Origin: Eutreptiella sp. 'Long Island Sound 2002'
Taxonomy: Eukaryota > Euglenozoa > Euglenophyceae > Eutreptiales > Eutreptiaceae
Assembly (NCBI GenBank): GCA_964036045.1
Contig: OZ038402.1
Coordinates: forward strand, 4,898,581-4,962,580
Length of the DNA stretch: 64,000 nt
Direction of reading: 5' to 3'
The translations under genes were made by a program, and so were the position numbers. This document shows positions 1-64,000 of the stretch, piece by piece (position 1 is the first letter of the stretch; each line of letters starts with the position of its first letter). The notes under the pieces are model-generated. The model saw only the letters and a program-made list of their open reading frames with translations, was not told where the DNA came from and made no database searches.

Positions 1-623
1 ACGGTCCACTTCCCGCTTCACAAGTGGTGCAAGGGCCAGGGACTCACCGTCACAGCTACCATCCGATGAGGAGTTAGAATTCGAATCAGAATTGGAGTCT
101 GACAATTCTTGGCTCCTCTTGGCGGCTTTCTTTTTTTGGGGACCTCCTTGTGACTTCAGAGCACGCACATAAGGCGCTTCAACGCGGGTTACAACGTTGC
201 GTCTCGCACGACCAAACTTAAAGGGACGGGAACCAACAAACTTCCAGGAGTAGCGCAAAGGCACCTTGAAGCCGTGTTCCTTCACAAGAAGCCACAACAA
301 ACAGCCCTCACAAACACCTGATGTGCAATACGTGGCACATGTGCAAGCCTCAGCTGTGACACGGTGAACCCTCAAGAAGTCGACAAATTGGGGCCATGTG
401 ACACGACCTCCGTCGGATATGGTGGCCAAGGTTTTCTTCCACTGGGCCACTTGCATGCCATCGATGGGGGGGTACTCACGGACATGCCCCCAGAAAGTCT
501 AATGAGTGTAGCAGCCCATAATAGGGGAGCATAGATTTTGATTGTCGGTCCCCCGCATGCATTGCACCTTAGCCTGTGTCTGTGACTCTTTACCCATGAA
601 TGATGAGTAAGCTCCTTCATCAC
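1..623 (-). CDS. 3' part of an unrecognised basic, Ser-rich protein gene (runs off left edge)
   Basis: Read from about 623 down to base 1 on the minus strand, two frames join into one plausible protein. The first frame (623 to about 495) holds a zinc-ligand-like CNACGG motif. The second frame (about 497 to 1) is open for about 165 codons, with TWPQFVDFLRVHRV, a Cys-rich stretch (TCATYCTSGVCEGC), a basic region (SRPFKFGRARRNVV) and an acidic Ser/Asn/Asp run near the edge. The switch falls at a GGGGG run (about 490-497), so a one-base indel or a short intron would explain it; an AG lies just upstream of the second frame. I do not recognise the family. The cysteines suggest a zinc-binding domain and the basic/Ser-rich tail a nuclear protein, but this is inference. 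No stop is reached inside the window. Confidence 0.45.
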
Positions 624-819
624 ATCAAGGGTAAAGTGTCACAAACAACCAAGCAATAAAAGTACACTGCATGCGTATTCTAAGGGTGTCATCCGTGCCC
701 ACGGGACTCATTGTCGCCGATTTCTTCGTGCCTGCCTCAGTGCCTTCCACAGAGCTTTGCTTGGACGACACTGTTGCAAACACGAAGGGCAAAAGGAAAA
801 AGGGGAGGCCCAAAAGAGG

Positions 820-1128
820 GCAGACTTGCTACGTCACCCCTGCATTTTCGCGGGTCCCCAACGCCTAGCACAGGGAGCAAAATCAAAAAAGGATTGAGAG
901 TCGACCTAGAGCGGGGGGCAGAATCAGAAGTGGCCCACTTGTGGGCAAGGTGGCTACTTAACCCCTGCCGCCTCGGGGATCCCCTCCGCTTCAAAGCGGG
1001 GGGCAGAATCACAAGTGGCCCACTTGTGGGCAAGGTGGCTACGTAACCCCTGCCGCCTCGGGGATCCCCACCGCTTCAGAGCGGGGGGCACAATCAGAAG
1101 TGGCACACAAGTGGGCAAGGTGGCTACC
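820..1128. repeat. About 80-bp satellite units, plus-type orientation
   Basis: Three to four units carry the diagnostic blocks GCTACGTAACCCCTGCC, CGGGGATCCCC and GTGGCCCACTTGTGGGC. The same family fills 19.67-21.12 kb, and a variant fills 34.64-35.40 kb. Open frames across it are repeat artefacts. Confidence 0.8.
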
Positions 1129-1129
1129 C

Positions 1130-1336
1130 AGTAACCTAGTAAAAAAAAACTTTTGTTTTCACTAGGTTCTGAAACCTAGTAAAAACAAAAACTTTTTTTT
1201 TACTAGGTTTTGAAACCTAGTAAAAAAAAACCTTTTTTTTTACTAGGTTCCCAATACCTAGTAAAAAACCAGTGAACCTAGTAAACTGTTACCTAGTAAA
1301 AAATTTTTTTAAAAAAAATTTTTTACTAGGTTTCAC
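1130..1336. repeat. Array of A/T-rich hairpins with ACCTAGTAAAA / TTTTACTAGGT arms
   Basis: At least four successive inverted repeats of the form ACCTAGTAAAA(n)TTTTACTAGGTT lie head to tail and end in a long A/T palindrome at about 1297-1327. Each can fold into a perfect or near-perfect hairpin. Nothing here looks coding. The CCTAGG-like core resembles the AACCTAGGTT palindromes at the ends of the retroelement at 26.7-34.1 kb, but I see no further similarity. Confidence 0.75.
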
Positions 1337-1792
1337 TACAGACCCACATGCGACGGCAGTGACATGGGGGCTGGCAGGGATCCAGGGATTACCGCCATGC
1401 CGTGGGGACATGGAGCAACGTCTTCCGCGGTTTTCCGCAATGGTCCACGCTTTTCTTTGTTGGAATCCAAACCGATGCCCTTCGGTGCATACCCCAAACG
1501 AAGGCAACGCAAAGGAGACCCGTAGAAGCACGCGACCTGCCGCCTCCCAACGCAGCGATAACCCTTCGGCTTCTCGTCACATTCTCTGCCATCTCATAGC
1601 TTCAAAGTGGAGGGAGCAAAGGGCTGCCGGTGCCGCACCCCCGCCTCATGTGTGTTTCGCGGACGCGACGCGTGTCAGGGGGCGTACGAACCTCCGACAG
1701 ACACTAAGTGCCGATGCGGAATGGTGAGTGGCGACAGTCAACGTGACAAACAGGCCGGAGAAGGTGGGGGGGGAAGGTCCCAACGCGCGTAG

Positions 1793-2105
1793 GGGCATTG
1801 GTGGAATGCCCCGCAGCATTTCCCATTTGTCCCCGGGGCATTTCACGTGTGCCCCGGGGCATTTGGAGAATGCCCCGGGCCATTTCCCGTTTGCCCCGGG
1901 GGATTTGGAGAATTCTCCGATTTGCCCCGGGGCATTCGTAGAATGCCCCGCGGCATTTCCCGTTTGTCCCGGGGCATTTATTGAATGCCCCAGGGCATTT
2001 CCCGTTTGCACCCGGGCATTTCTCGCCTGCCCTGGGGCAGTTGCAGAATGTCCCGGGGCAATTCTAGAATGTCCCGGGGCAATTCTAGAATGCCCCGGGG
2101 CCCCA
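1793..2105. repeat. 21-bp minisatellite (CCCCGGGGCATTT...)
   Basis: About 14 imperfect 21-bp units alternate GCCCCGGGGCATTT with GGAGAATGCC or CCCGTTTG. Because 21 is a multiple of three, both strands stay open and give a false heptapeptide-repeat ORF (APGHSRI-like on the minus strand). It sits in an otherwise empty GC-rich stretch. Confidence 0.85.
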
Positions 2106-2859
2106 AGATGATCCCAGTATGCGGCGATCATTCCGAGGTGGATAGCATTTTGGGGGGTCGGCGGCACTGTTTTGCAAAGTTGTCGCGACAGGGCTGCGGG
2201 GCCGCAGATTCCGAGGCAGCACTGTTCCTCAGACCGCTTCTTTATCGAGACTCCTATTGGACATGACACAAGATTGTGTGGAGGCGTGTGTGTGTTTGCG
2301 TGTTTGCAATGTTCCGAAGCTCCGCAAGCCGCTGTTGTGGCCGCACCGTTTCTCCTTCTCCATGCGGCGCGGCGTGTCGGCCCAAACATTACGGATCCAG
2401 ACGGCAATGAGCTTCAGGTGACAGTCACCGCCTCCCCTCCCCCACCCGGGCACTGGGGTGTTCGCACGCTGTTGCCAGGTCTGGAACGAAGCTTCCCCCG
2501 CCCAGTCCTTCACCTGCTGCACACGCACAAGTAGACGACGAAGGCATATGTGCAGGTTGGACCACCGCGCATCTCCTCTACGGTCTTTGATGCGGGCAGG
2601 CGAGCACGCGTCCACCGGCGAACCCCCACCCCCCCTGTCTTGCAGCATACAACAAGGCCTTGTGTGGTCTGTTGGTGTGTGCCACGGAGACGCACCATCG
2701 CCTGCCCTTCAACAGCTGCCAAGGGCGAGAGGACACGGTGTTTGCTTGGCAGAGACGAGAGCCACCCAGTTCTATGGTTGAAGGCAGACAACAACCAACA
2801 GCCCACAGCCCCGGGGGCGTGGGGATTGCGTGGAGTGTGAGAGCCCCGACCCCACATCG

Positions 2860-2985
2860 GAAGGTGCGGCATGGCAGCCATCGAGGGATGTCATAGATTG
2901 CCTGGAGACTGTCATGAATGCCCCGCACAAAGCGAAAGGCGTCGGAAAGCTGCACGCAGCCCCGTTCAGCAAAACCCAAGTCTAT
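2860..2985 (-). CDS. Possible downstream exon of the potassium-channel gene
   Basis: After a GATAG acceptor (last G at about 2986) the minus strand is open and reads DLGFAERGCVQLSDAFRFVRG and onwards through IYDIPRW. It begins with two bases that would complete the split codon (G+AC = Asp) left by the exon ending at 5177, and the implied 2.2-kb intron is similar to the others of that gene. The composition fits a cytoplasmic segment after the second channel helix. I see no diagnostic motif, and phase agreement alone is a one-in-three event. Confidence 0.25.
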
Positions 2986-3164
2986 CGGCGTCAAGGGAGG
3001 TGGCGGAGCAGCTCTGCAAGTCTCAGGCCTGCTTCGGTGTGCTTCGACGCACTGGAAGAGCCCGTTGCGCTAAGGGGGTGGGCACTCAAAGTGCCCCGGG
3101 GCGGTCTGGTGTGCAGGGACCCAGGGCCACCAAGCACCAATGCTGCTACAAATAAGCCCCAAGG

Positions 3165-3245
3165 CTGTGCCGTCCGAAAATGGCCAAAATGCCAAAACAA
3201 TAAAAATACCGCCGTCCGAAAACGGCCAAAAAATAAAAAGATAGT
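3165..3245. repeat. TGGCCAAAA/CGGCCAAAA repeat, short copy
   Basis: Two to three units of CCGTCCGAAAAxGGCCAAAA with AATAAAAAT spacers. This is the same family as the larger array at 43.48-43.84 kb. Confidence 0.65.
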
Positions 3246-3317
3246 GAAAAATGAATGATAAATAAGAAATAACAAACAACAAATAATAAATAGATAAATC
3301 AATCAATAAATCAATAA

Positions 3318-3319
3318 AT

Positions 3320-3384
<65 letters not shown>

Positions 3385-3387
3385 AAA
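3318..3387. repeat. (CAA)n microsatellite
   Basis: About 22 CAA units, preceded by an AATAAAT-rich stretch (3240-3318). Confidence 0.95.
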
Positions 3388-3810
3388 CAACAATAATAAT
3401 AAAACTACTGCCGGGCCTCGGGGTGGAGGACAGATGCACAGGCATGGGCACGTCTAGGATAGGCAGGGGCCGGAGGCAGGAGCTGCCGTAGAGGCAGAGG
3501 CAGGGGGGAGGGGATCAGGCCGGGGCATGGGGCAGCACGTTCGAGGGCGGGCACATACCGGCGGCCACCACGAGGCACAACGTCAGGACCGTCTTGCACG
3601 CTGTGGGCACACGAGGGGTGGGCGGGGGGGGGGGGTTGGCACGGCAGGACGGGGCGTTGCCGTACGACGGCGGGTGCCGAGGCCGAGTGCGCGCATGCCC
3701 TGCGGACTGCCACGGAATATCTTTATGGGCTGTGGACTGGAGGCGGGTCTTACGGATGAGGCCGAGGCGTTGTGCGGACCGCCGCACTGTCAGGCTTTGT
3801 TTTTTTTTCT

Positions 3811-3811
3811 C

Positions 3812-3883
<72 letters not shown>
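3811..3883. repeat. (GA)n microsatellite
   Basis: About 35 uninterrupted GA dinucleotides. The ORFs across it (RERERE / LSLSLS) are artefacts. Confidence 0.97.
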
Positions 3884-3884
<1 letters not shown>

Positions 3885-4242
3885 AATGGCCGGTTCTGAT
3901 TGACTGAATGCCCCCGCCATCGGCACTTTCAGCCTCTCGATGTGTGTCCTTCACAATGGAGCTGCAAACCACTACGTACAGTCACTATATATAGTGAGTC
4001 GTGCCCTGCATCGAGGTTTCAGTCATATTGGTAGACCCAGGCTATCCATGCGTTCTGAAGGACTTGGTTCTTCTCAGAGGGGGGGGCGGGGGCGTTTGGC
4101 TCTGAGACCCCCCCACCCCAAACAAAAGCTTGACCCAGAGTTTGGCTGAGGGAAAATCAAATTTGAATAAGTGGCCCCTTTGTGGGACCCCCCAAGAGCC
4201 CCCCCCCCGTTTTGGCATTGATCCCTCATGAACAAAGCCTGC

Positions 4243-4243
<1 letters not shown>

Positions 4244-4288
<45 letters not shown>
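4244..4288. repeat. (TG)n microsatellite
   Basis: About 21 TG units. It lies in a GC-rich stretch (3.9-5.17 kb) in which I see no convincing exon. Confidence 0.97.
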
Positions 4289-5176
4289 CATTTGACGTCC
4301 ATGCGCCTGCCTGACTCCCCCTCTTTGTTGTGTCACAAACCCCCCCAAGAAAAGCCCCAGCCCCAGACGACACATCACGGCCGCCTGGATCGCCGCTTGG
4401 GGTCCAGCGCCAACTGGCCTGGCCGTGATCGGACATTGCTGCGTTCGGTGGCCGTTTGGCGCACACGGGACCCGATGACCCGCCTGTTGTGCAGGCGCCC
4501 GTGAACAGTCGCGGCGACATGACTCTGCCCACACCGCGTGTCTTTGAGGTCCCCAGTGGCTTTGGCTTCCCTCCGTTCAAAATGGCGCACTTCTGTCCCT
4601 CGTTTCGGTCAAGGCGGCGCGCGTGCGGCACACGTTCGTTGGCGGTGTCTTCATCGGTGGTCTTGTCGTTTGGCTGGCGATCAGCCCTGTGCTCATCAGC
4701 ACTACGGCCGGCCCACCGTCCTCAGTTCGATGATTCGGCCGGTGGAGGCATTCCCTTTGGCGCGGGTCGCCCACGCCGCACAACATGCGCCATTTACACC
4801 CACACCACCACTTCGACACCCACACAGACCCTTCCTGCAGCCTCCGCAACGCTACAGACCACCTTCTCTATTGGATTGGGAACCGCAAAACCGATGCTTC
4901 GAAAAAGGGGCCCACAAGTGCGGAAACACGGTGTCGCCGTCTTTGGACAAGCCCGTGTGAGGGCAAAGGGGGGGGGGGGTACATGGCGTGGGGTAGGGGG
5001 GGGGGGGGGGCATTCCATTACATGCCCCGTGATGGGCACCGCTTACATGCGGCCCCATTCACTTGTCAGGCGCCTGAGGTTGGCCTGTGGCCCCCGTCCA
5101 TCGCGTGCGCAGGTCGGACTACGTCCGACACCCGCGTGTCCGTGCGGGCGGGGCCGGGGCGACCGCAGAACAAGAC

Positions 5177-5270
5177 CTTGGGACCAGGCCGAGCCCTCGT
5201 TGAAGAACATCGTTGGGTTGTCCATGAAGCGGTCCACGAGCCACCCCAGCGCGCCGGCGATTAATGCGAT
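5177..5270 (-). CDS. K+ channel exon 5: helix after the pore
   Basis: Acceptor CCATTTCCAG (to 5271) and donor GTCTTG at 5176. Codes for IALIAGALGWLVDRFMDN and then PTMFFNEGSAWSQ, in phase with exon 4, giving ...SAFLA-IALIAGALGW... as in the inner helix of K+ channels. It ends in phase 1. Confidence 0.7.
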
Positions 5271-8200
5271 CTGGAAATGGGGGGGGGAGGCCGGGGGGTA
5301 GAGAAGAGGTGTGGAGGCGGGTTGCATTGCCATCGAAAACCGGAATGTTCACGTGGGCGATTGGGAACATCCAAATCGAGTTCATTTACCGCCGTGTTCA
5401 AGCCCCGGCACCGCCCCCGGGGGTCACGCGGTTCCGCGGCCATAGCACAGAGCCCCTGCCCAAAGGCCGCACACCGACTGTATTGACGGGGCAGCCTGCG
5501 ACCGCCGACGGTGTCCCCGGGGTAAGTGTCACCCGCGAGGACGCCGTCCCTGCCTTCCCAATGTGTCCGCATCAAGGGGGGAGTATCCGCACCGCGCGCG
5601 CACCGCGCATGCAACGCGCGCGCACCGCGTCAGGTATTTGAACAACTTCTCCAAGAGATGGTCTACGGGGAAAGGAGTTGTAAATGGTACCTGCTGGGCT
5701 CTGAGGCGTTACCATTCCCCCTGATTGGCTCTGGATGAAAGGATCTACGGAACAACCCCGGTACCCGCACCGCGCATGCACCGCGCGCGCACTGCGCGCG
5801 CACCGCGTCTGATACTCCCCCCAATACTGTCCCCATCTAAACTTTCCCTCCGGCGGTCGGGGCCCGAAATCCGATTTTGGGTCCACAAACCTTTGCTTTC
5901 GGCCTCTGCACCCCCCCAACCCCCGGTGCAGGTCGCGGTCGCCACTACGCCGCGACCATCTGCGGCTGACCAGTGCCGCAGGTGCGTGGCGCTCCAGCGC
6001 GGCCTCCACTACGACACAGCCCCTGCGGCGGGGCGTGTGGGGGGCCGCAGCGCGCCCCTCCACAGGCACCGCGCCGTCGGCGGATGACAACAATGAGCCC
6101 CCCTCCCCCCCCCCCTCACAGCCACACGTGAGTGAGCGGGGGCCATGGAAGCGCGAAGCGCCGCTCAGGCGTGGGCATACCGCCAGAAACGCACTGACGC
6201 TCGCGAACAGCTTCTCGCAGTCGGAGCGCGGCACGTAATCGCCGTATCCTGAGCACATGGGGCACAGGGGCCGCAACGCACGTCGGACTTGGGGGGGGGG
6301 GGGGGGCGGGGCAGGGCAGCGATGCATGAGCACGGAAGGGGCCGCAGAGGCGGCCCCAGAGGCGGTTAAACAGGCGGTTGGAGGATATTGCCAAAGCGGT
6401 TGGGGGCGGTTACTGTCGGTTACAAATGCTATTGAAGCTGGCACTTGGCGTCGGGAGACAGTGGCTGGGGGTAGGCTGGGGGCCCTGGAGGGGGGGTCAC
6501 CTCCCCCCCCGTTCCAATGCATCCCTGGGCGCAGGGGGTGTGAAGATGGGCAGGCACCGCCGCGAGGGATACGGATCGCCAGGGCACACGCCAGCAAACG
6601 TTTCGTGCCACCGCCCGGGTGGCCTCACCCGGGGCTCCCGGACACGCCGCGGCCGTGCCCTGTGGCCGTGTGCCCCGCGGGTGCCCGCCCCCCACACCCC
6701 CTGGACGCGCGCGCGACAACACACAGCGTCACAGCGGTATCCCCCTCCCACCAGCGCCTCGGTGGGGGTCTGGGGATGGTCAGCAGTCCGGGCGGATGCG
6801 AGGCAACACAACCGGAGGCAGGGGCCCGGTCGTGCGGGGGAGGATGTGCGCCTTTGAGACCCACCCAAACCCAACCAACCCCCTCCGCGGTGTATGGCTT
6901 TGAGGGAAAGGGGGGGTATCTCGGCTGGATCCCCCCCCTGTGTGACATTCCGTCTGGTTGTTGCTCCTTTACGGGGCCCTGGACGGTCACCCGTTCTTCC
7001 CTTCGCATGTTGCGTTGGGTCGCTACTTTCTGTCGGCCGCTGCGGCCGGTGCTCCTGCCGGTGTCGTTTCCGCGTTCGCGGAGCCCAGTCGTTGGTGTGT
7101 TGGGGCTGTGCTGAATGTGGCGGGATGTGCCGTTTGCGCGTCAGCGGCGCCCAATAGTTGGCGTACTGAGGGTTGTGCTGGTTGTTGCCGGGGTCGTTTG
7201 ACTGATCCCCCCCCCCCCCCCCTGCGGTGGTGCTGAGTTTTTAGACGACCGAAGGCGCCAAAGAAAAATTGTCATCGGCCGAAGGCCCGGAAGAAAATTT
7301 GGCCCATCTGTTAGAATGGGTGGGGGGGGGGGGCGTCCAGGCCAGTGTTCGCATTAGGCTCTGGCCGCGCCTGCCCCACGGCTGTCATCGCCTTCTGTCG
7401 TCCATCCGCCAGTTTTCTGCGCATCCGCTGAGTGTCCGGGGAGCGCGTGTTCATCCCTCGGCCCCGCCTCCGCTGGCCATTCTGGCCCTTTGGACTGCTA
7501 CGGGGAGGCGCGCATCGCGGTCAGGGATCACCCCCTCCCCCCGTGCTGCTGTGGTCGCTGGCCCCATTTGGCCACACGTGGTTGGGCTGAGACGGGGCCG
7601 TGGGTTGAAAAACCCGGTGGGTTCAGGACCGGGCGGGGCCCAGGGGGGGGGGGGCGTTTGGCACAAGGCCTTGGGGGTTGGCTCCGTTAGCCTGTGGCGG
7701 CGCCTATTGGCCTCTCGCCCTTGAACCTTCTGCCATGCCAAGCCGGCATCCGCACTACTGCGGGCATCCCCCTGCCCCTGGGGGGGACTCCAGAATGCAA
7801 CCTCTGCCCGTGGCGTCCTCCCCTGACGGCCTGATCAGTGCCCGGGATGCGGTCATCACGAAGACCCCAGGCTGGGGGGTCCAGGAGGGGGCGGGGGGTG
7901 TGGGACCCCACGCCCCACCCCAAGTGGTGCCCAGTTGTTCAAAGGAGCCCGGGGGAGGGGAGGGGGGTCCAAGTGACCCCCCCCCCCTCTTGACCCACCC
8001 ACAGCCTCGCGGGAGGGGGGGGGGGGATGGCGCGGTGCAGTGCGACCGCCACCGCGCCCCGAGCGGGGGGCCCATGCTGGAGGACCAGCGATGAAGTGGG
8101 GACGGCAGAGGGAGAGGGGGGGGGGGGGTACGAGCCGCTGGTGTCCGCCAGAGCGCGCGCGGTGGGCGGAGGAGCACCGGCGGCGGTTGGAGGGCAACGG

Positions 8201-11200
8201 ACGGCGGTTGCTGGGTGGCCAACCGCGGTGGGAGAAGGCATGCTTTGCACGCGCGCGCGCGGGGCTGTTACCCCCATCAACTACCCCCACACCCCCACAA
8301 TGCATGCACACGCAAAACATGGTGATCCTTCGATTCCACAACGCGGCCTAAGCGCCCGGATATCCATAGCTCCGTGCCGAAGTTCGCCCACGCCAGACAA
8401 GTGTGTGCCTGTTGCATGTGTGCAGATTGCGCGCCCCACACATCAGCCCAACTCCGAAACAAAACGCAGCAGATGGTCCTTCCCTTCCCTCACCACAGCA
8501 GCACAGCGACATGGTCGAAACGGGGTACGAAAAACGCCCGGCGACGGGGGCAAATGTGAGGGGTTCCTTTTTGGGAGGGCCCAATCAGGAGGGGAAATGT
8601 TTGGTACTATGCCTCAGAAATAACGGGGGGAATTGGTATAAGGTCCCCGGTTGGTACGAGGTGAGGCCTCCCAATTTGTCGACATCAATGTTGTCCCTAC
8701 CCAAACCCTTCCTCCCGGGGTATAGGACGCCGCGTGCGCCCCGCGCCGCGCGTTTGCCCTGGCACATTGAGCGGTGCGCGGGGGACGGCGGGGCCTTCCA
8801 CGCATAAACTCCCAAAGCTGGGAATGCCCCCAAGCACCGCCCGGGGATGGGGTGGCACCGACGGTGAACAGGCTCGCCATCGTGAAATACACGCCCTCCA
8901 ACGGCCGCCAGTCGCGGAGGCCGCACCAGATCCCGGCGCTCAGGACGAAGTACAGGACCGGCAGCAGGAGGCCTTGCGCGTAGCGGCGGTGCGGGGCATC
9001 CACGTCCTGCCGAAGGGGGCGGGGCATGAAGGGCGGGGGAGGGGGGCGGCGGACTGCAGTAGCCCTGGCGCGGGTGGCCGGGTTTTCAATTCCGGCGGGG
9101 GGGCGGGTCGATACAGTCCAATGGCTGGAAAAAAAAAGGCTCAATTGACGGGCCCCCCAAAATCCTACCGAGACTGACCCCCGGGCCCCGGAGGTGACCC
9201 GAACCCGAAACCCGGCAAAAAAGATGAAAATGGGATTTCGGAATCAGCGCGTCGAGGGGGTTCACAAAAGTCATCATTTGCCAGGGATTTGGTGGAAAAA
9301 AAGTAGGACCATTTTCAAAACTCAAAAAAAAAACTTTCAGCGCCTTCGGCGCCAGAGTTCATCATAACTGAGCAATGGCCCTGTCAATTGAGCCCCTTCC
9401 GCTCCCCAGTTTTGGGGGGCTCTATCGAACCCTCCCCCCGGACTTCCCCACCGCTGAGCACCCGCACAGGACCCGGTGTCGTCGCCAGACGCTCAACGCC
9501 TTCTACGCCCCCCGTCAGGTCGGGGACAGCCCCCCCCCCCCCCCCCTGCGATGCTGCGTGGCTGAACACGTGGAGTCCCGGTGATTTGCGGCCAAACCGC
9601 CCGAGTCTAAGGGCTGAGGGGGGCTTGGGAACCGCATTGCACTCGCTGACGGTCTACGACAAAGTGCCGGGGGAATGATGTGAGGGGGCGTTTTTGGGGG
9701 CGGGGCAAATCAGGGGATGGAGGGTACTCCTCCTGAGAAATGAAGGACAAATTGTGGCACAACGTCCCGTGCTGGTGTTTCCTAATGGGCTCTGGATGGC
9801 TGAAGCCATTGCCTGTGCACACGTTGTGGCACGTCGCACGCCTGGAACTGAAGGAAATGTTGGGGAGGAGGGAGGGCCTCCAAATCTCCAAATGTGCCCA
9901 CACTTTTTTCGCCCTCTGACCCCCCGTCCCTCCCGATATCGTGCGGAGACAGGGCCGTCGCGCATCCGACCCGCGTTGTGCGCGCGCGGCGCCGCATGTC
10001 TTGCAGTCCCAGCCCTGCCCAAATGTCCGTAACCCAACGGAAGAGGGGGGGGGGGAGGCAGCGTCCACCGACCTGGCCTCGCCGGGTGCACCGAGAGCTA
10101 TAGCCCCAAGCAACCCCCCCCCTCCTACGGGCATGCGCCCACGCACGCGCGATGCACGGGAACAGCCACAGGGCGACGTGACACCCCTTCTGCCCCCCAT
10201 TTCGCGTACCAGAACAAGACTCGAGGCCGGGCAGTCATCGGGGGCGCAGAAGCCGCAAAACGGGGACGATGCGCACCCCTGCACGCGTGCAGGCACGCAC
10301 CGCGAGGGCGTGAGAGACGGAGGCACCTGCGCCCCCCTTGCGCTACGAACGGTGAAGTTCCGAAACGTTGCGCACACAAGACCTCGCGTTGTTTGGACAT
10401 GGCCATTGCTGTTTGCGCGCGGGGCGGGGGGTCACACGTGCACACACCGACCCCCCCTTGACACCCCCGCCCCCAAAATGTCGTGACGGTTCTCGCCCCC
10501 CCCCCCACACACGAAGGGGATTGCACAACACAATGGTAGCACTAAAACTGCAGCAGTTCCAGCACCTCACGTGAAGAAAGAATTTCGTCGGCGGCTTTGG
10601 CGCTGAGTATTTCCTACGCTTTTTGGCTGACGGTTGCGGGGGGTCCACACGGCGACACCCGCACGCACACGCGACGCGGACACGCCAACACCCGACAAAC
10701 CCCCTGCGGATGGCACGACGATGCACCGGGCGTGGGCGCGCACATCCGGCGCCCTGACCTGCTCCGCAAGGCACACCCCAATGGACAGCCATCGCCTGGA
10801 CTGGGCACTGGAGAACGCCCGCGCGAAGGAGGTGTTCCAGGGCTGCGACCCCGCCCACGGCCACGAGCGCTGCGGCGACAGCGGCGCCGAGGCCTCTCGC
10901 TCGCTCCAGCGACGACTGCGCGGCGCCGAACTGCAGGGGACGCAAAGCCCAGGCGGAGGCGGCGCACTGGGGCCCCGCGCCTGAAAGCGTGGCCATCACA
11001 TCCCCCCTCCCGACCCCCCGTTCTTGTCCGAGCAGCGGCAAATGACCAGAAATCGACGGAACCAACGCCGGGTGTTGCTTGCACAAGGGTGTTGCTCACG
11101 CAGAGAGACATGGTGCACTATTCGGAAAGCCAGGGGGCAAAATATGCCACAAAGGCCATCGTGCCGCAAGTCAGCTTCCGTGACACAAAACACGACCACC

Positions 11201-13394
11201 ATGCATCTCAAGAACCAGGTATCCGGCAGCACGCACAGCACGCAGTGTGACCAATGGAAAAATGCACCGCCAAAACCCACGGTGCGAAACCATATGACCA
11301 CCCCTTATGACCACCCCTTATGACCACCCCTTATGACCACCCCTTATGACCACCCCTTATGACCACCCCTTATGACCATGCCTTATGACCACCCCTTATG
11401 ACCACCCCTTATGACCACCCCTTATGACCATGCCTTATGACCACCCCTTATGACCACCCCTTATGACCACCCCTTATGACCACCCCTTATGACCACCCCT
11501 TATGACCACCCCTTATGACCACCCCTTATGACCACCCCTTATGACCACCCCTTATGACCACCCCTTATGACCACCCCTTATGACCATGCCTTATGACCAC
11601 CCCTTATGACCACCCCTTATGACCACCCCTTATGACCACCCCTTATGACCACCCCTTATGACCACCCCTTATTGGATTTGGAGTTTATCAAACGAGTTTT
11701 GTGTCAGTGTTGCTTGGCCATAGAACGACGATGATCGGCACCCTCACGATTCACCCTGGTATTCCAACGGTACTTCATGTCTCACGCAGCGGAGCCGCGA
11801 CACACATCGTCCGAATTGCTTGGACAGGGGAAGGGGGAACGGGGCTACGCCCTCTCTTTCTGTGGAGTGGACTGGCAGAGTGCAGCGCAGGTGAGAGTGT
11901 TACGGGGAGTTGGCGGTGGGGGGGAAGGGAGACCGCATCACTGGCCCTGAGGGCGCTGTTCAGGACAAGAGTGACAATCGACGGGGCAGGGTAACACCGA
12001 CCAAAGATGCGGTGGGGCGCAGACAGGGGGGGGGGGCGCCCGATGACAAGTCGCAAGAAAAAAACTCCCGTTTTACAGGTCCAATGGTTTTTGCAGAATA
12101 TTAATTGCTTTTCAGATCCCCCCATAGGAGGAGCGGGGCAGCCCACCGGGGGAGCAGGACCGCCCGGGAGGGCATGGGAGGGCAGCAAGGTCGGACACCT
12201 AACCACCAGGCCGCGTCCCTCTTACCAGACCCCGTATACACAGCGTAACGGACAATAACAGCGAAGTGATGAATTGCTTTTCAGTGTCGCAACACTTTGT
12301 GTTTTGCAAAATATGTCCATTTGCTCGGTATGCCCCGTTGTATTGGGGCCGCACACAGCAGAAGCGGGCGAAGCGCCGATCGGGATGAGAGACACACGCC
12401 CAGGCGCTGTTCAGGACAAGAGTGACAATCGACGGGGCAGGGTAACACCGACCAAAGATGCGGTGGGGCGCAGACAGGGGGGGGGGGCGCCCGATGACAA
12501 GTCGCAAGAAAAAAACTCCCGTTTTACAGGTGCAATGGTTTTTGCAGAATATTAATTGCTTTTCAGATCCCCCCATAGGAGGAGCGGGGCAGCCCACCGG
12601 GGGAGCAGGACCGCCCGGGAGGGCATGGGAGGGCAGCAAGGTCGGACACCTAACCACCAGGCCGCGTCCCTCTTACCAGACCCCGTATACACAGCGTAAC
12701 GGACAATAACAGCGAAGTGATGAATTGCTTTTCAGTGTCGCAACACTTTGTGTTTTGCAAAATATGTCCATTTGCTCGGTATGCCCCGTTGTATTGGGGC
12801 CGCACACAGCAGAAGCGGGCGAAGCGCCGATCGGGATGAGAGACACACGCCCAGGCGCCGGACGTGCCCTTATGATGAAAGGGGCCAGAGAACATGTAAA
12901 TCTTTGCGATTTATTTTGGCACAACTGTCGTTTGGCGTGGATTAACGTTTGCACTGTGCAACGCTGACTGGGCTGCACCTCGTCCTCGGAGGCCCTGCAC
13001 GCAGCTGCTGGTATTTCGTGGTGGACTCTGCGCGCCACTGGCAGCCTCCGCCGTTCAATGGCCTCCTCAGTGAGAAGATTGCCACAGCGCCACGACTCAC
13101 ACACTGCATGTGTGGCCCCGCGACAGCAGGCGACCCCTCGCTCTGCCGTATGTGGCCCCAATATGACTGTGCAGTGCCCCTCGAATCCGGGACTCCGCGT
13201 ACCAAAGGCCTCCAACGCCCGCAGTTTCCTGCAATGCCCCCCGCCCCCCGCACTGCGATGTCTGAGGCGGGGATGGGGGGGGAGTAGTCACACCTGACGT
13301 CCGATGACTGTAGCGTGGGGACGAACGGTAGGCGTAGGGGCCCTTCGTTGGCCCCGTAGGAGTTCACACGGAAGGAGGGGCCTTCGCGGTCCAT
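5177..13394 (-). CDS. Potassium-channel gene, five-exon model (5' end to pore and following helix)
   Basis: Spliced model on the minus strand: 13394-13294, 10930-10759, 9006-8859, 6248-6181 and 5270-5177. All introns are GT-AG, and the phases fit at each join (2/1, 0/0, 1/2, 0/0, then 1). Exon 1 starts at ATG 13394 (MDREGPSFRVNSYGANEG). Exon 3 carries a hydrophobic helix (GLLLPVLYFVLSAGIW) and a pore helix (YFTMASLFTV). Exon 4 begins GYGDYVPRSD, so splicing rebuilds TVGYGDYVP, the potassium selectivity filter. Exon 5 supplies the next helix (IALIAGALGWLVDRF). Helix-pore-helix with YFTxxSLxTVGYGDxxP is known for two-pore and related K+ channels, which are membrane proteins that conduct K+. About 194 codons are modelled, and the 3' exons (perhaps a second pore or a cytoplasmic tail) are not securely found. 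The pore exons are the firm part; exons 1 and 2 rest on splice sites and phase. Confidence 0.75.
5578..5815. repeat. GCGCGCACTGC / GCGCGCACCGC repeat clusters
   Basis: Two clusters (5587-5632 and 5765-5808) of GCGCGCACCGCG units lie in a channel intron. Related CACTGCGTGCG units recur at 37.73, 43.01-43.05, 55.97, 56.44 and 57.63 kb, often after AACTTCGCACT or TCTTTGCACT. Confidence 0.6.
6181..6248 (-). CDS. K+ channel exon 4: selectivity filter (68 bp)
   Basis: Acceptor GTGCTCAG (to 6249) and donor GTATGC at 6180. Codes for (G)YGDYVPRSDCEKLFASVSAFLA, written here in two parts as GYGDYVPRSD and CEKLFASVSAFLA. The first two bases complete the split Gly codon from exon 3. YGDYVP is the hallmark of K+ selectivity filters. 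Confidence 0.85.
6345..6535. repeat. Dispersed repeat X, copy 1
   Basis: Shares about 180 bp with 60779-60958: AGAGGCGGTTAxACAG, then AAGCGGTTGGGGGCGGTTAC, then TGTCGGTTACAAATGC and so on to a CATCCCT end. It lies between the exons at 6248 and 8859 of the channel gene. Confidence 0.75.
6540..8850. other. Channel intron, no other gene seen
   Basis: GC-rich, with many G and C homopolymers of 8-15 bases. Long open frames occur on both strands but change frame at homopolymers and show no family motif. Confidence 0.5.
8859..9006 (-). CDS. K+ channel exon 3: first helix and pore helix
   Basis: Acceptor TTCGGCAG (to 9007) and donor GTGCC at 8858. Codes for DVDAPHRRYAQ, then a transmembrane helix, then GLRDWRPLEGVYF and TMASLFTV plus the first base of Gly. 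It stops exactly inside the selectivity filter. An unspliced read-through gives TVGATPSP, which would be non-functional. Confidence 0.8.
9145..9425. repeat. Inverted repeat with GGCTCAATTGAC arms
   Basis: GGCTCAATTGACGGG near 9148 is mirrored by GTCAATTGAGCC near 9384. The interval is A-rich and carries GCCTTCGGCGCC. A related segment (cttcggcgcc...agtatttcct...gctttttg) recurs at 10570-10625 and 54420-54470. It lies in the intron upstream of exon 3. Confidence 0.4.
10759..10930 (-). CDS. K+ channel exon 2
   Basis: Acceptor CCCCTGCAG (10939-10931) and donor GTCAGG at 10758. In the frame fixed by exons 1 and 3 it reads through WPWAGSQPWNTSFARAF and RRWLSIGVCLAEQ without a stop. The other frames are also open because the sequence is GC-rich, so the support is phase and splice sites. 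Confidence 0.45.
11026..11290. repeat. Truncated copy of the 16.83-17.36 kb repeat
   Basis: AAATGACCAGAAATCGACGG, AACCAACGCC and GTGTTGCTTG at 11038-11090, and GCATCTCAAGAACCAGG through AATGCACCGCCAAAA at 11200-11280, match the two ends of the unit at 16830-17340. The Lys/Pro-rich coding middle is missing here. Confidence 0.6.
11293..11674. repeat. 13-bp minisatellite TTATGACCACCCC
   Basis: About 29 copies in tandem, nearly perfect; three units read TGACCATGCC instead. Three more copies stand alone at 55497-55535. Confidence 0.97.
11953..12854. repeat. 451-bp tandem duplication
   Basis: Two head-to-tail copies (about 11953-12403 and 12404-12854) are almost identical, starting GGCGCTGTTCAGGACAAGAG and ending at GACACACGCCCAGGCGC. 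The visible differences are single bases (for example GGTCCAATGG against GGTGCAATGG). The 83-codon open frames inside repeat with the same 451-bp offset and are not evidence for a gene. The near-identity points to a recent event. Confidence 0.95.
13294..13394 (-). CDS. K+ channel exon 1 (start codon)
   Basis: ATG at 13394-13392, open for 33 codons plus AG, followed by donor GTGTGA at 13293. The two leftover bases join the T that opens exon 2 to give Ser. The composition is soluble, as expected for a cytoplasmic N-terminus. Calling it the first exon is inference. Confidence 0.45.
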
Positions 13395-13659
13395 TGCTGC
13401 CTCAGGCCGCGTCGCGGCGGGACACAAAATTTGGATGAGCTGCAACGCGGGACGCAAAAAAAGGGGGACGACTGCCACAGGGCCGGACTGAGGCGTGGAA
13501 GAGGATCAGCAGGTGGGCACGCGGTCGGTCTCTGATCCCCCGCCGGCCCCACTAAAAATGCGGTTGGGGTCCGCCACAAGCAGCCCTATGGCACTGAGGT
13601 TTGGTCCTTGCCCTGCCCTCTAACTACGCCCGTCGGCCCTTGTCAAAGCTTCGCAAAAG

Positions 13660-14110
13660 TCCCAAATCAATACGGTCCCTACGCCTACTGCAGCTTGGAC
13701 AAGGCCGCAGACACCCAGGTTCAAAACGAGAAGTTTGCATGGTGAGCTGGTGCAAGAAAGGGGAATAGAATGCACAAATATCCCCAAAATCAGAGCCACG
13801 TGGGTTCAAGTGGGCAAACACTCGCAACAAACGTGTCCATGACCCTATGTAACTGGCAAATTTTGTCACCAAACCCATGTCTTATGTGGCTGCACTACAT
13901 TTGTACCAAATCAAATTCGGTACCAAATTAATACGGTCCATACACCTGCTGTAGCTTGGAGAAGGGCGTTTGTGTATATCGAAACTTTGCACGGTGCGCG
14001 CACGGTGGGTGCAACACCCTCGAATTACCAACACTTTGCCCACTTAGGTACTTAGGCACTTAGGTACCAAATTAATACGGTCCCTACGCCTACTGTAGCT
14101 ATTACAAGGG
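13660..14110. repeat. Three copies of an ATACGGTCCCTACGCC repeat
   Basis: CCAAATTAATACGGTCC(C/A)TAC followed by CTACTGTAGCT recurs at about 13665, 13922 and 14064, with diverged spacers. No gene is seen here. Confidence 0.7.
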
Positions 14111-14386
14111 CGTAGCTATTACAAAGGGGGCGGGGGGGGGTAGTCCTGCGTATGGGAACACCGCAGTTGCTGTGCCGCCTTGGCCATCGCGGGAAAATGG
14201 GTAAATTTGCACAGCACGGCAAACGCTTGTGGCAGTGCCCGTGGGGCATTGGAACCAACGGCGTTGCGTAACCCCCCCACCCCCCTTTTTTCACCCAGTT
14301 CCAGTGCCCCACCAAGTGCCCGTCGGTGGTGCACAAAGCCGTTTGTTGGCCGTTGACCAGGGATTCTACTATTTCCGTGATTGGCC

Positions 14387-14925
14387 TGAAAAAACCCTTC
14401 CGTGATTTTCCGTGATTTTCCGTGATTTTCCGTGATTTTCCGTGGTATTTCCGTGATATTTCCGTGATTTTCTGTGGTGTTTCCGTGGTACAAAAATGTT
14501 CCTTATGCATCCGCTTTGCCTCACCTGGACACCCACAAGAGACGAAACAAAGCACAAGACATTTGGGGGCGGTCTACTGCCATTTTGCGAACCGTTCTTC
14601 AACATCACCATTGCAAAACATGGTGACGCAGGCCTCACGCAGGTCCTTGCCCATGCGCTGCCTATTTTTAACATCAACCAGTCCAGCCAGACTAAATGAC
14701 CGCACTCTAACACTTAGCAACCAGGAACAACAATAGCAAACAACAGGAACTTTCATTTCCGTTTCCGTGATTTTCCATGATTTTCCGTGGCGACTAGGAA
14801 CAACAATAGCAAACAATAGGAACTTCAATTTCCGTTTCCGTGATTTTCAATGATTTTCCGTGATTTCCGTGATTTTCAACGTTGGCAGATTTCCGTGATT
14901 TTCCGTGATTTTCCTGCCACGGAAA
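14387..14925. repeat. CGTGATTTTC minisatellite blocks and a 68-bp direct repeat
   Basis: Ten-bp units CGTGATTTTC are perfect at 14401-14440 and degenerate to 14475; further blocks lie at 14755-14790, 14835-14880 and 14890-14915. In addition, about 68 bp starting AGGAACAACAATAGCAAACA is directly repeated at about 14727 and 14797. Confidence 0.85.
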
Positions 14926-15417
14926 TACCAGAATCCCTGCGTTGACCAGCCTCGGTGCGCGCCCTGGGCACAGATCGCCTGCCCCATCCCTGGAGCGGAC
15001 TGCACCGAGTCTCTTGAGGTTTCCGAGACCGCCCTGTGGCCGCTGCCGTCATGGGTCCTCTCTGAGAGAAGTCCACATGGGGCACATATCGCCCAGCCCA
15101 TGGGCTATGCTACTACCCCCCCCCCCTTTGCGCGAGCACCAGGAGAGTCAGGAAAACGACGGTCACACCGGGTCCTGGTGCTTGGACAATCAGTGCTTTC
15201 ACACGACGCGCGGTACCAAAAGAATGTATGGCACCGCAAACCTGCCCATACCCACACGAAGCACATTTATCGTCCCCCGAGGGAACATACCCCAAGTGAC
15301 GCTTCCATCGCCCCCCCCCCCCCCCAGTACTATGCAACGCGACACGGAACAAGTCATGCAGACACAAGGGCATATGAACCACAAAATGAGCCAGGAACTG
15401 CCTCTTGGGATGCATGT

Positions 15418-15885
15418 TCAGCTCTGCTCAGAAACAGGCTCTGTGTGCCACTTTTTCTGGCGGGAGTATTTGACTTTGAAGAGCTGCACATGCTCAACAG
15501 GGGTCACAAGAATGGGCTCTCCAGCTGCAGACTTGGCTGCCACCTGGGCAGCAGGTTTGGCTGCACTCTTGGTTGAGGGTTTGGCACGACGTTTGGCAGC
15601 TTTGGGAGCAGGCTTGGCACGGGGCTTGGCAGGGGGCACCAGCCCCTGTGGCCAGCACAATCTTGGCAAGCGCAATACTGCCCCCAAAAGGTTGGAAATT
15701 GACAACAGCACCAGCTGGGTACGTGTCAAAATGATCAACATCCGTGGCTGAAATTGCGAAACACTGAAGTGTTCTGCATGCTACAGGGTACGGTGGAGTG
15801 CCTTGGATGCAAAAAATCTGAAGTACACAGCAATGCGCCAATAATACTACCTTGTCCAGCCAGCAAACGCACCGAAGAAGCTCAG
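15418..15885 (-). pseudogene. Lys/Ala/Pro-rich protein, decayed copy 1
   Basis: Two minus-strand frames join: CFAISATDVDHFDTYPAGAV...LAKIVLATGAGAP (about 15830-15640), then PPAKPRAKPAPKAAKRRAK and further K/A/P repeats, ending HVQLFKVKYSRQKKWHTEPV (about 15650-15425). The switch lies near 15645. The end matches copy 2 at 17.05-17.23 kb (HVQxFxxxYSxxKKxxxxEPV), so the two are paralogues. The repeat resembles histone H1-like or other basic low-complexity tails. I do not know the family. The frame change makes this copy unlikely to be functional unless it holds an intron. Confidence 0.45.
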
Positions 15886-16883
15886 TATCCGACCTTCTGA
15901 GTAAATTTGCGAAACAGAAAGTGACGGTTCCCTCGCCCCCCCCCCCCCCCCGCTTACTATGCAAGGCCAATTGCTGTGCAGGGGCGGGGGGTAGTCATGG
16001 CTGAAAATCACATCAAAACAAACAGCAGTGGTTTGCAGTACCAAGCATAATGTTGTTATGGGCAGGAGGACTCATCCCAAACATGACACAGCCCCTGTTT
16101 CCCTCTACAATCGGCACATAATCCCGTTCCGCTAACTTTCTGACCATAAAAAATGTGGTCAGAAAAACGACGGCCACACCGGGTCCCGGTGCTTAGACAA
16201 GGCGGTGCTTGCGCAAGGGGAGGGGGGGATAAATATGATTCCCTTCTCCTTTCTCCTGTGCCCACTGCCATATGTGCCAGCCGGAGGCCTCAGGAGCCCT
16301 CCGGCAAGCAACGTGACCGGGTCAAGCCTGGGGTTGCGTGGTGTATATAGGACCCCTCTCTCATGCATTACGCCAGGGGGTGCAGCATGCATGCGCTCGG
16401 CGGTGAAGCATGCATTGCTAGTGGTCACAGCAACACACTCCCTTGATTTGGCTGTGCCCCACCGCTTTTGCAAACAGTTGCAGACACAATGCCACCCCCC
16501 CCCCGCCGCCGAGGAGTGTTGATCATGTACTGGCTTCCAGCCCAGAAACGGTACATTCGCCGCGGCTGTCTGAAGTTTACTGTTCTGAAAGATCAAATTT
16601 GAGTGAGTCAGGTCAGATGTTAGTGACTCCAGAAGCGACGGGCGACGGGCCCCAGACTCTGATCAAGAAAATAACACGGATGAGAGCAACACAGGCACAC
16701 AGGGTATTAAGAGTACGATACCGAGTGCAGCACACATGTCAGTTCAACGAGAGGCGTCATGAAGGCAAAATGATGCACCAGTCTGAACCAGTGTGCATAC
16801 CCCCCCCCCCCTTGTCCAAGCAACGGTAAACGACCAGAAATTGACGGAGCCAACGCCTTGTGTTGCCTAGATCAGGGTGTTGC

Positions 16884-17290
16884 TTACGCACCACAACTCA
16901 CGTGGTACACGTGTAGACCGTCCTTTGGGCGTTTGAAGCGCGGATGGTGGGTCACAGGCAAAGGGTTGACATATGCAACATAACACTCATGAGCAGCAAT
17001 CATTGGGAACCAAAAACTGGCACACACAGTTTGAAAACATTGAGCATTACGGGTCCACAGGCTCAGCAATGAAGCCCTTCTTGGTCAAGCTATAAGGCAT
17101 CGTGAACTGCTGGACGTGCTGCTTCTTGTTGCACTGTGCATCACCCTTCACTGGAGGTTTGGGTGCAGGTTTTGGGGCTGGTTTTGGGGCTGGTTTTGGG
17201 GCTGGTTTTGGGACAGCAACAACATCGTGCATCTCAAAACCAAGGCATCAGGAAGCACACATGGCACACGGTAGAACGAATTGAAAAACG
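16884..17290 (-). pseudogene. Lys/Pro-rich protein, decayed copy 2
   Basis: Minus strand: FEMHDVVAVPKPAPKPAPK (four or more PKPA units, 12-bp DNA period), then HVQQFTMPYSLTKKGFIAEP and a stop at 17047. Shifting one frame continues as CFQTVCASFWFPMIAAHECY and VTHHPRFKRPKDGLHVYHV to a stop at 16884, which looks like genuine coding sequence. Copy 1 lies 1.5 kb away. Short direct repeats (ATTGACGGAACCAACGCC...TGTTGCT) bound the unit at about 16845 and 17316, so the whole may be a mobile or recombining unit. Function unknown. Confidence 0.4.
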
Positions 17291-18132
17291 CACCGCCAAA
17301 ATCAACGGTGTAAAAATTGACGGAACCAACGCCTAGTGTTGCTTGGACATAGGCGTTGCTTGGACAAAGGGCCGCAATTGGTCAGGTGTGGACCCGCCAC
17401 TGTTGCTCCAGCCGCGCCTGCCCCACCGCCTTCATCGCTCTCTCAGTTCATCGTGTGTTCTTCCGGCCACTGACGTTGTTCGTGTTCCCAAACTGGTCCA
17501 AGTCTCTACCTCCCTGGCTGGGGTCAGGGCTGCGGGCTCTGGGTTCCGGGCTTTACCGCCTGGCCACACACTTTCACTTGATACTGAGTCCGGGTTGTGG
17601 CGTATATTCGGTGTTCCATGTTTGGGCAAAGGGTGGCGGGGCTGGCTAAAGCCATGATTGCAAGCAGAGACTCCAACAGGACTGAGCACCTACAGATGGA
17701 GAGTGCCGTTGCCCTGTTGTAGTCCTGCTTGATTTACTGAATGTGTTTTGCAGCCCCGGCTTGCGGCTAGCATGGCATTGTGGAAGCTCGACAACCAGGT
17801 TGGTGCCAAGATTGTTTTGCCCTCAACTCCATGCAACATGCGAGGGAAAGGGCCTTGAGCCCGTTCAAAAAATGCTGAGTCCAACCAGTTTGAGTTGACG
17901 AAATGTAGTGGACAAGAGTTGTTGGAACGGGGTGAGAAATTGTTAGAATTTGCAGGTTAGTGCGGGGAATATGAAGATGGTGCAGAGGGTTGAGCCTAGA
18001 TGAGATTGGACTGTGGTATTCAAAAGGCCTCATGATCCCAGAAAAGGACAGATGGCATTTTTAAGAAAGAGTGCCAGATGAATACTCCACTAAGACTAGC
18101 TTGGAGTCCTGCACAACACACATTGAAGCAGC

Positions 18133-18504
18133 TCAAAAGGGAGCCTGATACATAAGGGCAGGAGAGGAATGCGGAGAATTTTTGGGTAAGGTCAAAGGGA
18201 TACAAAGGCCTTGGCTCCTCCTCCCTTTGCACGAAGCACCCTCCCCTTCCGCCGGTGTTGGTTTGGACCTGCCGAATGGAGCAGAGCCCTGCAACCCAAG
18301 CGCATTCAACAACAAGTCGGGATCATGCAACGAAGCGGCAATGTTCTGCAACTTGGCTCGGCCATAACGCGCAGTCTGAATTCTGTTGATAACCCACATC
18401 AGATCCGCAACACTTGTGCCAAGAAGTTTTGTATTACATAAATTGCAGAGACAGACCTCTTGTGGTGATACCTTTGCAGAGACAGTAAGTTCTGCAAGCA
18501 CCAC
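18133..18504 (-). CDS. Hypothetical ORF, 123 codons
   Basis: Open minus-strand frame with even, protein-like composition in its first 75 residues (NTKLLGTSVADLMWVINRIQ, then HDPDLLLNALGLQ). It ends in a Pro/Ser-rich part. The N-terminal half could be an exon of a helical-repeat protein, but I cannot name a family. It lies on the same strand as the Mpv17-like gene, about 235 bp downstream of its stop. Confidence 0.3.
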   Translation of the reverse strand: MVLAELTVSAKVSPQEVCLCNLCNTKLLGTSVADLMWVINRIQTARYGRAKLQNIAASLHDPDLLLNALGLQGSAPFGRSKPTPAEGEGASCKGRRSQGLCIPLTLPKNSPHSSPALMYQAPF

Positions 18505-18738
18505 AGCGGGCGCTTGTGCCTAATGAGCATACAGGGGGCAAATGCCTTGTGGGGGAAGGGGGGAAGGGGGGAAGGGGTGGCGGTGCAATTGCCCCTCCAT
18601 TGCTTCGGCCCTTCCCATGCTGCCCCTCCCTCCTCGCTGTCCAGGCAAAAACAACCTCCATCCCAACAAACGGGGCACATCCTCCTCCCCTCATCAACTC
18701 ATCGCCAATAAGCCTTGGTCGCCGATGTTTCTTCAGGC

Positions 18739-19377
18739 TCATGACCCTGTTCCTTGTGGTGCGCTCTTCAGTTCCCGGTTGATGAAGTAAGAGAGGCACG
18801 TGCGCCAAAACAAATCCACAACAGAGATGAACATTACAGTGTAATATTGTGGGATCACGGTGAAGGCAATGAAATCGGCCGGGATAAAGACGCACAGGTC
18901 AATGGCGAAAGTGGGAGGAAACTCCTGTCGCAACTTCGCCCACACCCCTGCACCGTCGCGTCCTGCAAGGACTGCATTCGATGCAATCATTGTGGCAAGC
19001 ACTACCGGGCCGTAAATGAGAGTGCTAACAGCTGTTTTGATGACTGTGACTGACAATCCTGTTTTGCTGTTGAACAATGGCTTCAAAATTGCCTGAAACC
19101 AAACAAAGTTTGCAAAAGCTATGACTCCCCCTGGTGCAACCATGTATCGCAGTGTCCGGAAACATGAGTACACTTGCAACGCCTCCGTCTCATCAGCAAA
19201 ATCGGAAGCCGCCTGCAACTGTTCTTCTTCGGGGGCATCGGGCGGCCGATGCTTAATTGGACGGTTTTGCTTCGAATAATGCATTTCGATATGCTGGCAA
19301 GCTACATCCGAAATGCCACAAAGCGCACATGCCACCGCCAAATTGATAGCAAGTTCCTTCACGAAAAATACCATCAT
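18739..19377 (-). CDS. Mpv17/PMP22-family membrane protein
   Basis: Intron-free reading frame of 212 codons, within the family's usual 180-220. Mpv17/PMP22 proteins are four-helix proteins of mitochondrial or peroxisomal membranes, thought to form channels. Hydrophobic segments lie near residues 1-25, 80-100, 110-135 and 170-190. The C-terminal signature is present in diverged form (FPPTFAIDLCVFIPADF, then VVDLFWRTCLSYFINREL, matching the family's W/F-P-x(n)-NF-x-P and W-x(3)-LS pattern). It starts with two Met codons (19377). Just upstream is a 33-bp duplication of the start region, including ATGATAGTATCTTTGATGAA, so a longer N-terminus is possible. The segment at residues 40-70 is hydrophilic and charged. 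Family assignment is good; location is inference. Confidence 0.75.
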   Translation of the reverse strand: MMVFFVKELAINLAVACALCGISDVACQHIEMHYSKQNRPIKHRPPDAPEEEQLQAASDFADETEALQVYSCFRTLRYMVAPGGVIAFANFVWFQAILKPLFNSKTGLSVTVIKTAVSTLIYGPVVLATMIASNAVLAGRDGAGVWAKLRQEFPPTFAIDLCVFIPADFIAFTVIPQYYTVMFISVVDLFWRTCLSYFINRELKSAPQGTGS

Positions 19378-19673
19378 TGTAGTGGTAGTTCCTTCATCAA
19401 AGATACTATCATCGTAGTGGCAAAGAAAACACTTTGAAAGCGATCAAACGAGGCAGCTAGGAAGGTCCATGTGGTTCATCAAGATCAATGCCATGAGTCA
19501 TGCAAGATGCGGACAATTCACTGGAACTGCTCAGATTTAACTGGAATGTTGCATTGGACCAATTTTTCCCCGTGTGGTATGTTGCGTTGAGTCTTGGCCC
19601 ACCATGTCTTCAGACCACAATGCCTAAGGGTTATTCCTATTTGCATCCACCATATTGCAAGGTGCTATCATAT

Positions 19674-20490
19674 TGGCTGCGTCACCCCTGCCGTTTGGGG
19701 GGTCCCCAACGCCTTAGAGTGGGGGGCAAAATCAGCACTGGCCCACAAGCGAGCGGATTGGCTATATCACCTTTGCCGTCTTGGGGGGTCCCCAACGCCC
19801 CAGAGCAGGAGACAAAGTCGGAAGGGGCCCACAAGTGGGCAGATTGGCTACCTCACCCATGTCGTTTGGGGGGTCCCCAACGCTTCACAGAAGGGGACAA
19901 AACCAGTAGTGGACCACAATTGGGCAAATTGGCCATAGCACCCCTACTGTTGAGGGGGTTCCCTGCGCCACAGTGCGGAAGACAAAATCACGTGTGGCAC
20001 ACAACTGGGCAGTTTCGCTCGGTCACCCCTGCCGTCTGAGGGCCCCAGCGCCGCAAAGAAAGGGACAAAATCTGCAGTGGCCCACAAGCGGGTGGATTGG
20101 GTATGTCACCACTGTCGTCTTTGAGGTCCCCAACGCCGCAGAGCAGGAGACAAAATCCGCGGTGGCCCACAAGTGGGCGGGTTGGCTACGTCACCCCTGT
20201 TGTTCGGGGGGTGCCCAACTCCTCCAAGCAAGGAACAAGATCAGTGGTGGCCCATGAATGGGCAGCGGATAGGCTACAGCCCCAACGCCCCCAACGACTC
20301 AGAGCGACGGACGAAATCAGCAATGGCCCACAGTGGGCAGATTGGCTACGTCACCCCTGCCGTTTGGGGGGTCCCCGACGCCTTAGAGTGGGGGACAAAA
20401 TCAGCACTGGCAAGTGGGCGCATTCGTTACTCCACCCGTGCCGTCTGGGGAGACCCCGGCGCACCTTAGCAGGAGACAAAATCCGAAGTG
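19674..20490 (+). repeat. 85-bp satellite array, left arm
   Basis: About ten units with an 85-bp period. Each has CACCCCTGCCGTxTGGGGGG, TCCCCAACGCC, then GACAAAATCAGxxxTGGCCC and ACAAGTGGGC. Open frames of 90-180 codons run through it only because stops are rare in the unit. Confidence 0.9.
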
Positions 20491-21125
20491 TAGGGGTGAC
20501 GTAGCTCACCCACCCACTTGTGGGCCACTGCTGGTTCTGTCCCCCGCTCAGAGGCATTGGGGACCCTTTGGAGGCACGGGTGACGTAGCCAATTTGGCCA
20601 CTTGTGGGCGGGCCATTTGTGATTTTGTTCTCCATCTTGAGGCATTGCGGGACCCCCAGGTGGCATGGGTGAAGTGGCGAATCCGCCCACTTGTGGGCTA
20701 GTTCTGACTTTGTTCCCCGATCCAATGCGTTGGGGATCCCCCGATGGTAGGGGTGACATAGCCAATCCGCCCACTTGTGGGCCACTGCTGATTTTGTCCC
20801 CCCCCTTGAAGCGTTGGGACCCCTCAAACTGCTAGGGTGACATAGCCCATCCACCCAAGTGTGGGCCATTTCTGATTTTGTCCCCCGCTCTAAGGCGTTG
20901 AGGACCCCCCATACGGTAGGGCTGACACAGAGAATCTGCCCACTTGTGGGCCATTTCTGATTTTGTCCTCCATTCTCACGCATTGCAGACCCAACAAACG
21001 GCATGGGTGGCGTAGCCAACCTGCCACTTGTGGGCCACTTCTGATTTTGTCCCCCGACCCAATGTGTTGGCGCCCCCAGGCGGCACAGGGTATGTAGCGA
21101 ATTCGCCCACTTTTGGCCCAGTTCT
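20491..21125 (-). repeat. 85-bp satellite array, right arm in opposite orientation
   Basis: About eight units of the same family in reverse complement (CCCACTTGTGGGCCACTxCT, GATTTTGTCCCCC, GGGGTGACGTAGC). The flip is abrupt at about 20490, giving a 1.45-kb imperfect palindrome. Confidence 0.9.
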
Positions 21126-21129
21126 AATG

Positions 21130-22550
21130 TTGTCCCTTAACCCGCAGAGTCCACTTCCGAATGCATCTCTGACCCATGGACTTCTGGCATGGGCTCCAAT
21201 CCCACTCCTCCACCCTGGGTCTCTTCGACAATGGCAGGAGGTTGCTGGGGTGCCCTGCCCCTTCTGCCATGCCATCCGCACCCTCATTGCCCTGGACTCT
21301 AAGGTGTGAAGGCACCCACCGCATCTGCAAAAGGTCCCCAGCCTCCCCCGTAGCCACACGATTTGTTCCCACAGATCCCTGTTGCCCACTTCTCCGGACG
21401 ACAGTCTCCACCCATGCCATCGCCACTTCTCAGACCATTGTGTTGTACCCTTAAACACATATTCAGAATCCACCATTTTTTCACCCGAACCCCCGGATAG
21501 CATGGCCTGAGATCTCCCCTGTTGACGCTCTGGCGCTCATGGGCTGGCACAGGCGGCGCATGGTTGCGGGCATGCCCCTCACCGTACCACACCCCATACC
21601 CGCTTGCATCCCAAGGCCGTAGCTTAGACAAGGAGGGGGGGGAGTAGAAATCTGAGTTGTCCTGTGGAAGGGAACACAATGGTTACTGCGGTCACCTTGG
21701 CCATCGGGGAAAACGGGTGCAACATAGCCCGGGGAACTGACGAAGCCTTTCCGGCCCAACGCCCAAAAAACCCAAGGATCCAAAGATTTGCGAGTTTCAA
21801 CCCACAAGACGGGGGCTACGGTAGCTCGTCAATCAATGGTGCCAACAACGTGACCCTTCACAACACACTGCAACCATCAGCCGGGTTCAGGTCACCAAAT
21901 GATGACCCAAGCCTGGGCCAAGGCCACCAAGCGGGTGTCAAAGGCCACAACAACGATTGCAATTTTTCAGCCAATCCACGCCGGTCCGAAAATGCGTCCT
22001 CACCTGTGAGGCCCGTCAGATCTAGGGTACCCGGAGATAGAACCCAGGACCCACTCCATTGATATGGGGGTCTTTGTAGAAAGGAAAAGTTGAACAGGAC
22101 CCTTGTCTGGATCAACGCAGTGGCCACAATAGGCACCCAAGATTGGCCTGTAAAACCTCCCGTACTAGATCCATCGCCTCATTTGTGCCCCTGCCCCAAG
22201 GCTGCTGGCTCGTATCAACCTGACCAGGTCATACAACAGAGCATGCAATCTGCGTCATTGCCCTGCTTGGGGAGGTCACGCACAGAATGCCCATTTGGTG
22301 CCCACATCGTCCCCAGTGCCCACTGTGTGTAACCTGATTTTTTTTGGTCCAGACTGAGATTAGCTGGCGTATTCTGCACTCGGGACGACCTCCCGGAATC
22401 AAGCTTCAGAGCTGCCTGTGTGTAACCTGACTGACTATGTATCGTATCGATCTAGGCAGGTCTTAGTGAGCAGACAGGGCTGTACGGCTAAAGCCCAAAC
22501 GGTACTGGTAACTTGGACCATCACCAGCGCACTTCATCTTAAGGTGGGGT
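21130..22550. other. No gene recognised
   Basis: Mixed-composition sequence with short frames only. A stretch near 22025-22070 resembles a tRNA B box in reverse, but it lacks the rest of a tRNA. Confidence 0.4.
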
Positions 22551-22554
22551 ACCT

Positions 22555-22790
22555 GTATACCCAGGTGTGTATCCAGATGCTTACGCAGTCACCTACCCAG
22601 ACATGTGCCCAGGTGTGTATCCAAACACGTACCCAAACACTTACCCAAACACCAACCCAGATGCATACCTAGACACATACGCAAACACCTACCTAGAGGC
22701 ATACCCAGACGCATACCCAAACACCTACCCAGATGCATACCCAAACGCATACGAAGGTGCATACCCAAACGCTTACCCTACATGCTGGCA
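22555..22790. repeat. 12-bp minisatellite (ACCCAxACxCxT)
   Basis: About 18 degenerate 12-bp units (ACCCAAACACxT / ACCCAGATGCAT). The plus frame gives a Tyr-Pro-Asn/Asp-Thr/Ala repeat without any supporting gene structure. Confidence 0.85.
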
Positions 22791-22799
22791 CCTTAGCCT

Positions 22800-24230
22800 T
22801 GAGGCAGTGCCATGCACGGGATTGGGGGGCGCAGGGAGGTGGGACCGAGTCCCAATAGGGTGACTTCAGACCTGAAAGCATTGCTCACATGCTCCCAAAA
22901 GAACACTGTAGCACCCAGGTCGTCCTAAAGCGCCGGGGACAATTCAGTCACGTTCACTCTTCTTGGTAAGTGGGGGCAACTCTTCATCGTCCTCCTGCTC
23001 CACCCAAACAAACCACTTGCTAGCCTCCCTCTCCTGCCCCACCAGTTAGCACCTCCTCTCCCACTCATCTTCCATTCCTCTCTGGAGATGGATACTTTGT
23101 ATGTGGTGGGGAAGAGTGTGTAGCCATAGTAGACTGAAAAGCCAAAGATGTTGCACCAAAGGACTGTACTAGAGGAGCTAACATCCCAGAAGACACTGAC
23201 TATGTGCGGCTAGAGACATGATTGTCAACTGGGTGGCTGAGCACAATAAGAATACACTGGGCCGTGTAGAGCAAACATAAAAATTATAAGCTGCACCCTG
23301 ACCAGCATTGGGTGCTTCTCCTTGTGGAAAAGTCTCACCAGCAGGAGACAAAGAAGCCCACGGGACCACAGACACACTTTTGTGGAGGCAGTACACTTCA
23401 TGGTGTCAATCTGCACAATGAGCGTTAAAAATATGCATTCTCCAACGACCTAAATGAAATGATGCACATTTCAGGCCACTTGACGTATTTCTATTTTCAG
23501 CCAACTTACCCTAGGAACCCAAACAATGTGGCAAAACAGACCGGCAAGATCCAGAACCCTCACAAATTGGCAGAACAAAGTGGGAAAATCGGCATGGTTC
23601 AGCCACTTGTAGGGGTGGACTGGGCGCAATCATCATTCAAACTGCATCAGTATTCATGTCCAATGGGATATGCTATGAACAATCAAGATGAACCACAATG
23701 TATTCATCTGTCATCACAAGTCACTTTCATATCTGCTCAATGTCACATGGTTTCCGGTAGTCTGAAGATGATACCTTAATTCGGCAGCGTGGTACTGCCT
23801 GCAACCTAACTGCCTGCCTATTTCCTCTTTGCTTGCCCTGGGCAACCGAACATGCATGCTACACATAACTCAGGCCTATGGTTTATTCAATGCAACGCCC
23901 CGCGCCCTGTGTTTGTTCCATATACATATTTTTTCTTCTCCGGTGAACTTCGGTTCGCCATAAACACATTACATGCCCGTGGTCAGGCGACTTTGGTGCA
24001 ATGCTTTCGGAAGCACAAAAAGCAAGGAAATATAAACAGGACAGCAATAAGCAAGAGGAAACGGAAAGTTAAAAGATAAAAATGTATGAACCAACTGATG
24101 CAGTCCATACAGGCACCAGTACTGATGTCTCAAACCCTAGAAAACAAAGACGCCTCCATAGGCCTTTTCTCTGCAGCTTTACAGCACAGACAACAACACA
24201 CAACATAGGACACCCATGGTCCCCCGACCT
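22800..24230. other. No gene recognised
   Basis: AT-richer unique-looking sequence. Short open frames on both strands show no family motif. Confidence 0.4.
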
Positions 24231-24254
24231 CATTGCAGCTGTGATCAAACACGG

Positions 24255-24350
24255 CTTTGGCGAGCAGCTCCTCCAGGAATAGCCACTGCAGCTTGCAACT
24301 CCTCCACGAATACCCATTGCAGCTTGCAACTCCTCCACGAATACCCACCG
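24255..24350. repeat. 33-bp tandem repeat, three copies
   Basis: CAACTCCTCCACGAATACCC plus ATTGCAGCTTG in three near-identical units. Confidence 0.85.
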
Positions 24351-24697
24351 CATCTCAGCCCCCCCCCACCCTGCCCCGCCCAACTGGTCTGGTTTGTGCT
24401 GCAGTGCAGCAAGGCAAAACCATGAACTGAGAATGGTGGCTACGACCATATGCCTGTGACACAGGGGCATATGCGGGCTCAGTATCCATTGCTCATGGCC
24501 CAGCTTTTCACGATCCCTCTTTCCACACCGAAGTGTAGTTGTCTTTTGCCTTTTGGAGCTGGCTGAAGAGACTGCAGAATTCAGAGCAGAAATTATGCTG
24601 GCAGAGTCACGGCGGACTGGCAGGAGGGTTTGGAGAGAGCAATGGTCGGTTCGCATTGGGGCCATGAGCAAGCCAATTTGCTGCACTAGTCCACCTG

Positions 24698-26450
24698 TTA
24701 GACATTATGATCATGAGGAGAACAACTGCCTTGGTGCAGCCCCTTATGCCTCACATAGGCCACCTTCATTTCTCGGACCATCTTTTTGACGCTGATGTCT
24801 TTCCAAAAGACGGAGTGGGCGCCAGCAGCCATGTACTCTTCCCGGTAATGGTCCTCATCATTCGCTGAGCGGATGCACATCAGTCCACTGTATTTGGCCT
24901 CCAAGAGCTTTTTCACAACATCCATCCCCTTGATGGTCATGGTGCCATAATCCAGATTCTGGTCCATGATCACGATGTTGCTGAGTCGGATCGCTTCGTC
25001 CAAGAACAATGTCCATGACAAAGGGGTCTCCCCAAACACGCGAACGTACTCAGTGTTGGCCTTACACGGCAAAAGGGATTCAAGCGTGAGCCGTGCACCT
25101 GCAGAATCATCCATGCAGTAGATGTGGAGGTCCGCCGGAAAATCCGCCAACTCGGCGGCATTCATGTTGTCATCGACCACATTACTTGGCAGCAAGGCCG
25201 TGTCGACGATCCCTCGGACCCTCAGCGTCCCTTGACATCCTTGTTGCGCCAACGACATCGACAACCCATGCACTTCAGCAGCCAAGAAGGACCGTTCGAG
25301 GCCGGTCTGATCTGACATTGGGTCTGGGGCATGCTGTGAGCCATCTTGCCTCCGCACGGAGGTAACGTAGTCATCGTCAACCACGGGTCGTGACGGGTTG
25401 GCATTGTTGGTGACGCAAACCTCCAAGTGGACTTGGCGTTCCTGTTCTCCGTTGGCGGTGCGAGTTTCAATGCTCAATTGTACATCCGGGTCCTCGGGGT
25501 GTCCATGTTTGAATGCATTTGAAAGCGCGTTGTCAAGGATAAGCCCTGGCAAAATAGGGTCGATTCGCACCACGGATTGTGGAGCACTCCAGCGCACGAG
25601 GGTCCCGACCGCTTGGTCACGGACAAACTGCAATAGCTGGGTCGGCTGCAGATTGGGTATGAACGTGCCTGTCTTCCTTCAGGCGGAAGAAGACTTGCCG
25701 GTACCGGCATTTCTTCATGGCGTGCTGCATCACCGCGATGGCATCGTGCAACGGAGCGGCTACACTGACCATAAGGAGGATGACCAGGGGCCAAATTGGC
25801 ACAGCCTTCACCCCAATCAACACGATGGGCTGAAGGAGCCCACGGCTGAGCATCGGGGCAAGCATGAAGGCGGGTATCGTGGCCACTGTAGCCAAAATGG
25901 ATGACCAGGAGCATCCGACCTGCGCAAGCAAAATGAACTGAAGCATCACTAGAACAATCTTATTTGCCAGCTTCACAGTGTACTCGCTTTTTTCAACATA
26001 CACGACTGCTTCTTAAAGCATGACCGGCAGCTCTGCCAGTGGCGTCAAGAGCATCTCTCGATTTGCCGCGACAAGACCAGGCAGGTGCTTTTGTACACTG
26101 CCCTGTAGAGGATTGGCTGGAAACCATATTGGGAGACCAAGAACAAAATTCATCATGAAAGCCGCCATGGACGCAATCACCACAACGTGCCGTCGTGCAC
26201 ATGGCACGCGGGCTACAAGCATGGCGCCAAGGGAGATAATCAGCTCCAGCACGTGGGGAATGTGCAGTATGTAATTCAGTTGACGTACCCAAGCAAGCCT
26301 GCACAACGAGGCCAAAGAGATCAAAATGCAGACAATTCCCCAAACGTTGAGTGCGGAAGCTGTCGTGGCCAAACTCGCCTCTTGAAACTGTTTCTTAAGC
26401 TTTGGGTCCTTCGTGCAGCATATCCGCAAATACGATTTGTACAGTAGTCA
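24698..26450 (-). pseudogene. Hybrid histidine kinase / response regulator, broken
   Basis: Minus strand. A membrane part (about 26450-25650) has six or so hydrophobic segments, including SALNVWGIVCILISLASLCR and IVLVMLQFILLAQVG. It is cut by an in-frame TAA at 26015-26013; the frame continues unchanged after the stop. Near 25650 the frame shifts to the HATPase part (PNLQPTQLLQFVRDQA, then the N box ILDNALSNAFKHG). The C-terminal receiver domain (about 25170-24730) is complete: acidic pair in YCMDDSAGAR, phospho-acceptor Asp in IVIMDQNLD, Ser in CIRSANDED, Lys in SVFWKDIS. The expected His-bearing dimerisation helix is not seen between membrane part and HATPase, so it is deleted or lies in an unrecognised exon. 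Such kinases normally autophosphorylate on His and pass phosphate to the receiver Asp. With a stop, a frameshift and no His box, I infer a pseudogene. Confidence 0.7.
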
Positions 26451-26713
26451 AAGCTTGGGGCCGCGAAGCCAGTGCACTGAGTTGAGCAGGGACGTAGAAG
26501 GCCGATCACTACCGGCGGTCGCACTAGGTCGGGGCTGTGCGTTCTGAGGGCCATCTGAGACCACAGATACGGTGGTCAGCATCTTTCGACTGCAATGAAC
26601 AAGAAATGATATTGCCCCAACGGCAGGGCGTTGTCCCCACTACTATTTCAGATTTTGTTTTACCAACCCAACAAAAAACAAGTTGCAAAATGGCAAAAAA
26701 GAGGGGGCAGGCT

Positions 26714-26820
26714 GTTTTGCTTGTACTGAAGCCCTGTCCCCCTGACCTGCACTGTCCCGCCCTGTTCCCAGCAAGCAATCACAAAAAAAAACCCATATAC
26801 ACCTGTCAAAAACTCAAGGG
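26714..26820 (-). repeat. Terminal repeat B2
   Basis: Second copy of B1, at the 3' end of the element. On the minus strand it ends ...GTACAAGCAAA, the same bases that abut A2 at the B1-A2 junction, as expected if B end and A start were joined in a circular intermediate. Confidence 0.8.
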
Positions 26821-26913
26821 GTCTGCTGTCTGGGTTCCCCAGGAACATGATGACAGCGCTGCGCCTGGCCAACCGGCCTTTACTAGGCACCACATAGGCA
26901 TGCCCGCGCGGGC

Positions 26914-27061
26914 CAACGGGATCTGGTCCCGTACAGCAAAGGAACACTTCACTGGAGAACGGAGAACAGGGGGGGTGGCAGGTTGGTACTGTCCCGTACT
27001 GTGGCAGGTCTGTCCTTTCTTCCGCCCCTGTGGCAAAACCTAGGTTATTGCTAACCTAGGT
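26914..27061 (-). repeat. Repeat A2
   Basis: Same unit as A1, in the same orientation, 7 kb away, including AACCTAGGTTATTGCTAACC. It directly abuts B1. Differences include a small insertion near 26968. Confidence 0.85.
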
Positions 27062-27164
27062 TTTGCTTGTACTGAAGCCCTGTGCCCCTGACCTGCACTG
27101 TCCCGCCCTGTTCCTAGGAAGCAATCACAAAAAAACCCATATACACCTGTCAAAAACTCAAGGG
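27062..27164 (-). repeat. Repeat B1
   Basis: TTTGCTTGTACTGAAGCCCT through GTCAAAAACTCAAGGG. Matches B2 at 26714-26820 with a few differences, including the length of an A run. Confidence 0.85.
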
Positions 27165-27339
27165 AAAAATAACCATGCCTGCTGCACCCCCCGCCCCCTG
27201 AACTGCCTGTCTGTGAACACACGGTCATGGGGCGTGCAAACGCACCAGCGGTGCCAAACCACGCCGTGGTTAGGGTGAGGTACAAATTGGCTGGCAGTTA
27301 GCTAGCCAATATACTCACCTGCCGCAAGAAAGGGAGAGA

Positions 27340-28240
27340 GAGAAGCGGGCTCCCACGCCCCAGACATACCGATCTGTCATCTCTGGGTCGACAGAACAGG
27401 CCCAGAGCGATATATACATACCCCCCAGAGCCGCCCGAGTCCAACAGGCTCCCACACCCTGGCAGCTGGGAATGTGCACCAAGAACAACGGGCCACCACA
27501 CCCACACCGGAGGACCGGGGCGCACCTGAATGCGGTGGCGTCCCTGTGCGCAGGGGGCCACATCTGTGCCCCAAATGGGACACGGCGCCCACCACAGAGC
27601 GCGTGCCTAGACCCAGCGGTGGAGCACGACAACCGTCCAGCAAGAACTCAAGCGGGCTCCCATGTCTAGTCCGCGTCTCAGGCCCAAACGGAGCGCACCC
27701 AGAAAGGGAGACATATATACAACATCCCGCCAACGCCATTGCGTTCACGCGCTCGCACAGACACACACGCAGCCGTTGCTGCCCCCCCCCCCCCCGGTAC
27801 AGCCGGGGCGTGCCCAGCAGCAGGGGAAACGCAGGCATACTGCACCACGACAAACGCAGGCAAGAGCCCATGCCTATGCATACCGATCCGAGCGTGGCTC
27901 AAGGGAGCGAGCCCAGGGCCATATATACATGCACGCCTGCGCCAACGCCACGCACACAAGCAGGCACAACCGGGGCATGCCAGGCAGCAGCCCGGGTCCA
28001 GCGGGCTTCTTCGCCCCGACCATAGTGCACAGGGCCAGAACCGCGCGTGGCCGTGCTCACGCATCGCTGTGCCCAAACAGTGCTCGGCGCTCACTGGCAC
28101 GCCGTTCCACAACGCACAGAGCAGGGCGGTTGGGTCCGCCAACGCACAGCGGCCACACGAACCCTAGGGCGCATCTCGGGGCACGCACCGCCGGCCACGC
28201 ATGCCCGGACTCGCTCAGCGGGCTCCCACGCCCATGTCGC
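27340..28240. repeat. Diverged tandem units with GCGGGCTCCCACGCCC and ATATATACA
   Basis: AGCGGGCTCCCAxG recurs at about 27348, 27653 and 28217, with a partial copy near 28000. Each unit contains a TATA-like ATATATACA (27411, 27715, 27921). They lie in the 3' non-coding part of the YR element. A promoter or other regulatory role is speculation. Confidence 0.45.
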
Positions 28241-29002
28241 AGTGCCCATGTCCAGCTCGGCTGAACGCCTGTGCGGGGAGGCGTAGAGTGGGCACACCGG
28301 GTTTCCACACCCATGCCCAGCTGCAGCAGGCCTGCCACAGGCCCAGCCACCGGCACCAACGAGCGGCGCACCGCAGATACCGGCAGCGGCAGCGCTCACG
28401 GCGTGCCCGGGCTGACGAAGTCCGACCACACCGAACTCCCCTGCACCGAGGACTTGTCCGCGGCGTAGCCCACGGCGCTGGGGGCACGGCTCGGCGGGGC
28501 GGGCGGCGACATCACCGCCACCCGGCGCCGCTGCCCGGGGGGGATGTCGCGGCCGGGCCAGGGGCGCGCGCGGGGGGGTCGCCCCGTCCTCTCCGTTGCT
28601 GCTCTCACGCAGCATGGAGCGTGGGGCGGCCCCGTCGGGCGCTGCCGCTGCGGCGGCGGGGGGCGCGAACTCGCGGAAGAGGCGGCGCTCGCGGCCTCGA
28701 CGGTTGCCGCCATGGGCGCGACGTTCTCGGCGGTTGGAGGTCGCGCCGGATCCCTCTCCTCTGGGCGGTTGTGCCGGGCGCACTTGCATGCGCTCAGGCT
28801 GCTGCTGAGGCTGCCGATACGGCTGATACAGCTGAAACGGCTGCAGCGGCGGTGGAGGCGGTACACTGGCGACCAGCACTGCCGCCACCGCCCGCTCGGC
28901 GTCACACGCCGGCGGGGGTGCGGCCGCCGCCGCCGCCCGCACCGTGTCCTCAGTGACACGGTCAGTGGCGCGGTAGGCGGAGCGGCGGGGCTGAGACGAC
29001 AT
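28091..29002 (-). CDS. Possible Pro/Arg/Ala-rich ORF in the 3' part of the YR element
   Basis: Open minus-strand frame from ATG 29002 (MSSQPRRSAYRATDRVTED), 113 bp after the RNase H stop. It is rich in Pro, Ala, Gln and Arg. GC content is so high that all frames are nearly stop-free here, so chance is a real alternative. No motif is recognised. Confidence 0.25.
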   Translation of the reverse strand: MSSQPRRSAYRATDRVTEDTVRAAAAAAPPPACDAERAVAAVLVASVPPPPPLQPFQLYQPYRQPQQQPERMQVRPAQPPRGEGSGATSNRRERRAHGGNRRGRERRLFREFAPPAAAAAAPDGAAPRSMLRESSNGEDGATPPRAPLARPRHPPRAAAPGGGDVAARPAEPCPQRRGLRRGQVLGAGEFGVVGLRQPGHAVSAAAAGICGAPLVGAGGWACGRPAAAGHGCGNPVCPLYASPHRRSAELDMGTATWAWEPAERVRACVAGGACPEMRPRVRVAAVRWRTQPPCSVRCGTACQ

Positions 29003-29114
29003 GGCTGGACACAGGGTGGCAGTACAACACTTACTACCCCCCGACCAACGCACCGTTCCACACATGCAACCGCTTGTCTCGATCCCCGACTGTGCCCCAC
29101 ACTCGCCCCGGTCG

Positions 29115-30420
29115 CTAGCTGTAGACCCCTGCCTTGGCCCTGGCCTCTACCACCATATCCCCCCCCCCCCACCAGCGGCTAACGCAGTCCGCCGGGTTAA
29201 GCGCGCTCTCCACGTACCTCAACCCCACCGAGACCCCCTGCCAGCGCAGCCGGTGCGCGACCCGCCGCAAAATTCGCTGATGGACCACCAGCAGCGTGGA
29301 CGCACGGCCCCAGAGGACCTCGGCTATCGCGCCCACGTTGTCCATGACAAGGTCCACGTGCCGGCATCCCGCACTCCGTGCAACATCAAGTGCACACACA
29401 ACACCACACAGCTCAGCGGACTGCTGGCTACTGACCCATGGGGGGCACCGGCGGATTGCAGGGCCCTCGGAGCTCCATACCCCCACAAATAAACCACCTG
29501 GCGTGACGGGGCATTCCGCGGCGTCAGTGTATACCCGGATCGCTGGCCCTTCAGTCGCCTGCGGCTCCCACCCCCTGCCCCCGGCAGCGATCGCCTTCAA
29601 GAGGCCCCTACACACAGCAAACGGAACGCAACGGGCAGAAGGCGGACCCAGACGAAGCCATGCGGGTGCACCTGCGAGGAAACATCCCGTCGAAAAACCT
29701 GGGCGGGGTAGCCAACCTGTGCCCCCTAGAAGTCTCTGGAGCGGCTTGCGCGTGTAGTGGCCCCAGCTGAAAGTGACCAAGCGACCTACAATGTCAGCCA
29801 GTCCTTCAGGCTTATGTGCCACACGTGACCGATTCAGGCTGAGCTGCTTCCCCATCCACGTGAGGGACTGCGTGGCATCAAGCACTAATTTGGGGCTGAC
29901 AAGGAAGCCCTTGCGGGCCAGATGCGCCGCCGTGTCACCCGCTACGCGGGTGGTGACCTGCCTGTCTCGTCCTACAAAAAGGATGTCGTCCGAGTACTGT
30001 ACAATGACTACCTGTGTGTCAGGCAGTTCTGAAAGCACCGCAGCGATCAGGTGCTGCACCAGGCCAGGTGCCTGGTGCTAGCCGAACGGCACACGAACCA
30101 GCGCATATGTGGTGCCCGCTGCAGCCACACGCACCGCTCCCGCCATCGCAGGGGGGAGGTGCACGCTCCAGCAACAGTTGCTGAGATCCATCTTGCCCCC
30201 CCCCCCCCCCCACACCGAGCGCAGCAATCCCGCGAGGCCCTCAAGTGAGGGCAGGCGGAACGGTCTTGCCTTGAACGAGCAAGCATGGTTGAATGCCTAC
30301 ATATCGATAATAAGCGCGCACTTGGCCAGGCTTTTGTATTTAACAAAAGCCCGGGCATTCGGTGAGAGAAGGAAATTTGTCGACGAGGCCATCAGCATTT
30401 AACCGGCGCAACAGCGCCGC
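29115..30420 (-). pseudogene. Reverse transcriptase and RNase H of the YR retrotransposon
   Basis: RT blocks on the minus strand, across frames: DGLVDKFPSLTECP; KYKSLAKCALIIDM, a TAG at 30299-30297, then AFNHACSFKARPFRLPSLEG; a poly-G shift at about 30214-30197; KMDLSNCCWSVHLPP (first catalytic Asp); VPFG, TAG at 30080-30078, HQAPG; VVIVQYSDDILFVG (catalytic YxDD). From 30059 the frame is open to 29115 and includes RNase H with all four acidic residues: VYTDAAE, QQSAELCGV, DLVMDNVGAI and SALNPADCVSRW. The style is DIRS/Ty3-like rather than LINE-like. Two stops and a homopolymer shift inactivate it. Confidence 0.8.
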
Positions 30421-30799
30421 GACCTTTGGGCACAATGATTCTGGCGCTGTGGGGGCTGCTTCGCCCGCTCTCTGGAAGTGGGATTTTGCCCACTGTGCCC
30501 AGAGGTCATCTGGGACCTGCACCGAGCCCGCCGGACCCAGGCCACGGCCCGCGAGCTCAATGGTGACCGCGTCGCCATCTTCGGGCTGCAGGGATGACGC
30601 CTTGTCCGGCGGGCCGTGTGTCGCCAGGTGGTGGAGGGTGTCGTGCAGAAGCGCCTCGTCATCCGGACTGACCGTGGGCCTGTACAGGGCCCAGCGGTGC
30701 GCCTCCGCCCACCACATGCGCAGCAGGCTGTCCGCCCGACGGTGGTCCACCGACCGCTTGATCGCCGTCACGACCGCTGCATCGAGGAGGTGCTCACTG

Positions 30800-31713
30800 A
30801 CCTGCTTTCCGCACCTTTGACAGGCGCTCAGGGGCGGGAACCAGCTGCCCCTGGCCTGCTCTTGGGGCGGTGAGGGCGGCGGTGTCGGCTGAGGGTTTCC
30901 GTTTGCGGGACGTGCCGTCCCTCGCTGAGAGTGACCAACAGACGATGCATCGCTGCTGAACCGGCGAGCCTTGGGCTTGCGTAGGCGGAGTCGTACGCGC
31001 ACGCGGGGCCGGCGTCGCCTGTTGCTGGCCGCTCGGATGTCGCGCACGTCGCCAGCCGACCCCAACCCATGGCGTACCCCACAGTAAGCAGTGCATGCGG
31101 CGCTCGAGCTCTGCCTCGGAGAAGAGGGGTAGGAAGTCGGCCCTGCGCTGCACGATGCCGCACGCCAGCAGGGCCTGTCGCCGGCGCTCCGCCCAGGTCC
31201 CCAGCCTGGCGGGGATCCAGCGCCGCTTGGTCTTGCGGTCGTAGAAGCTGACCCAGCCCGGGTGGCTGACGTCAGCCCTGCGGATGCTGGCAGCCTCTCC
31301 GACTTGCATACCGTGACAGGCACTGAAGACAGCGAGGACGAGCACGGCCAGATCCGTGTCGGTCTGCACTGCCGTGGCCATCGCCCGGAGCATGCCGAGG
31401 GTCCCCCAAACCTGCTGCCCGGCTCGGAGTTGTATGCCCGTCCAGCCGCAGCCGCGATGGCCTAGTGGATGGGGCACAAGGTGGGCCGCAGGAGCTGGAG
31501 CTTTTCGGCCATGCGAACTGCCGATATGTTGCTGCGCAAGGCTTTTGAGGACTTACCCATGGCCGCCAGGTGTGCCAGGTGCCGTGCAAGGGCGTCTGCA
31601 CGCGACAGCTCAGCATATAGGAGCCCCGCGCGACCCGCGCCCTTGAGCTCCCTCGCCCAGGCGAAAACCGTACTCTCCGCCCATCGCCCCAGTGCGAGGG
31701 CACGGGCCTCCAT
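30800..31713 (-). pseudogene. Tyrosine recombinase domain, degenerate
   Basis: Minus strand, two frames. The N-terminal helical domain reads GRWAESTVFAWARELKGAG to LQLLRPTLCPIH (31713-31462). The frame then changes, and the catalytic part reads VLAVFSACHGMQVGEAASI then WVSFYDRKTKRRWIPARLG (about 31390-31180). Compared with the copy at 35.4-36.8 kb (FCLRISETASI; YFNRKTRTCWI) the catalytic Arg of the first box is Gln, and the His-x-x-Arg and Tyr boxes are not intact. These enzymes integrate circular DNA through a Tyr-DNA bond. The domain is followed on the same strand by the RT, which is the unusual order. Confidence 0.6.
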
Positions 31714-32263
31714 TGCGAAGTCCGCAGCCCACAGGTCATAGACCCGCGTTGCAAGGCCATGGAGCTAGGCCGCTGTGCCCCTGCCCCCATCCCCCCCCCC
31801 CCCCCCGGGTTACCCGGGGGCGGCAGGTCGCCCGGTGGGGAGGGGGGCTCCCCCCCTTCAGCATAAGGGCTGGGGGGGGGGGGCGGGCCCGCCTGAGGGG
31901 CCGGCTGCTGCCGGGGGGGCTGCTGCGCCCCAGTAGGGCAGGGGCGGGACGACCAGTGCATGCCGTTGCACCTCACGCACGGGTAGGGCCATGAGGCAAC
32001 GGAAACTGGGCTCGCATACGCCCCCGTGTCACAGGCGCATGGTCATAACGCACGGGTAGAGGGGGGGGGGGGCGCGTCATACTTGTGCCCGGTACTGAAC
32101 ACCGTGTACAGGGTCTAGTCCCCGTGGACAGAGAACCTTCCTGCCGGGCGCCCCCGCGGTGCCTGCGGCTGCGCCACCGACGGCTGCCATTGCGGTTGCG
32201 ACTGCTGGGAGGACCGGGACTGGGATTGCTGGGGTGGTGGAAAATTGGCTTGCGCCCACGGGG

Positions 32264-32324
32264 GGGTCACGGATGTCCATTTCCCAACCCCGCCCCCCCC
32301 CTTCTGGCCCGCCGTGACGGGGCA
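32264..32324. repeat. TGTCCATTTCCCAA-(C)n-GCCGTGAC repeat, copies at 32264 and 32905
   Basis: GTCACGGATGTCCATTTCCC, AACC, a C-rich run and CCGCCGTGACGGGG. A second copy is at about 32905-32965 (GTCACAGGTGTCCATTTCCC...GCCGTGACC) and a third at 55829-55889 outside the element. The first two flank the stretch between gag and YR. Confidence 0.6.
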
Positions 32325-32762
32325 ATGACAACCGGTATACACAGCCCCCCAGTCCCCCCCCCCTACCCCCAACGGTGGTGGTATTTATGTCCGGTCTATT
32401 CCGGTTGCATCCCATAGCACGGGGGGGGGGGGGGATGCAACGCCCCACCATGGCCTCCCGTTGGCAAATTAGTCTGATGCAGATGTCAATGAAGACACAT
32501 TTGCAAAGTGGTGCTGTCAGTGCCCCCCTGTGTTTAACTGACTTTTGTTTGTTTCCTTGTCAGGGGCTGGTTGCTTCGGGGAAGGGGTCGAGAGCATGGG
32601 GGGGTTTAAGGGGTATGTGTGCCTGTGACTGACACAAAGGGTCCCCCCTGATGGGGGGACCTGTAGAAAACTGTCTTGGGGGGGGGCATGCACATGCAAA
32701 CATGCAAACATGAAGACACAAAAAGGACCAAAAAAGCGAAGGGAAAAAACCATTACATGAAG

Positions 32763-32833
32763 CTGGAATTGAACCCAGGACTCTGGAATTGGAGCCTAGG
32801 CCCGCTACCAACTAAGCTAAGTCAGGATCTGGC
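32763..32833 (-). tRNA. tRNA-like sequence (Trp CCA-like), probably SINE-derived or decayed
   Basis: Minus strand: box-A-like TTAGCTTAGTTGGTAG, a candidate anticodon loop CTCCAAT (U33, anticodon CCA) with a mostly paired stem, then box-B-like GGGTTCAATTCC. The T stem is one pair short and the acceptor stem does not pair. I therefore read it as a tRNA-derived element inside the YR retrotransposon rather than a working tRNA-Trp gene. Confidence 0.4.
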
Positions 32834-32845
32834 TGAAATCAAAAA

Positions 32846-33961
32846 TCAGAGAGCGTATAGCATAATAAAAAAAAAAGGCTGACAACGAGGACCATACATA
32901 GGTCCTGTCACAGGTGTCCATTTCCCAAACCCCCCCCCCCCTCCTTCAGGCGACAGCCGTGACCCCCCCCCCCGGGCGCAAGCCAATTTTCCACATGCCC
33001 TGCATGTTGCATTCGCGTGCCCAGTGGCCGTGCAGCCCCCACTTGAAGCAGGCTCAGGGGGCCCCGCCTTCGCGGCCTGCGGGGTCTGTTGTCGGGCCGG
33101 GAATTCGCCTTGTTGGATCCCGAGGGTCGGCCACACGGCGGCCCACGTGCCGTCGGCCAGCGCAGTCGCCACCTTTGACTGAGGGTAAGCTTGCTGCGGT
33201 GCCTCGGACCTCAGAAAAATGACGAGCGTCTCCACCAATTGGCGCTGCCATGCGTAGTGCAGCTCCGCGTTCGCAACGCGCTGTAGCTCGCCCAGATCGA
33301 GGGGCCCCGCAGCTGCGCCAATCGGGCGCAACTGCATACAGGTTAGGGTTTTAGCGATCTCAGTCCGAACGGGATCAGTGGTCTGTGGGCCCTGGCCACG
33401 CGGCGCCGCGCCCTGCGGGGGCGCCTGGGCCGGGGGATTCATGTGACGCCACTCCCCAGCGACGACATCCAGCTTCCAGCTCGCGTGGCTTTCGTAAAGC
33501 CCCATCATCAGGAGCGCTTCATGCGGCTCCACCGACGGGGCAGCCCATGCTGTGGCCACATCCACACCTGCCTGATCGAGACCTTGGTGCATTAACTCCA
33601 CGTGGTACTCACCGGCCTTCTTGGCAGCCGCGTCATCACTGAGGAAGGCCCGGAAAGTGGCTGACATGGGGTCCCTCCACAGAGACCATCGCTCGTACGA
33701 TTTGTTGGCAGCCTGCCGCATGTCGACATCTCCCGCAAATGCGCATTTAGTACGCTTAGCGCGCAGCTGGTCTTGCGCAGGCCTTCTGGCGGGGGCTGCT
33801 GCGCCACCCAACACCGCCTCGTAACCCGCTCCCGACGCCTCCTCGGCTTCGTGAACCAGCGACTCCAACTCATTCGGCGACGGGTGAGAGATAACACAAG
33901 AAGAAAGATAACAAAAGAAACACAACGGGATCTGGTCCCGTACAGCAAAGGAACACTTCAC
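32846..33961 (-). CDS. gag-like ORF of the YR retrotransposon
   Basis: Open frame of 371 codons beginning inside A1. The first 280 residues are Ala/Glu-rich, soluble and helical in character (NELESLVHEAEEASGAGYEA; DVDMRQAANKSYERWSLWRD). Near 33040-33000 an adjacent frame reads CFKWGLHGHWAREC, a CCHC zinc knuckle with one Cys replaced by Trp, so a one-base shift has separated the knuckle from the rest. Gag proteins of retroelements bind the RNA and form the particle. The position (first gene) and the knuckle support this call; no sequence family can be named. Confidence 0.55.
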   Translation of the reverse strand: MKCSFAVRDQIPLCFFCYLSSCVISHPSPNELESLVHEAEEASGAGYEAVLGGAAAPARRPAQDQLRAKRTKCAFAGDVDMRQAANKSYERWSLWRDPMSATFRAFLSDDAAAKKAGEYHVELMHQGLDQAGVDVATAWAAPSVEPHEALLMMGLYESHASWKLDVVAGEWRHMNPPAQAPPQGAAPRGQGPQTTDPVRTEIAKTLTCMQLRPIGAAAGPLDLGELQRVANAELHYAWQRQLVETLVIFLRSEAPQQAYPQSKVATALADGTWAAVWPTLGIQQGEFPARQQTPQAAKAGPPEPASSGGCTATGHANATCRACGKLACARGGGSRLSPEGGGGGFGKWTPVTGPMYGPRCQPFFFIMLYAL

Positions 33962-34063
33962 TGGAGAACAAGGGGGGTGGCAAGCTGGTATTGTCCCGTA
34001 CTGTGGCAGGTCTGTCCCCCCTTCCCCCCCTGTGGGAAAACCTAGGTTATTGCTAACCTAGGT
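33923..34063 (-). repeat. Terminal repeat A1
   Basis: From AACGGGATCTGGTCCCG to the double palindrome AACCTAGGTT-attgct-AACCTAGGT; about 141 bp. Matches A2 at 26914-27061. The gag-like ORF begins inside it. Confidence 0.85.
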
Positions 34064-34073
34064 CGATTAAGCT

Positions 34074-34560
34074 ATGCCAAATTTCACTGATGCTTCGGCT
34101 GCACGGAAAGCATCAACTTTGGGGACCGCTGCTAGATTCATTTTCCATTGCACGTGCAAACAAGCTTGCTGTTTGATGGTTGAAGCTGAAGAGGGTACCA
34201 CGCAGTCTGCGCCAAGACACTGTTCATTGGGTAGGGGAGGAGGGGCCTCCTCCTTGGGGGGCATGCCCTCGATCAAGTGATGTTTTGGCACCCTATGAAT
34301 CTAAGCAAAGAGCCAGCATCCTTTTTTATGGAGCTGAAACCCAAGCTCAATGGCAAAGATGTTCTTGTGCCAAAGCTCACCGACCACATTTACTAAAAAT
34401 ACTTTGGGAATAAACATGATGACTTGGCATTTTACCTTGATTGGCCAAGATTTCATGTACGAAACCATGAGGAGATTCCAAAATGTATGTGGCTTTGATG
34501 TGCAACAACGGGATTGGCCGATGAAATTCCATGACACACCATTGTAGGATACTATGTATC
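34074..34560 (+). pseudogene. Decayed ORF of unknown family
   Basis: In one plus-strand frame, MELKPKLNGKDVLVPKLTDH, a TAA near 34395, then KYFGNKHDDLAFYLDWPRF and RNHEEIPKCMWL read like real protein. Upstream, 34074-34280 is open in another frame. It lies just outside the 5' end of the YR element. I do not recognise it; a transposase or host gene remnant is possible. Confidence 0.3.
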
Positions 34561-34639
34561 TAGGTGTTGGTATGCGCAAACGCATCACAGAGAATGACAT
34601 TTGTATGTGGGGTGAGTCTAATACAAAAGGGATGTGTAC

Positions 34640-35405
34640 CCTGCATTCTCGGGGATCCCAAACATAGGGGAACAAAGTCAGAAGTGGCTGCCTCACCCCT
34701 GCCTTCTCGGGGGCCCAAAAGAGGGGGGATTTGCTACGGAAACGCTGCATTCTCGGGGATCCCCAACAAAGGGGAACAAAATCAGAAGTGGCTGCCTCAC
34801 CCCTGCCTTCTCGGGGGACCAAAAGAGGGCGGTATCGCTAAGTAACCCTTGTGATCTCCGGGACCCCCAACAAAGGGGACAAAATCACAAGTGGATACCT
34901 CACCCTTGCCTTCTCGGGGGCCCACAAGTGGGCGGAATTGCTACCGAACCCCTGCATTCTTGGGGATCACCAACACAGGGCACAAAATCAGAAGTGGCTG
35001 TGTCACTCTTGCCTTTCCGGGGGTCCACAAGAGAGCAGAATTGCTACAATACCCTTGCGTTCTCGGGGATCCCCAACAAAGTGGAACAAAACGAGAACTG
35101 CCTAGCTCACGCCTGCCTTCTCTGAGGCCCAAAATAGGGCGGAATTGCTATGATACCCCCGCATTCTCGGGGACCCCCAGCAAAGGGCACAAAATCAGAA
35201 CTGGCTGCTTCGACCTTTCCTTCTCCGGGTCCCACAAGTGGGCGGAAATCCTACGTAGCCCATGCGTTCTCGGGGATCTCCAACAAAGGGGAACATAAGC
35301 AGAGGTGGCTGCCTCACCCTTACCTTCACCAGGGACGGGCGGAATGGCTACGTAACCCCTGCATTCGCGGGGATGCCCAACAAAGGGGAACAAAATCAAA
35401 AATGG
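34640..35405 (+). repeat. Satellite variant, about 104-bp period
   Basis: About eight units with GCATTCTCGGGGATCCCCAA, CAAAGGGGAACAAAATCAGA, then GTGGCTGCCTCACCC and CTTCTCGGGGGCCCA. It is related to the 85-bp satellite by the GGGGATCCCCAAC and ACAAAATCAGAAGTGG blocks. The array abuts the 3' end of the YR ORF at 35396. Confidence 0.85.
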
Positions 35406-36805
35406 CTGCCTCCACGGGATGCTCCACGGGATACTCGGCCCTTCTTGGTGATCCTTTTGGACGGCGAAGCGATTGGTCCCACCGCTGGAGGTCCACCAGG
35501 CCCATCTTTCTTGGCACTCGGCTCTAGTCCCAACGTTGTAGGTTCGACCCGCGTCCGCTTTGCGCCCGCTTCTCCTTCAGATCCATGCGGCGGGTCAATG
35601 GTACCCAAGGTTCCCACGTGCGCTCCGTGGTCCATGTCCGAACCATCAGACCTCCAACCACCGAGTCGTCGCCGCGCCGCGAGAGACATTGGCCATAATG
35701 ACCTGGCCGTGCGTGTAATACCCTTGATAAATTGCCACTGTCCGACCTTCCCCTCCACCAGCGTAGGTCGGGGTAGATGCTCATCATTCCAGGGACTGTC
35801 TTCCCAGGTAGCCACATATCGGCGGGCATATTTGACGGAACGCAACCTCCCCCATGCATGTAACTCTCGGACGGTCGCTCCATGCCTGATAAGTAACGTT
35901 GCTCCAAGTCTCTTCCAACAGTGCCACCGCAAGTGGTCATACTGGCCCTCTCGAAGCAGCCGGACCAACGATGCTTGGAGTACTTTTGCGCCCCCCTTAA
36001 CCAAGGGTTGGAAAGGTTTACGCCCCAGTCTGAGAGCAGCCGCCCTTGCGAAACCCATGAGCCTGACGATATAGGTAGTGGCTGGCCGAGTGATCCAGCA
36101 CGTACGTGTCTTTCTATTGAAGTACGAGATTGTCGCTGCGGTTGGGTCCAAGTCTTGCACTTTGATCGATGCCGTTTCACTGATTCGTAAACAGAATGTT
36201 GTCGCCAAGATTGCCGACGTGCAGACCAGAAGGTCCTCGTCCGATTCGGCAGCCTGTGCCATGGTCCAGATGGCTGCCAGCGACCCCCATCCCCTCGCCC
36301 TGAACTTGCTACAGCGGTCCTTAGCGCGAACACCTCTCCAAACGGCCCTGCGGACGAAGTTATTTGTGATCCCCATCTCTTCAAGCATCCGGCAGGCTGA
36401 TATGGCTTGTCGGATGTCCGAGGAGGTGAGTTGACCCCGGAAATGTTCCAGGAGGTAGTCTTTGATTGGAGTTTGAGTGGAGGAGTGCCCAGGGGCGAGC
36501 AACGATCTCTGCCTGATGTTTCGCAAGTGTCTTTCATAGACCCACGACTGCAGGAAGACAGACCACCATGTGACAGACCCTGAGTCTTCACGCGCTGCCA
36601 CGAAGTGATCGAACCATCGTGAAAGTTCTGTTGATCCCGGGCTATCACCCTGCGATGGGACTAGCCCCGATGACGCCACCACTGTCCCCACTAATTTTTT
36701 TGACTTACCCTTGCCACGGAGCCCTTGCCAGTTGCGTCCGCCACATTTATCGCAGTCCCCAGGGGGGGCGCTTGTTAGTACGCCACTCTCGACCGTTATT
36801 GGCAA
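35396..36805 (-). CDS. Tyrosine recombinase ORF of a second YR element
   Basis: Long minus-strand frame (about 469 codons). Near the N-terminus is CDKCGGRNWQG, probably the end of a gag-like zinc motif. The catalytic part has Arg in TTFCLRISETASI (about residue 208), Lys in YFNRKTRTCWI, His in RWHCWKRLGATLL (the usual H-x-x-R reads H-x-x-K, with Arg next), HAWGRLRS and the likely nucleophile Tyr in YARRYV. The layout is that of YRs of DIRS-like elements and Cryptons. The tail is Gly/Ser/Lys-rich. No RT follows: the frame ends in satellite DNA. The element is therefore truncated, or is a DNA-only YR transposon. The open frame suggests it is younger than the copy at 30.8-31.7 kb. Confidence 0.75.
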   Translation of the reverse strand: MPITVESGVLTSAPPGDCDKCGGRNWQGLRGKGKSKKLVGTVVASSGLVPSQGDSPGSTELSRWFDHFVAAREDSGSVTWWSVFLQSWVYERHLRNIRQRSLLAPGHSSTQTPIKDYLLEHFRGQLTSSDIRQAISACRMLEEMGITNNFVRRAVWRGVRAKDRCSKFRARGWGSLAAIWTMAQAAESDEDLLVCTSAILATTFCLRISETASIKVQDLDPTAATISYFNRKTRTCWITRPATTYIVRLMGFARAAALRLGRKPFQPLVKGGAKVLQASLVRLLREGQYDHLRWHCWKRLGATLLIRHGATVRELHAWGRLRSVKYARRYVATWEDSPWNDEHLPRPTLVEGKVGQWQFIKGITRTARSLWPMSLAARRRLGGWRSDGSDMDHGAHVGTLGTIDPPHGSEGEAGAKRTRVEPTTLGLEPSAKKDGPGGPPAVGPIASPSKRITKKGRVSRGASRGGSHF

Positions 36806-36839
36806 TCAAGAATTCGGTGCCATCCCTCACAACGAACTT

Positions 36840-37722
36840 GAATTTCCCCCTATAGTACGTTTCCTGGCCAGCTGTAGATCCACTCCCAGATGAACTCTCT
36901 GTAGAACTGCTCCGGGATCTCCTAGATCCGTGTGATTCATTGCCCTTGTGGGACGAGGAGGAGGATCCGTGACGTCGAGGTTTATGTCCGGAAGTCGATC
37001 TGCGTCATCTCGAACCACGCCCCTTATGATACCCCTTCTCGTATTCGTTGTATTTGTTTATAAGGAGCGTCCAGAGACCACCGGCAAGCACAGACGGGTC
37101 CTCTAGGAGCTCCTCGTCCAGGGCCTTGGTCATCAGTTTGCATAGGTCCTCCATCCATTCCGGGAAAGCCGGTTCCTGCAAGAACTCCTCGATCAATCCA
37201 GCAGTGAGAACCCCTTTTAGGTCATCCGTCTTGGCGGAATTCAACTTCGACTTAGCGGCTGATTGAGCATCCAGTTTGCGTCTAAGATCAGCAATTTCCT
37301 GGTGGAGGTAGTCGACTGCGTGCGGAGCCCCCGTCGGGGCGCCGCCTCCCATGTGGGTATCAATTGGTTTGAATTTATAGCTGCACAGTCATATTTTACC
37401 AAGGCTACGTCCTCCCAGGCCACCACCAAATCAAGCATGCGTTCCGGCTCAAGTCCCACTTGCGAGAGTGTGGCCATTCCTGCTAGCATCTCCGGCACGT
37501 TCTTACCCTCCTTTTGCCACTCCATCGTCAAGGCGGATGCCCTCTTAGCGAGATAGTCCCCCTGAACCCTCTTGATCCAATGCTGAATCCAGTTTCCGCA
37601 AACGCACTTAGCTTGACTATCTCAGAATCCACCTCATCCAGTGGCCTCGTTTTAGCTAGTACCGGTGTCTTAGACTCTGGCATCTGACCACAAAGTTCGC
37701 CAAAAAAGGAAAATAAATTCAT
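36840..37722 (-). pseudogene. gag-like region upstream of the second YR ORF
   Basis: Minus strand, several frames in series: MNLFSFFGELCGQMPESKTP; EWQKEGKNVPEMLAGMATLS through SNQLIPTWEAAP; MGGGAPTGAPHAVDYLHQEI, a coiled-coil-like stretch and NKYNEYEKGYHKGRGSR; then a Ser/Arg-rich part (RRSRSSSTESSSGSGS) and KFKFVVRDGTEFLIANNG. Together they look like one gag-like protein broken by two or more indels, leading into CDKCGG at the start of the YR ORF. Gag directly followed by YR repeats the order of the element at 26.7-34.1 kb. Confidence 0.5.
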
Positions 37723-38244
37723 CCAAAACTTCGCACTACGTGCATGGCATTCCCCTAAACATATTGTGGCTGCTTGAGGTTCGTTTCACTATGCGACGTG
37801 AGGCAGAAAATAGCTCAATGTGGGGATTCCTTGGCTACTTGTGGCTTTTGGAGGGCCGTTTCATACCACTTGGAACCTTAGTGGCAGTTTGTGGCTTGGT
37901 TTGGTTTGCGAGTGGCCCATTGCCTTGGTCTCCAGCGCAACACTCTTGTGCAATAGTTACCTCAAACTGCAACTAGGCAGTTGAGTTGGGTTTGCACGTA
38001 TTCCCGTGGCGTTTCTGACCTCAATGCATTCAGGCTATAGCCAACTCTAATTGATGGTCACGGTATTTCCCACATCCAGGTGGCCGCTTTTTCCTAGCAC
38101 TTTGTCAGCTCGTTGTCTTAGGGGTGAGGGGCCATCCAGGTGATTTATCTGTACGCGGGCTCAGCCCCTTGAGGGGGGATATGTCATGACACCCCCCCCC
38201 CCCCCCGGCCCCCTTCAGCGACTCAGAGCAGCGTCGCGGTTAGC
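37723..38244. other. Spacer between the YR element and LINE-1; no gene seen
   Basis: Contains one AACTTCGCACTACGTGCATGG motif (37731), shared with 43005-43060, and a C-tract near 38190. The 5' end of LINE-1 may lie here, but I see no boundary. Confidence 0.4.
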
Positions 38245-39282
38245 ATGTTGGTTGCCTTTGTTGCGTCCCCTATATCCAACACTTCGATGATGGCACAGAA
38301 GGACAGGTCATGTGGGAGGTTAGCCATGCGGGACATCTCTCCCTTGCCCTTCGGGCTTGCTTTCACTGCGTTTGCTGCCTCAGGTTCTCATATGCAGGAC
38401 CACACGAGAGTCGCCAGGTATTGGGGTTACCACTTACTCTCCAGCTCTCCGGACACCAAAGCTGGTGTGGCTTTACTGGTCCACACCTCGATTTCTCCCA
38501 ACAAACCGTCTCTCCGCATACACATCGCAGGCAGACTGATTTCCTGCCAGTTGTCCCTGCACACGGACCCGCTACTGCCCCGGGTTACAGTTGCCTCTTT
38601 CTACGGCCCGCATACCTCCAAGGAACGCGTCCCTTGTGAGAAGCACCTCGATCCGCTAACCAGAGAGTGTGCGATTCTGTTAGGTGATTACAACGGCGTT
38701 ACTAGAGCCTCTCACACCACCGCCCTGCAAGCCAACATATGGCCTTGGCTTGTAGCCAAAGAGCGCTCAGGTGCTCTAGCAGACCTACTGGCCCCACACT
38801 TCCCAGACACACCCTACACTAGAGTAAGGCGGTACCACGGCACCAAGAGTTACATCGACAGGGCCTACGATACGCGCACTTTTGCTGCCCTTTTCAAGTC
38901 GACGGACGCAGCGGTCCCTGACTTCGCCAAGGTGACTGGGGTCCAGGACCACGATCCCATCCTAGTACACACTGTGCCATGGACGAACCCGCACATGCCA
39001 GGACCCAGGTGCGCAATGTGGAATAGGCGAGACGTACAGAGGTATCAGCAACGGATGAGCCAATTGATGCGTGACTTGCCCATCTCACACGTTGCGGATG
39101 AGGTAGAGGCCACTTACTCGGCTGTCACCGCGCACATGCTTACTGCCATGCGCGAGACGAATGAAAAAAAGCAGCCCATCGAAAGGAAACCCACACACGT
39201 AGCAGCCAAGCAGACCAAGCGCCGCTCCAAAACTTTCTTCCGCCGCGTCAAACACACACTACTCACACCCCCCGCACAGTGA
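38245..39282 (+). pseudogene. LINE-1 endonuclease domain
   Basis: Frame of 345 codons. Motifs of the APE family: MQDHTRVARYWGYHLLSSS...KAGVALLVH, ILLGDYNGVT (GDFN-like), KSYIDRAYDT and VQDHDPILV (final SDH-like box). The enzyme nicks target DNA to start reverse transcription. The start before MQDHTR looks shifted, so the N-terminus is uncertain. After the TGA the same frame is open for 39 codons, to the C run. Confidence 0.8.
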
Positions 39283-39401
39283 ACCCTCCCAGCCCCCACA
39301 CGCAAAATACAACGCATCCTCCAAAGAAACACGCCCTGGTCCTCCCATGCCCTCGATCTGGTACCACCACGACCAGTTGCCCCTGACCCCCCCCCCCCAC
39401 A

Positions 39402-41360
39402 GTGCAAGAACTCAGGTCTCTGGCACGCGCCCCCAGAAAAAAATCGCCTGGTCCTGACGGTGTTCCGCCCTACCTCATCGCCTCACTGCCCGATCCGGTT
39501 TTCGCTGTTATACATAAATGTATTGTACTGTGTTATACGTCCAGCCACATACCACACCAGTGGCTTGTATCCGAGACGTTTTGTCTCTTTAAAGGGAAGG
39601 GACAGTGGCAGGATCCCGGTAGGTGGAGACCCATCGCGATGAGTAACTCCATCTACCGCCTACTCATGCGTTGGGTGTATAAAACCCTGTACCCGATACT
39701 AGCCCCCCACCTCCGCTCTCGACAGTTTGGGGGCCGCCAAGGCTCCTCTACAACTCATGCCACCCAGGTATTTCTAGACGACCCAGACAAACTGACTGAT
39801 ACGGAGGCCGTACTAGCGTTTGATGTGTATCATGCCTTCGACAGCCCCCCGAAATACCTCATCCACCACACAGTGCAACGAATGGGCACACCGGTCAAGC
39901 TACTGCTCTTAATCACACTGGTGCTTGAGCAGGGTGCTACATTCATTCGCGGTGCTGAGGATGTGGTCTTCACCACCAACCATGGGGTAAAACGAGGCTG
40001 CCCCCTATCCTGTTTCCTCTTTGTAGTAGTTTTCGACATTCCCTTGCGGTATCTTGAGCAGAAGGGGGTTACTTTCTCTGCGTACGTCGACGACATAGCT
40101 TCCCCTGTGCCTCGACAGTGTAGGCAGTCCAGGGCATCTTTAGTTCAGCACGCCCTGAGTCTGATCGCTTGCCAGGTAAACGCCCTTAAGAGCGAATCCC
40201 TCCAAGTAGGCAACAAACCGCCCGACCTTCCCACCCTCCCCAAATACTACCAACCGCCTTGCCCAGTGCAGGCTGAAGGTGCCTCAATCTTGCGGTGTGT
40301 GCCCGCCGAGGAGCCGCCTCCGTGGAGTGACCAGGTTGCATGCTCCTTCTCCCGCACTGCATGCCTCATGCACTTAGGACACCCCCTGCCAGCGAAATTT
40401 GAGATACACACTGCAGTTACGGTCCTGCTAAATGAATTACGTTCACAACTAAATGAGCTCCACAACCAGCCAATTCAAGTTCTGGATAGGGTTTTGCTTG
40501 TGAACTCCATGGTTCTGCCCCGCCTCCTGTACCGAACTGAATGCATCCCACTGACGGCGGACCAGTCCATGTCCTTCACACGGACCCTGGAGCGCTTTAT
40601 CTTTGGGGTAATGGGGCTGCCACTGACGATTGCCCAGAAGACCCTCTACTCACATCGCTCCCACGGCCTGGGATTGGGATACTTTCCTGTCCTACACCCC
40701 ACCAGAGTCCTGGATGTCCTACATCGCAACAACCACCTATCCACACTCTCCACTACCCCCCGTCTGTCGATGTCACCATACAACTTATTCATGTCCTCTG
40801 TGTCCAAGTTTAAAACATCATCCTCGACGGTGGTCCCCCTAGATGTCTCGTGGAAAGGCGCCAAAATGGCCAAGAACGCTACGTCAGTCGTCAGCTTTGC
40901 GGGCCTCACAGTATACTTACTGCCCTCGTTGCATAAACCGAATGATACGTACTCCGATGGCAGCAAAATTGGGTCCCCACCCGCAGCAGGAGCCGCAGCA
41001 CTCCTTTCTACAGGAGAAATCGCTGTATGCAGGGTACCTGGCATCCCGAACTCGTACAAGGCAGAGCTGGTTGGCATCCTGCTGGGCTCCCATCTCTCTG
41101 CAGCAGGGGAAAAAATAAAACTGGATTGCCAAGGGGCCATCGCCTCAGCGACGGGAACCAAACGGCCTGTCAGACAAGCGACGTGGGTGCTACGAGTTCG
41201 ACAATCCATCCGGGAAAAAGGACAGACCTTGGAGTGGGTGGAAGGACACGTAGGACACGAATACAATGAGGTCTCAGATGACTTCGCTAAACAGGGCTCA
41301 ACACTGCCGCGTCCCCCCAGTCAAGGCATCGTCCGTCTGGGACATTATCCGTCATGGTGA
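39402..41360 (+). pseudogene. LINE-1 reverse transcriptase and RNase H
   Basis: About 650 codons. RT blocks: KSPGPDGVPPYLI, GRWRPIAMSNSIYRLLM, VLAFDVYHAFDS (Asp), GVKRGCPLSCFLFV, FSAYVDDIASP (catalytic YVDD). RNase H: YSDGSKIG, SYKAELVGIL, KLDCQGAIAS, NEVSDDFAKQG - all four acidic residues are present. It copies the element RNA at the nicked target and removes the template. The apparent start is GTG just after the C run; the true protein continues from the endonuclease. Confidence 0.9.
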
Positions 41361-41925
41361 ACTTGTCCTCCCCCCCCACAAGACGTGGACGCACGACTAC
41401 ACCCCCTCACACACCCATGACCGTTTCCACCCCATCTCTTGGAGACCCCTGAAGTTTCGTAGAGTCGCCTGCCACAAATGGCTTTTCGGCCTGCACTCGC
41501 GGCTTGGCTACAGCCATTACGCCACGTTCTGGGCCGATCGCCCATCTGCTACCCCCTGCCCCACCTGCTCTGCCTACCACAACCTCAGTGTGCACGGCGT
41601 GCTTACCCACTGCACTCCAGCACACCCCCTCGTCTCTGCGTGGTTGCAATCCTGGCCATGTCCCGCCTTGGTAACTAAGTGGCGCGCCCTGGCACACAGA
41701 CAGGACCTCAGAGTTGCGGGCCGGCTTGCAATTCCACGCTCCCTCTACCAGTACTTGCGCTCCCACCTCGGGGGCGCCAGGGAGGCACGGCAGTCCATAG
41801 GGCGGTTCCAGAGCACTGTATTGGGCAAAGTGACGACAGCCCTCGCCGACTCAGTGCCACAAACCTCACGGCGACCATCGGTTTTTTGCCCACGCGATTG
41901 GCGTGCACCCTCGTCCCTCTTTTGA
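41305..41925 (+). pseudogene. LINE-1 C-terminal domain with zinc knuckle
   Basis: In the next frame after the indel near 41312: VKASSVWDIIRHGELVLPPH, WLFGLHSRLGYSHYATFW, then PCPTCSAYHNLSVHGVLTHC, a Cys-x2-Cys...His-x4-Cys knuckle, usual at the end of RNase H-bearing LINE proteins. Ends at TGA 41923. Confidence 0.7.
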
Positions 41926-42215
41926 TGAACGTTACCTACTTTCATCTTTCTCTCTCAGTTTCAACTCAATTACGACCCCTCGCTGACATGAACGTGTCCT
42001 GTATGTCTGTTCCCCTTTCCCTGCGACCCCCCTACCCCTGGATATTACGGCACGTGCATGCCAGTCACACGACCCGTTTAATTCCACCCTCCTGCTTTGC
42101 TTTCTTTTCCCAGGCAAATCAACCTGGCAGTCACCTCGAATGAACCAGTGGACGCCCCTAAACTAATTGGGTACTGCCCCAGGGCAATGTACACTATTGA
42201 CAGGCGGCCATCTAC

Positions 42216-42431
42216 TTGGATTTATTCGCTGCGAGGAACTTCTGTTTGCGTCAGTGCGCCACTCTGTCCTGTTTTCACCCCTCCTGCCCCCCCGGGGAAT
42301 CCCCTGAACACCTGCCTCAGTGCATACCTATTTTTCACAGGTCAAGTGCGACCTGCTGGGCTGGCTGCCCACGCGAGCCAGCGGACATGGACGGGGAGCC
42401 ACCCCTTTTCTATTTTTCTCCGGAGCACTAG
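42216..42431 (+). pseudogene. Second zinc-knuckle-like fragment
   Basis: Frame of 71 codons with SCFHPSCPPGESPEHLPQC, again a Cys-x-His/Cys knuckle pattern. It lies in the 3' part of LINE-1 and could be a duplicated end or a remnant of another LINE. Confidence 0.35.
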
Positions 42432-43479
42432 CCCTGTGTGGCCAACTCGGCAGTAGGCTAGAGTCTACGTGACACCGGGAAGGGCAGGACCACCTCTGAA
42501 CCTGTCCAGTCCCTGCCTGAGCTCGCCCCCCCCCCCCCCCTTGGTCCACATTTTTGCTTGGTGACCACTGACGTCCTTCAGACCCCCCCCCCCCCCCTGC
42601 GGTGCTGATCCACGCCGCCTTGCCCGTATTGTTTCTGCATCACTGGATTACTGTCCTGGCAGCTGCCGGCCCACTGCGTGCCCCACATGTAGGTAGTACC
42701 CCCGGGATTACCACACGGGCGACCATGAGTGGAGATGCCACCTCTGTTTTCTTTTGTTTTACACACGCATAGTTCAGCGGCGGAATGTCAGTTTACCAGC
42801 CCACCTCCTGACCTGTGACCTGGGGATGCGGGTCACTTGTTGTATATTGGGCTGGCCTCCTGAGAACTTTCTGCGAGCTGTCTCGAACTCTGTATTAAAA
42901 AAAAAAAGGGAAAAAAAAAGAAGCACTTTTCCTTCATAGGAAACCAAGGGCACAGGATCAATGTTTTACCATCAAAAGGTAGCTAGGGTGCGAGTATTTG
43001 CCGACATCCAAAACTTCGCACTGCGTGCGCACTGCGTGCGCACTGCGTGCACGGCATTCCCATGGTCTGAGACAGTACACTACCGTTCCCAGTTACCTTC
43101 CTGCCTTCCTCGCGGAGAGGAGGCATAAGGCTGCGAGTTGGCTCGGCGATCTGTTGGGTGCCCATCCCACGGGCAACTCCTGCCTGTTGGCTGGAAAGGG
43201 GGTCTTTGTAGCGTAGGGGCAAACACAGGTGGAAGGTTCGAGAGGGGCCGCAGGCGCCTCCACGTTTACTATCCTGCACTGCCGGTCTGCCGTCCTACCC
43301 TCATTTCTCAGCCTGCCAAGGCGGGTGGTGATGGTGGGTTGTTGGCCCACCGCCAAACGGCCTCTGCCCAGAGAATGTATGGGCGATGATTCTCTCTTTC
43401 TGGGTCACCTGTGATGCTGCCATATGTGTGATCCGGGTTTGTCTTGGTTTTAGAAGTGTCTGTGTAGTGGCCTTCCTAC

Positions 43480-43840
43480 TGGCAAAAGCGGAAAAGGCCA
43501 AAACGGCCGAAATTACCCCCCGTAACAAAAATGAAGCCACCCGGAAATGGCCAAGACGGCCGAAAACACTAAAAATGCAGCCCCCCAAAACTGGCCAAAA
43601 CGGGGGAAAACAATGAAAATGCAGCCGCCTGAAAATGGCCAAGAAAGCTGAAAATAATAATAATGCAGCCACCCGAAAATGGCTAGCACGGCTGAAAAGA
43701 ATGGGAAGGCAGCCGCCCAAAAATGGCCAAAATGGCCGGAAACAAATAAAAATGCGGCCGCTTGAAAATGGCCAAATACGGCGGAAAAGAATAAAAATGC
43801 AACTGCCTGAAAATAGCCAAAACAGCCAAGCAGCCGAAAA
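43480..43840. repeat. About 45-bp repeat GAAAATGGCCAAxAxGGC
   Basis: About eight units of AAAATGGCCAAAACGGCCGA, AAAxAATAAAAATGCAGCCG and CCTG. A minus-strand frame across it gives a Phe/Ile-rich 15-residue repeat that I take as an artefact. A short copy lies at 3165-3245. Confidence 0.85.
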
Positions 43841-44828
43841 TAATGGAATTGCAGTTGATCGTGCAGGAAAGGCCTCCTCAGCATCATTCTGGCAACTGTC
43901 AACTGGCAACATAAAGACCTCATCCGGCTCGTCAAATTTTCCCTCACACAAGACAACCACGTCTGGTCTGCAGGTACACCGTGGCAACATACTGGTGCTA
44001 TCCCCATGGGTGGCTCTTTCAGTGCGCAGTGCGCCGATCTGCATCACGTTTGGGGCCCGTACCAGCATGTGCACCTGCTATGTACAGAATGTGGGACTGC
44101 ATGCCTCGTTCCACGATTGTGTGATGCCGATGACACTGTCCACAGACTGCGCGCTTTATTTCATCCAGTCTGTTTTTCTATGAATGGACGGATGTGGGCC
44201 CACCCACCCGCCCGAGGCTTGTTCCTGCCCGCCAACCCAGGAGATATCCCCCCCCCCCCCCCCGCGCCTTGCGCAAGCACTGGCTTTTCCAAGCACCGGA
44301 GTGGGCGTTGAACCGCTGTTTTCAGGATTTTTTGGGGCCGCTGCGTTTTGTGGTCCTGAACGCGGGATTGGGGGTTTGTGACGCACTTGTAGAGGGAGAG
44401 GGGGGGCTCATTCATGTCTGCAATTGTACAATCTGTTCATCACAACATCGTACCACACATCACAGCCCCATGCGGTTTGGTTGGAGGTGATGTTCGGCCC
44501 TGGCCAACATTGCCACTCCCGGCGTGGCTGTCATGTACCGCGCTTTGCTGGTGTGTGTGTCGCGCTTTCCTGGTGTGTGTGTCGCGCGCGCGCAGGGGCT
44601 TGTCTACGCACGGGGGGTGGGCGTTGAAGCGCTGATCTGCCTGGACTTTTGGGACCGCGGCCGTGCTTGTGCAAGGGGGGGGGTATGTGTCTTTTTCCCT
44701 ACACACCTTGTTTTCTGGCTCGTCCAACCCAGAATGACTTGGAGATGATACACTGACGTTGGCAGCTTGTACTGTCCGTGGATTGATGCTTGTTTTGAAA
44801 CAGTTTTTTTTTCCTGCACTGCATGTCC

Positions 44829-45137
44829 TCAACTGCACACATGAATGACATGAAACCTGAACAAGTTTCTCATAGTCCTTAGGGACACTCCAGAAAATTT
44901 CCCCAGACCCCCACCATTTTGCCTTGTATAGATACTCAGAAGCATCAGTGAGTTCCTGAATGGTGGTGGCTGGCTTGACCTTATTGAATTGGTCCTTGCA
45001 ACACTTTGGCACCCTTCAGAGGTTGCAAACTGAATATGGGCGTCCCAGGCCCATTGGCGGCAGAAACCCCAGAGTGCAGATGCATGCTTATCAACGATAA
45101 CGGTACAATTGTCCATTCGTGGAAACCACTTTGGCAC
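44829..45137 (-). pseudogene. Fragment of unknown protein with VDKxxxxLWGFCR motif, copy 1
   Basis: Minus strand: PKWFPRMDNCTVIVDKHASA, LWGFCRQWAWDAHIQFATSE, then after a frame change near 45020, CCKDQFNKVKPATTIQELTD and WWGSGEIFWSVPKDYEKLV. The composition is protein-like. VDKxxxxLWGFCRxxxW is shared with 54300-54021, so both derive from one gene or mobile element. I do not recognise the family. Confidence 0.45.
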
Positions 45138-45139
45138 AA

Positions 45140-45898
45140 CATATCATAACATGGGCTTTCCTCAGTCCCTGCCTTGGCAGTAGTCCGATGTTTGAGCAGT
45201 CATTTTATCGAAGGATTACCCGTTTTTGCCACCCCCCCCCCGCTATGGGAAACAGATGTGTGAGCACAACTCTGCACCGGTAGGCAAAGAGAGCGGTCAC
45301 ACGACAAATGCAAAGGAAGAAGAGATCTTCAGTGACGTGTCATAGGCGCCTTTCACGAAAAAAAAATAGACACTCAGAAAGCCCCCCGAAGGAATGCTGG
45401 CTAAGTCACGTGTGCACAGGCGGCAGACAAAGCAAAGCGCAGAAGATGTGGCTCGTCAGTGGCCTACAAGACCATAGGTACCTTTCTGTCAAAAGTGAAA
45501 GCAAGGATGCCCGTGGGTAGTTCACTGAGCAAACAAAAAAAGTGGGCACGCAGCAGAACGCTCCGAGCCGCTGCCATGCAGGGCCCACAGGATCTCTACC
45601 TATGTCATATAATGAGTTCTGTGATAAATGGAAACGCCGACCCCCCCTCCCCCCGGCCCTTATCCCGATTGTCACGATTATGTGATTGGGTAGGGGGTGT
45701 TCTCTCTTGGGGAGAGCGTTCCTCAGTGAATATCCCCAAGCGATACTGATCGATGTGCCGATCGCTCTCTCCCTCAAGGGCTGTGTCTTGCTATTCTTCC
45801 TGAGGTTCCCTCAGAGCAGTGTCTGCCCCCTTATCACGCCCCCTGTCGTGTAGGGCTCCGCTTCCGGGAGCCCTGCCTTTCATCCTGTTTGCCTACGC
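45140..45898. other. No gene recognised
   Basis: Short frames only, none with motifs. It ends at the MITE at 45907. Confidence 0.4.
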
Positions 45899-45906
45899 CT
45901 GCGAAT

Positions 45907-46132
45907 CAGGCCTTTGCTTAGTGATACTGGGGGGGGGGGGGATCAAATTGGCCCCCCGGGATTTTGGCTGACCCACCGGCCCAACCACATCAGAAAATTT
46001 TTCCTCAGGGAAAAAATGAAATTTATCAAAGGGGCCCGAACTTGGAGGTCGAGTTCAGGTACACAAACTTTTTTTTAGCCTCTGACCGCCCCCCCCCGGT
46101 ATAGTATCAACCAGCCACTAAGCAAAGGCCTG
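45907..46132. mobile_element. hAT-like MITE, copy 1 (226 bp)
   Basis: Perfect 17-bp terminal inverted repeats CAGGCCTTTGCTTAGTG, flanked by an exact 8-bp duplication CTGCGAAT (45899-45906 and 46133-46140). Internally a G run follows the left end and a C run precedes the right end. 8-bp duplications and CA-starting ends are typical of hAT transposons. It has no coding capacity, so it needs a transposase from elsewhere. Confidence 0.9.
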
Positions 46133-46254
46133 CTGCGAATGCGTGAGTGTAAATGTGCGGGTGTGTCAGGCATAGGCCGTTAGGTCATCTGTATGTTACG
46201 GGAGACATCCTTTCGAAAGAACAAGTGTCACACAACACAAAAGCACGGAGAGGC

Positions 46255-46436
46255 AAGTGCCAGGTGTGGTCATGGAATGACAGAGATCAGGTGTGGTCAT
46301 GGAATGACAGAGATCAGGTGTGGTCATGGAATGACAGAGATCAGGTGTGGTCATGGAATGATAGAGATCGGGTGTGGTCATGGAATGACAGAGATCAGGT
46401 GTGGTCATGAAATGACAGAGATCAGGTGTGGTTAGT
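46255..46436. repeat. 27-bp minisatellite
   Basis: About 6.5 units of AGGTGTGGTCATGGAATGAC plus AGAGATC. All three frames are open because 27 is a multiple of three. It lies about 270 bp downstream of the original carboxypeptidase stop. Confidence 0.95.
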
Positions 46437-46702
46437 GTGGCTGTCGAGATGGCGTACAATGACTGCAACCCAAACTGTTGGCTATCCACTTTGTATGAGC
46501 GTTGCCTCGCCTCTTCCCTCCCTCTGGCAGGAGAGGACATCAGTCACTTTGCTACGTGGGGCAAGTCGCTGCAAGCACGGTTTTGATTGATTACACCTTG
46601 CAGGGAGGGAGGGTAGGGTGCATACAGAGTGATTGGCTGTTCAGGGTTACTGTCTGTGACTAAAACTGCTATGGACTGCCATTTTCAGGTCGATGTCACA
46701 TG

Positions 46703-46722
46703 CCCTTGGTTTTGATCAAATA
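46703..46722. repeat. Target-site duplication, left copy
   Basis: CCCTTGGTTTTGATCAAATA, identical to 50963-50982. On the minus strand it codes YLIKTKG and is followed by ATG and TGA, the original end of the carboxypeptidase gene. Confidence 0.93.
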
Positions 46723-47172
46723 TTTTTTTTTTGATCAAAAAGGCCAGTTCATAAGTGCCAGGGGCCACAGTGGACCAAGTTCGAAGTAAGATACAGATTT
46801 CGGCGAAGCCAGGGTATGCATACGGGCTGCAGCTCGTGACTGTGCCCCCATGGTTTCCCATTGAGGTTGGTGTAGTCATGTCATTGGTACTTCCCACTCA
46901 TTTGGGTCCCAGTGCGTTTTGTGGCGTTTCGGTAGCGGTTGTAACGGGACTTCCCACAAGGTGGGGTCCCAGTGCTCCCGCGGCCGCTTCCGTATCAGGT
47001 ATATTGTCTGTCGGGCTGGTCGGGTTGTTTGCCAGTATTGTGTTGTCTTGTGTTTGCAGGCGTCTTGGTAGTACTGTGCCATGGCAGTCAGGTGTGTCTG
47101 CTGCTGCCACATGTAGGTCGCTTGTTGATGGTGCAGGTCAAGTAGCTTGTCAGTGCCTGCGCTCAGCCTCCA

Positions 47173-50112
47173 CTATCGGTCGTTGACCATCAGTAGCAGT
47201 TTTGCGTCAGCGTACCACATCCTTGTGTCGTCCTTCGCTTGTTCGTACCATTGCCTACGTATTTGGTATAGGTGTGCATGTGTGTCGTGTAGTCGTTGTG
47301 TTTGTCTCTGTTGGTCGACTAGTTTTATGACAAGCCTGTGGTAGTCTGTTTTAGCCGTCAGTGCGTTGGTGTAGCCCATGTGTAGGGTGTGCAGGTGCTG
47401 TCTCGCCATCGCCTCCATGTGTGCTTTGTGGTATATGTCCCGTGCTTGCTGAGCGTGTTCATTTGCCAGCCTGTCTGTGGTCGTCTTGTACTGTTCCCAC
47501 CGCTGTGTGTCAACGTTGAGGCGCTGACGTTTCTTTATGTGGTCGTCTGCCCCTGTGTTAGTTGCTTGTGCGACGAACCATGCCACTGCACTATCGCCCG
47601 CGTTGCGTGCATCTTGTAACCATTGGCCGGGATTGATTGGGTCAGCCGTTGCGACCTCGGCCTTACGTTTGCGTTTCGCGCCGCACCACGTGGGCGCCCC
47701 GACGTGGTTCCGTAGGTTTCGGGGCGTTTCTCGCGGCGGAAGTGCCTGTGCCATGTATTTGGTGAGCCACAGGGGCGACGGTGGTTGTTGTGGTGTTGGG
47801 TCGGCGTACTTCTGTCTTAGTGTTTGGACGGACTGTATCATGCGAAACTGGAACAGGCCCACCTCCGTTCGCAGTTTGTGTCGTTCCGCAGTGGGTATGG
47901 CGTCGACGAGGGATAGTGGTATGAGCAGCCTGACACAGAGCCATAGTTCTTGGTTGTCGGCCGCTTGCAGCCATTGGTGCGTGTATGGGGCCCAATCAGT
48001 CCAGCTCTTGCGCCACAGGTCCCAGAAGTCGCTCCAGGCAGGACAGTAAGCCAGTTTTGACTGCACCGATGCTCCGTGTTGGTGGCCACACTGGGAGCAG
48101 AGGCGGGGTGTCCGTTCCCAGGGGGCGCCCATTCCCCACCAACGCACTTGCCCCCACAGCCAGGGTGTCCACGCGTTCCGTCTGTAGTGCTTCATGGGGA
48201 GCCAGCTCACCCAGTGTACGTCTGGTGTTTGTTTTTGTCTACGCACTTGCATGATCCATGCCTTGGCAGGCGTGGGCATGATCTGTCCTGTGATGACAAT
48301 ATCATGGGGTTGTGGTTGTTGGGAATCCATGGGCAGGTTGTCGCCCATATTGGCGAGGACGTCAGAGTGGTTGTTCCCCTGTATGTCCTGGTAGTCTTTA
48401 TACGTGGTGGCTTGTTCTAGATTGCGGTGCCCTGGTGTCCATCGGATCGTCAGTCGTTTCGTGGTGGAGTTGAGGTACCCTATGTCGCGGTAGTCCTGGT
48501 CCTTGACCACTCCTTTGCGTTTTATAGGTGTGGCCTTCACCACACTCTGGTTGTCTAGTATAATGTCGTCTCCTGGCTTGGCCAGCTCTGAAGCTAAGGC
48601 GCAAGCGATCGTTTCGGCCCGATAAACCTGTTGTGGCCCGTGCACCCGGAAGGCCGCACGGTATGTTCCGTTGTAGATGCCCCCTCCCGCTCGTCCGTGT
48701 CGTTTCGACCCGTCTGTGTACCACCGGGTGGTGGTGGGTTCTCCTGTGTAGTGTATGGTGATTCCGTGGAGTTTTTGCTGGTGGGGGAGTGCCTGACAAA
48801 CCTCATGGGTTTCCTCAGGGGTTGGCTCCTCTGGAGGGTTCATCCAGCTGTAGTCTAAGTGGTTGGTAGCTGGCCGTGTCTTCCCTGCATGCGTCTCCTG
48901 GTCCTCCTCTGAGCTCTCCGAGTCGTAGAGTCCCGCGGACAAGGGTCGGTGTTGTCGGGGTTGGGATATACGCTGACCCACCGTGCCCCCTAGGGCTCGG
49001 ACGGCGTCTATGTATTTATATTGGGTTGCGGTGAGTTGTTGTGTAGGGCCGGTGCGCTGCAGTTCCTGTTGGCCAATTGTGACCCACCGGGTGATGTAGG
49101 ACCACCACAGCTGGCGTAGGCCAAGACCCCCGTGACTGAGGTTGGTAGTCAGCCGGTGTTTGTTCATTTGTTGTTCTACCCCGGGTGTATCCCTGATGAA
49201 CTGCAGCAGTATGTCGTCCCAGTGCGCCATTCGTGTCCTATTTCCGAGGAACAGTCCCCTGTACGTCCAACGGGGGATAAGGACGGCGTTGATGATAGCC
49301 ACCTTTTCGTAGGCGTTGAGCGGCAGGGTCCTGTATGCCGCTACGTCGTGGTGTAGCTGTGTAGTGACCATGTCCCATGCTGTGTCTTCTTGTGTGGGGT
49401 GGGCAAGCACATGCCCCAGGTAAGTCATTATAGGTGGCCGCACGGGGATGAGCTGATGCCGCCACGTGATGGGCGTTAGGTCGTAGTCCTTAGCCCAGTG
49501 GCACACTTCAGTTTTGTCCTTGTTGAAGCGTAACCCCATTGTGTGGGCCACGTCGTGGAGGGTATCCAGGGTGTGCAGCAATGCTTCCTTCGTGGGCGCA
49601 CGCACAGCTATGTCGTCAACGAACACGTACAGTCGGGCTCCCGGGCATCGTTCCATGGTTTCACGTAATAGTATGTCGTAGTATAGGAGAAAAAGTGTTG
49701 GGGAGAGGGGGCACCCCTCCTTCATACCCCTGGTGGGTCGTATGGGTAGGTCCTTTCCGTGTAGGGTTAGTACGGCCGGTGTATGCTGGTATATTTCCCC
49801 CAACATTTGTATGATGTTTTCTGGTGCCCCTGCCTCCTTGACGATCCCAGTCAGCATGGGTCGGGGGACTGAAGGAAAAGCTTTGGCCACATCAAGTAGG
49901 GCCACGTACCCGTCCTCAACGTGCAGGTCGTTTAATAGTTTCGTGGCTAACGTTGTGGTGTTTCGGCCCTGTGTGGCGCCGTGTTGTATGTCCAATAGTC
50001 CCGGGGTCAAGGCCCCCGATATACGCGTCAGGAGGAGGCGTGTGAGTATACTATATATGGCCGTGGATACGTAGATTGGCCGGTAGTTTCGTGGGTCCTG
50101 GGGATCCTTCTG
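47173..50112 (-). CDS. LINE-2 reverse transcriptase, RNase H and C-terminal domain (5'-truncated)
   Basis: The frame is open from about 50112, so RT begins at DPRNYRPIYVSTAIYSIL; the first Met is at 50010. RT blocks: GATQGRNTTTLATKLL, VALLDVAKAFPSV (Asp), RGMKEGCPLSPTLFLLYYD, LYVFVDDIAVRAP (VDD). RNase H: RWYTDGSKRHGRAGGG, VYRAETIACALA, DIILDNQSVVKA, GNNHSDVLANMGD. A Cys/His cluster (LCSQCGHQHG...YC) follows near the middle, then a Gln/His/Arg-rich helical C-terminus to the stop at 47173. No stop or shift interrupts about 980 codons, so the copy is young. It cannot act alone without the missing endonuclease and start. Confidence 0.92.
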   Translation of the reverse strand, partial: QKDPQDPRNYRPIYVSTAIYSILTRLLLTRISGALTPGLLDIQHGATQGRNTTTLATKLLNDLHVEDGYVALLDVAKAFPSVPRPMLTGIVKEAGAPENIIQMLGEIYQHTPAVLTLHGKDLPIRPTRGMKEGCPLSPTLFLLYYDILLRETMERCPGARLYVFVDDIAVRAPTKEALLHTLDTLHDVAHTMGLRFNKDKTEVCHWAKDYDLTPITWRHQLIPVRPPIMTYLGHVLAHPTQEDTAWDMVTTQLHHDVAAYRTLPLNAYEKVAIINAVLIPRWTYRGLFLGNRTRMAHWDDILLQFIRDTPGVEQQMNKHRLTTNLSHGGLGLRQLWWSYITRWVTIGQQELQRTGPTQQLTATQYKYIDAVRALGGTVGQRISQPRQHRPLSAGLYDSESSEEDQETHAGKTRPATNHLDYSWMNPPEEPTPEETHEVCQALPHQQKLHGITIHYTGEPTTTRWYTDGSKRHGRAGGGIYNGTYRAAFRVHGPQQVYRAETIACALASELAKPGDDIILDNQSVVKATPIKRKGVVKDQDYRDIGYLNSTTKRLTIRWTPGHRNLEQATTYKDYQDIQGNNHSDVLANMGDNLPMDSQQPQPHDIVITGQIMPTPAKAWIMQVRRQKQTPDVHWVSWLPMKHYRRNAWTPWLWGQVRWWGMGAPWERTPRLCSQCGHQHGASVQSKLAYCPAWSDFWDLWRKSWTDWAPYTHQWLQAADNQELWLCVRLLIPLSLVDAIPTAERHKLRTEVGLFQFRMIQSVQTLRQKYADPTPQQPPSPLWLTKYMAQALPPRETPRNLRNHVGAPTWCGAKRKRKAEVATADPINPGQWLQDARNAGDSAVAWFVAQATNTGADDHIKKRQRLNVDTQRWEQYKTTTDRLANEHAQQARDIYHKAHMEAMARQHLHTLHMGYTNALTAKTDYHRLVIKLVDQQRQTQRLHDTHAHLYQIRRQWYEQAKDDTRMWYADAKLLLMVNDR

Positions 50113-50117
50113 ATTCG

Positions 50118-50512
50118 TGCTGACCAGCAGCGGACAGCACAGGACAGCCAGACAGGAATGTCATATATGGCCCCAACCCGGCCATCAACAGCGCGGGGCC
50201 AGACAGACAGGCAACGGGCTGCGAAGGCGACAGGCCGTGTGAACGTGCCCGCCTGCCGACCATGCGTGGGGATGGCAGGCGCTACTGGCACCTACCTGGC
50301 TGGGCCCTTGGCCACCGCCTACTCTCCCGCTCTACACACCGGTGTGGGCGCGCTCGACGCCCCCGGTGACGCCCAGTCTGCTGACCAGCGACAGGCAGTA
50401 CACGATAACCAGACAGGAATGTCATATATGGCCCCAAACCGGCCATCAGTACGCGGGGACGCCGCGCAGGTCCCGACCGACGGGCATCGGACTGGACAGG
50501 CACCTGCGACAA
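50118..50512 (+). promoter_or_regulatory. LINE-2 5' monomers (261-bp direct repeat), candidate promoter
   Basis: TGCTGACCAGC at 50118 and 50379, and CCAGACAGGAATGTCATATA at 50148 and 50409, recur with the same 261-bp offset, so one full and one partial monomer precede the ORF. Tandem 5' monomers act as internal promoters in mouse L1; a promoter role here is inference. The SYMAP-type open frame through this part is probably not translated. Confidence 0.5.
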
Positions 50513-50962
50513 TGACCAGAATACACGCATTTCCTGGATCAGATCCCTTCGTGCTATTGCCACAGTATCGTGAGGAACCCCCCTACCCCTCGGGACACCC
50601 CCCCCCCCTCATGGGAGAGGAACTGCCTTGCGACCCACCATCTAGGCAGGCACCCCCCAACAATCGACGACACCCCCCCGCCCTCATTGGGTTGTTGCGG
50701 GACCGCACGGTCGACGGTGATATCGAAAAGAACCCGGGGCCTGAAGATGCGCAGACCACAGGGAACGACATCCCCCCCGAGCACAGAGAGATGGTCACCC
50801 GGCTGGCTAGCGAGATCGAAACGGCCTCCAACCCCCACTACCCCGCTAAACTATACAAATACGCGACACAGGCACTCACGGAGGCACTGCAAAAAAAGCG
50901 ACGCGCATCCACCCCTCCCTTAGGACACAACACACCCGCTCCATGTGCAGAACCGTCTACCA
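50513..50962 (+). CDS. LINE-2 N-terminal ORF with 2A ribosome-skipping peptide (3'-truncated)
   Basis: From ATG 50513 (MTRIHAFPGSDPFVLLPQYR) a Pro-rich leader of about 65 residues leads to LIGLLRDRTVDGDIEKNPGP (2A core at 50713-50742). The D(V/I)ExNPG-P consensus is complete; in known 2A peptides the ribosome skips the bond between Gly and the last Pro. About 73 residues follow (DIPPEHREMVTRLASEIETA; LYKYATQALTEALQKKRR) before the element is cut at the target duplication. N-terminal 2A peptides are known from trypanosome L1Tc/ingi and some animal APE-type LINEs. Beyond 50962 the open frame is only the antisense of the carboxypeptidase gene. Confidence 0.75.
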
Positions 50963-51933
50963 CCCTTGGTTTTGATCAAATAGTCAAGGCCGCCGACGAC
51001 ACAGGCAACTTGTGCCTGGTTACATTGCTCGTCGGTGGCGTTCGGGCTGTCGGGGTACACCTCGGTCGTGGCGGCGTACTCCGCATTCGTCACCCCGGCA
51101 CACAGCCCGAGCGCGCTCGGCTTGGGCACGGCGATCACCCCCTCCTGGACCACTTTCTCACCGCTGATATTGCCGTCCGCGTCGGCGGGGGCAATGTGCG
51201 TCACCTCCTTGACCGCCGCAATCATGGCACGGTGCCACTCGGGCTGCAGGTTGGGGGCGTCGCCAACGAGGTAGAAGCCGTCCGGGATGGTCCCGGGCTT
51301 GTGCTCGACCCCGTCACGCGCCGCTTTGGCCGGCCTGAATTCCGTTTCATCTGTGTCAGTCGTCTCGTGCAGGTCCACGTGGCAGAGCCACTGCTCCACG
51401 CCGAGCGACTTCAGGTAGGCAATCAAGTTGCGGGACTCGTCGGTCGCGGCCTCGGGGTTGAAGCTGCGGCCGGGGACCACCTCTCCCTCAGGATTGAACG
51501 AGCGGTTCGGGTCGACCGCGTTTGCGTTCCATCGCTGGATTGTCTCGTAGCCCCACGGCGACACGCACGGCGCAACAATAATGTTGAACTGTTCTGCGAA
51601 CTTCGGTGCCATCGTGCGAAGGAAGAGGATTGCGCCCTGGACCCCCGAAGTCTCGTAGCCGTGGACCCCACCGGTCACCAGGACGTGCGGCCGGCCAGCG
51701 TCCCATCCTCTGAGCTTCACTGCGAACAGAGGGTAACGCGATGGATCCTGCCCCAGTGCACCGTACTGCACGAGTTCAAAGACCCCGGGGCTTTCCTTCT
51801 CGAGCTGCTGCAACTTGTCCACGACCTCCTCCTTATACGAACGCTGGACTTGGCGAGAGGCGCGCCATTCCTCCCTCTCTTTCTCCCCCCAGGCAGTCCC
51901 CGGGGTGCCGATCGGAAACGGTTGTTGCACCAT
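50920..51933 (-). CDS. M14-type zinc carboxypeptidase, C-terminus altered by LINE-2
   Basis: Single frame of 337 codons from ATG 51933 (MVQQPFPIGTPGTAWGEKER). M14 metallocarboxypeptidase features: zinc motif H91-x-x-E94 in GGVHGYETSG, substrate-binding Arg in VDPNRSF (R144), third zinc His in CHVDLHETT (H185/H189), and catalytic Glu in AATTEVYP (about E291). Such enzymes remove C-terminal residues from peptides; no signal peptide is seen. The last native residues are GGLDYLIKTKG; LINE-2 entered here, so the present frame runs 13 more codons (GRRFCTWSGCVVS) into the element, where the original had Met-stop. All catalytic residues lie upstream, so activity may be kept, but the 3' UTR and polyadenylation site are now 4.2 kb away. 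No introns are seen. Confidence 0.88.
   Translation of the reverse strand: MVQQPFPIGTPGTAWGEKEREEWRASRQVQRSYKEEVVDKLQQLEKESPGVFELVQYGALGQDPSRYPLFAVKLRGWDAGRPHVLVTGGVHGYETSGVQGAILFLRTMAPKFAEQFNIIVAPCVSPWGYETIQRWNANAVDPNRSFNPEGEVVPGRSFNPEAATDESRNLIAYLKSLGVEQWLCHVDLHETTDTDETEFRPAKAARDGVEHKPGTIPDGFYLVGDAPNLQPEWHRAMIAAVKEVTHIAPADADGNISGEKVVQEGVIAVPKPSALGLCAGVTNAEYAATTEVYPDSPNATDEQCNQAQVACVVGGLDYLIKTKGGRRFCTWSGCVVS
50963..50982. repeat. Target-site duplication, right copy
   Basis: Same 20 bases as 46703-46722. It lies in the carboxypeptidase frame as YLIKTKG. Confidence 0.93.
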
Positions 51934-52139
51934 TTTGTACGAGCAAAAACTAAAATGGTATGTGAGTGCTTTGCTGTTGACTAATTACGCGCTTCTTTTG
52001 AATGTACTCCAATGCACGTACTACAAATTGGGCACAAATTTTCTGGCGGTGCCACATCCTCCATCCCCAAAAAGCATAAAAATATCTGTTATGGAACAAC
52101 CAACTGGTGAAAAAAGGCCAAAACTAGGGTTCAAATAGT

Positions 52140-52490
52140 TGCCGACATACAAAAGTTTGCACCAGGGCGGTCCTTAACGGAAAAAAAAGTTTTCCCGGAC
52201 ATGGGCGGGCACTACATGTGTTCAACCATTGGTCGCCAGCCCTTTATGTCTTCACCCAGGGGGTCCCAACTGTTCAACCATCAGTTTCTAGCCCCAAATG
52301 TGTGCAATCACGCAACCATATGATCGTGGACCCACATGTGTTCAGTGATAGCATCCGAACTCTACCTCACACCCTGCACAATTGAACACGAACGGGAGCA
52401 ATGTTTTCTTTCATCGAATGCATTGACACAGCGTTGACAACCCGAATGTTCCATCGCTGGTGGCACAGCTGAAAAGAAACTCTCTACAAC
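52140..52490. other. No gene recognised
   Basis: AT-richer sequence between the carboxypeptidase start region and the SAP-domain ORF. It could hold the promoter of the former, but no motif is evident. Confidence 0.4.
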
Positions 52491-52498
52491 CGGTACAA

Positions 52499-52876
52499 CT
52501 ACCGGAAGTGCACCGTGACACGCTCCCTAAGCTCACCCTTCGCCCCGTTGACACTCAAACCATGCTTCCTACAAATGGCCTTGAACTCAACTTTAGTCCA
52601 CTTATGCATATTGCCCCTCTCCATTGCCTGCAACACCACCTCATTCACATCACACGCGAACACCAACTGCGAGGTAGGGTTAGAGGAGGTAGAGGGAACA
52701 GCTAGTGGGTTATGAAGGTCAAAAGAGGAGCTACTGGCGACTTCACCCGGCTGGTCCAAATCCTCGTTACTATCCTCGTCCTCACCCCCCAACCCAACCT
52801 TTTTTTTTTGACAACTCCAAAATTTCATAGAGTACTCATGGGCAACTCCGGCATAAGATACAGTGGATCCCCGCAA
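52499..52876 (-). CDS. SAP-domain-like ORF
   Basis: Minus-strand frame of 125 codons. The C-terminal 36 residues (HKWTKVEFKAICRKHGLSVN, then GAKGELRERVTVHF) fit the SAP helix-turn-helix pattern (L-K-x-x-C/L-x-x-x-G-L-x-x-x-G-x-K-x-x-L-x-x-R), a DNA-binding module of chromatin proteins also found in transposon-encoded proteins. It is preceded by an acidic Ser/Asp linker (GGEDEDSNEDLDQPGEVASS). The N-terminus may continue in an upstream exon, since the first 20 residues start abruptly. Could be a host gene or a mobile-element protein. Confidence 0.5.
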   Translation of the reverse strand: MRGSTVSYAGVAHEYSMKFWSCQKKKVGLGGEDEDSNEDLDQPGEVASSSSFDLHNPLAVPSTSSNPTSQLVFACDVNEVVLQAMERGNMHKWTKVEFKAICRKHGLSVNGAKGELRERVTVHFR

Positions 52877-52979
52877 TGCGGGGCACGTGGCAAAGACCCA
52901 GAGTTCATATGCGCAAACCAGACAGCTCTCTAGTGCGGTAGGTGACCGCCACGCTAGCAGGCAACATATGAGATGAGTA

Positions 52980-54010
52980 ATTGCATAGAATATGTGTCCC
53001 TTAACCGGGTCGATGGTGTAGAGGGGTGCCCTAAGGCGTAATTGCCGGGCACTGCAGCGGTGAGGGTGGGGAACAACACAGACCCTACCCTACATGCATC
53101 GTCACAGACCCCGGGGGGGCATAGAGTCACCTATTGAGATGCTGCCACAAGTCTTGTAGGGTAATAGCCAGAAGTTTCCGACGGTGCCTGCCTGGAGCAT
53201 TGTCCGGAGGCGGTCGTGTGCCTAGTATGCTCGGCCTTGTGCGGCATTCTGTTGGTACGAGAATCATGGTTGGGCCAAATACTGCATCGCCGAGGACGTC
53301 TGGGTTCCTCGGAGTTGGCGTTGTGGGGCAAAGGCATTGGTCACAGCATGTTGCCGCCCACGCTCTGGTATGGTATGATTGTGGCCGGTCCTATGTGCGT
53401 GCTGCTCCACATTGGGCAGCTTCTTGAGAGGTGCGAGCATTCTGTCGCGGTGCCCTCTTCCAGGGGCCCATACGCCCTACTTGCTTCCGGAGGATGGTGT
53501 CCGTGAGGTTGGGCCCTACTACCCGTGGGCGTAGCTCTGTGTACCAAGCTGGCATTGCTGTGGATGGTGCGGTCGGTGCTTGTGGGTCACGGGGGGCATC
53601 GTGAGTTGCCCCCGCAGATGGCGAACACCGTGTAACGCGTGGAACTAGTGGAACTGCCACTAGTGCCCTGAGGTCCGGCGGCAGCGCTCTCGGTATGTGG
53701 TCCCACAATCATTGGGGGATACGTAGACAGGACACATGGTGTAAATCCGCCGCCGATGCCCTAGTCCACCATTCAGTCGGGGGAGAAAAGAAATGCAGGA
53801 TCACGTGTGTGCCAGTCCCCATAGGTCCTCGAGGGTGACAAGCGTTCATCGCTTTCCAGGGGCCATGTCCGGTGGCAGGGCCCCTTCCAGTCCGGACTTC
53901 ACACAAACCAAATAAAAACAAACTGCTACCCTTGGTTGAACATATATAGACACTATACTACTGTGACTGTGATTGGTCTAGTTTGAGCTTCATTCCGAGT
54001 AAAAAATAGC
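52980..54010. other. No gene recognised
   Basis: Open frames of about 100 codons exist on both strands (for example 53134-53427 and 53216-53506), but none carries a motif. Confidence 0.4.
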
Positions 54011-54020
54011 ACGAAGGATT

Positions 54021-54300
54021 TCAAAGTGGGAAAATAACCCTTGCCTCCTCGGGTCCATGATTGGTCTTCGGTGTTGGACAGGCCAAAAAAGATGCCCAGC
54101 GCACGTGGCACGCTAACGCTCCCTCACACTCCAGTCCAGAGCTTGTAACCAATTCTTCTAGGCCTTGCAAAATATTATTTGCTGCTCTGTCTGTAGTCGA
54201 GTACCATTCAGCCTGTAACAACATGGTGGTCTTATTCCACGGCCCTTTCCTGCAAAAGCCCCACAGCAAATCCGTCGCCTTATCTACAACTCACAGCCGC
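54021..54300 (-). pseudogene. Fragment of unknown protein with VDKxxxxLWGFCR motif, copy 2
   Basis: Minus strand: VDKATDLLWGFCRKGPWNKT, then LLQAEWYSTTDRAANNILQG and LEELVTSSGLECEGALACHV. The first block matches copy 1 (VDKHASALWGFCRQWAWDAH). It is cut off upstream by GC-rich sequence. Family unknown. Confidence 0.4.
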
Positions 54301-54484
54301 CATATGTTGTACCCTCTCGCCCCCTTGCAATCTCCCCCCCCTAGCACGCGACGGTCTCCTGGGAGGGGTGGGGAGACACTCACCAAGTGACAGTCTCCGC
54401 GCCCCCTATAACCTAAAGGAAATTTTTCTTCGGTACCTTCGGCGCCTAGTATTTCCTCTGCTTTTTGAGCCAGGTGACGAAATT

Positions 54485-54965
54485 GGACCTGGAAAGCCAA
54501 CCCCACCCTATACCACGTTTTTGAAGCACCGTGATCGCGCACAGATTTGTTCCAGGTGAAAGCTGGAATGCTTTTGCGCATCCTGACACACGGATGCATG
54601 GCCAAAATCAACTCCGGCCGTTGGGCCAACCAATAGGCAGTTTTGCACTATTTGGGTGTGTTACCTTGGACACCCAAAGGTGACCTAGAAACTCAACGCA
54701 ACCTTTTCCCATGTCCCTGTCAACCACCTTGATTGCACACAGATGTGATCCGGGCGACAGCCGGAACTCTTTTGCCCGTTGCCAAGTGCGCGTGCGCAGC
54801 CAAAATCAGTTCCGGCCATTGGGCCAGCCAACCGGCATTTTTTTAGACTGTTGGGGAATATTGCCCCAGACACTGAAAGAGGACCTGAAAACTCAACCCT
54901 ACCTTTTCCCTCTCAAGCACGCTCATAGCACACAAATTTGTTCCGAGAAAAAAAAGGAACTTTTT
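54485..54965. repeat. Three diverged units of about 195 bp
   Basis: GGACCTGGAAAGCC.., GACCTAGAAACTCAACGCAA and GACCTGAAAACTCAACCCTA start units at about 54489, 54681 and 54883. Each continues with GCACACAGATTTGTTCC-like and CCAAAATCAxxTCCGGCC-like blocks. Confidence 0.75.
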
Positions 54966-55019
54966 TGCACATTGCAAAGCGGGCGCAGCTAGATAGGATT
55001 TCGCCATTGGGCTAGCCAA

Positions 55020-55125
55020 CATGGGTGTCACCCTGGGGGTCACGGGTGTCAATATGGGTGTCAACGTGGGTGTCGTGGGTGTCAATGTGGGTGTCGGCGG
55101 GCTTCGGCGTGACTGTGAAGGGTGT
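55020..55125. repeat. GGGTGTCAA(T/C)GT simple repeat
   Basis: About seven units of GTGGGTGTC with short variants. Confidence 0.75.
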
Positions 55126-55496
55126 CAAGGTGGACTACGCCAACTGGGGCTTTCTCTCTGATATACCACTGTTTACTTCCTCCACCCACGCCGTTAGACA
55201 TGTTTTCCCACCACGGTTGGCCCATCATCCACAAGTCCGTTCAAACACATCCTTCCTTCTTCATAGACACTCTGACTTGGCAGTGCGGCTTAACCGCACA
55301 TGCCGCCAGAACGCACAGCACAAGTAAAAATTGGATGGAAAATGCTACTCATATTGCTTAGGATTTTGGAAAATGCCACCAATGTATGCCCAGCAACCCG
55401 ACTCGTATCGCAAGGAGGATTTTAAAAATTGCCGGCAACATTGCATACAAAATTTGTTCCAAGTGTACCTAGGAATCTCGTCTGGAAGGCCGTCCC

Positions 55497-55535
55497 TATG
55501 ACCACCCCTTATGACCACCCCTTATGACCACCCCT
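55497..55535. repeat. TTATGACCACCCC, three stray copies
   Basis: Exact units of the 13-bp minisatellite at 11293-11674, 44 kb away. Confidence 0.9.
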
Positions 55536-55828
55536 AAACACCACCTCTGTCTCCATTTGTTCAGCACCACCCTTCCCACCCTTGGCGCCAACCCCCATAC
55601 TTGGAGGGAGCTGTTTCCAACTTTTATTGTTTTCTTTTACAAATATTATTGCATTAAGAGTAGTTGCATTATCATCTATTGCTATGTCATTGTTTGTTTT
55701 CTCACCAGTTTTGGAACCTTTTTTTTCAAGGCTTGAATGTTTCTGCTTCAATGAGTGTGCGCTCTAATGTTCAACAGTCAATGGTTTCTAACTCTGGGCG
55801 GGAAGAAAATTGCTCTGCGGGGGGGGGG

Positions 55829-55889
55829 GTGACACGGAAGCCCATTTTCCCAACCACCCCCCTCCTTGGCCGCCGTGACGGGGGGGGGG
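55829..55889. repeat. CCATTTTCCCAACC-(C)n-GCCGTGACGGG repeat, third copy
   Basis: GTGACACGGAAGCCCATTTT, CCCAACC, CCTTGGCCGCCGTGACGGG. Same family as 32264 and 32905. Confidence 0.6.
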
Positions 55890-55959
55890 TTCAGGGCGGG
55901 GGTGCCCGGCCTGCCGTGCCGGGGGGGGGGGGGTCAACCCAACATCTATGGGGGAATCT

Positions 55960-56095
55960 TTGCACTGCACGCGCACTGCGCGCTACTTTTACACTATGTT
56001 CCCCCCGAAGAGCCCCCAAGCACACCCCTTGGAAACGCCCTTAGAATTAGGTGACCCAAACTGCCCCAGCTCAAGAAAGTTGCAAATTGGGGTAC
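55960..56095. repeat. 130-bp repeat, copies at 55960 and 57600
   Basis: TCTTTGCACTGC, GCGCGCACTGC units, CTACTTTTAxACTATGTTC, GAAGAGCCCCCAAGCACACC and AGCTCAAGAAAGTTGCAA are shared with 57600-57772. Copy 2 ends where the pol fragment of copy 1 begins. Confidence 0.85.
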
Positions 56096-56310
56096 ACAGT
56101 ACCACTCTCGCTCCTTTAAGGGCGATCTGGGTCAACACCTTAGCAAGTTGGGAGAATGGGGAGTTAGCATAGCAGAACCCCATCGATCTCCAGTAGAAGC
56201 GATAGGCGTTATTGAGGTATCGCGAACAGTAGAGCTGCATCATATGCTGCTCCTTACTTGCGAACAACTCCACCTGAACTTCATTCAGGTCTACCACCCC
56301 TGCATTCTCG
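55989..56310 (-). pseudogene. Retroelement pol fragment (domain after RNase H)
   Basis: Minus strand: VDLNEVQVELFASKEQHMMQ, YCSRYLNNAYRFYWRSMGFC, YANSPFSQLAKVLTQIALKG and ARVVLCTPI. This resembles the conserved DLFAxxxNxxLxxYxS...YANPPFSLLxKVLxKI...VVLxxP segment that follows RNase H in DIRS/Ty3-like pol proteins. About 90 residues remain. Satellite sequence (GGGGTCCCCAACAAAGG) starts directly upstream at about 56330. Confidence 0.55.
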
Positions 56311-57599
56311 GGGGTCCCCAACAAAGGGGGACAAAATAAGAAGTCAAAACGTTCGCTAGGGGTCACCATGATGCCCCTAGGGGCCCCTAGTATCTCAAAG
56401 AGTGGGTCTCTAGAACGGCCAGACGCCCAAATAGTTGCACTGCGCGCGCACTGCGCTTAAGGCTCCCCCCAGGGGTCAAAATGATACTCACCTCGCGCTG
56501 ATCATTTTGACTTCTCAAATGTGGGGAGGGGGATATAATTGGTGGAAAAAACTTTTTCGGGCCAAAATTTGTGTTGCTGCGGAATGCAGAAGGAAACTTG
56601 GGGCTGTTTTGCTTCAAAAGTGACGGATCTTTGCACCCTCAATTGATGCTGCGATTTCACATATCAAGTGGGGCGGGGACACAGTGACCTAAGGGGTTAG
56701 CATACACCAACGGAGGCCTCCACTCTACCTCCTCAGCAATGCAATGGTGATTGTAGCCGCCCACACCCCCTGCCGGGGGGGGGGGGGGCATGGGCGATTT
56801 CTCTTCCGCATGGCCCAACACCGAAGAGGCTGCCTCACAGGGTGCCCAATCCTGCAAATCATACATTTTGTCACGTTTTGCGTTTGGGATCACCACTTCA
56901 TGGGGTGCCTAGTCAACAAGTACATCGTCTGTCACACTATGGTTGTGTGACATTGTGTTCTCACGGGATTGCGCGGAACCGCTTGACACATGCACTTCGC
57001 ACCAGAAAAAAAAACTCCCTAGGGGATAGACCCATCTACCACTTTCACTTCAATATCCATTTCATCAAGGCATCGCTTGCACTGTGTTTGTCCCAAACCC
57101 CCACCATAGTGTAACGTCTTATGCACCTGCTTGTGCACCTCAAATAATTGTCTACTTCCGCTGCCTTTTGGAGTCGCTACTCGACTTCCGTTCGGGTGCT
57201 TGTGGCTTCCGTGCAGATGAAGCTGCCACCGCTGCTACAGACGCTGCCTTCCTCATTGGGCTGCGACCCTAGCAACGTCGCATAGAAACCGGCCTCGGGT
57301 GTGTTGATTTGCATCCACCATATCGCGTGTTTCCCTTGATATCGTGAACAAATCTTGAAAGCCTATGAAACCGCCACAAGTCTTGGCAACGGATACGCCC
57401 TGATTTGGCACACATCCCCCTTGTTCCCACATCGTCCAAAGTGACACGTTGGTGCAACGTGATTCGTCACATAAGGGAAAGTTGTTTGAGGCTCCGTCCT
57501 ACGCGATAAACCTTGCCCAACACCCCATCTCACAGAATTTCAACTTCTACTTGCTAATTGGTGCCGTGCGGGGGATCCCCAACGGAATTGCTACATAAC

Positions 57600-57772
57600 C
57601 CCTGGGAAAATCAGAGGGAGAGTCTTTGCACTGCGTGCGCACTGCGCGCGCACTGCACGCGCACTGCGCGCTACTTTTAGACTATGTTCTCCCCGAAGAG
57701 CCCCCAAGCACACCCCTTGGAAATGCCCTTAGAATTAAGTGACCCAAACTGCCCCAGCTCAAGAAAGTTGCA
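57600..57772. repeat. 130-bp repeat, second copy
   Basis: Same as 55960-56095, with three more GCGCACTGC units. Confidence 0.85.
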
Positions 57773-57814
57773 ATTGATTTTATGCAGGCATGCATTTTCA
57801 GCAAAATTGGTAAT

Positions 57815-58165
57815 TCTTTCTTTGCGGTAAGGTCGTTTTTTTCTATTTTTGCGGTAAACGCGTGTAGGAAAAAGTCGTCACATCGTGTAATTTTTTTTTG
57901 CGGTAAGGCGTGTAGTTTTTTTTTGCGGTAAATGCGTGTAACAAAAAAATTGTCACGTCGTGTAATTTTTTTCTTGCGGTAAGTCGTGTAATTTTTTTTT
58001 GCGGTAAATGTGTGTAACGAAAAAATCGTCACGTCGTGTAATTTTTTTTGCGATAGATGCGTGTGACGGGCTTACACGACCTACCGCAAAAAAAAATTTA
58101 CACGACTAGAAGATTTTTTCGTTACACGCATTTACCGCAAAAAAAAAAACACAAATTACACAAAT
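57815..58165. repeat. TTTTTTTGCGGTAAATGCGTG repeat with inversion
   Basis: Units of TTTGCGGTAAATGCGTGTAA, CGAAAAAATCGTCACGTCGT and GTAATTTTTTT run to about 58065, then reverse complements (ACGACCTACCGCAAAAAAA, TTCGTTACACGCATTTACCG) to 58150. The long frames on both strands are repeat artefacts. Confidence 0.85.
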
Positions 58166-58615
58166 TACAACATACACTGGAAGATGGAAGTGAAGGAGCT
58201 GGACCACTGGACATAGGCGCATCTGGGGCAGCATCGCACGCACAACACGGCCGAGTTCTGATCAGCTTTCGCCACCACAGTGCAGCCCCCGTGTGGGGAG
58301 TGCCGAAGGCTGACATGCGGTACCCGTGTACTACAGAAGGGCGCCTGGCCGCCGAATGGAGCTGCGATGACTGTTGCACAGCCTGACGAGAGACTGTGAA
58401 CAGGTTGGCAGCGAGAATCCTGAAAACTGTAATTGCCCGTCAGCAAGCCCTCCCCCCCCCCCCCCACACACCGATGCTCAGGGTTTGGAGCAAACATGGA
58501 GGAACTCATGCCACGCACAGCACAGTGCCTCCAACAGCTGTTGCTGTACCTAACTGCAACAGGTAACACCTGTAAACTTGCAAATACGCACCAATGCACC
58601 TCGTTGTTTCCAGGC

Positions 58616-58819
58616 CAGGCCTTTGCTTAATGGGGGGGGGGGGGTTCCGGGGCTCCCGGGGGCAGTTACAATGGCGGTTGCAGGTGACTCACAAAGCGGT
58701 TGGGAGCAGGTACTGGCGGTTGGAGGGGCGGTTGCAGGTGGTTGGGGGGCAAGCAAAGGCATGAGGCAAGGGGTTGTGTGACCCTTGGGTAACCCCCCCT
58801 CCCCTTAAGCAAAGGCCTG
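58616..58819. mobile_element. hAT-like MITE, copy 2 (204 bp)
   Basis: 15-bp perfect terminal inverted repeats CAGGCCTTTGCTTAA, exact 8-bp target duplication TTCCAGGC (58608-58615 and 58820-58827). As in copy 1, a G run follows the left end and a C run precedes the right end. The interior is rich in GCGGTTGxxGG units, unlike copy 1, so only the ends are shared. Confidence 0.9.
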
Positions 58820-59486
58820 TTCCAGGCAAACATAGCACAAGCACGGCCGAGCGTAGGATGAGTGGAGGAGGGCGGCTGGCAGGGGCCGGGGGGAGTAGGG
58901 CAGCGCGCGAGGCGGGTCGCGGGTGGTGGCGGTATGGGGTGCACGTCCCTACAGGACCAAGCCCCCCCCTTTGACTGTCCAGACACCACATTGCGGCGGG
59001 GGGTGGCTGCTGACGTCAAGCCCCCCGACATCCTCCTCGGGGACCTCTCGCAGACCTTCCGACATCCCCCAGGACCCCCCAATCCAGCGTTCCATCGCCC
59101 ATCATGCCCCCTTCGCCTCACCCTGGCATCAGCCCCCCTTAGCCCCCTGGGGATCACGCAACCCGATCCACAGCGAATCAGAGGTGCCCACCGCTACGCC
59201 CCCGCCCCTTGAAAAAACAAAAATCGGACCCGAGGCGGCTGTGAGCCAAAAGCAAGAGAGCCCGATCCCCCAGTCCGTTGCCAAACGTCCGGGGACATAC
59301 CTTTGACCACCCCGAGAAACGATATGAGAAGGTGACGCGAGTGTGGCCGATCGATCCAGCTCAGACCTCATCAGATCCCGACGCCCCCCCCCCCTTCCCT
59401 GCAGACCCCCCCCGCCCTCCTGTAATCGCCGTTCATCACCCTGAACCGCCGGTAGGTGCCATCCAACCACCGAGAGACTCCAGTCG

Positions 59487-59552
59487 GTTGAGAGGTCAGA
59501 GCACATGACTCCTACACCCAGAGTCCCAGGTTCGAATCCCACGATTCGGGGG
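59487..59552 (+). tRNA. tRNA-like sequence with intact B box
   Basis: Box-A-like GGTTGAGAGGTCAGAGCA, a GACTC/GAGTC stem with a 9-base loop, and a perfect B box GGTTCGAATCC. T-stem and acceptor pairing fail, so it is more likely a tRNA-derived SINE head or pseudo-tRNA. Confidence 0.3.
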
Positions 59553-60778
59553 TTCCACTCGACCGGCGCTGGGGTGCAGCTGCGGCCTCCAAACACTCCC
59601 CATGATCGAGAGGTCGCATGCGGGGCTTGAGGCCGATGGTTGGAACGAAACCGAGTCGCGCGCTCGGCGCAAGGTCCCCCGGAACAGGCTCGATGCCCCG
59701 AACCACCCTGCAACCGCTCCAGGCCACCGCCCGACTGTGTTGGCCCCCCTCCAACTGCCGCCGATTCGTGGATCACCCGCCATCCCCCCCAGAGGAGACC
59801 AGAGCATGGGAACAGCACCTCCGAACCCCCTCGCCCCCGCCCCCGTCTGCCTCGTGCGTCCGGGCCCCTACATCCCGGCAGCCCTCACACACTTCGGTCG
59901 GGCCGGGCTGGTGGCTGCACTGGAGGCCCGGTGACGCGCGCGCGCGCGACGCCCCCCAAATCCGCCCCCAATCCATGGACGATCCTGTACCGTGGGCAGG
60001 GGCACGCACACTGGTCCAGGGCCTCCGCGGTGGGCGTGCCAGTGGCGTGATGGACGACGCGGGATCGGAGGATCGCCGGGTCGAACCCCGGCAACTACCG
60101 GCGCGGGAGGAGGGCGGGGCCTGTCGGGGCTCACCCTGAAGCCCAAAGGCCGCCGTGTCCGGAGCGACTCCGCCCACGCCCCCCCAACACGAAGACGGAG
60201 GGCGTGTGCTGGCGCATCGGCACCACGGGGGCGGGGGGGGGGGGGGGCTGCCGAGCGCAACAGCCCGTTGTTTGGCGTGAAATCAGCCAATCGAGTAAAA
60301 TCGAGAGGGGGTAACCCCAGGGAAGTGTTAGAAGGGGGACAGGGGGGGGGGGGATTTGGCATGTCGCATTTTTGGGGGGGGGGGGCCAAAAAAGAATTTT
60401 TTTTGTTTACCAAAAATGGTCGACCAGATTTTCCCAACGGTATTTTTTTTTCGTTTGTTCCCACGGTGGTCACTTGAATCTTTGGGGGGGGGGGACCAGG
60501 GGGGGGGGGGGTCCTCCTCCTGCAGCTGTCAGCCGTTCCATTACATCCGTGCGGCACTCCCCCCCCCGGCCCCTCTGCTGCTGCTGGTGCTGAGTGGGTA
60601 AGCGGTCCTCTGGGGGACGGAGCGGGGGGACGTGTGGCACAGCGGAGCATGGGGCCAGAGAAGGGCGCCTGCAGTGCTGACAGCGATTTGGGAGGCAGGG
60701 GGCGCTTTGGTCTGGGGGGGGGGGGGATCCAGGGGAGGGCATACAGGGATGCATTCGAAGGAAAGGGACCTCAGAGAC

Positions 60779-60958
60779 GGCCCCAGGGGCGGTTAGACAG
60801 CGGTTGGAGGAGGTTGCCGAAGCGGTTGGGGGCGGTTACTGTCGGTTACAAATGCCATTGAAGCTGCCACTTGCCGTTAGGGAGACAGCGGCTGGGCATA
60901 GGCTGGGCGCCCTTGAAGGGGGGGTACCTCCCCCTGTTCCACTGCATCCCTCGGGGCA
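60779..60958. repeat. Dispersed repeat X, copy 2
   Basis: GGCGGTTAGACAGCGGTTGG, AAGCGGTTGGGGGCGGTTAC, TGTCGGTTACAAATGCCATT and on to CATCCCTC, matching 6345-6535 over about 180 bp. Confidence 0.75.
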
Positions 60959-61546
60959 TGGCCATTCTAATACTTCACAAGGTAAACCCCTTTGTGGGGT
61001 CACCGTGTTTTCGAGTATCGGCTGCTCTGCACCCTCGTGGACACAGCATGGTTGGGCATGCCAGTGCACAAACAGGCTTGACGCAGCGAGCCACCCGGCA
61101 CAAAACGTGGCCAGACCCAACACGGAGGGGGGGTTCTACCTGCAGTAGTGCGAAATGCCTGCTTTGGCGTAGGAACCTCGCAACCGAAAAACGGGGGGGG
61201 GGGTACATAACACCCGCAGTTTCCGTAGCACCCCCTCCGCTCCCCAGAGATGGATTAGAAGAGAGGAAGGGGGGGTCTGGAACCCAAACATTTGTGTACC
61301 AAAAATAGAATCAATATTTCCTTTGCAAATTCCATTTTTTCCCGGGATGAAATCTGGGTTCACGGGGTGGGGGGGTCAGGCACCCCCTCTCCTCCCTCCT
61401 TGTCAGCCGTTCAATCACATCCCTGCCCCTCCCTGCCCCTCCCCTGTGGTTCACACCCGCTGGCAGAGCCACAGTGCTGCCTAACCCCCCACCCCCCCAT
61501 CTCACTCACACCCCATCGCACGCCCTACGGACGCGGCCCTCGCGCC

Positions 61547-61819
61547 TCACCCCACATCGCACTGGTGGCTGACTTGGAACTCGGCGCGCGCATGTGTCCG
61601 AGAGATGATGGTGTACTCGATGCACCGATACCCAAAGCAGCCCCAGTGGTTGGGCTCGCGGTACGTGATCATGTACCCGCACGCGTCGAGGGCCTCAAAG
61701 AAGCGCTGGTGCTGCTCGCAGTACTGCCCGTGCAGTTCAATGTTCAGGTGCTGAAACCGCACCTGACAGTCGGTTAGGATGGCCTCAAAAAGGGGCCACT
61801 CGGTGTTTTCTACGTCGAC
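61547..61819 (-). CDS. METTL24-like last exon
   Basis: Acceptor TTCATGCCGCAG (to 61820), 90 codons and TGA. Starts VDVENTEWPLFEAILTD and ends VSHQCDVG. A GTGAGG lies across the stop, so continued splicing cannot be excluded. Confidence 0.8.
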   Translation of the reverse strand, partial: VDVENTEWPLFEAILTDCQVRFQHLNIELHGQYCEQHQRFFEALDACGYMITYREPNHWGCFGYRCIEYTIISRTHARAEFQVSHQCDVG

Positions 61820-63186
61820 CTGCGGCATGAAGGAGAAAATGGCGGGGGGGGGACGGGGAGGGGTAGAGGGGGAGGGCGGGTGGAGGGGGGAGGGAAAGTG
61901 CGAGAGACGGAGAGAATATGGGGAATGGGGTTGGGGGGTCAGGGAGAGAGGAAGGGAGGGATGGAGGGAGATGGAGGGGGAGATAGAGAGGGAGAGGGGG
62001 AGCGGGGGGGGGGGGATTTGGATTTGGATTTGGATTTGCGGGGCGATCTTAAGGCTCAAAGGCCGCCTGGGGTGGCGCATAGGCCGCCCGGGGTGGCGCA
62101 TGATGGTGCTCCCGACGACGCTGCATATCGGCTGGCTGTCCATGCCATATGATGCACTCCTGGGGCCCTCGTTGGAACCTCCTGTTGCGCCCTCCGCGTT
62201 CCCGGGCCGGGCGGGCCGTGCCGGGCTGCGCCCCGTGCCCTGGTCGGGGCGCTCCGGATGTGTGGCCGCCACCCTCCGGTGCGCTGTCTCTCGCCCCTGC
62301 CCACGGTCTTGAGGGGCTGCAGCACGTGGACAGCTGCTCAGTGCAGCCAAGGCATTGACAAGGCTCTCCGCTCACCCCCCAAATTGCCGGCATGACTTTT
62401 GTCCATGTCCCTGTCGGGCACGTTGTCCAGTCATGGGCCGCCAACTTGACACTCCGGGGCCACCGACCGTTAAAACGGGCCGTTTGGCCGATTGCAGCGA
62501 CACAGCGTCGATCTCGACACAGGTCCCGTCGAATCCTCTCGTCACTTAACTTGTAAGGGCCCCTAAACAATGGAAGGGGTCCCGGATCCGATCTCCGCAT
62601 ACTCCGGAACCCGCCCCCCCCCCGATGGGGCCCCACTCGGGTCTGCAAGGGCTGTCTCCCTTCAGAAGCTTCAAAATGCTCCCGGAGGTTTATGGGTTTT
62701 AGGGGTGGGAGGGGGCTGCTCTTTCCACGGCTGCCAGATTGCCTCCAGCTGCCCTGATGATTGCGCCGCGCGCGCCAAGTGGTCCCGGCAGAGGGGGGGG
62801 GGGGGCGGTTAGCCTCCACCCGCCGACGGTTAACTGCCAGCCGCCGACAGTTGATGGGCCCAGACCACTTGATGGTTTTCGGCGGTTGTTTCAGCGCATA
62901 TTCCAAAATGGTAGCTTTTTTATACGCCCGCTTGTTCTTTCGGGCCGTTCGGGCCCACTGGAAGAGAGTGGTACGATTGTCGGACTGCAAAGTAATGGGT
63001 GTGGGATCTTTGGGGGCGCCCGCACCTGATCGCAGAAGCAACGCATACTTTGAGCATGTCTATGGTCCGGCCCTCGTGCCCCAGCATCTGCAGGATTTGG
63101 GGCAGCGTTCGGGCCGGATACGGGGACCGCCTCGGCTTGCGCTGCACCCACATGTGATGCAACCGAATGTTGGAGGTGTCCAGCAG
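61547..63186 (-). CDS. METTL24/FkbM-like methyltransferase, last two exons
   Basis: Two exons on the minus strand: 63186-63049 and 61819-61547, joined by a GT-AG intron in phase 0. Spliced, they read ...TLPQILQMLGHEGRTIDMLK | VDVENTEWPLFEAIL...LNIELH...FFEALDACGYMITYREPNHWG...CIEYTII. The LKxDVExxEW motif, the IELH box and the GY-x(n)-EPN-x(n)-EY end are those of FkbM-type methyltransferases, in particular the METTL24-like group, which use S-adenosylmethionine; the substrate is unknown. The SAM-binding N-terminal half should lie beyond 63186 and the right edge. The frame ends at TGA 61549-61547. Confidence 0.8.
61845..62045. repeat. Purine-rich tract with (GGATTT)n
   Basis: About 170 bases of G/A-rich sequence (GGGAGGG, AGAGAGGAAG) ending in four GGATTT units (62016-62038). 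It lies in the intron of the methyltransferase gene, so on the coding strand it is a long pyrimidine tract near the acceptor at 61820. Confidence 0.8.
63049..63186 (-). CDS. METTL24-like exon n-1
   Basis: Acceptor GTTCCGCTGCAG (to 63187), 46 codons from LLDTSNIRLHHMWVQ to RTIDMLK, donor GTATGC at 63048. Phase 0 at both ends. Confidence 0.75.
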
Positions 63187-63417
63187 CTGCAGCGGAACAG
63201 TGGGCAGAGGGAGTCGTGCGGTGGGTGGGCCGACCCATGAGACATGGGGCAAGGCACCCGCGGCACCAGGCACGCCGGACATCGACCCGTCACACCATGA
63301 CCCAGGGCTGTCCTTCAGGGGCGGGGGGGGGGGATGGAGAAAAAAGAAAGGGCTTCGTAATGCCAACAGAAACGAACGTCCTCTCTGCTTCATGGTCATG
63401 GGAACTTCTCTACTTCA

Positions 63418-63475
63418 ACGGTTGGCGGTTGGCGGTTGGCGGTTGGCGGTTGGCGGTTGGCGGTTGGCGGTTGGT
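63418..63475. repeat. (GGCGGTTG)n
   Basis: Eight units, 7-8 bp. The GGCGGTTGG word is also scattered at 8.18, 58.67-58.75 and 60.79-60.84 kb. Confidence 0.9.
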
Positions 63476-64000
63476 GGTCCCCGGGGGCTGTCCTTAAGGG
63501 CTGTCCTTAACGAAAAAAAAAAAGATCTGGGTTCTGAAGGACAGCCCATGGCGAGACCCGGACCCTCTCCCACGAGGGACAACCGAACCAAACGCTCCGC
63601 CCCAAGGGCCAGGCTGCTCTCGCACCCGGCGGCCCACGGTTTGCCAGACCGTACCACCTCGGGTCCCCCGTCCCTGGGAGGCGGGTGGGGGGGTGGCCAG
63701 TGTTCGAGATCCGGCGACGTGGCGGGCCAGTGCTGGGGGCCGCCGGATGGGAACCCATGCCACTGCCGGAGGCCACCGCATACGTTTGGTGTAGCTTTTG
63801 CAGTTGAGTGTCTGCCTCGTCGGGAGCGGAGGCAGACGAGGGAGGCCATAAAGGCGAAATAGCGAAGCCGGTGTGTGACCCTCGGCACCAATCTGAGGAA
63901 GATGTGGTTGAGTTGGAAGCTGCTCTGCAAAAGAAGGCCTAAATATCTCGTATTTCCACCCGCAAACAAGTTTTTGATAGGGACAAGTATAGCCCGTGTG

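Follow-up and report, generated by a model that had tools for sequence, protein, structure and literature searches.

Can the altered end of a peptidase gene be attributed to a single retrotransposition event, and what has become of the gene that received it? The question is raised by a 64-kb stretch of contig C25 (hereafter the window), for which a preliminary description had proposed that a LINE inserted into the last codons of a carboxypeptidase gene, leaving an intact 20-bp target duplication and exchanging one residue of the protein for a foreign tail.

Target-site duplication and empty site

The duplication is exact. Two copies of CCCTTGGTTTTGATCAAATA, without a single difference (0/20), lie at 46703-46722 and 50963-50982 and enclose an insert of 4,240 bp; allowing as many as 3 mismatches revealed no further site elsewhere in the 64 kb, and 100 shuffles searched at the same tolerance gave a mean of 0.01 matches, with two matches in none of them. 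The host gene, of M14/AstE-AspA-like type, is intronless and lies on the minus strand (50965-51933), where codons 1-323 are retained and run into the duplication. On this strand the gene-side (right) copy codes YLIKTKG in frame, continuing from ...GLDYLIKTKG into the insert-derived residues GRRFCTWSGCVVS and a TAA stop, and the distal (left) copy reads YLIKTKG-Met-stop, both as originally described. The native Met-stop falls within 12 bp past the distal copy (46691-46702, minus strand). A tandem array of a 27-bp unit (6.4 copies, 46261-46432) lies ~270 bp from the distal duplicate.

When the gene and the stretch upstream of it served as query, the genome (2.28 Gb, 2,205 contigs) yielded one further gene copy, at C15:14503787-14505441 (L047), with 94% identity over the query; 40 of 2,186 candidates were scored, and the other 38 matches cover the upstream repeat only. 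That repeat (52163-52600, upstream of the peptidase) has at least 38 further genomic places at 81-87% identity, and overlaps a 125-residue ORF with a SAP domain (52499-52876, minus strand). The ORF of L047 is database protein P0001, with 325 residues ending in LEYLIKTKGM, and its locus presents, in order, 12 bp identical to the distal flank in the window, a single copy of the 20-bp sequence, and the gene at 94% identity. The arrangement predicted by removing the insert and one duplicate, with its YLIKTKGM end, is present in L047, and a single TATTTGATCAAAACCAAGGG would represent the pre-insertion state of the 20-bp duplication. Past these 12 bp, homology stops and the 3' flanks of L047 and the window are unrelated, so that L047 is a paralogue rather than an allele, and no witness for the native 3' UTR of the window gene. 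A second, 23-nt copy of the gene end is present in L047, 277 bp away (L047 1212-1234 and 1489-1522).

Anatomy of the insertion

The insert encodes a reverse transcriptase (RT) domain (PF00078, E 6.3e-20 in the window ORF), has no long terminal repeats, and is bounded by the target-site duplication and a 3' A-tail (A10 at 46723-46732, T10 on the plus strand). Its endonuclease part was not copied, and a family member (P0135) possesses PF03372 (E 4.3e-10). By these features the insert would be classed as a copy of an APE-type non-LTR (LINE) retrotransposon. The earlier identification of a LINE insertion is thus sustained by RT domain, duplication and A-tail, but the insert is not a simple LINE end, being 5'-inverted, internally deleted and, in all probability, twin-primed. 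Read along the gene strand, it consists of 847 bp of ORF1 in inverted orientation (50116-50962), a 4-nt filler (GATT, 50112-50115) that fits the native continuation of neither piece, and 3,389 bp on the minus strand (46723-50111) comprising ORF2 from the RT motif KDPQDPRNYRPI to its end, the 3' UTR and the A10 tail. The plus strand of the 847-bp piece carries an internal part of ORF1 in sense orientation, with 97% identity to protein P0144, 94-99% identity to 39 other scored copies, and a 2A/StopGo octapeptide, DIEKNPGP, at 50719-50742; since the RT piece reads on the minus strand, it is the gene-side piece that is inverted relative to the rest.

Both breakpoints can be located by comparison with other copies. 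The RT piece has at least 37 other genomic places at 97-99% identity (38 of 1,857 candidates scored), 36 of which match over the full length, starting within ~6 bases of the distal end of the insert and stopping at 50111 or 50109. The remaining place, on C1, appears in four rows, and this copy (G000:C1:14811473-14816448) contains a 530-bp segment of ORF2 four times head to tail. Past the breakpoint at 50111, native sequence continues colinearly in 29/29 fetched copies, mostly as TCTATAAAA followed directly by AGAAGG, where the window has GATT and then CGTGCTGACC. At the outer breakpoint, CCGTCTACCA is followed by CACATGG in three relatives versus CCCTTGG, which belongs to the duplication, in the window; past this point the native ORF1 reads CACATGGCACATTGG in the three copies read. 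We rejected the possibility that the inverted piece reaches the 5' end of the RNA at its inner end, as P0144, L045 and a copy on C11 all show an internal position.

The C11 copy is flanked on both sides by a 13-bp duplication, GTTTTTCAGAAGG, and spans ~14.0 kb, a working figure, given that truncation of this copy too is conceivable and that comparison with other copies covers it from 2.3 kb onwards. The window pieces correspond to C11 positions 17534207-17535052 (ORF1 piece) and from 17541183 onwards (RT piece), such that the window insert lacks ~6.1 kb between the pieces and 3.6 kb further 5'. Both pieces occur within 21 kb of each other in 9 other listed copies, colinear in 9/9, and the window alone has one inverted. 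A 15-16-bp duplication bounds a further sister copy, an ordinary insert truncated at its 5' end, and no clean duplication was found for the L007/L032 copy, or for L002 with L031 alone. L031 was considered as a 5'-truncated copy and rejected, as ORF1 resumes 10.2 kb from its RT piece; that copy probably holds a nested insertion. No Rfam family was detected at the gathering score, no tRNA was found, and the element was not found outside its own genome in viral, genome-contig or plasmid sequence collections.

Abundant near-identical copies are a classic source of misjoins, and an assembly or scaffolding chimera of unrelated LINE pieces might be suspected here. However, a misjoin would generate neither an exact 20-bp coding duplication at both ends nor an A-tail placed directly at one of the copies, and we regard this explanation as highly improbable.

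Shared subfamily and age of the two pieces

In nine copies that could be compared for both pieces, the window departs from the majority at 19 RT and 5 ORF1 positions. The window states are shared at 10 RT sites by L002/L055, and at 7 each by L013/L063 and L026/L065, all three pairs also sharing 2 ORF1 sites; L016/L056 and L014/L061 share 1 RT site each, and L011/L067, L009/L045, L010/L033 and L020/L039 none, with no ORF1 site shared by any of these six. Sharing is therefore concordant between the pieces in 9/9 copies, and the closest fetched relative of both is the same copy on C3 (0.80% divergence for RT, 0.94% for ORF1). As only two ORF1 sites are informative, this evidence reaches as far as one subfamily, not one molecule: it shows, at the level of sequence comparison, that the two pieces share a subfamily, as would be expected of one RNA.

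Private changes point to a recent event. The RT piece has 7 private substitutions in 3,379 bp relative to 29 copies, and a private 3-bp deletion at 47588. One of the substitutions (C at 47173, versus G in 29/29 compared copies) creates a nonsense codon, TAG, in ORF2 (47173-47175, minus strand), beyond which the next in-frame stop lies at 46876-46878. The ORF1 piece has 3 private substitutions in 847 bp, the same number against 14 copies as against 16. The total of 10/4,226 (~0.24%) is an upper bound, because some of these changes may predate the jump. Between the window peptidase and its paralogue, 19 codons with a single, synonymous change were counted over 227 synonymous sites, to the exclusion of three multi-change codons, giving pS of 0.084 (0.0836) and pN of 0.015 (0.0148). 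Set against 8.4% synonymous divergence, ~0.24% private change indicates that the gene had duplicated long before the element inserted. The disruption had been presented as dated; the dating is relative only, and places the insertion within a small fraction of the estimated age of the gene pair.

A history in two steps is conceivable, whereby an ordinary LINE insertion was later subject to inversion and internal deletion, or to a nested second insertion at its 5' end. Internal rearrangement does occur in this family, as in the C3 copy, where 10.2 kb rather than ~6.1 kb separates the ORF1 piece from the RT piece, and in the tandem ORF2 segments of the C1 copy. Yet a later inversion would have had to end by chance exactly at the target-site duplication, a nested insertion should have bordered the inverted piece with a duplication and tail of its own (no such pair was found in the repeat listing), and the pieces share the same subfamily variants and similar levels of private change. 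We consequently view a two-step origin as very unlikely.

Mechanism of insertion

Our favoured reading, to which we assign a probability of about 0.92, is a single recent insertion of a LINE of at least ~14 kb by target-primed reverse transcription with twin priming. Under this model, the endonuclease would nick the antisense strand within the final codons of the gene, and the freed end would prime cDNA synthesis on the A-tail of the RNA, of which 3.4 kb would be copied, as far as the RT domain. Following a second nick, the sense-strand overhang ending ...CCAAGGG-3' would anneal imperfectly to an ORF1 site, CACAUGG, on the same RNA molecule, where it would prime a second cDNA of 847 nt. The two cDNAs would then be end-joined with 4 filler nucleotides, and the ~6.1 kb of intervening RNA would remain uncopied.

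The proposed annealing involves pairing at 5/7 positions, including the 3'-terminal base, although the next base mispairs and strict microhomology is 1 nt. Further observations run counter to twin priming or temper the comparison behind it. The ~6.1-kb gap between the cDNAs is large beside the positions reported for many inverted human L1 inserts (see below), and none of the 9 listed copies is inverted; and the empty site is represented by a paralogue at 94% identity, whose far side matches over only 12 bp, as the 3' flanks of the two loci have nothing in common.

An unusual feature of the target is that the native 3' end of the element, GGCCTTTTTGATCAAAA, shares 11 nt with it, TTTGATCAAAA (46723-46747 versus 50970-50988). 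Only 22/20,000 random 20-mers from the window (0.11%), a sample that includes stretches of the element, reach at least 11 nt. However, the flanks of 28 other parsable copies (L002 was unparsed) share just 3-6 nt with the element, so that there is no targeting rule and target choice by homology was rejected; the shared 11-mer is either a coincidence or a one-off priming aid.

Fate of the peptidase gene

The host ORF is a zinc carboxypeptidase of AstE-AspA type (PF00246, E 3.4e-08; PF24827, E 9e-07). Codons 1-323 are unchanged and codon 324, which spans the junction, still encodes Gly; the insert contributes the third base of this codon, the 13-residue tail and the TAA (50920-50962, minus strand). 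The peptidase thereby loses its final Met and gains 13 residues and a stop, antisense to ORF1 of the LINE, in agreement with the replacement first proposed. Residues 1-324 are retained with the HGYE, HVDLHE and TTEVYP motifs intact, as expected from the earlier view that the catalytic core was spared, and the H and E residues of these motifs are present in 120/120 aligned homologues (the best 120 of 7,999 scored). Named homologues include several from algae, among them Cymbomonas, Prymnesium, Coccolithus, Emiliania, Skeletonema and Seminavis, which makes it probable that the host genome is itself that of an alga. The new tail, whose presence in homologues would have spoken against an insertional origin, occurs in 0/120 of these best-scoring homologues. 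Between 4 and 26 residues follow the GLDYL column in 118 of them and more than 200 in the other two; given this variation, tail length alone is uninformative, and it is the tail sequence and the paralogue that carry information.

As regards the transcript, the RT part of the LINE lies on the gene's own strand, and we infer that transcription must either terminate within the LINE or cross more than 4 kb to reach the former 3' flank. The suggestion that the native 3' UTR was moved by 4.2 kb holds for the old end of the gene, which is now 4.26 kb downstream, but the identity of the native UTR is read from the window locus by itself.

Could the gene instead be a dying pseudogene, in which the insertion is one symptom of decay and not a tolerated change? 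Three residues at nearly invariant sites lend this idea some substance: among 119 other homologues, the position of P227 is occupied by T in 108 and P in 0, that of S257 by I in 116 and S in 0, and that of A288 by T in 111 and A in 4. Against this, the frame is open, the three motifs are intact, and pN/pS between the paralogues is ~0.18, albeit that this ratio mostly reflects time before the insertion; moreover, unusual residues occur in the paralogue too (G at 200 and V at 288). Decay appears to us doubtful, if a good deal less so than the rearrangement and misassembly scenarios above. Most likely, the product would still fold and act as a peptidase while bearing a short foreign tail, and its transcript would have a changed 3' UTR, any damage probably being buffered, as the gene is one of two paralogues.

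The parent element

The element from which the insert derives may be more unusual than the insertion itself, on account of four serial 2A-type motifs in ORF1. These octapeptides occur in the order DIEKNPGP, DVEPNPGP, DTEPNPGP and DVEPNPGP (C11 copy; clusters P0144, P0150 and P0155). ORF1 of the C11 copy is broken by frameshifts and stops, and the length of ~2,000 residues is that of an assembly from overlapping ORFs, with no single intact copy. ORF2 possesses a hydrophobic N-terminus followed by a degenerate DVHPNPGH. A published 2A core is (D/G/C/N)(V/I)ExNPGP, with DLTxDG described for one upstream group (PMC12846837). DIEKNPGP and both DVEPNPGP motifs fit this core, and DTEPNPGP and the ORF2 motif do not; residues upstream of the fitting ORF1 motifs (e.g. 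DVTSDG) resemble the DLTxDG group described in that source (PMC12846837). We therefore class the ORF1 motifs as putative 2A/StopGo-type sequences, three of them with a fitting core. ORF1 also contains a RING-like cysteine cluster, which scores below the Pfam cutoff (zf-C3HC4_3, E 0.0012, 19.1 versus 27 bits), and nothing in the ORF1 stretches tried scored above Pfam cutoffs. Picornaviruses with several 2A sequences have been described (PMC11512398), while the papers listed by searches of one open-access library included none on a LINE with several 2A motifs in one ORF1, which is not proof of absence.

These observations raise the wider proposition that a giant LINE family, with a ~14-kb copy bounded by target-site duplications and an ORF1 of ~2,000 residues with four serial 2A/StopGo-type motifs, has recently been active in this 2.3-Gb genome and can make twin-primed inserts whose second priming site lies more than 6 kb upstream of the stop of the first cDNA. 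We consider the chances of this proposition to be even. If true, twin priming would be an option of LINEs with long target-site duplications generally, as opposed to something peculiar to the elements of vertebrates, and an inverted ORF1 could supply, from its antisense strand, a new end to a gene.

Other repeats populate the window. A second LINE remnant (38245-41360, plus strand) has RT and RNase H domains and shows ~22-32% identity to RT proteins of the insert family and its distant relatives. The 13-bp unit TATGACCACCCCT forms a 29-copy array at 11293-11672 and a 3-copy array 44 kb away (55497-55535), and a 451-bp unit is present as two 99% identical tandem copies at 11952-12858.

Comparison with known systems

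Judged from sequence, the event is of a known kind: a resolved, recent, twin-primed LINE insertion that re-terminates one of two peptidase paralogues. Its value is that an uninserted paralogue and a long relative bounded by its own target-site duplication serve as references for all of its junctions, and it offers a clean example of a mobile element re-terminating a gene whose catalytic core is kept. It also adds a case of 5' inversion far from vertebrates, although we do not claim the first outside animals; the papers listed by searches of one open-access library included none on twin priming in algae or plants, which again does not prove that none exists.

For the peptidase, the closest solved relative is a REP34-type zinc carboxypeptidase (PDB 4oko, E 3.1e-91, residues 6-320); the alignment stops short of the 13-residue tail, to which nothing in that protein corresponds.

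The insertion resembles 5'-inverted inserts of human L1, as these are characterised in two studies, in its 10-20-bp class of target-site duplication, its A-tail, its inverted 5' piece primed internally on the RNA and its non-inverted 3' piece (PMC4245944, PMC12016303). Most 5'-inverted L1 inserts are reported to have duplications of 10-20 bp (PMC4245944), and in 46% (132/287) of inverted human L1 inserts one cDNA is reported to end within 20 bp of where the other starts (PMC12016303). In the cell-culture system of one study, inversions are recorded only for human L1 in human cells, save for one Nimb-2_DR insert (PMC4245944). Unlike human L1, the LINE described here would be at least ~14 kb long, and its two cDNAs lie ~6.1 kb apart on the RNA. 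This distance is about the whole length of a human L1.

In known 2A-bearing LINEs, the motif is found at the head of the RT-bearing ORF. The present element, a LINE with RT and exo-endo-phosphatase domains and 2A-like motifs, is like the non-LTR retrotransposons with 2A-like sequences described from trypanosomes and sea urchin (PMC4981915), but differs from them in its four serial 2A octapeptides and sub-cutoff RING-like cluster in ORF1, and in the degenerate state of its ORF2 motif.
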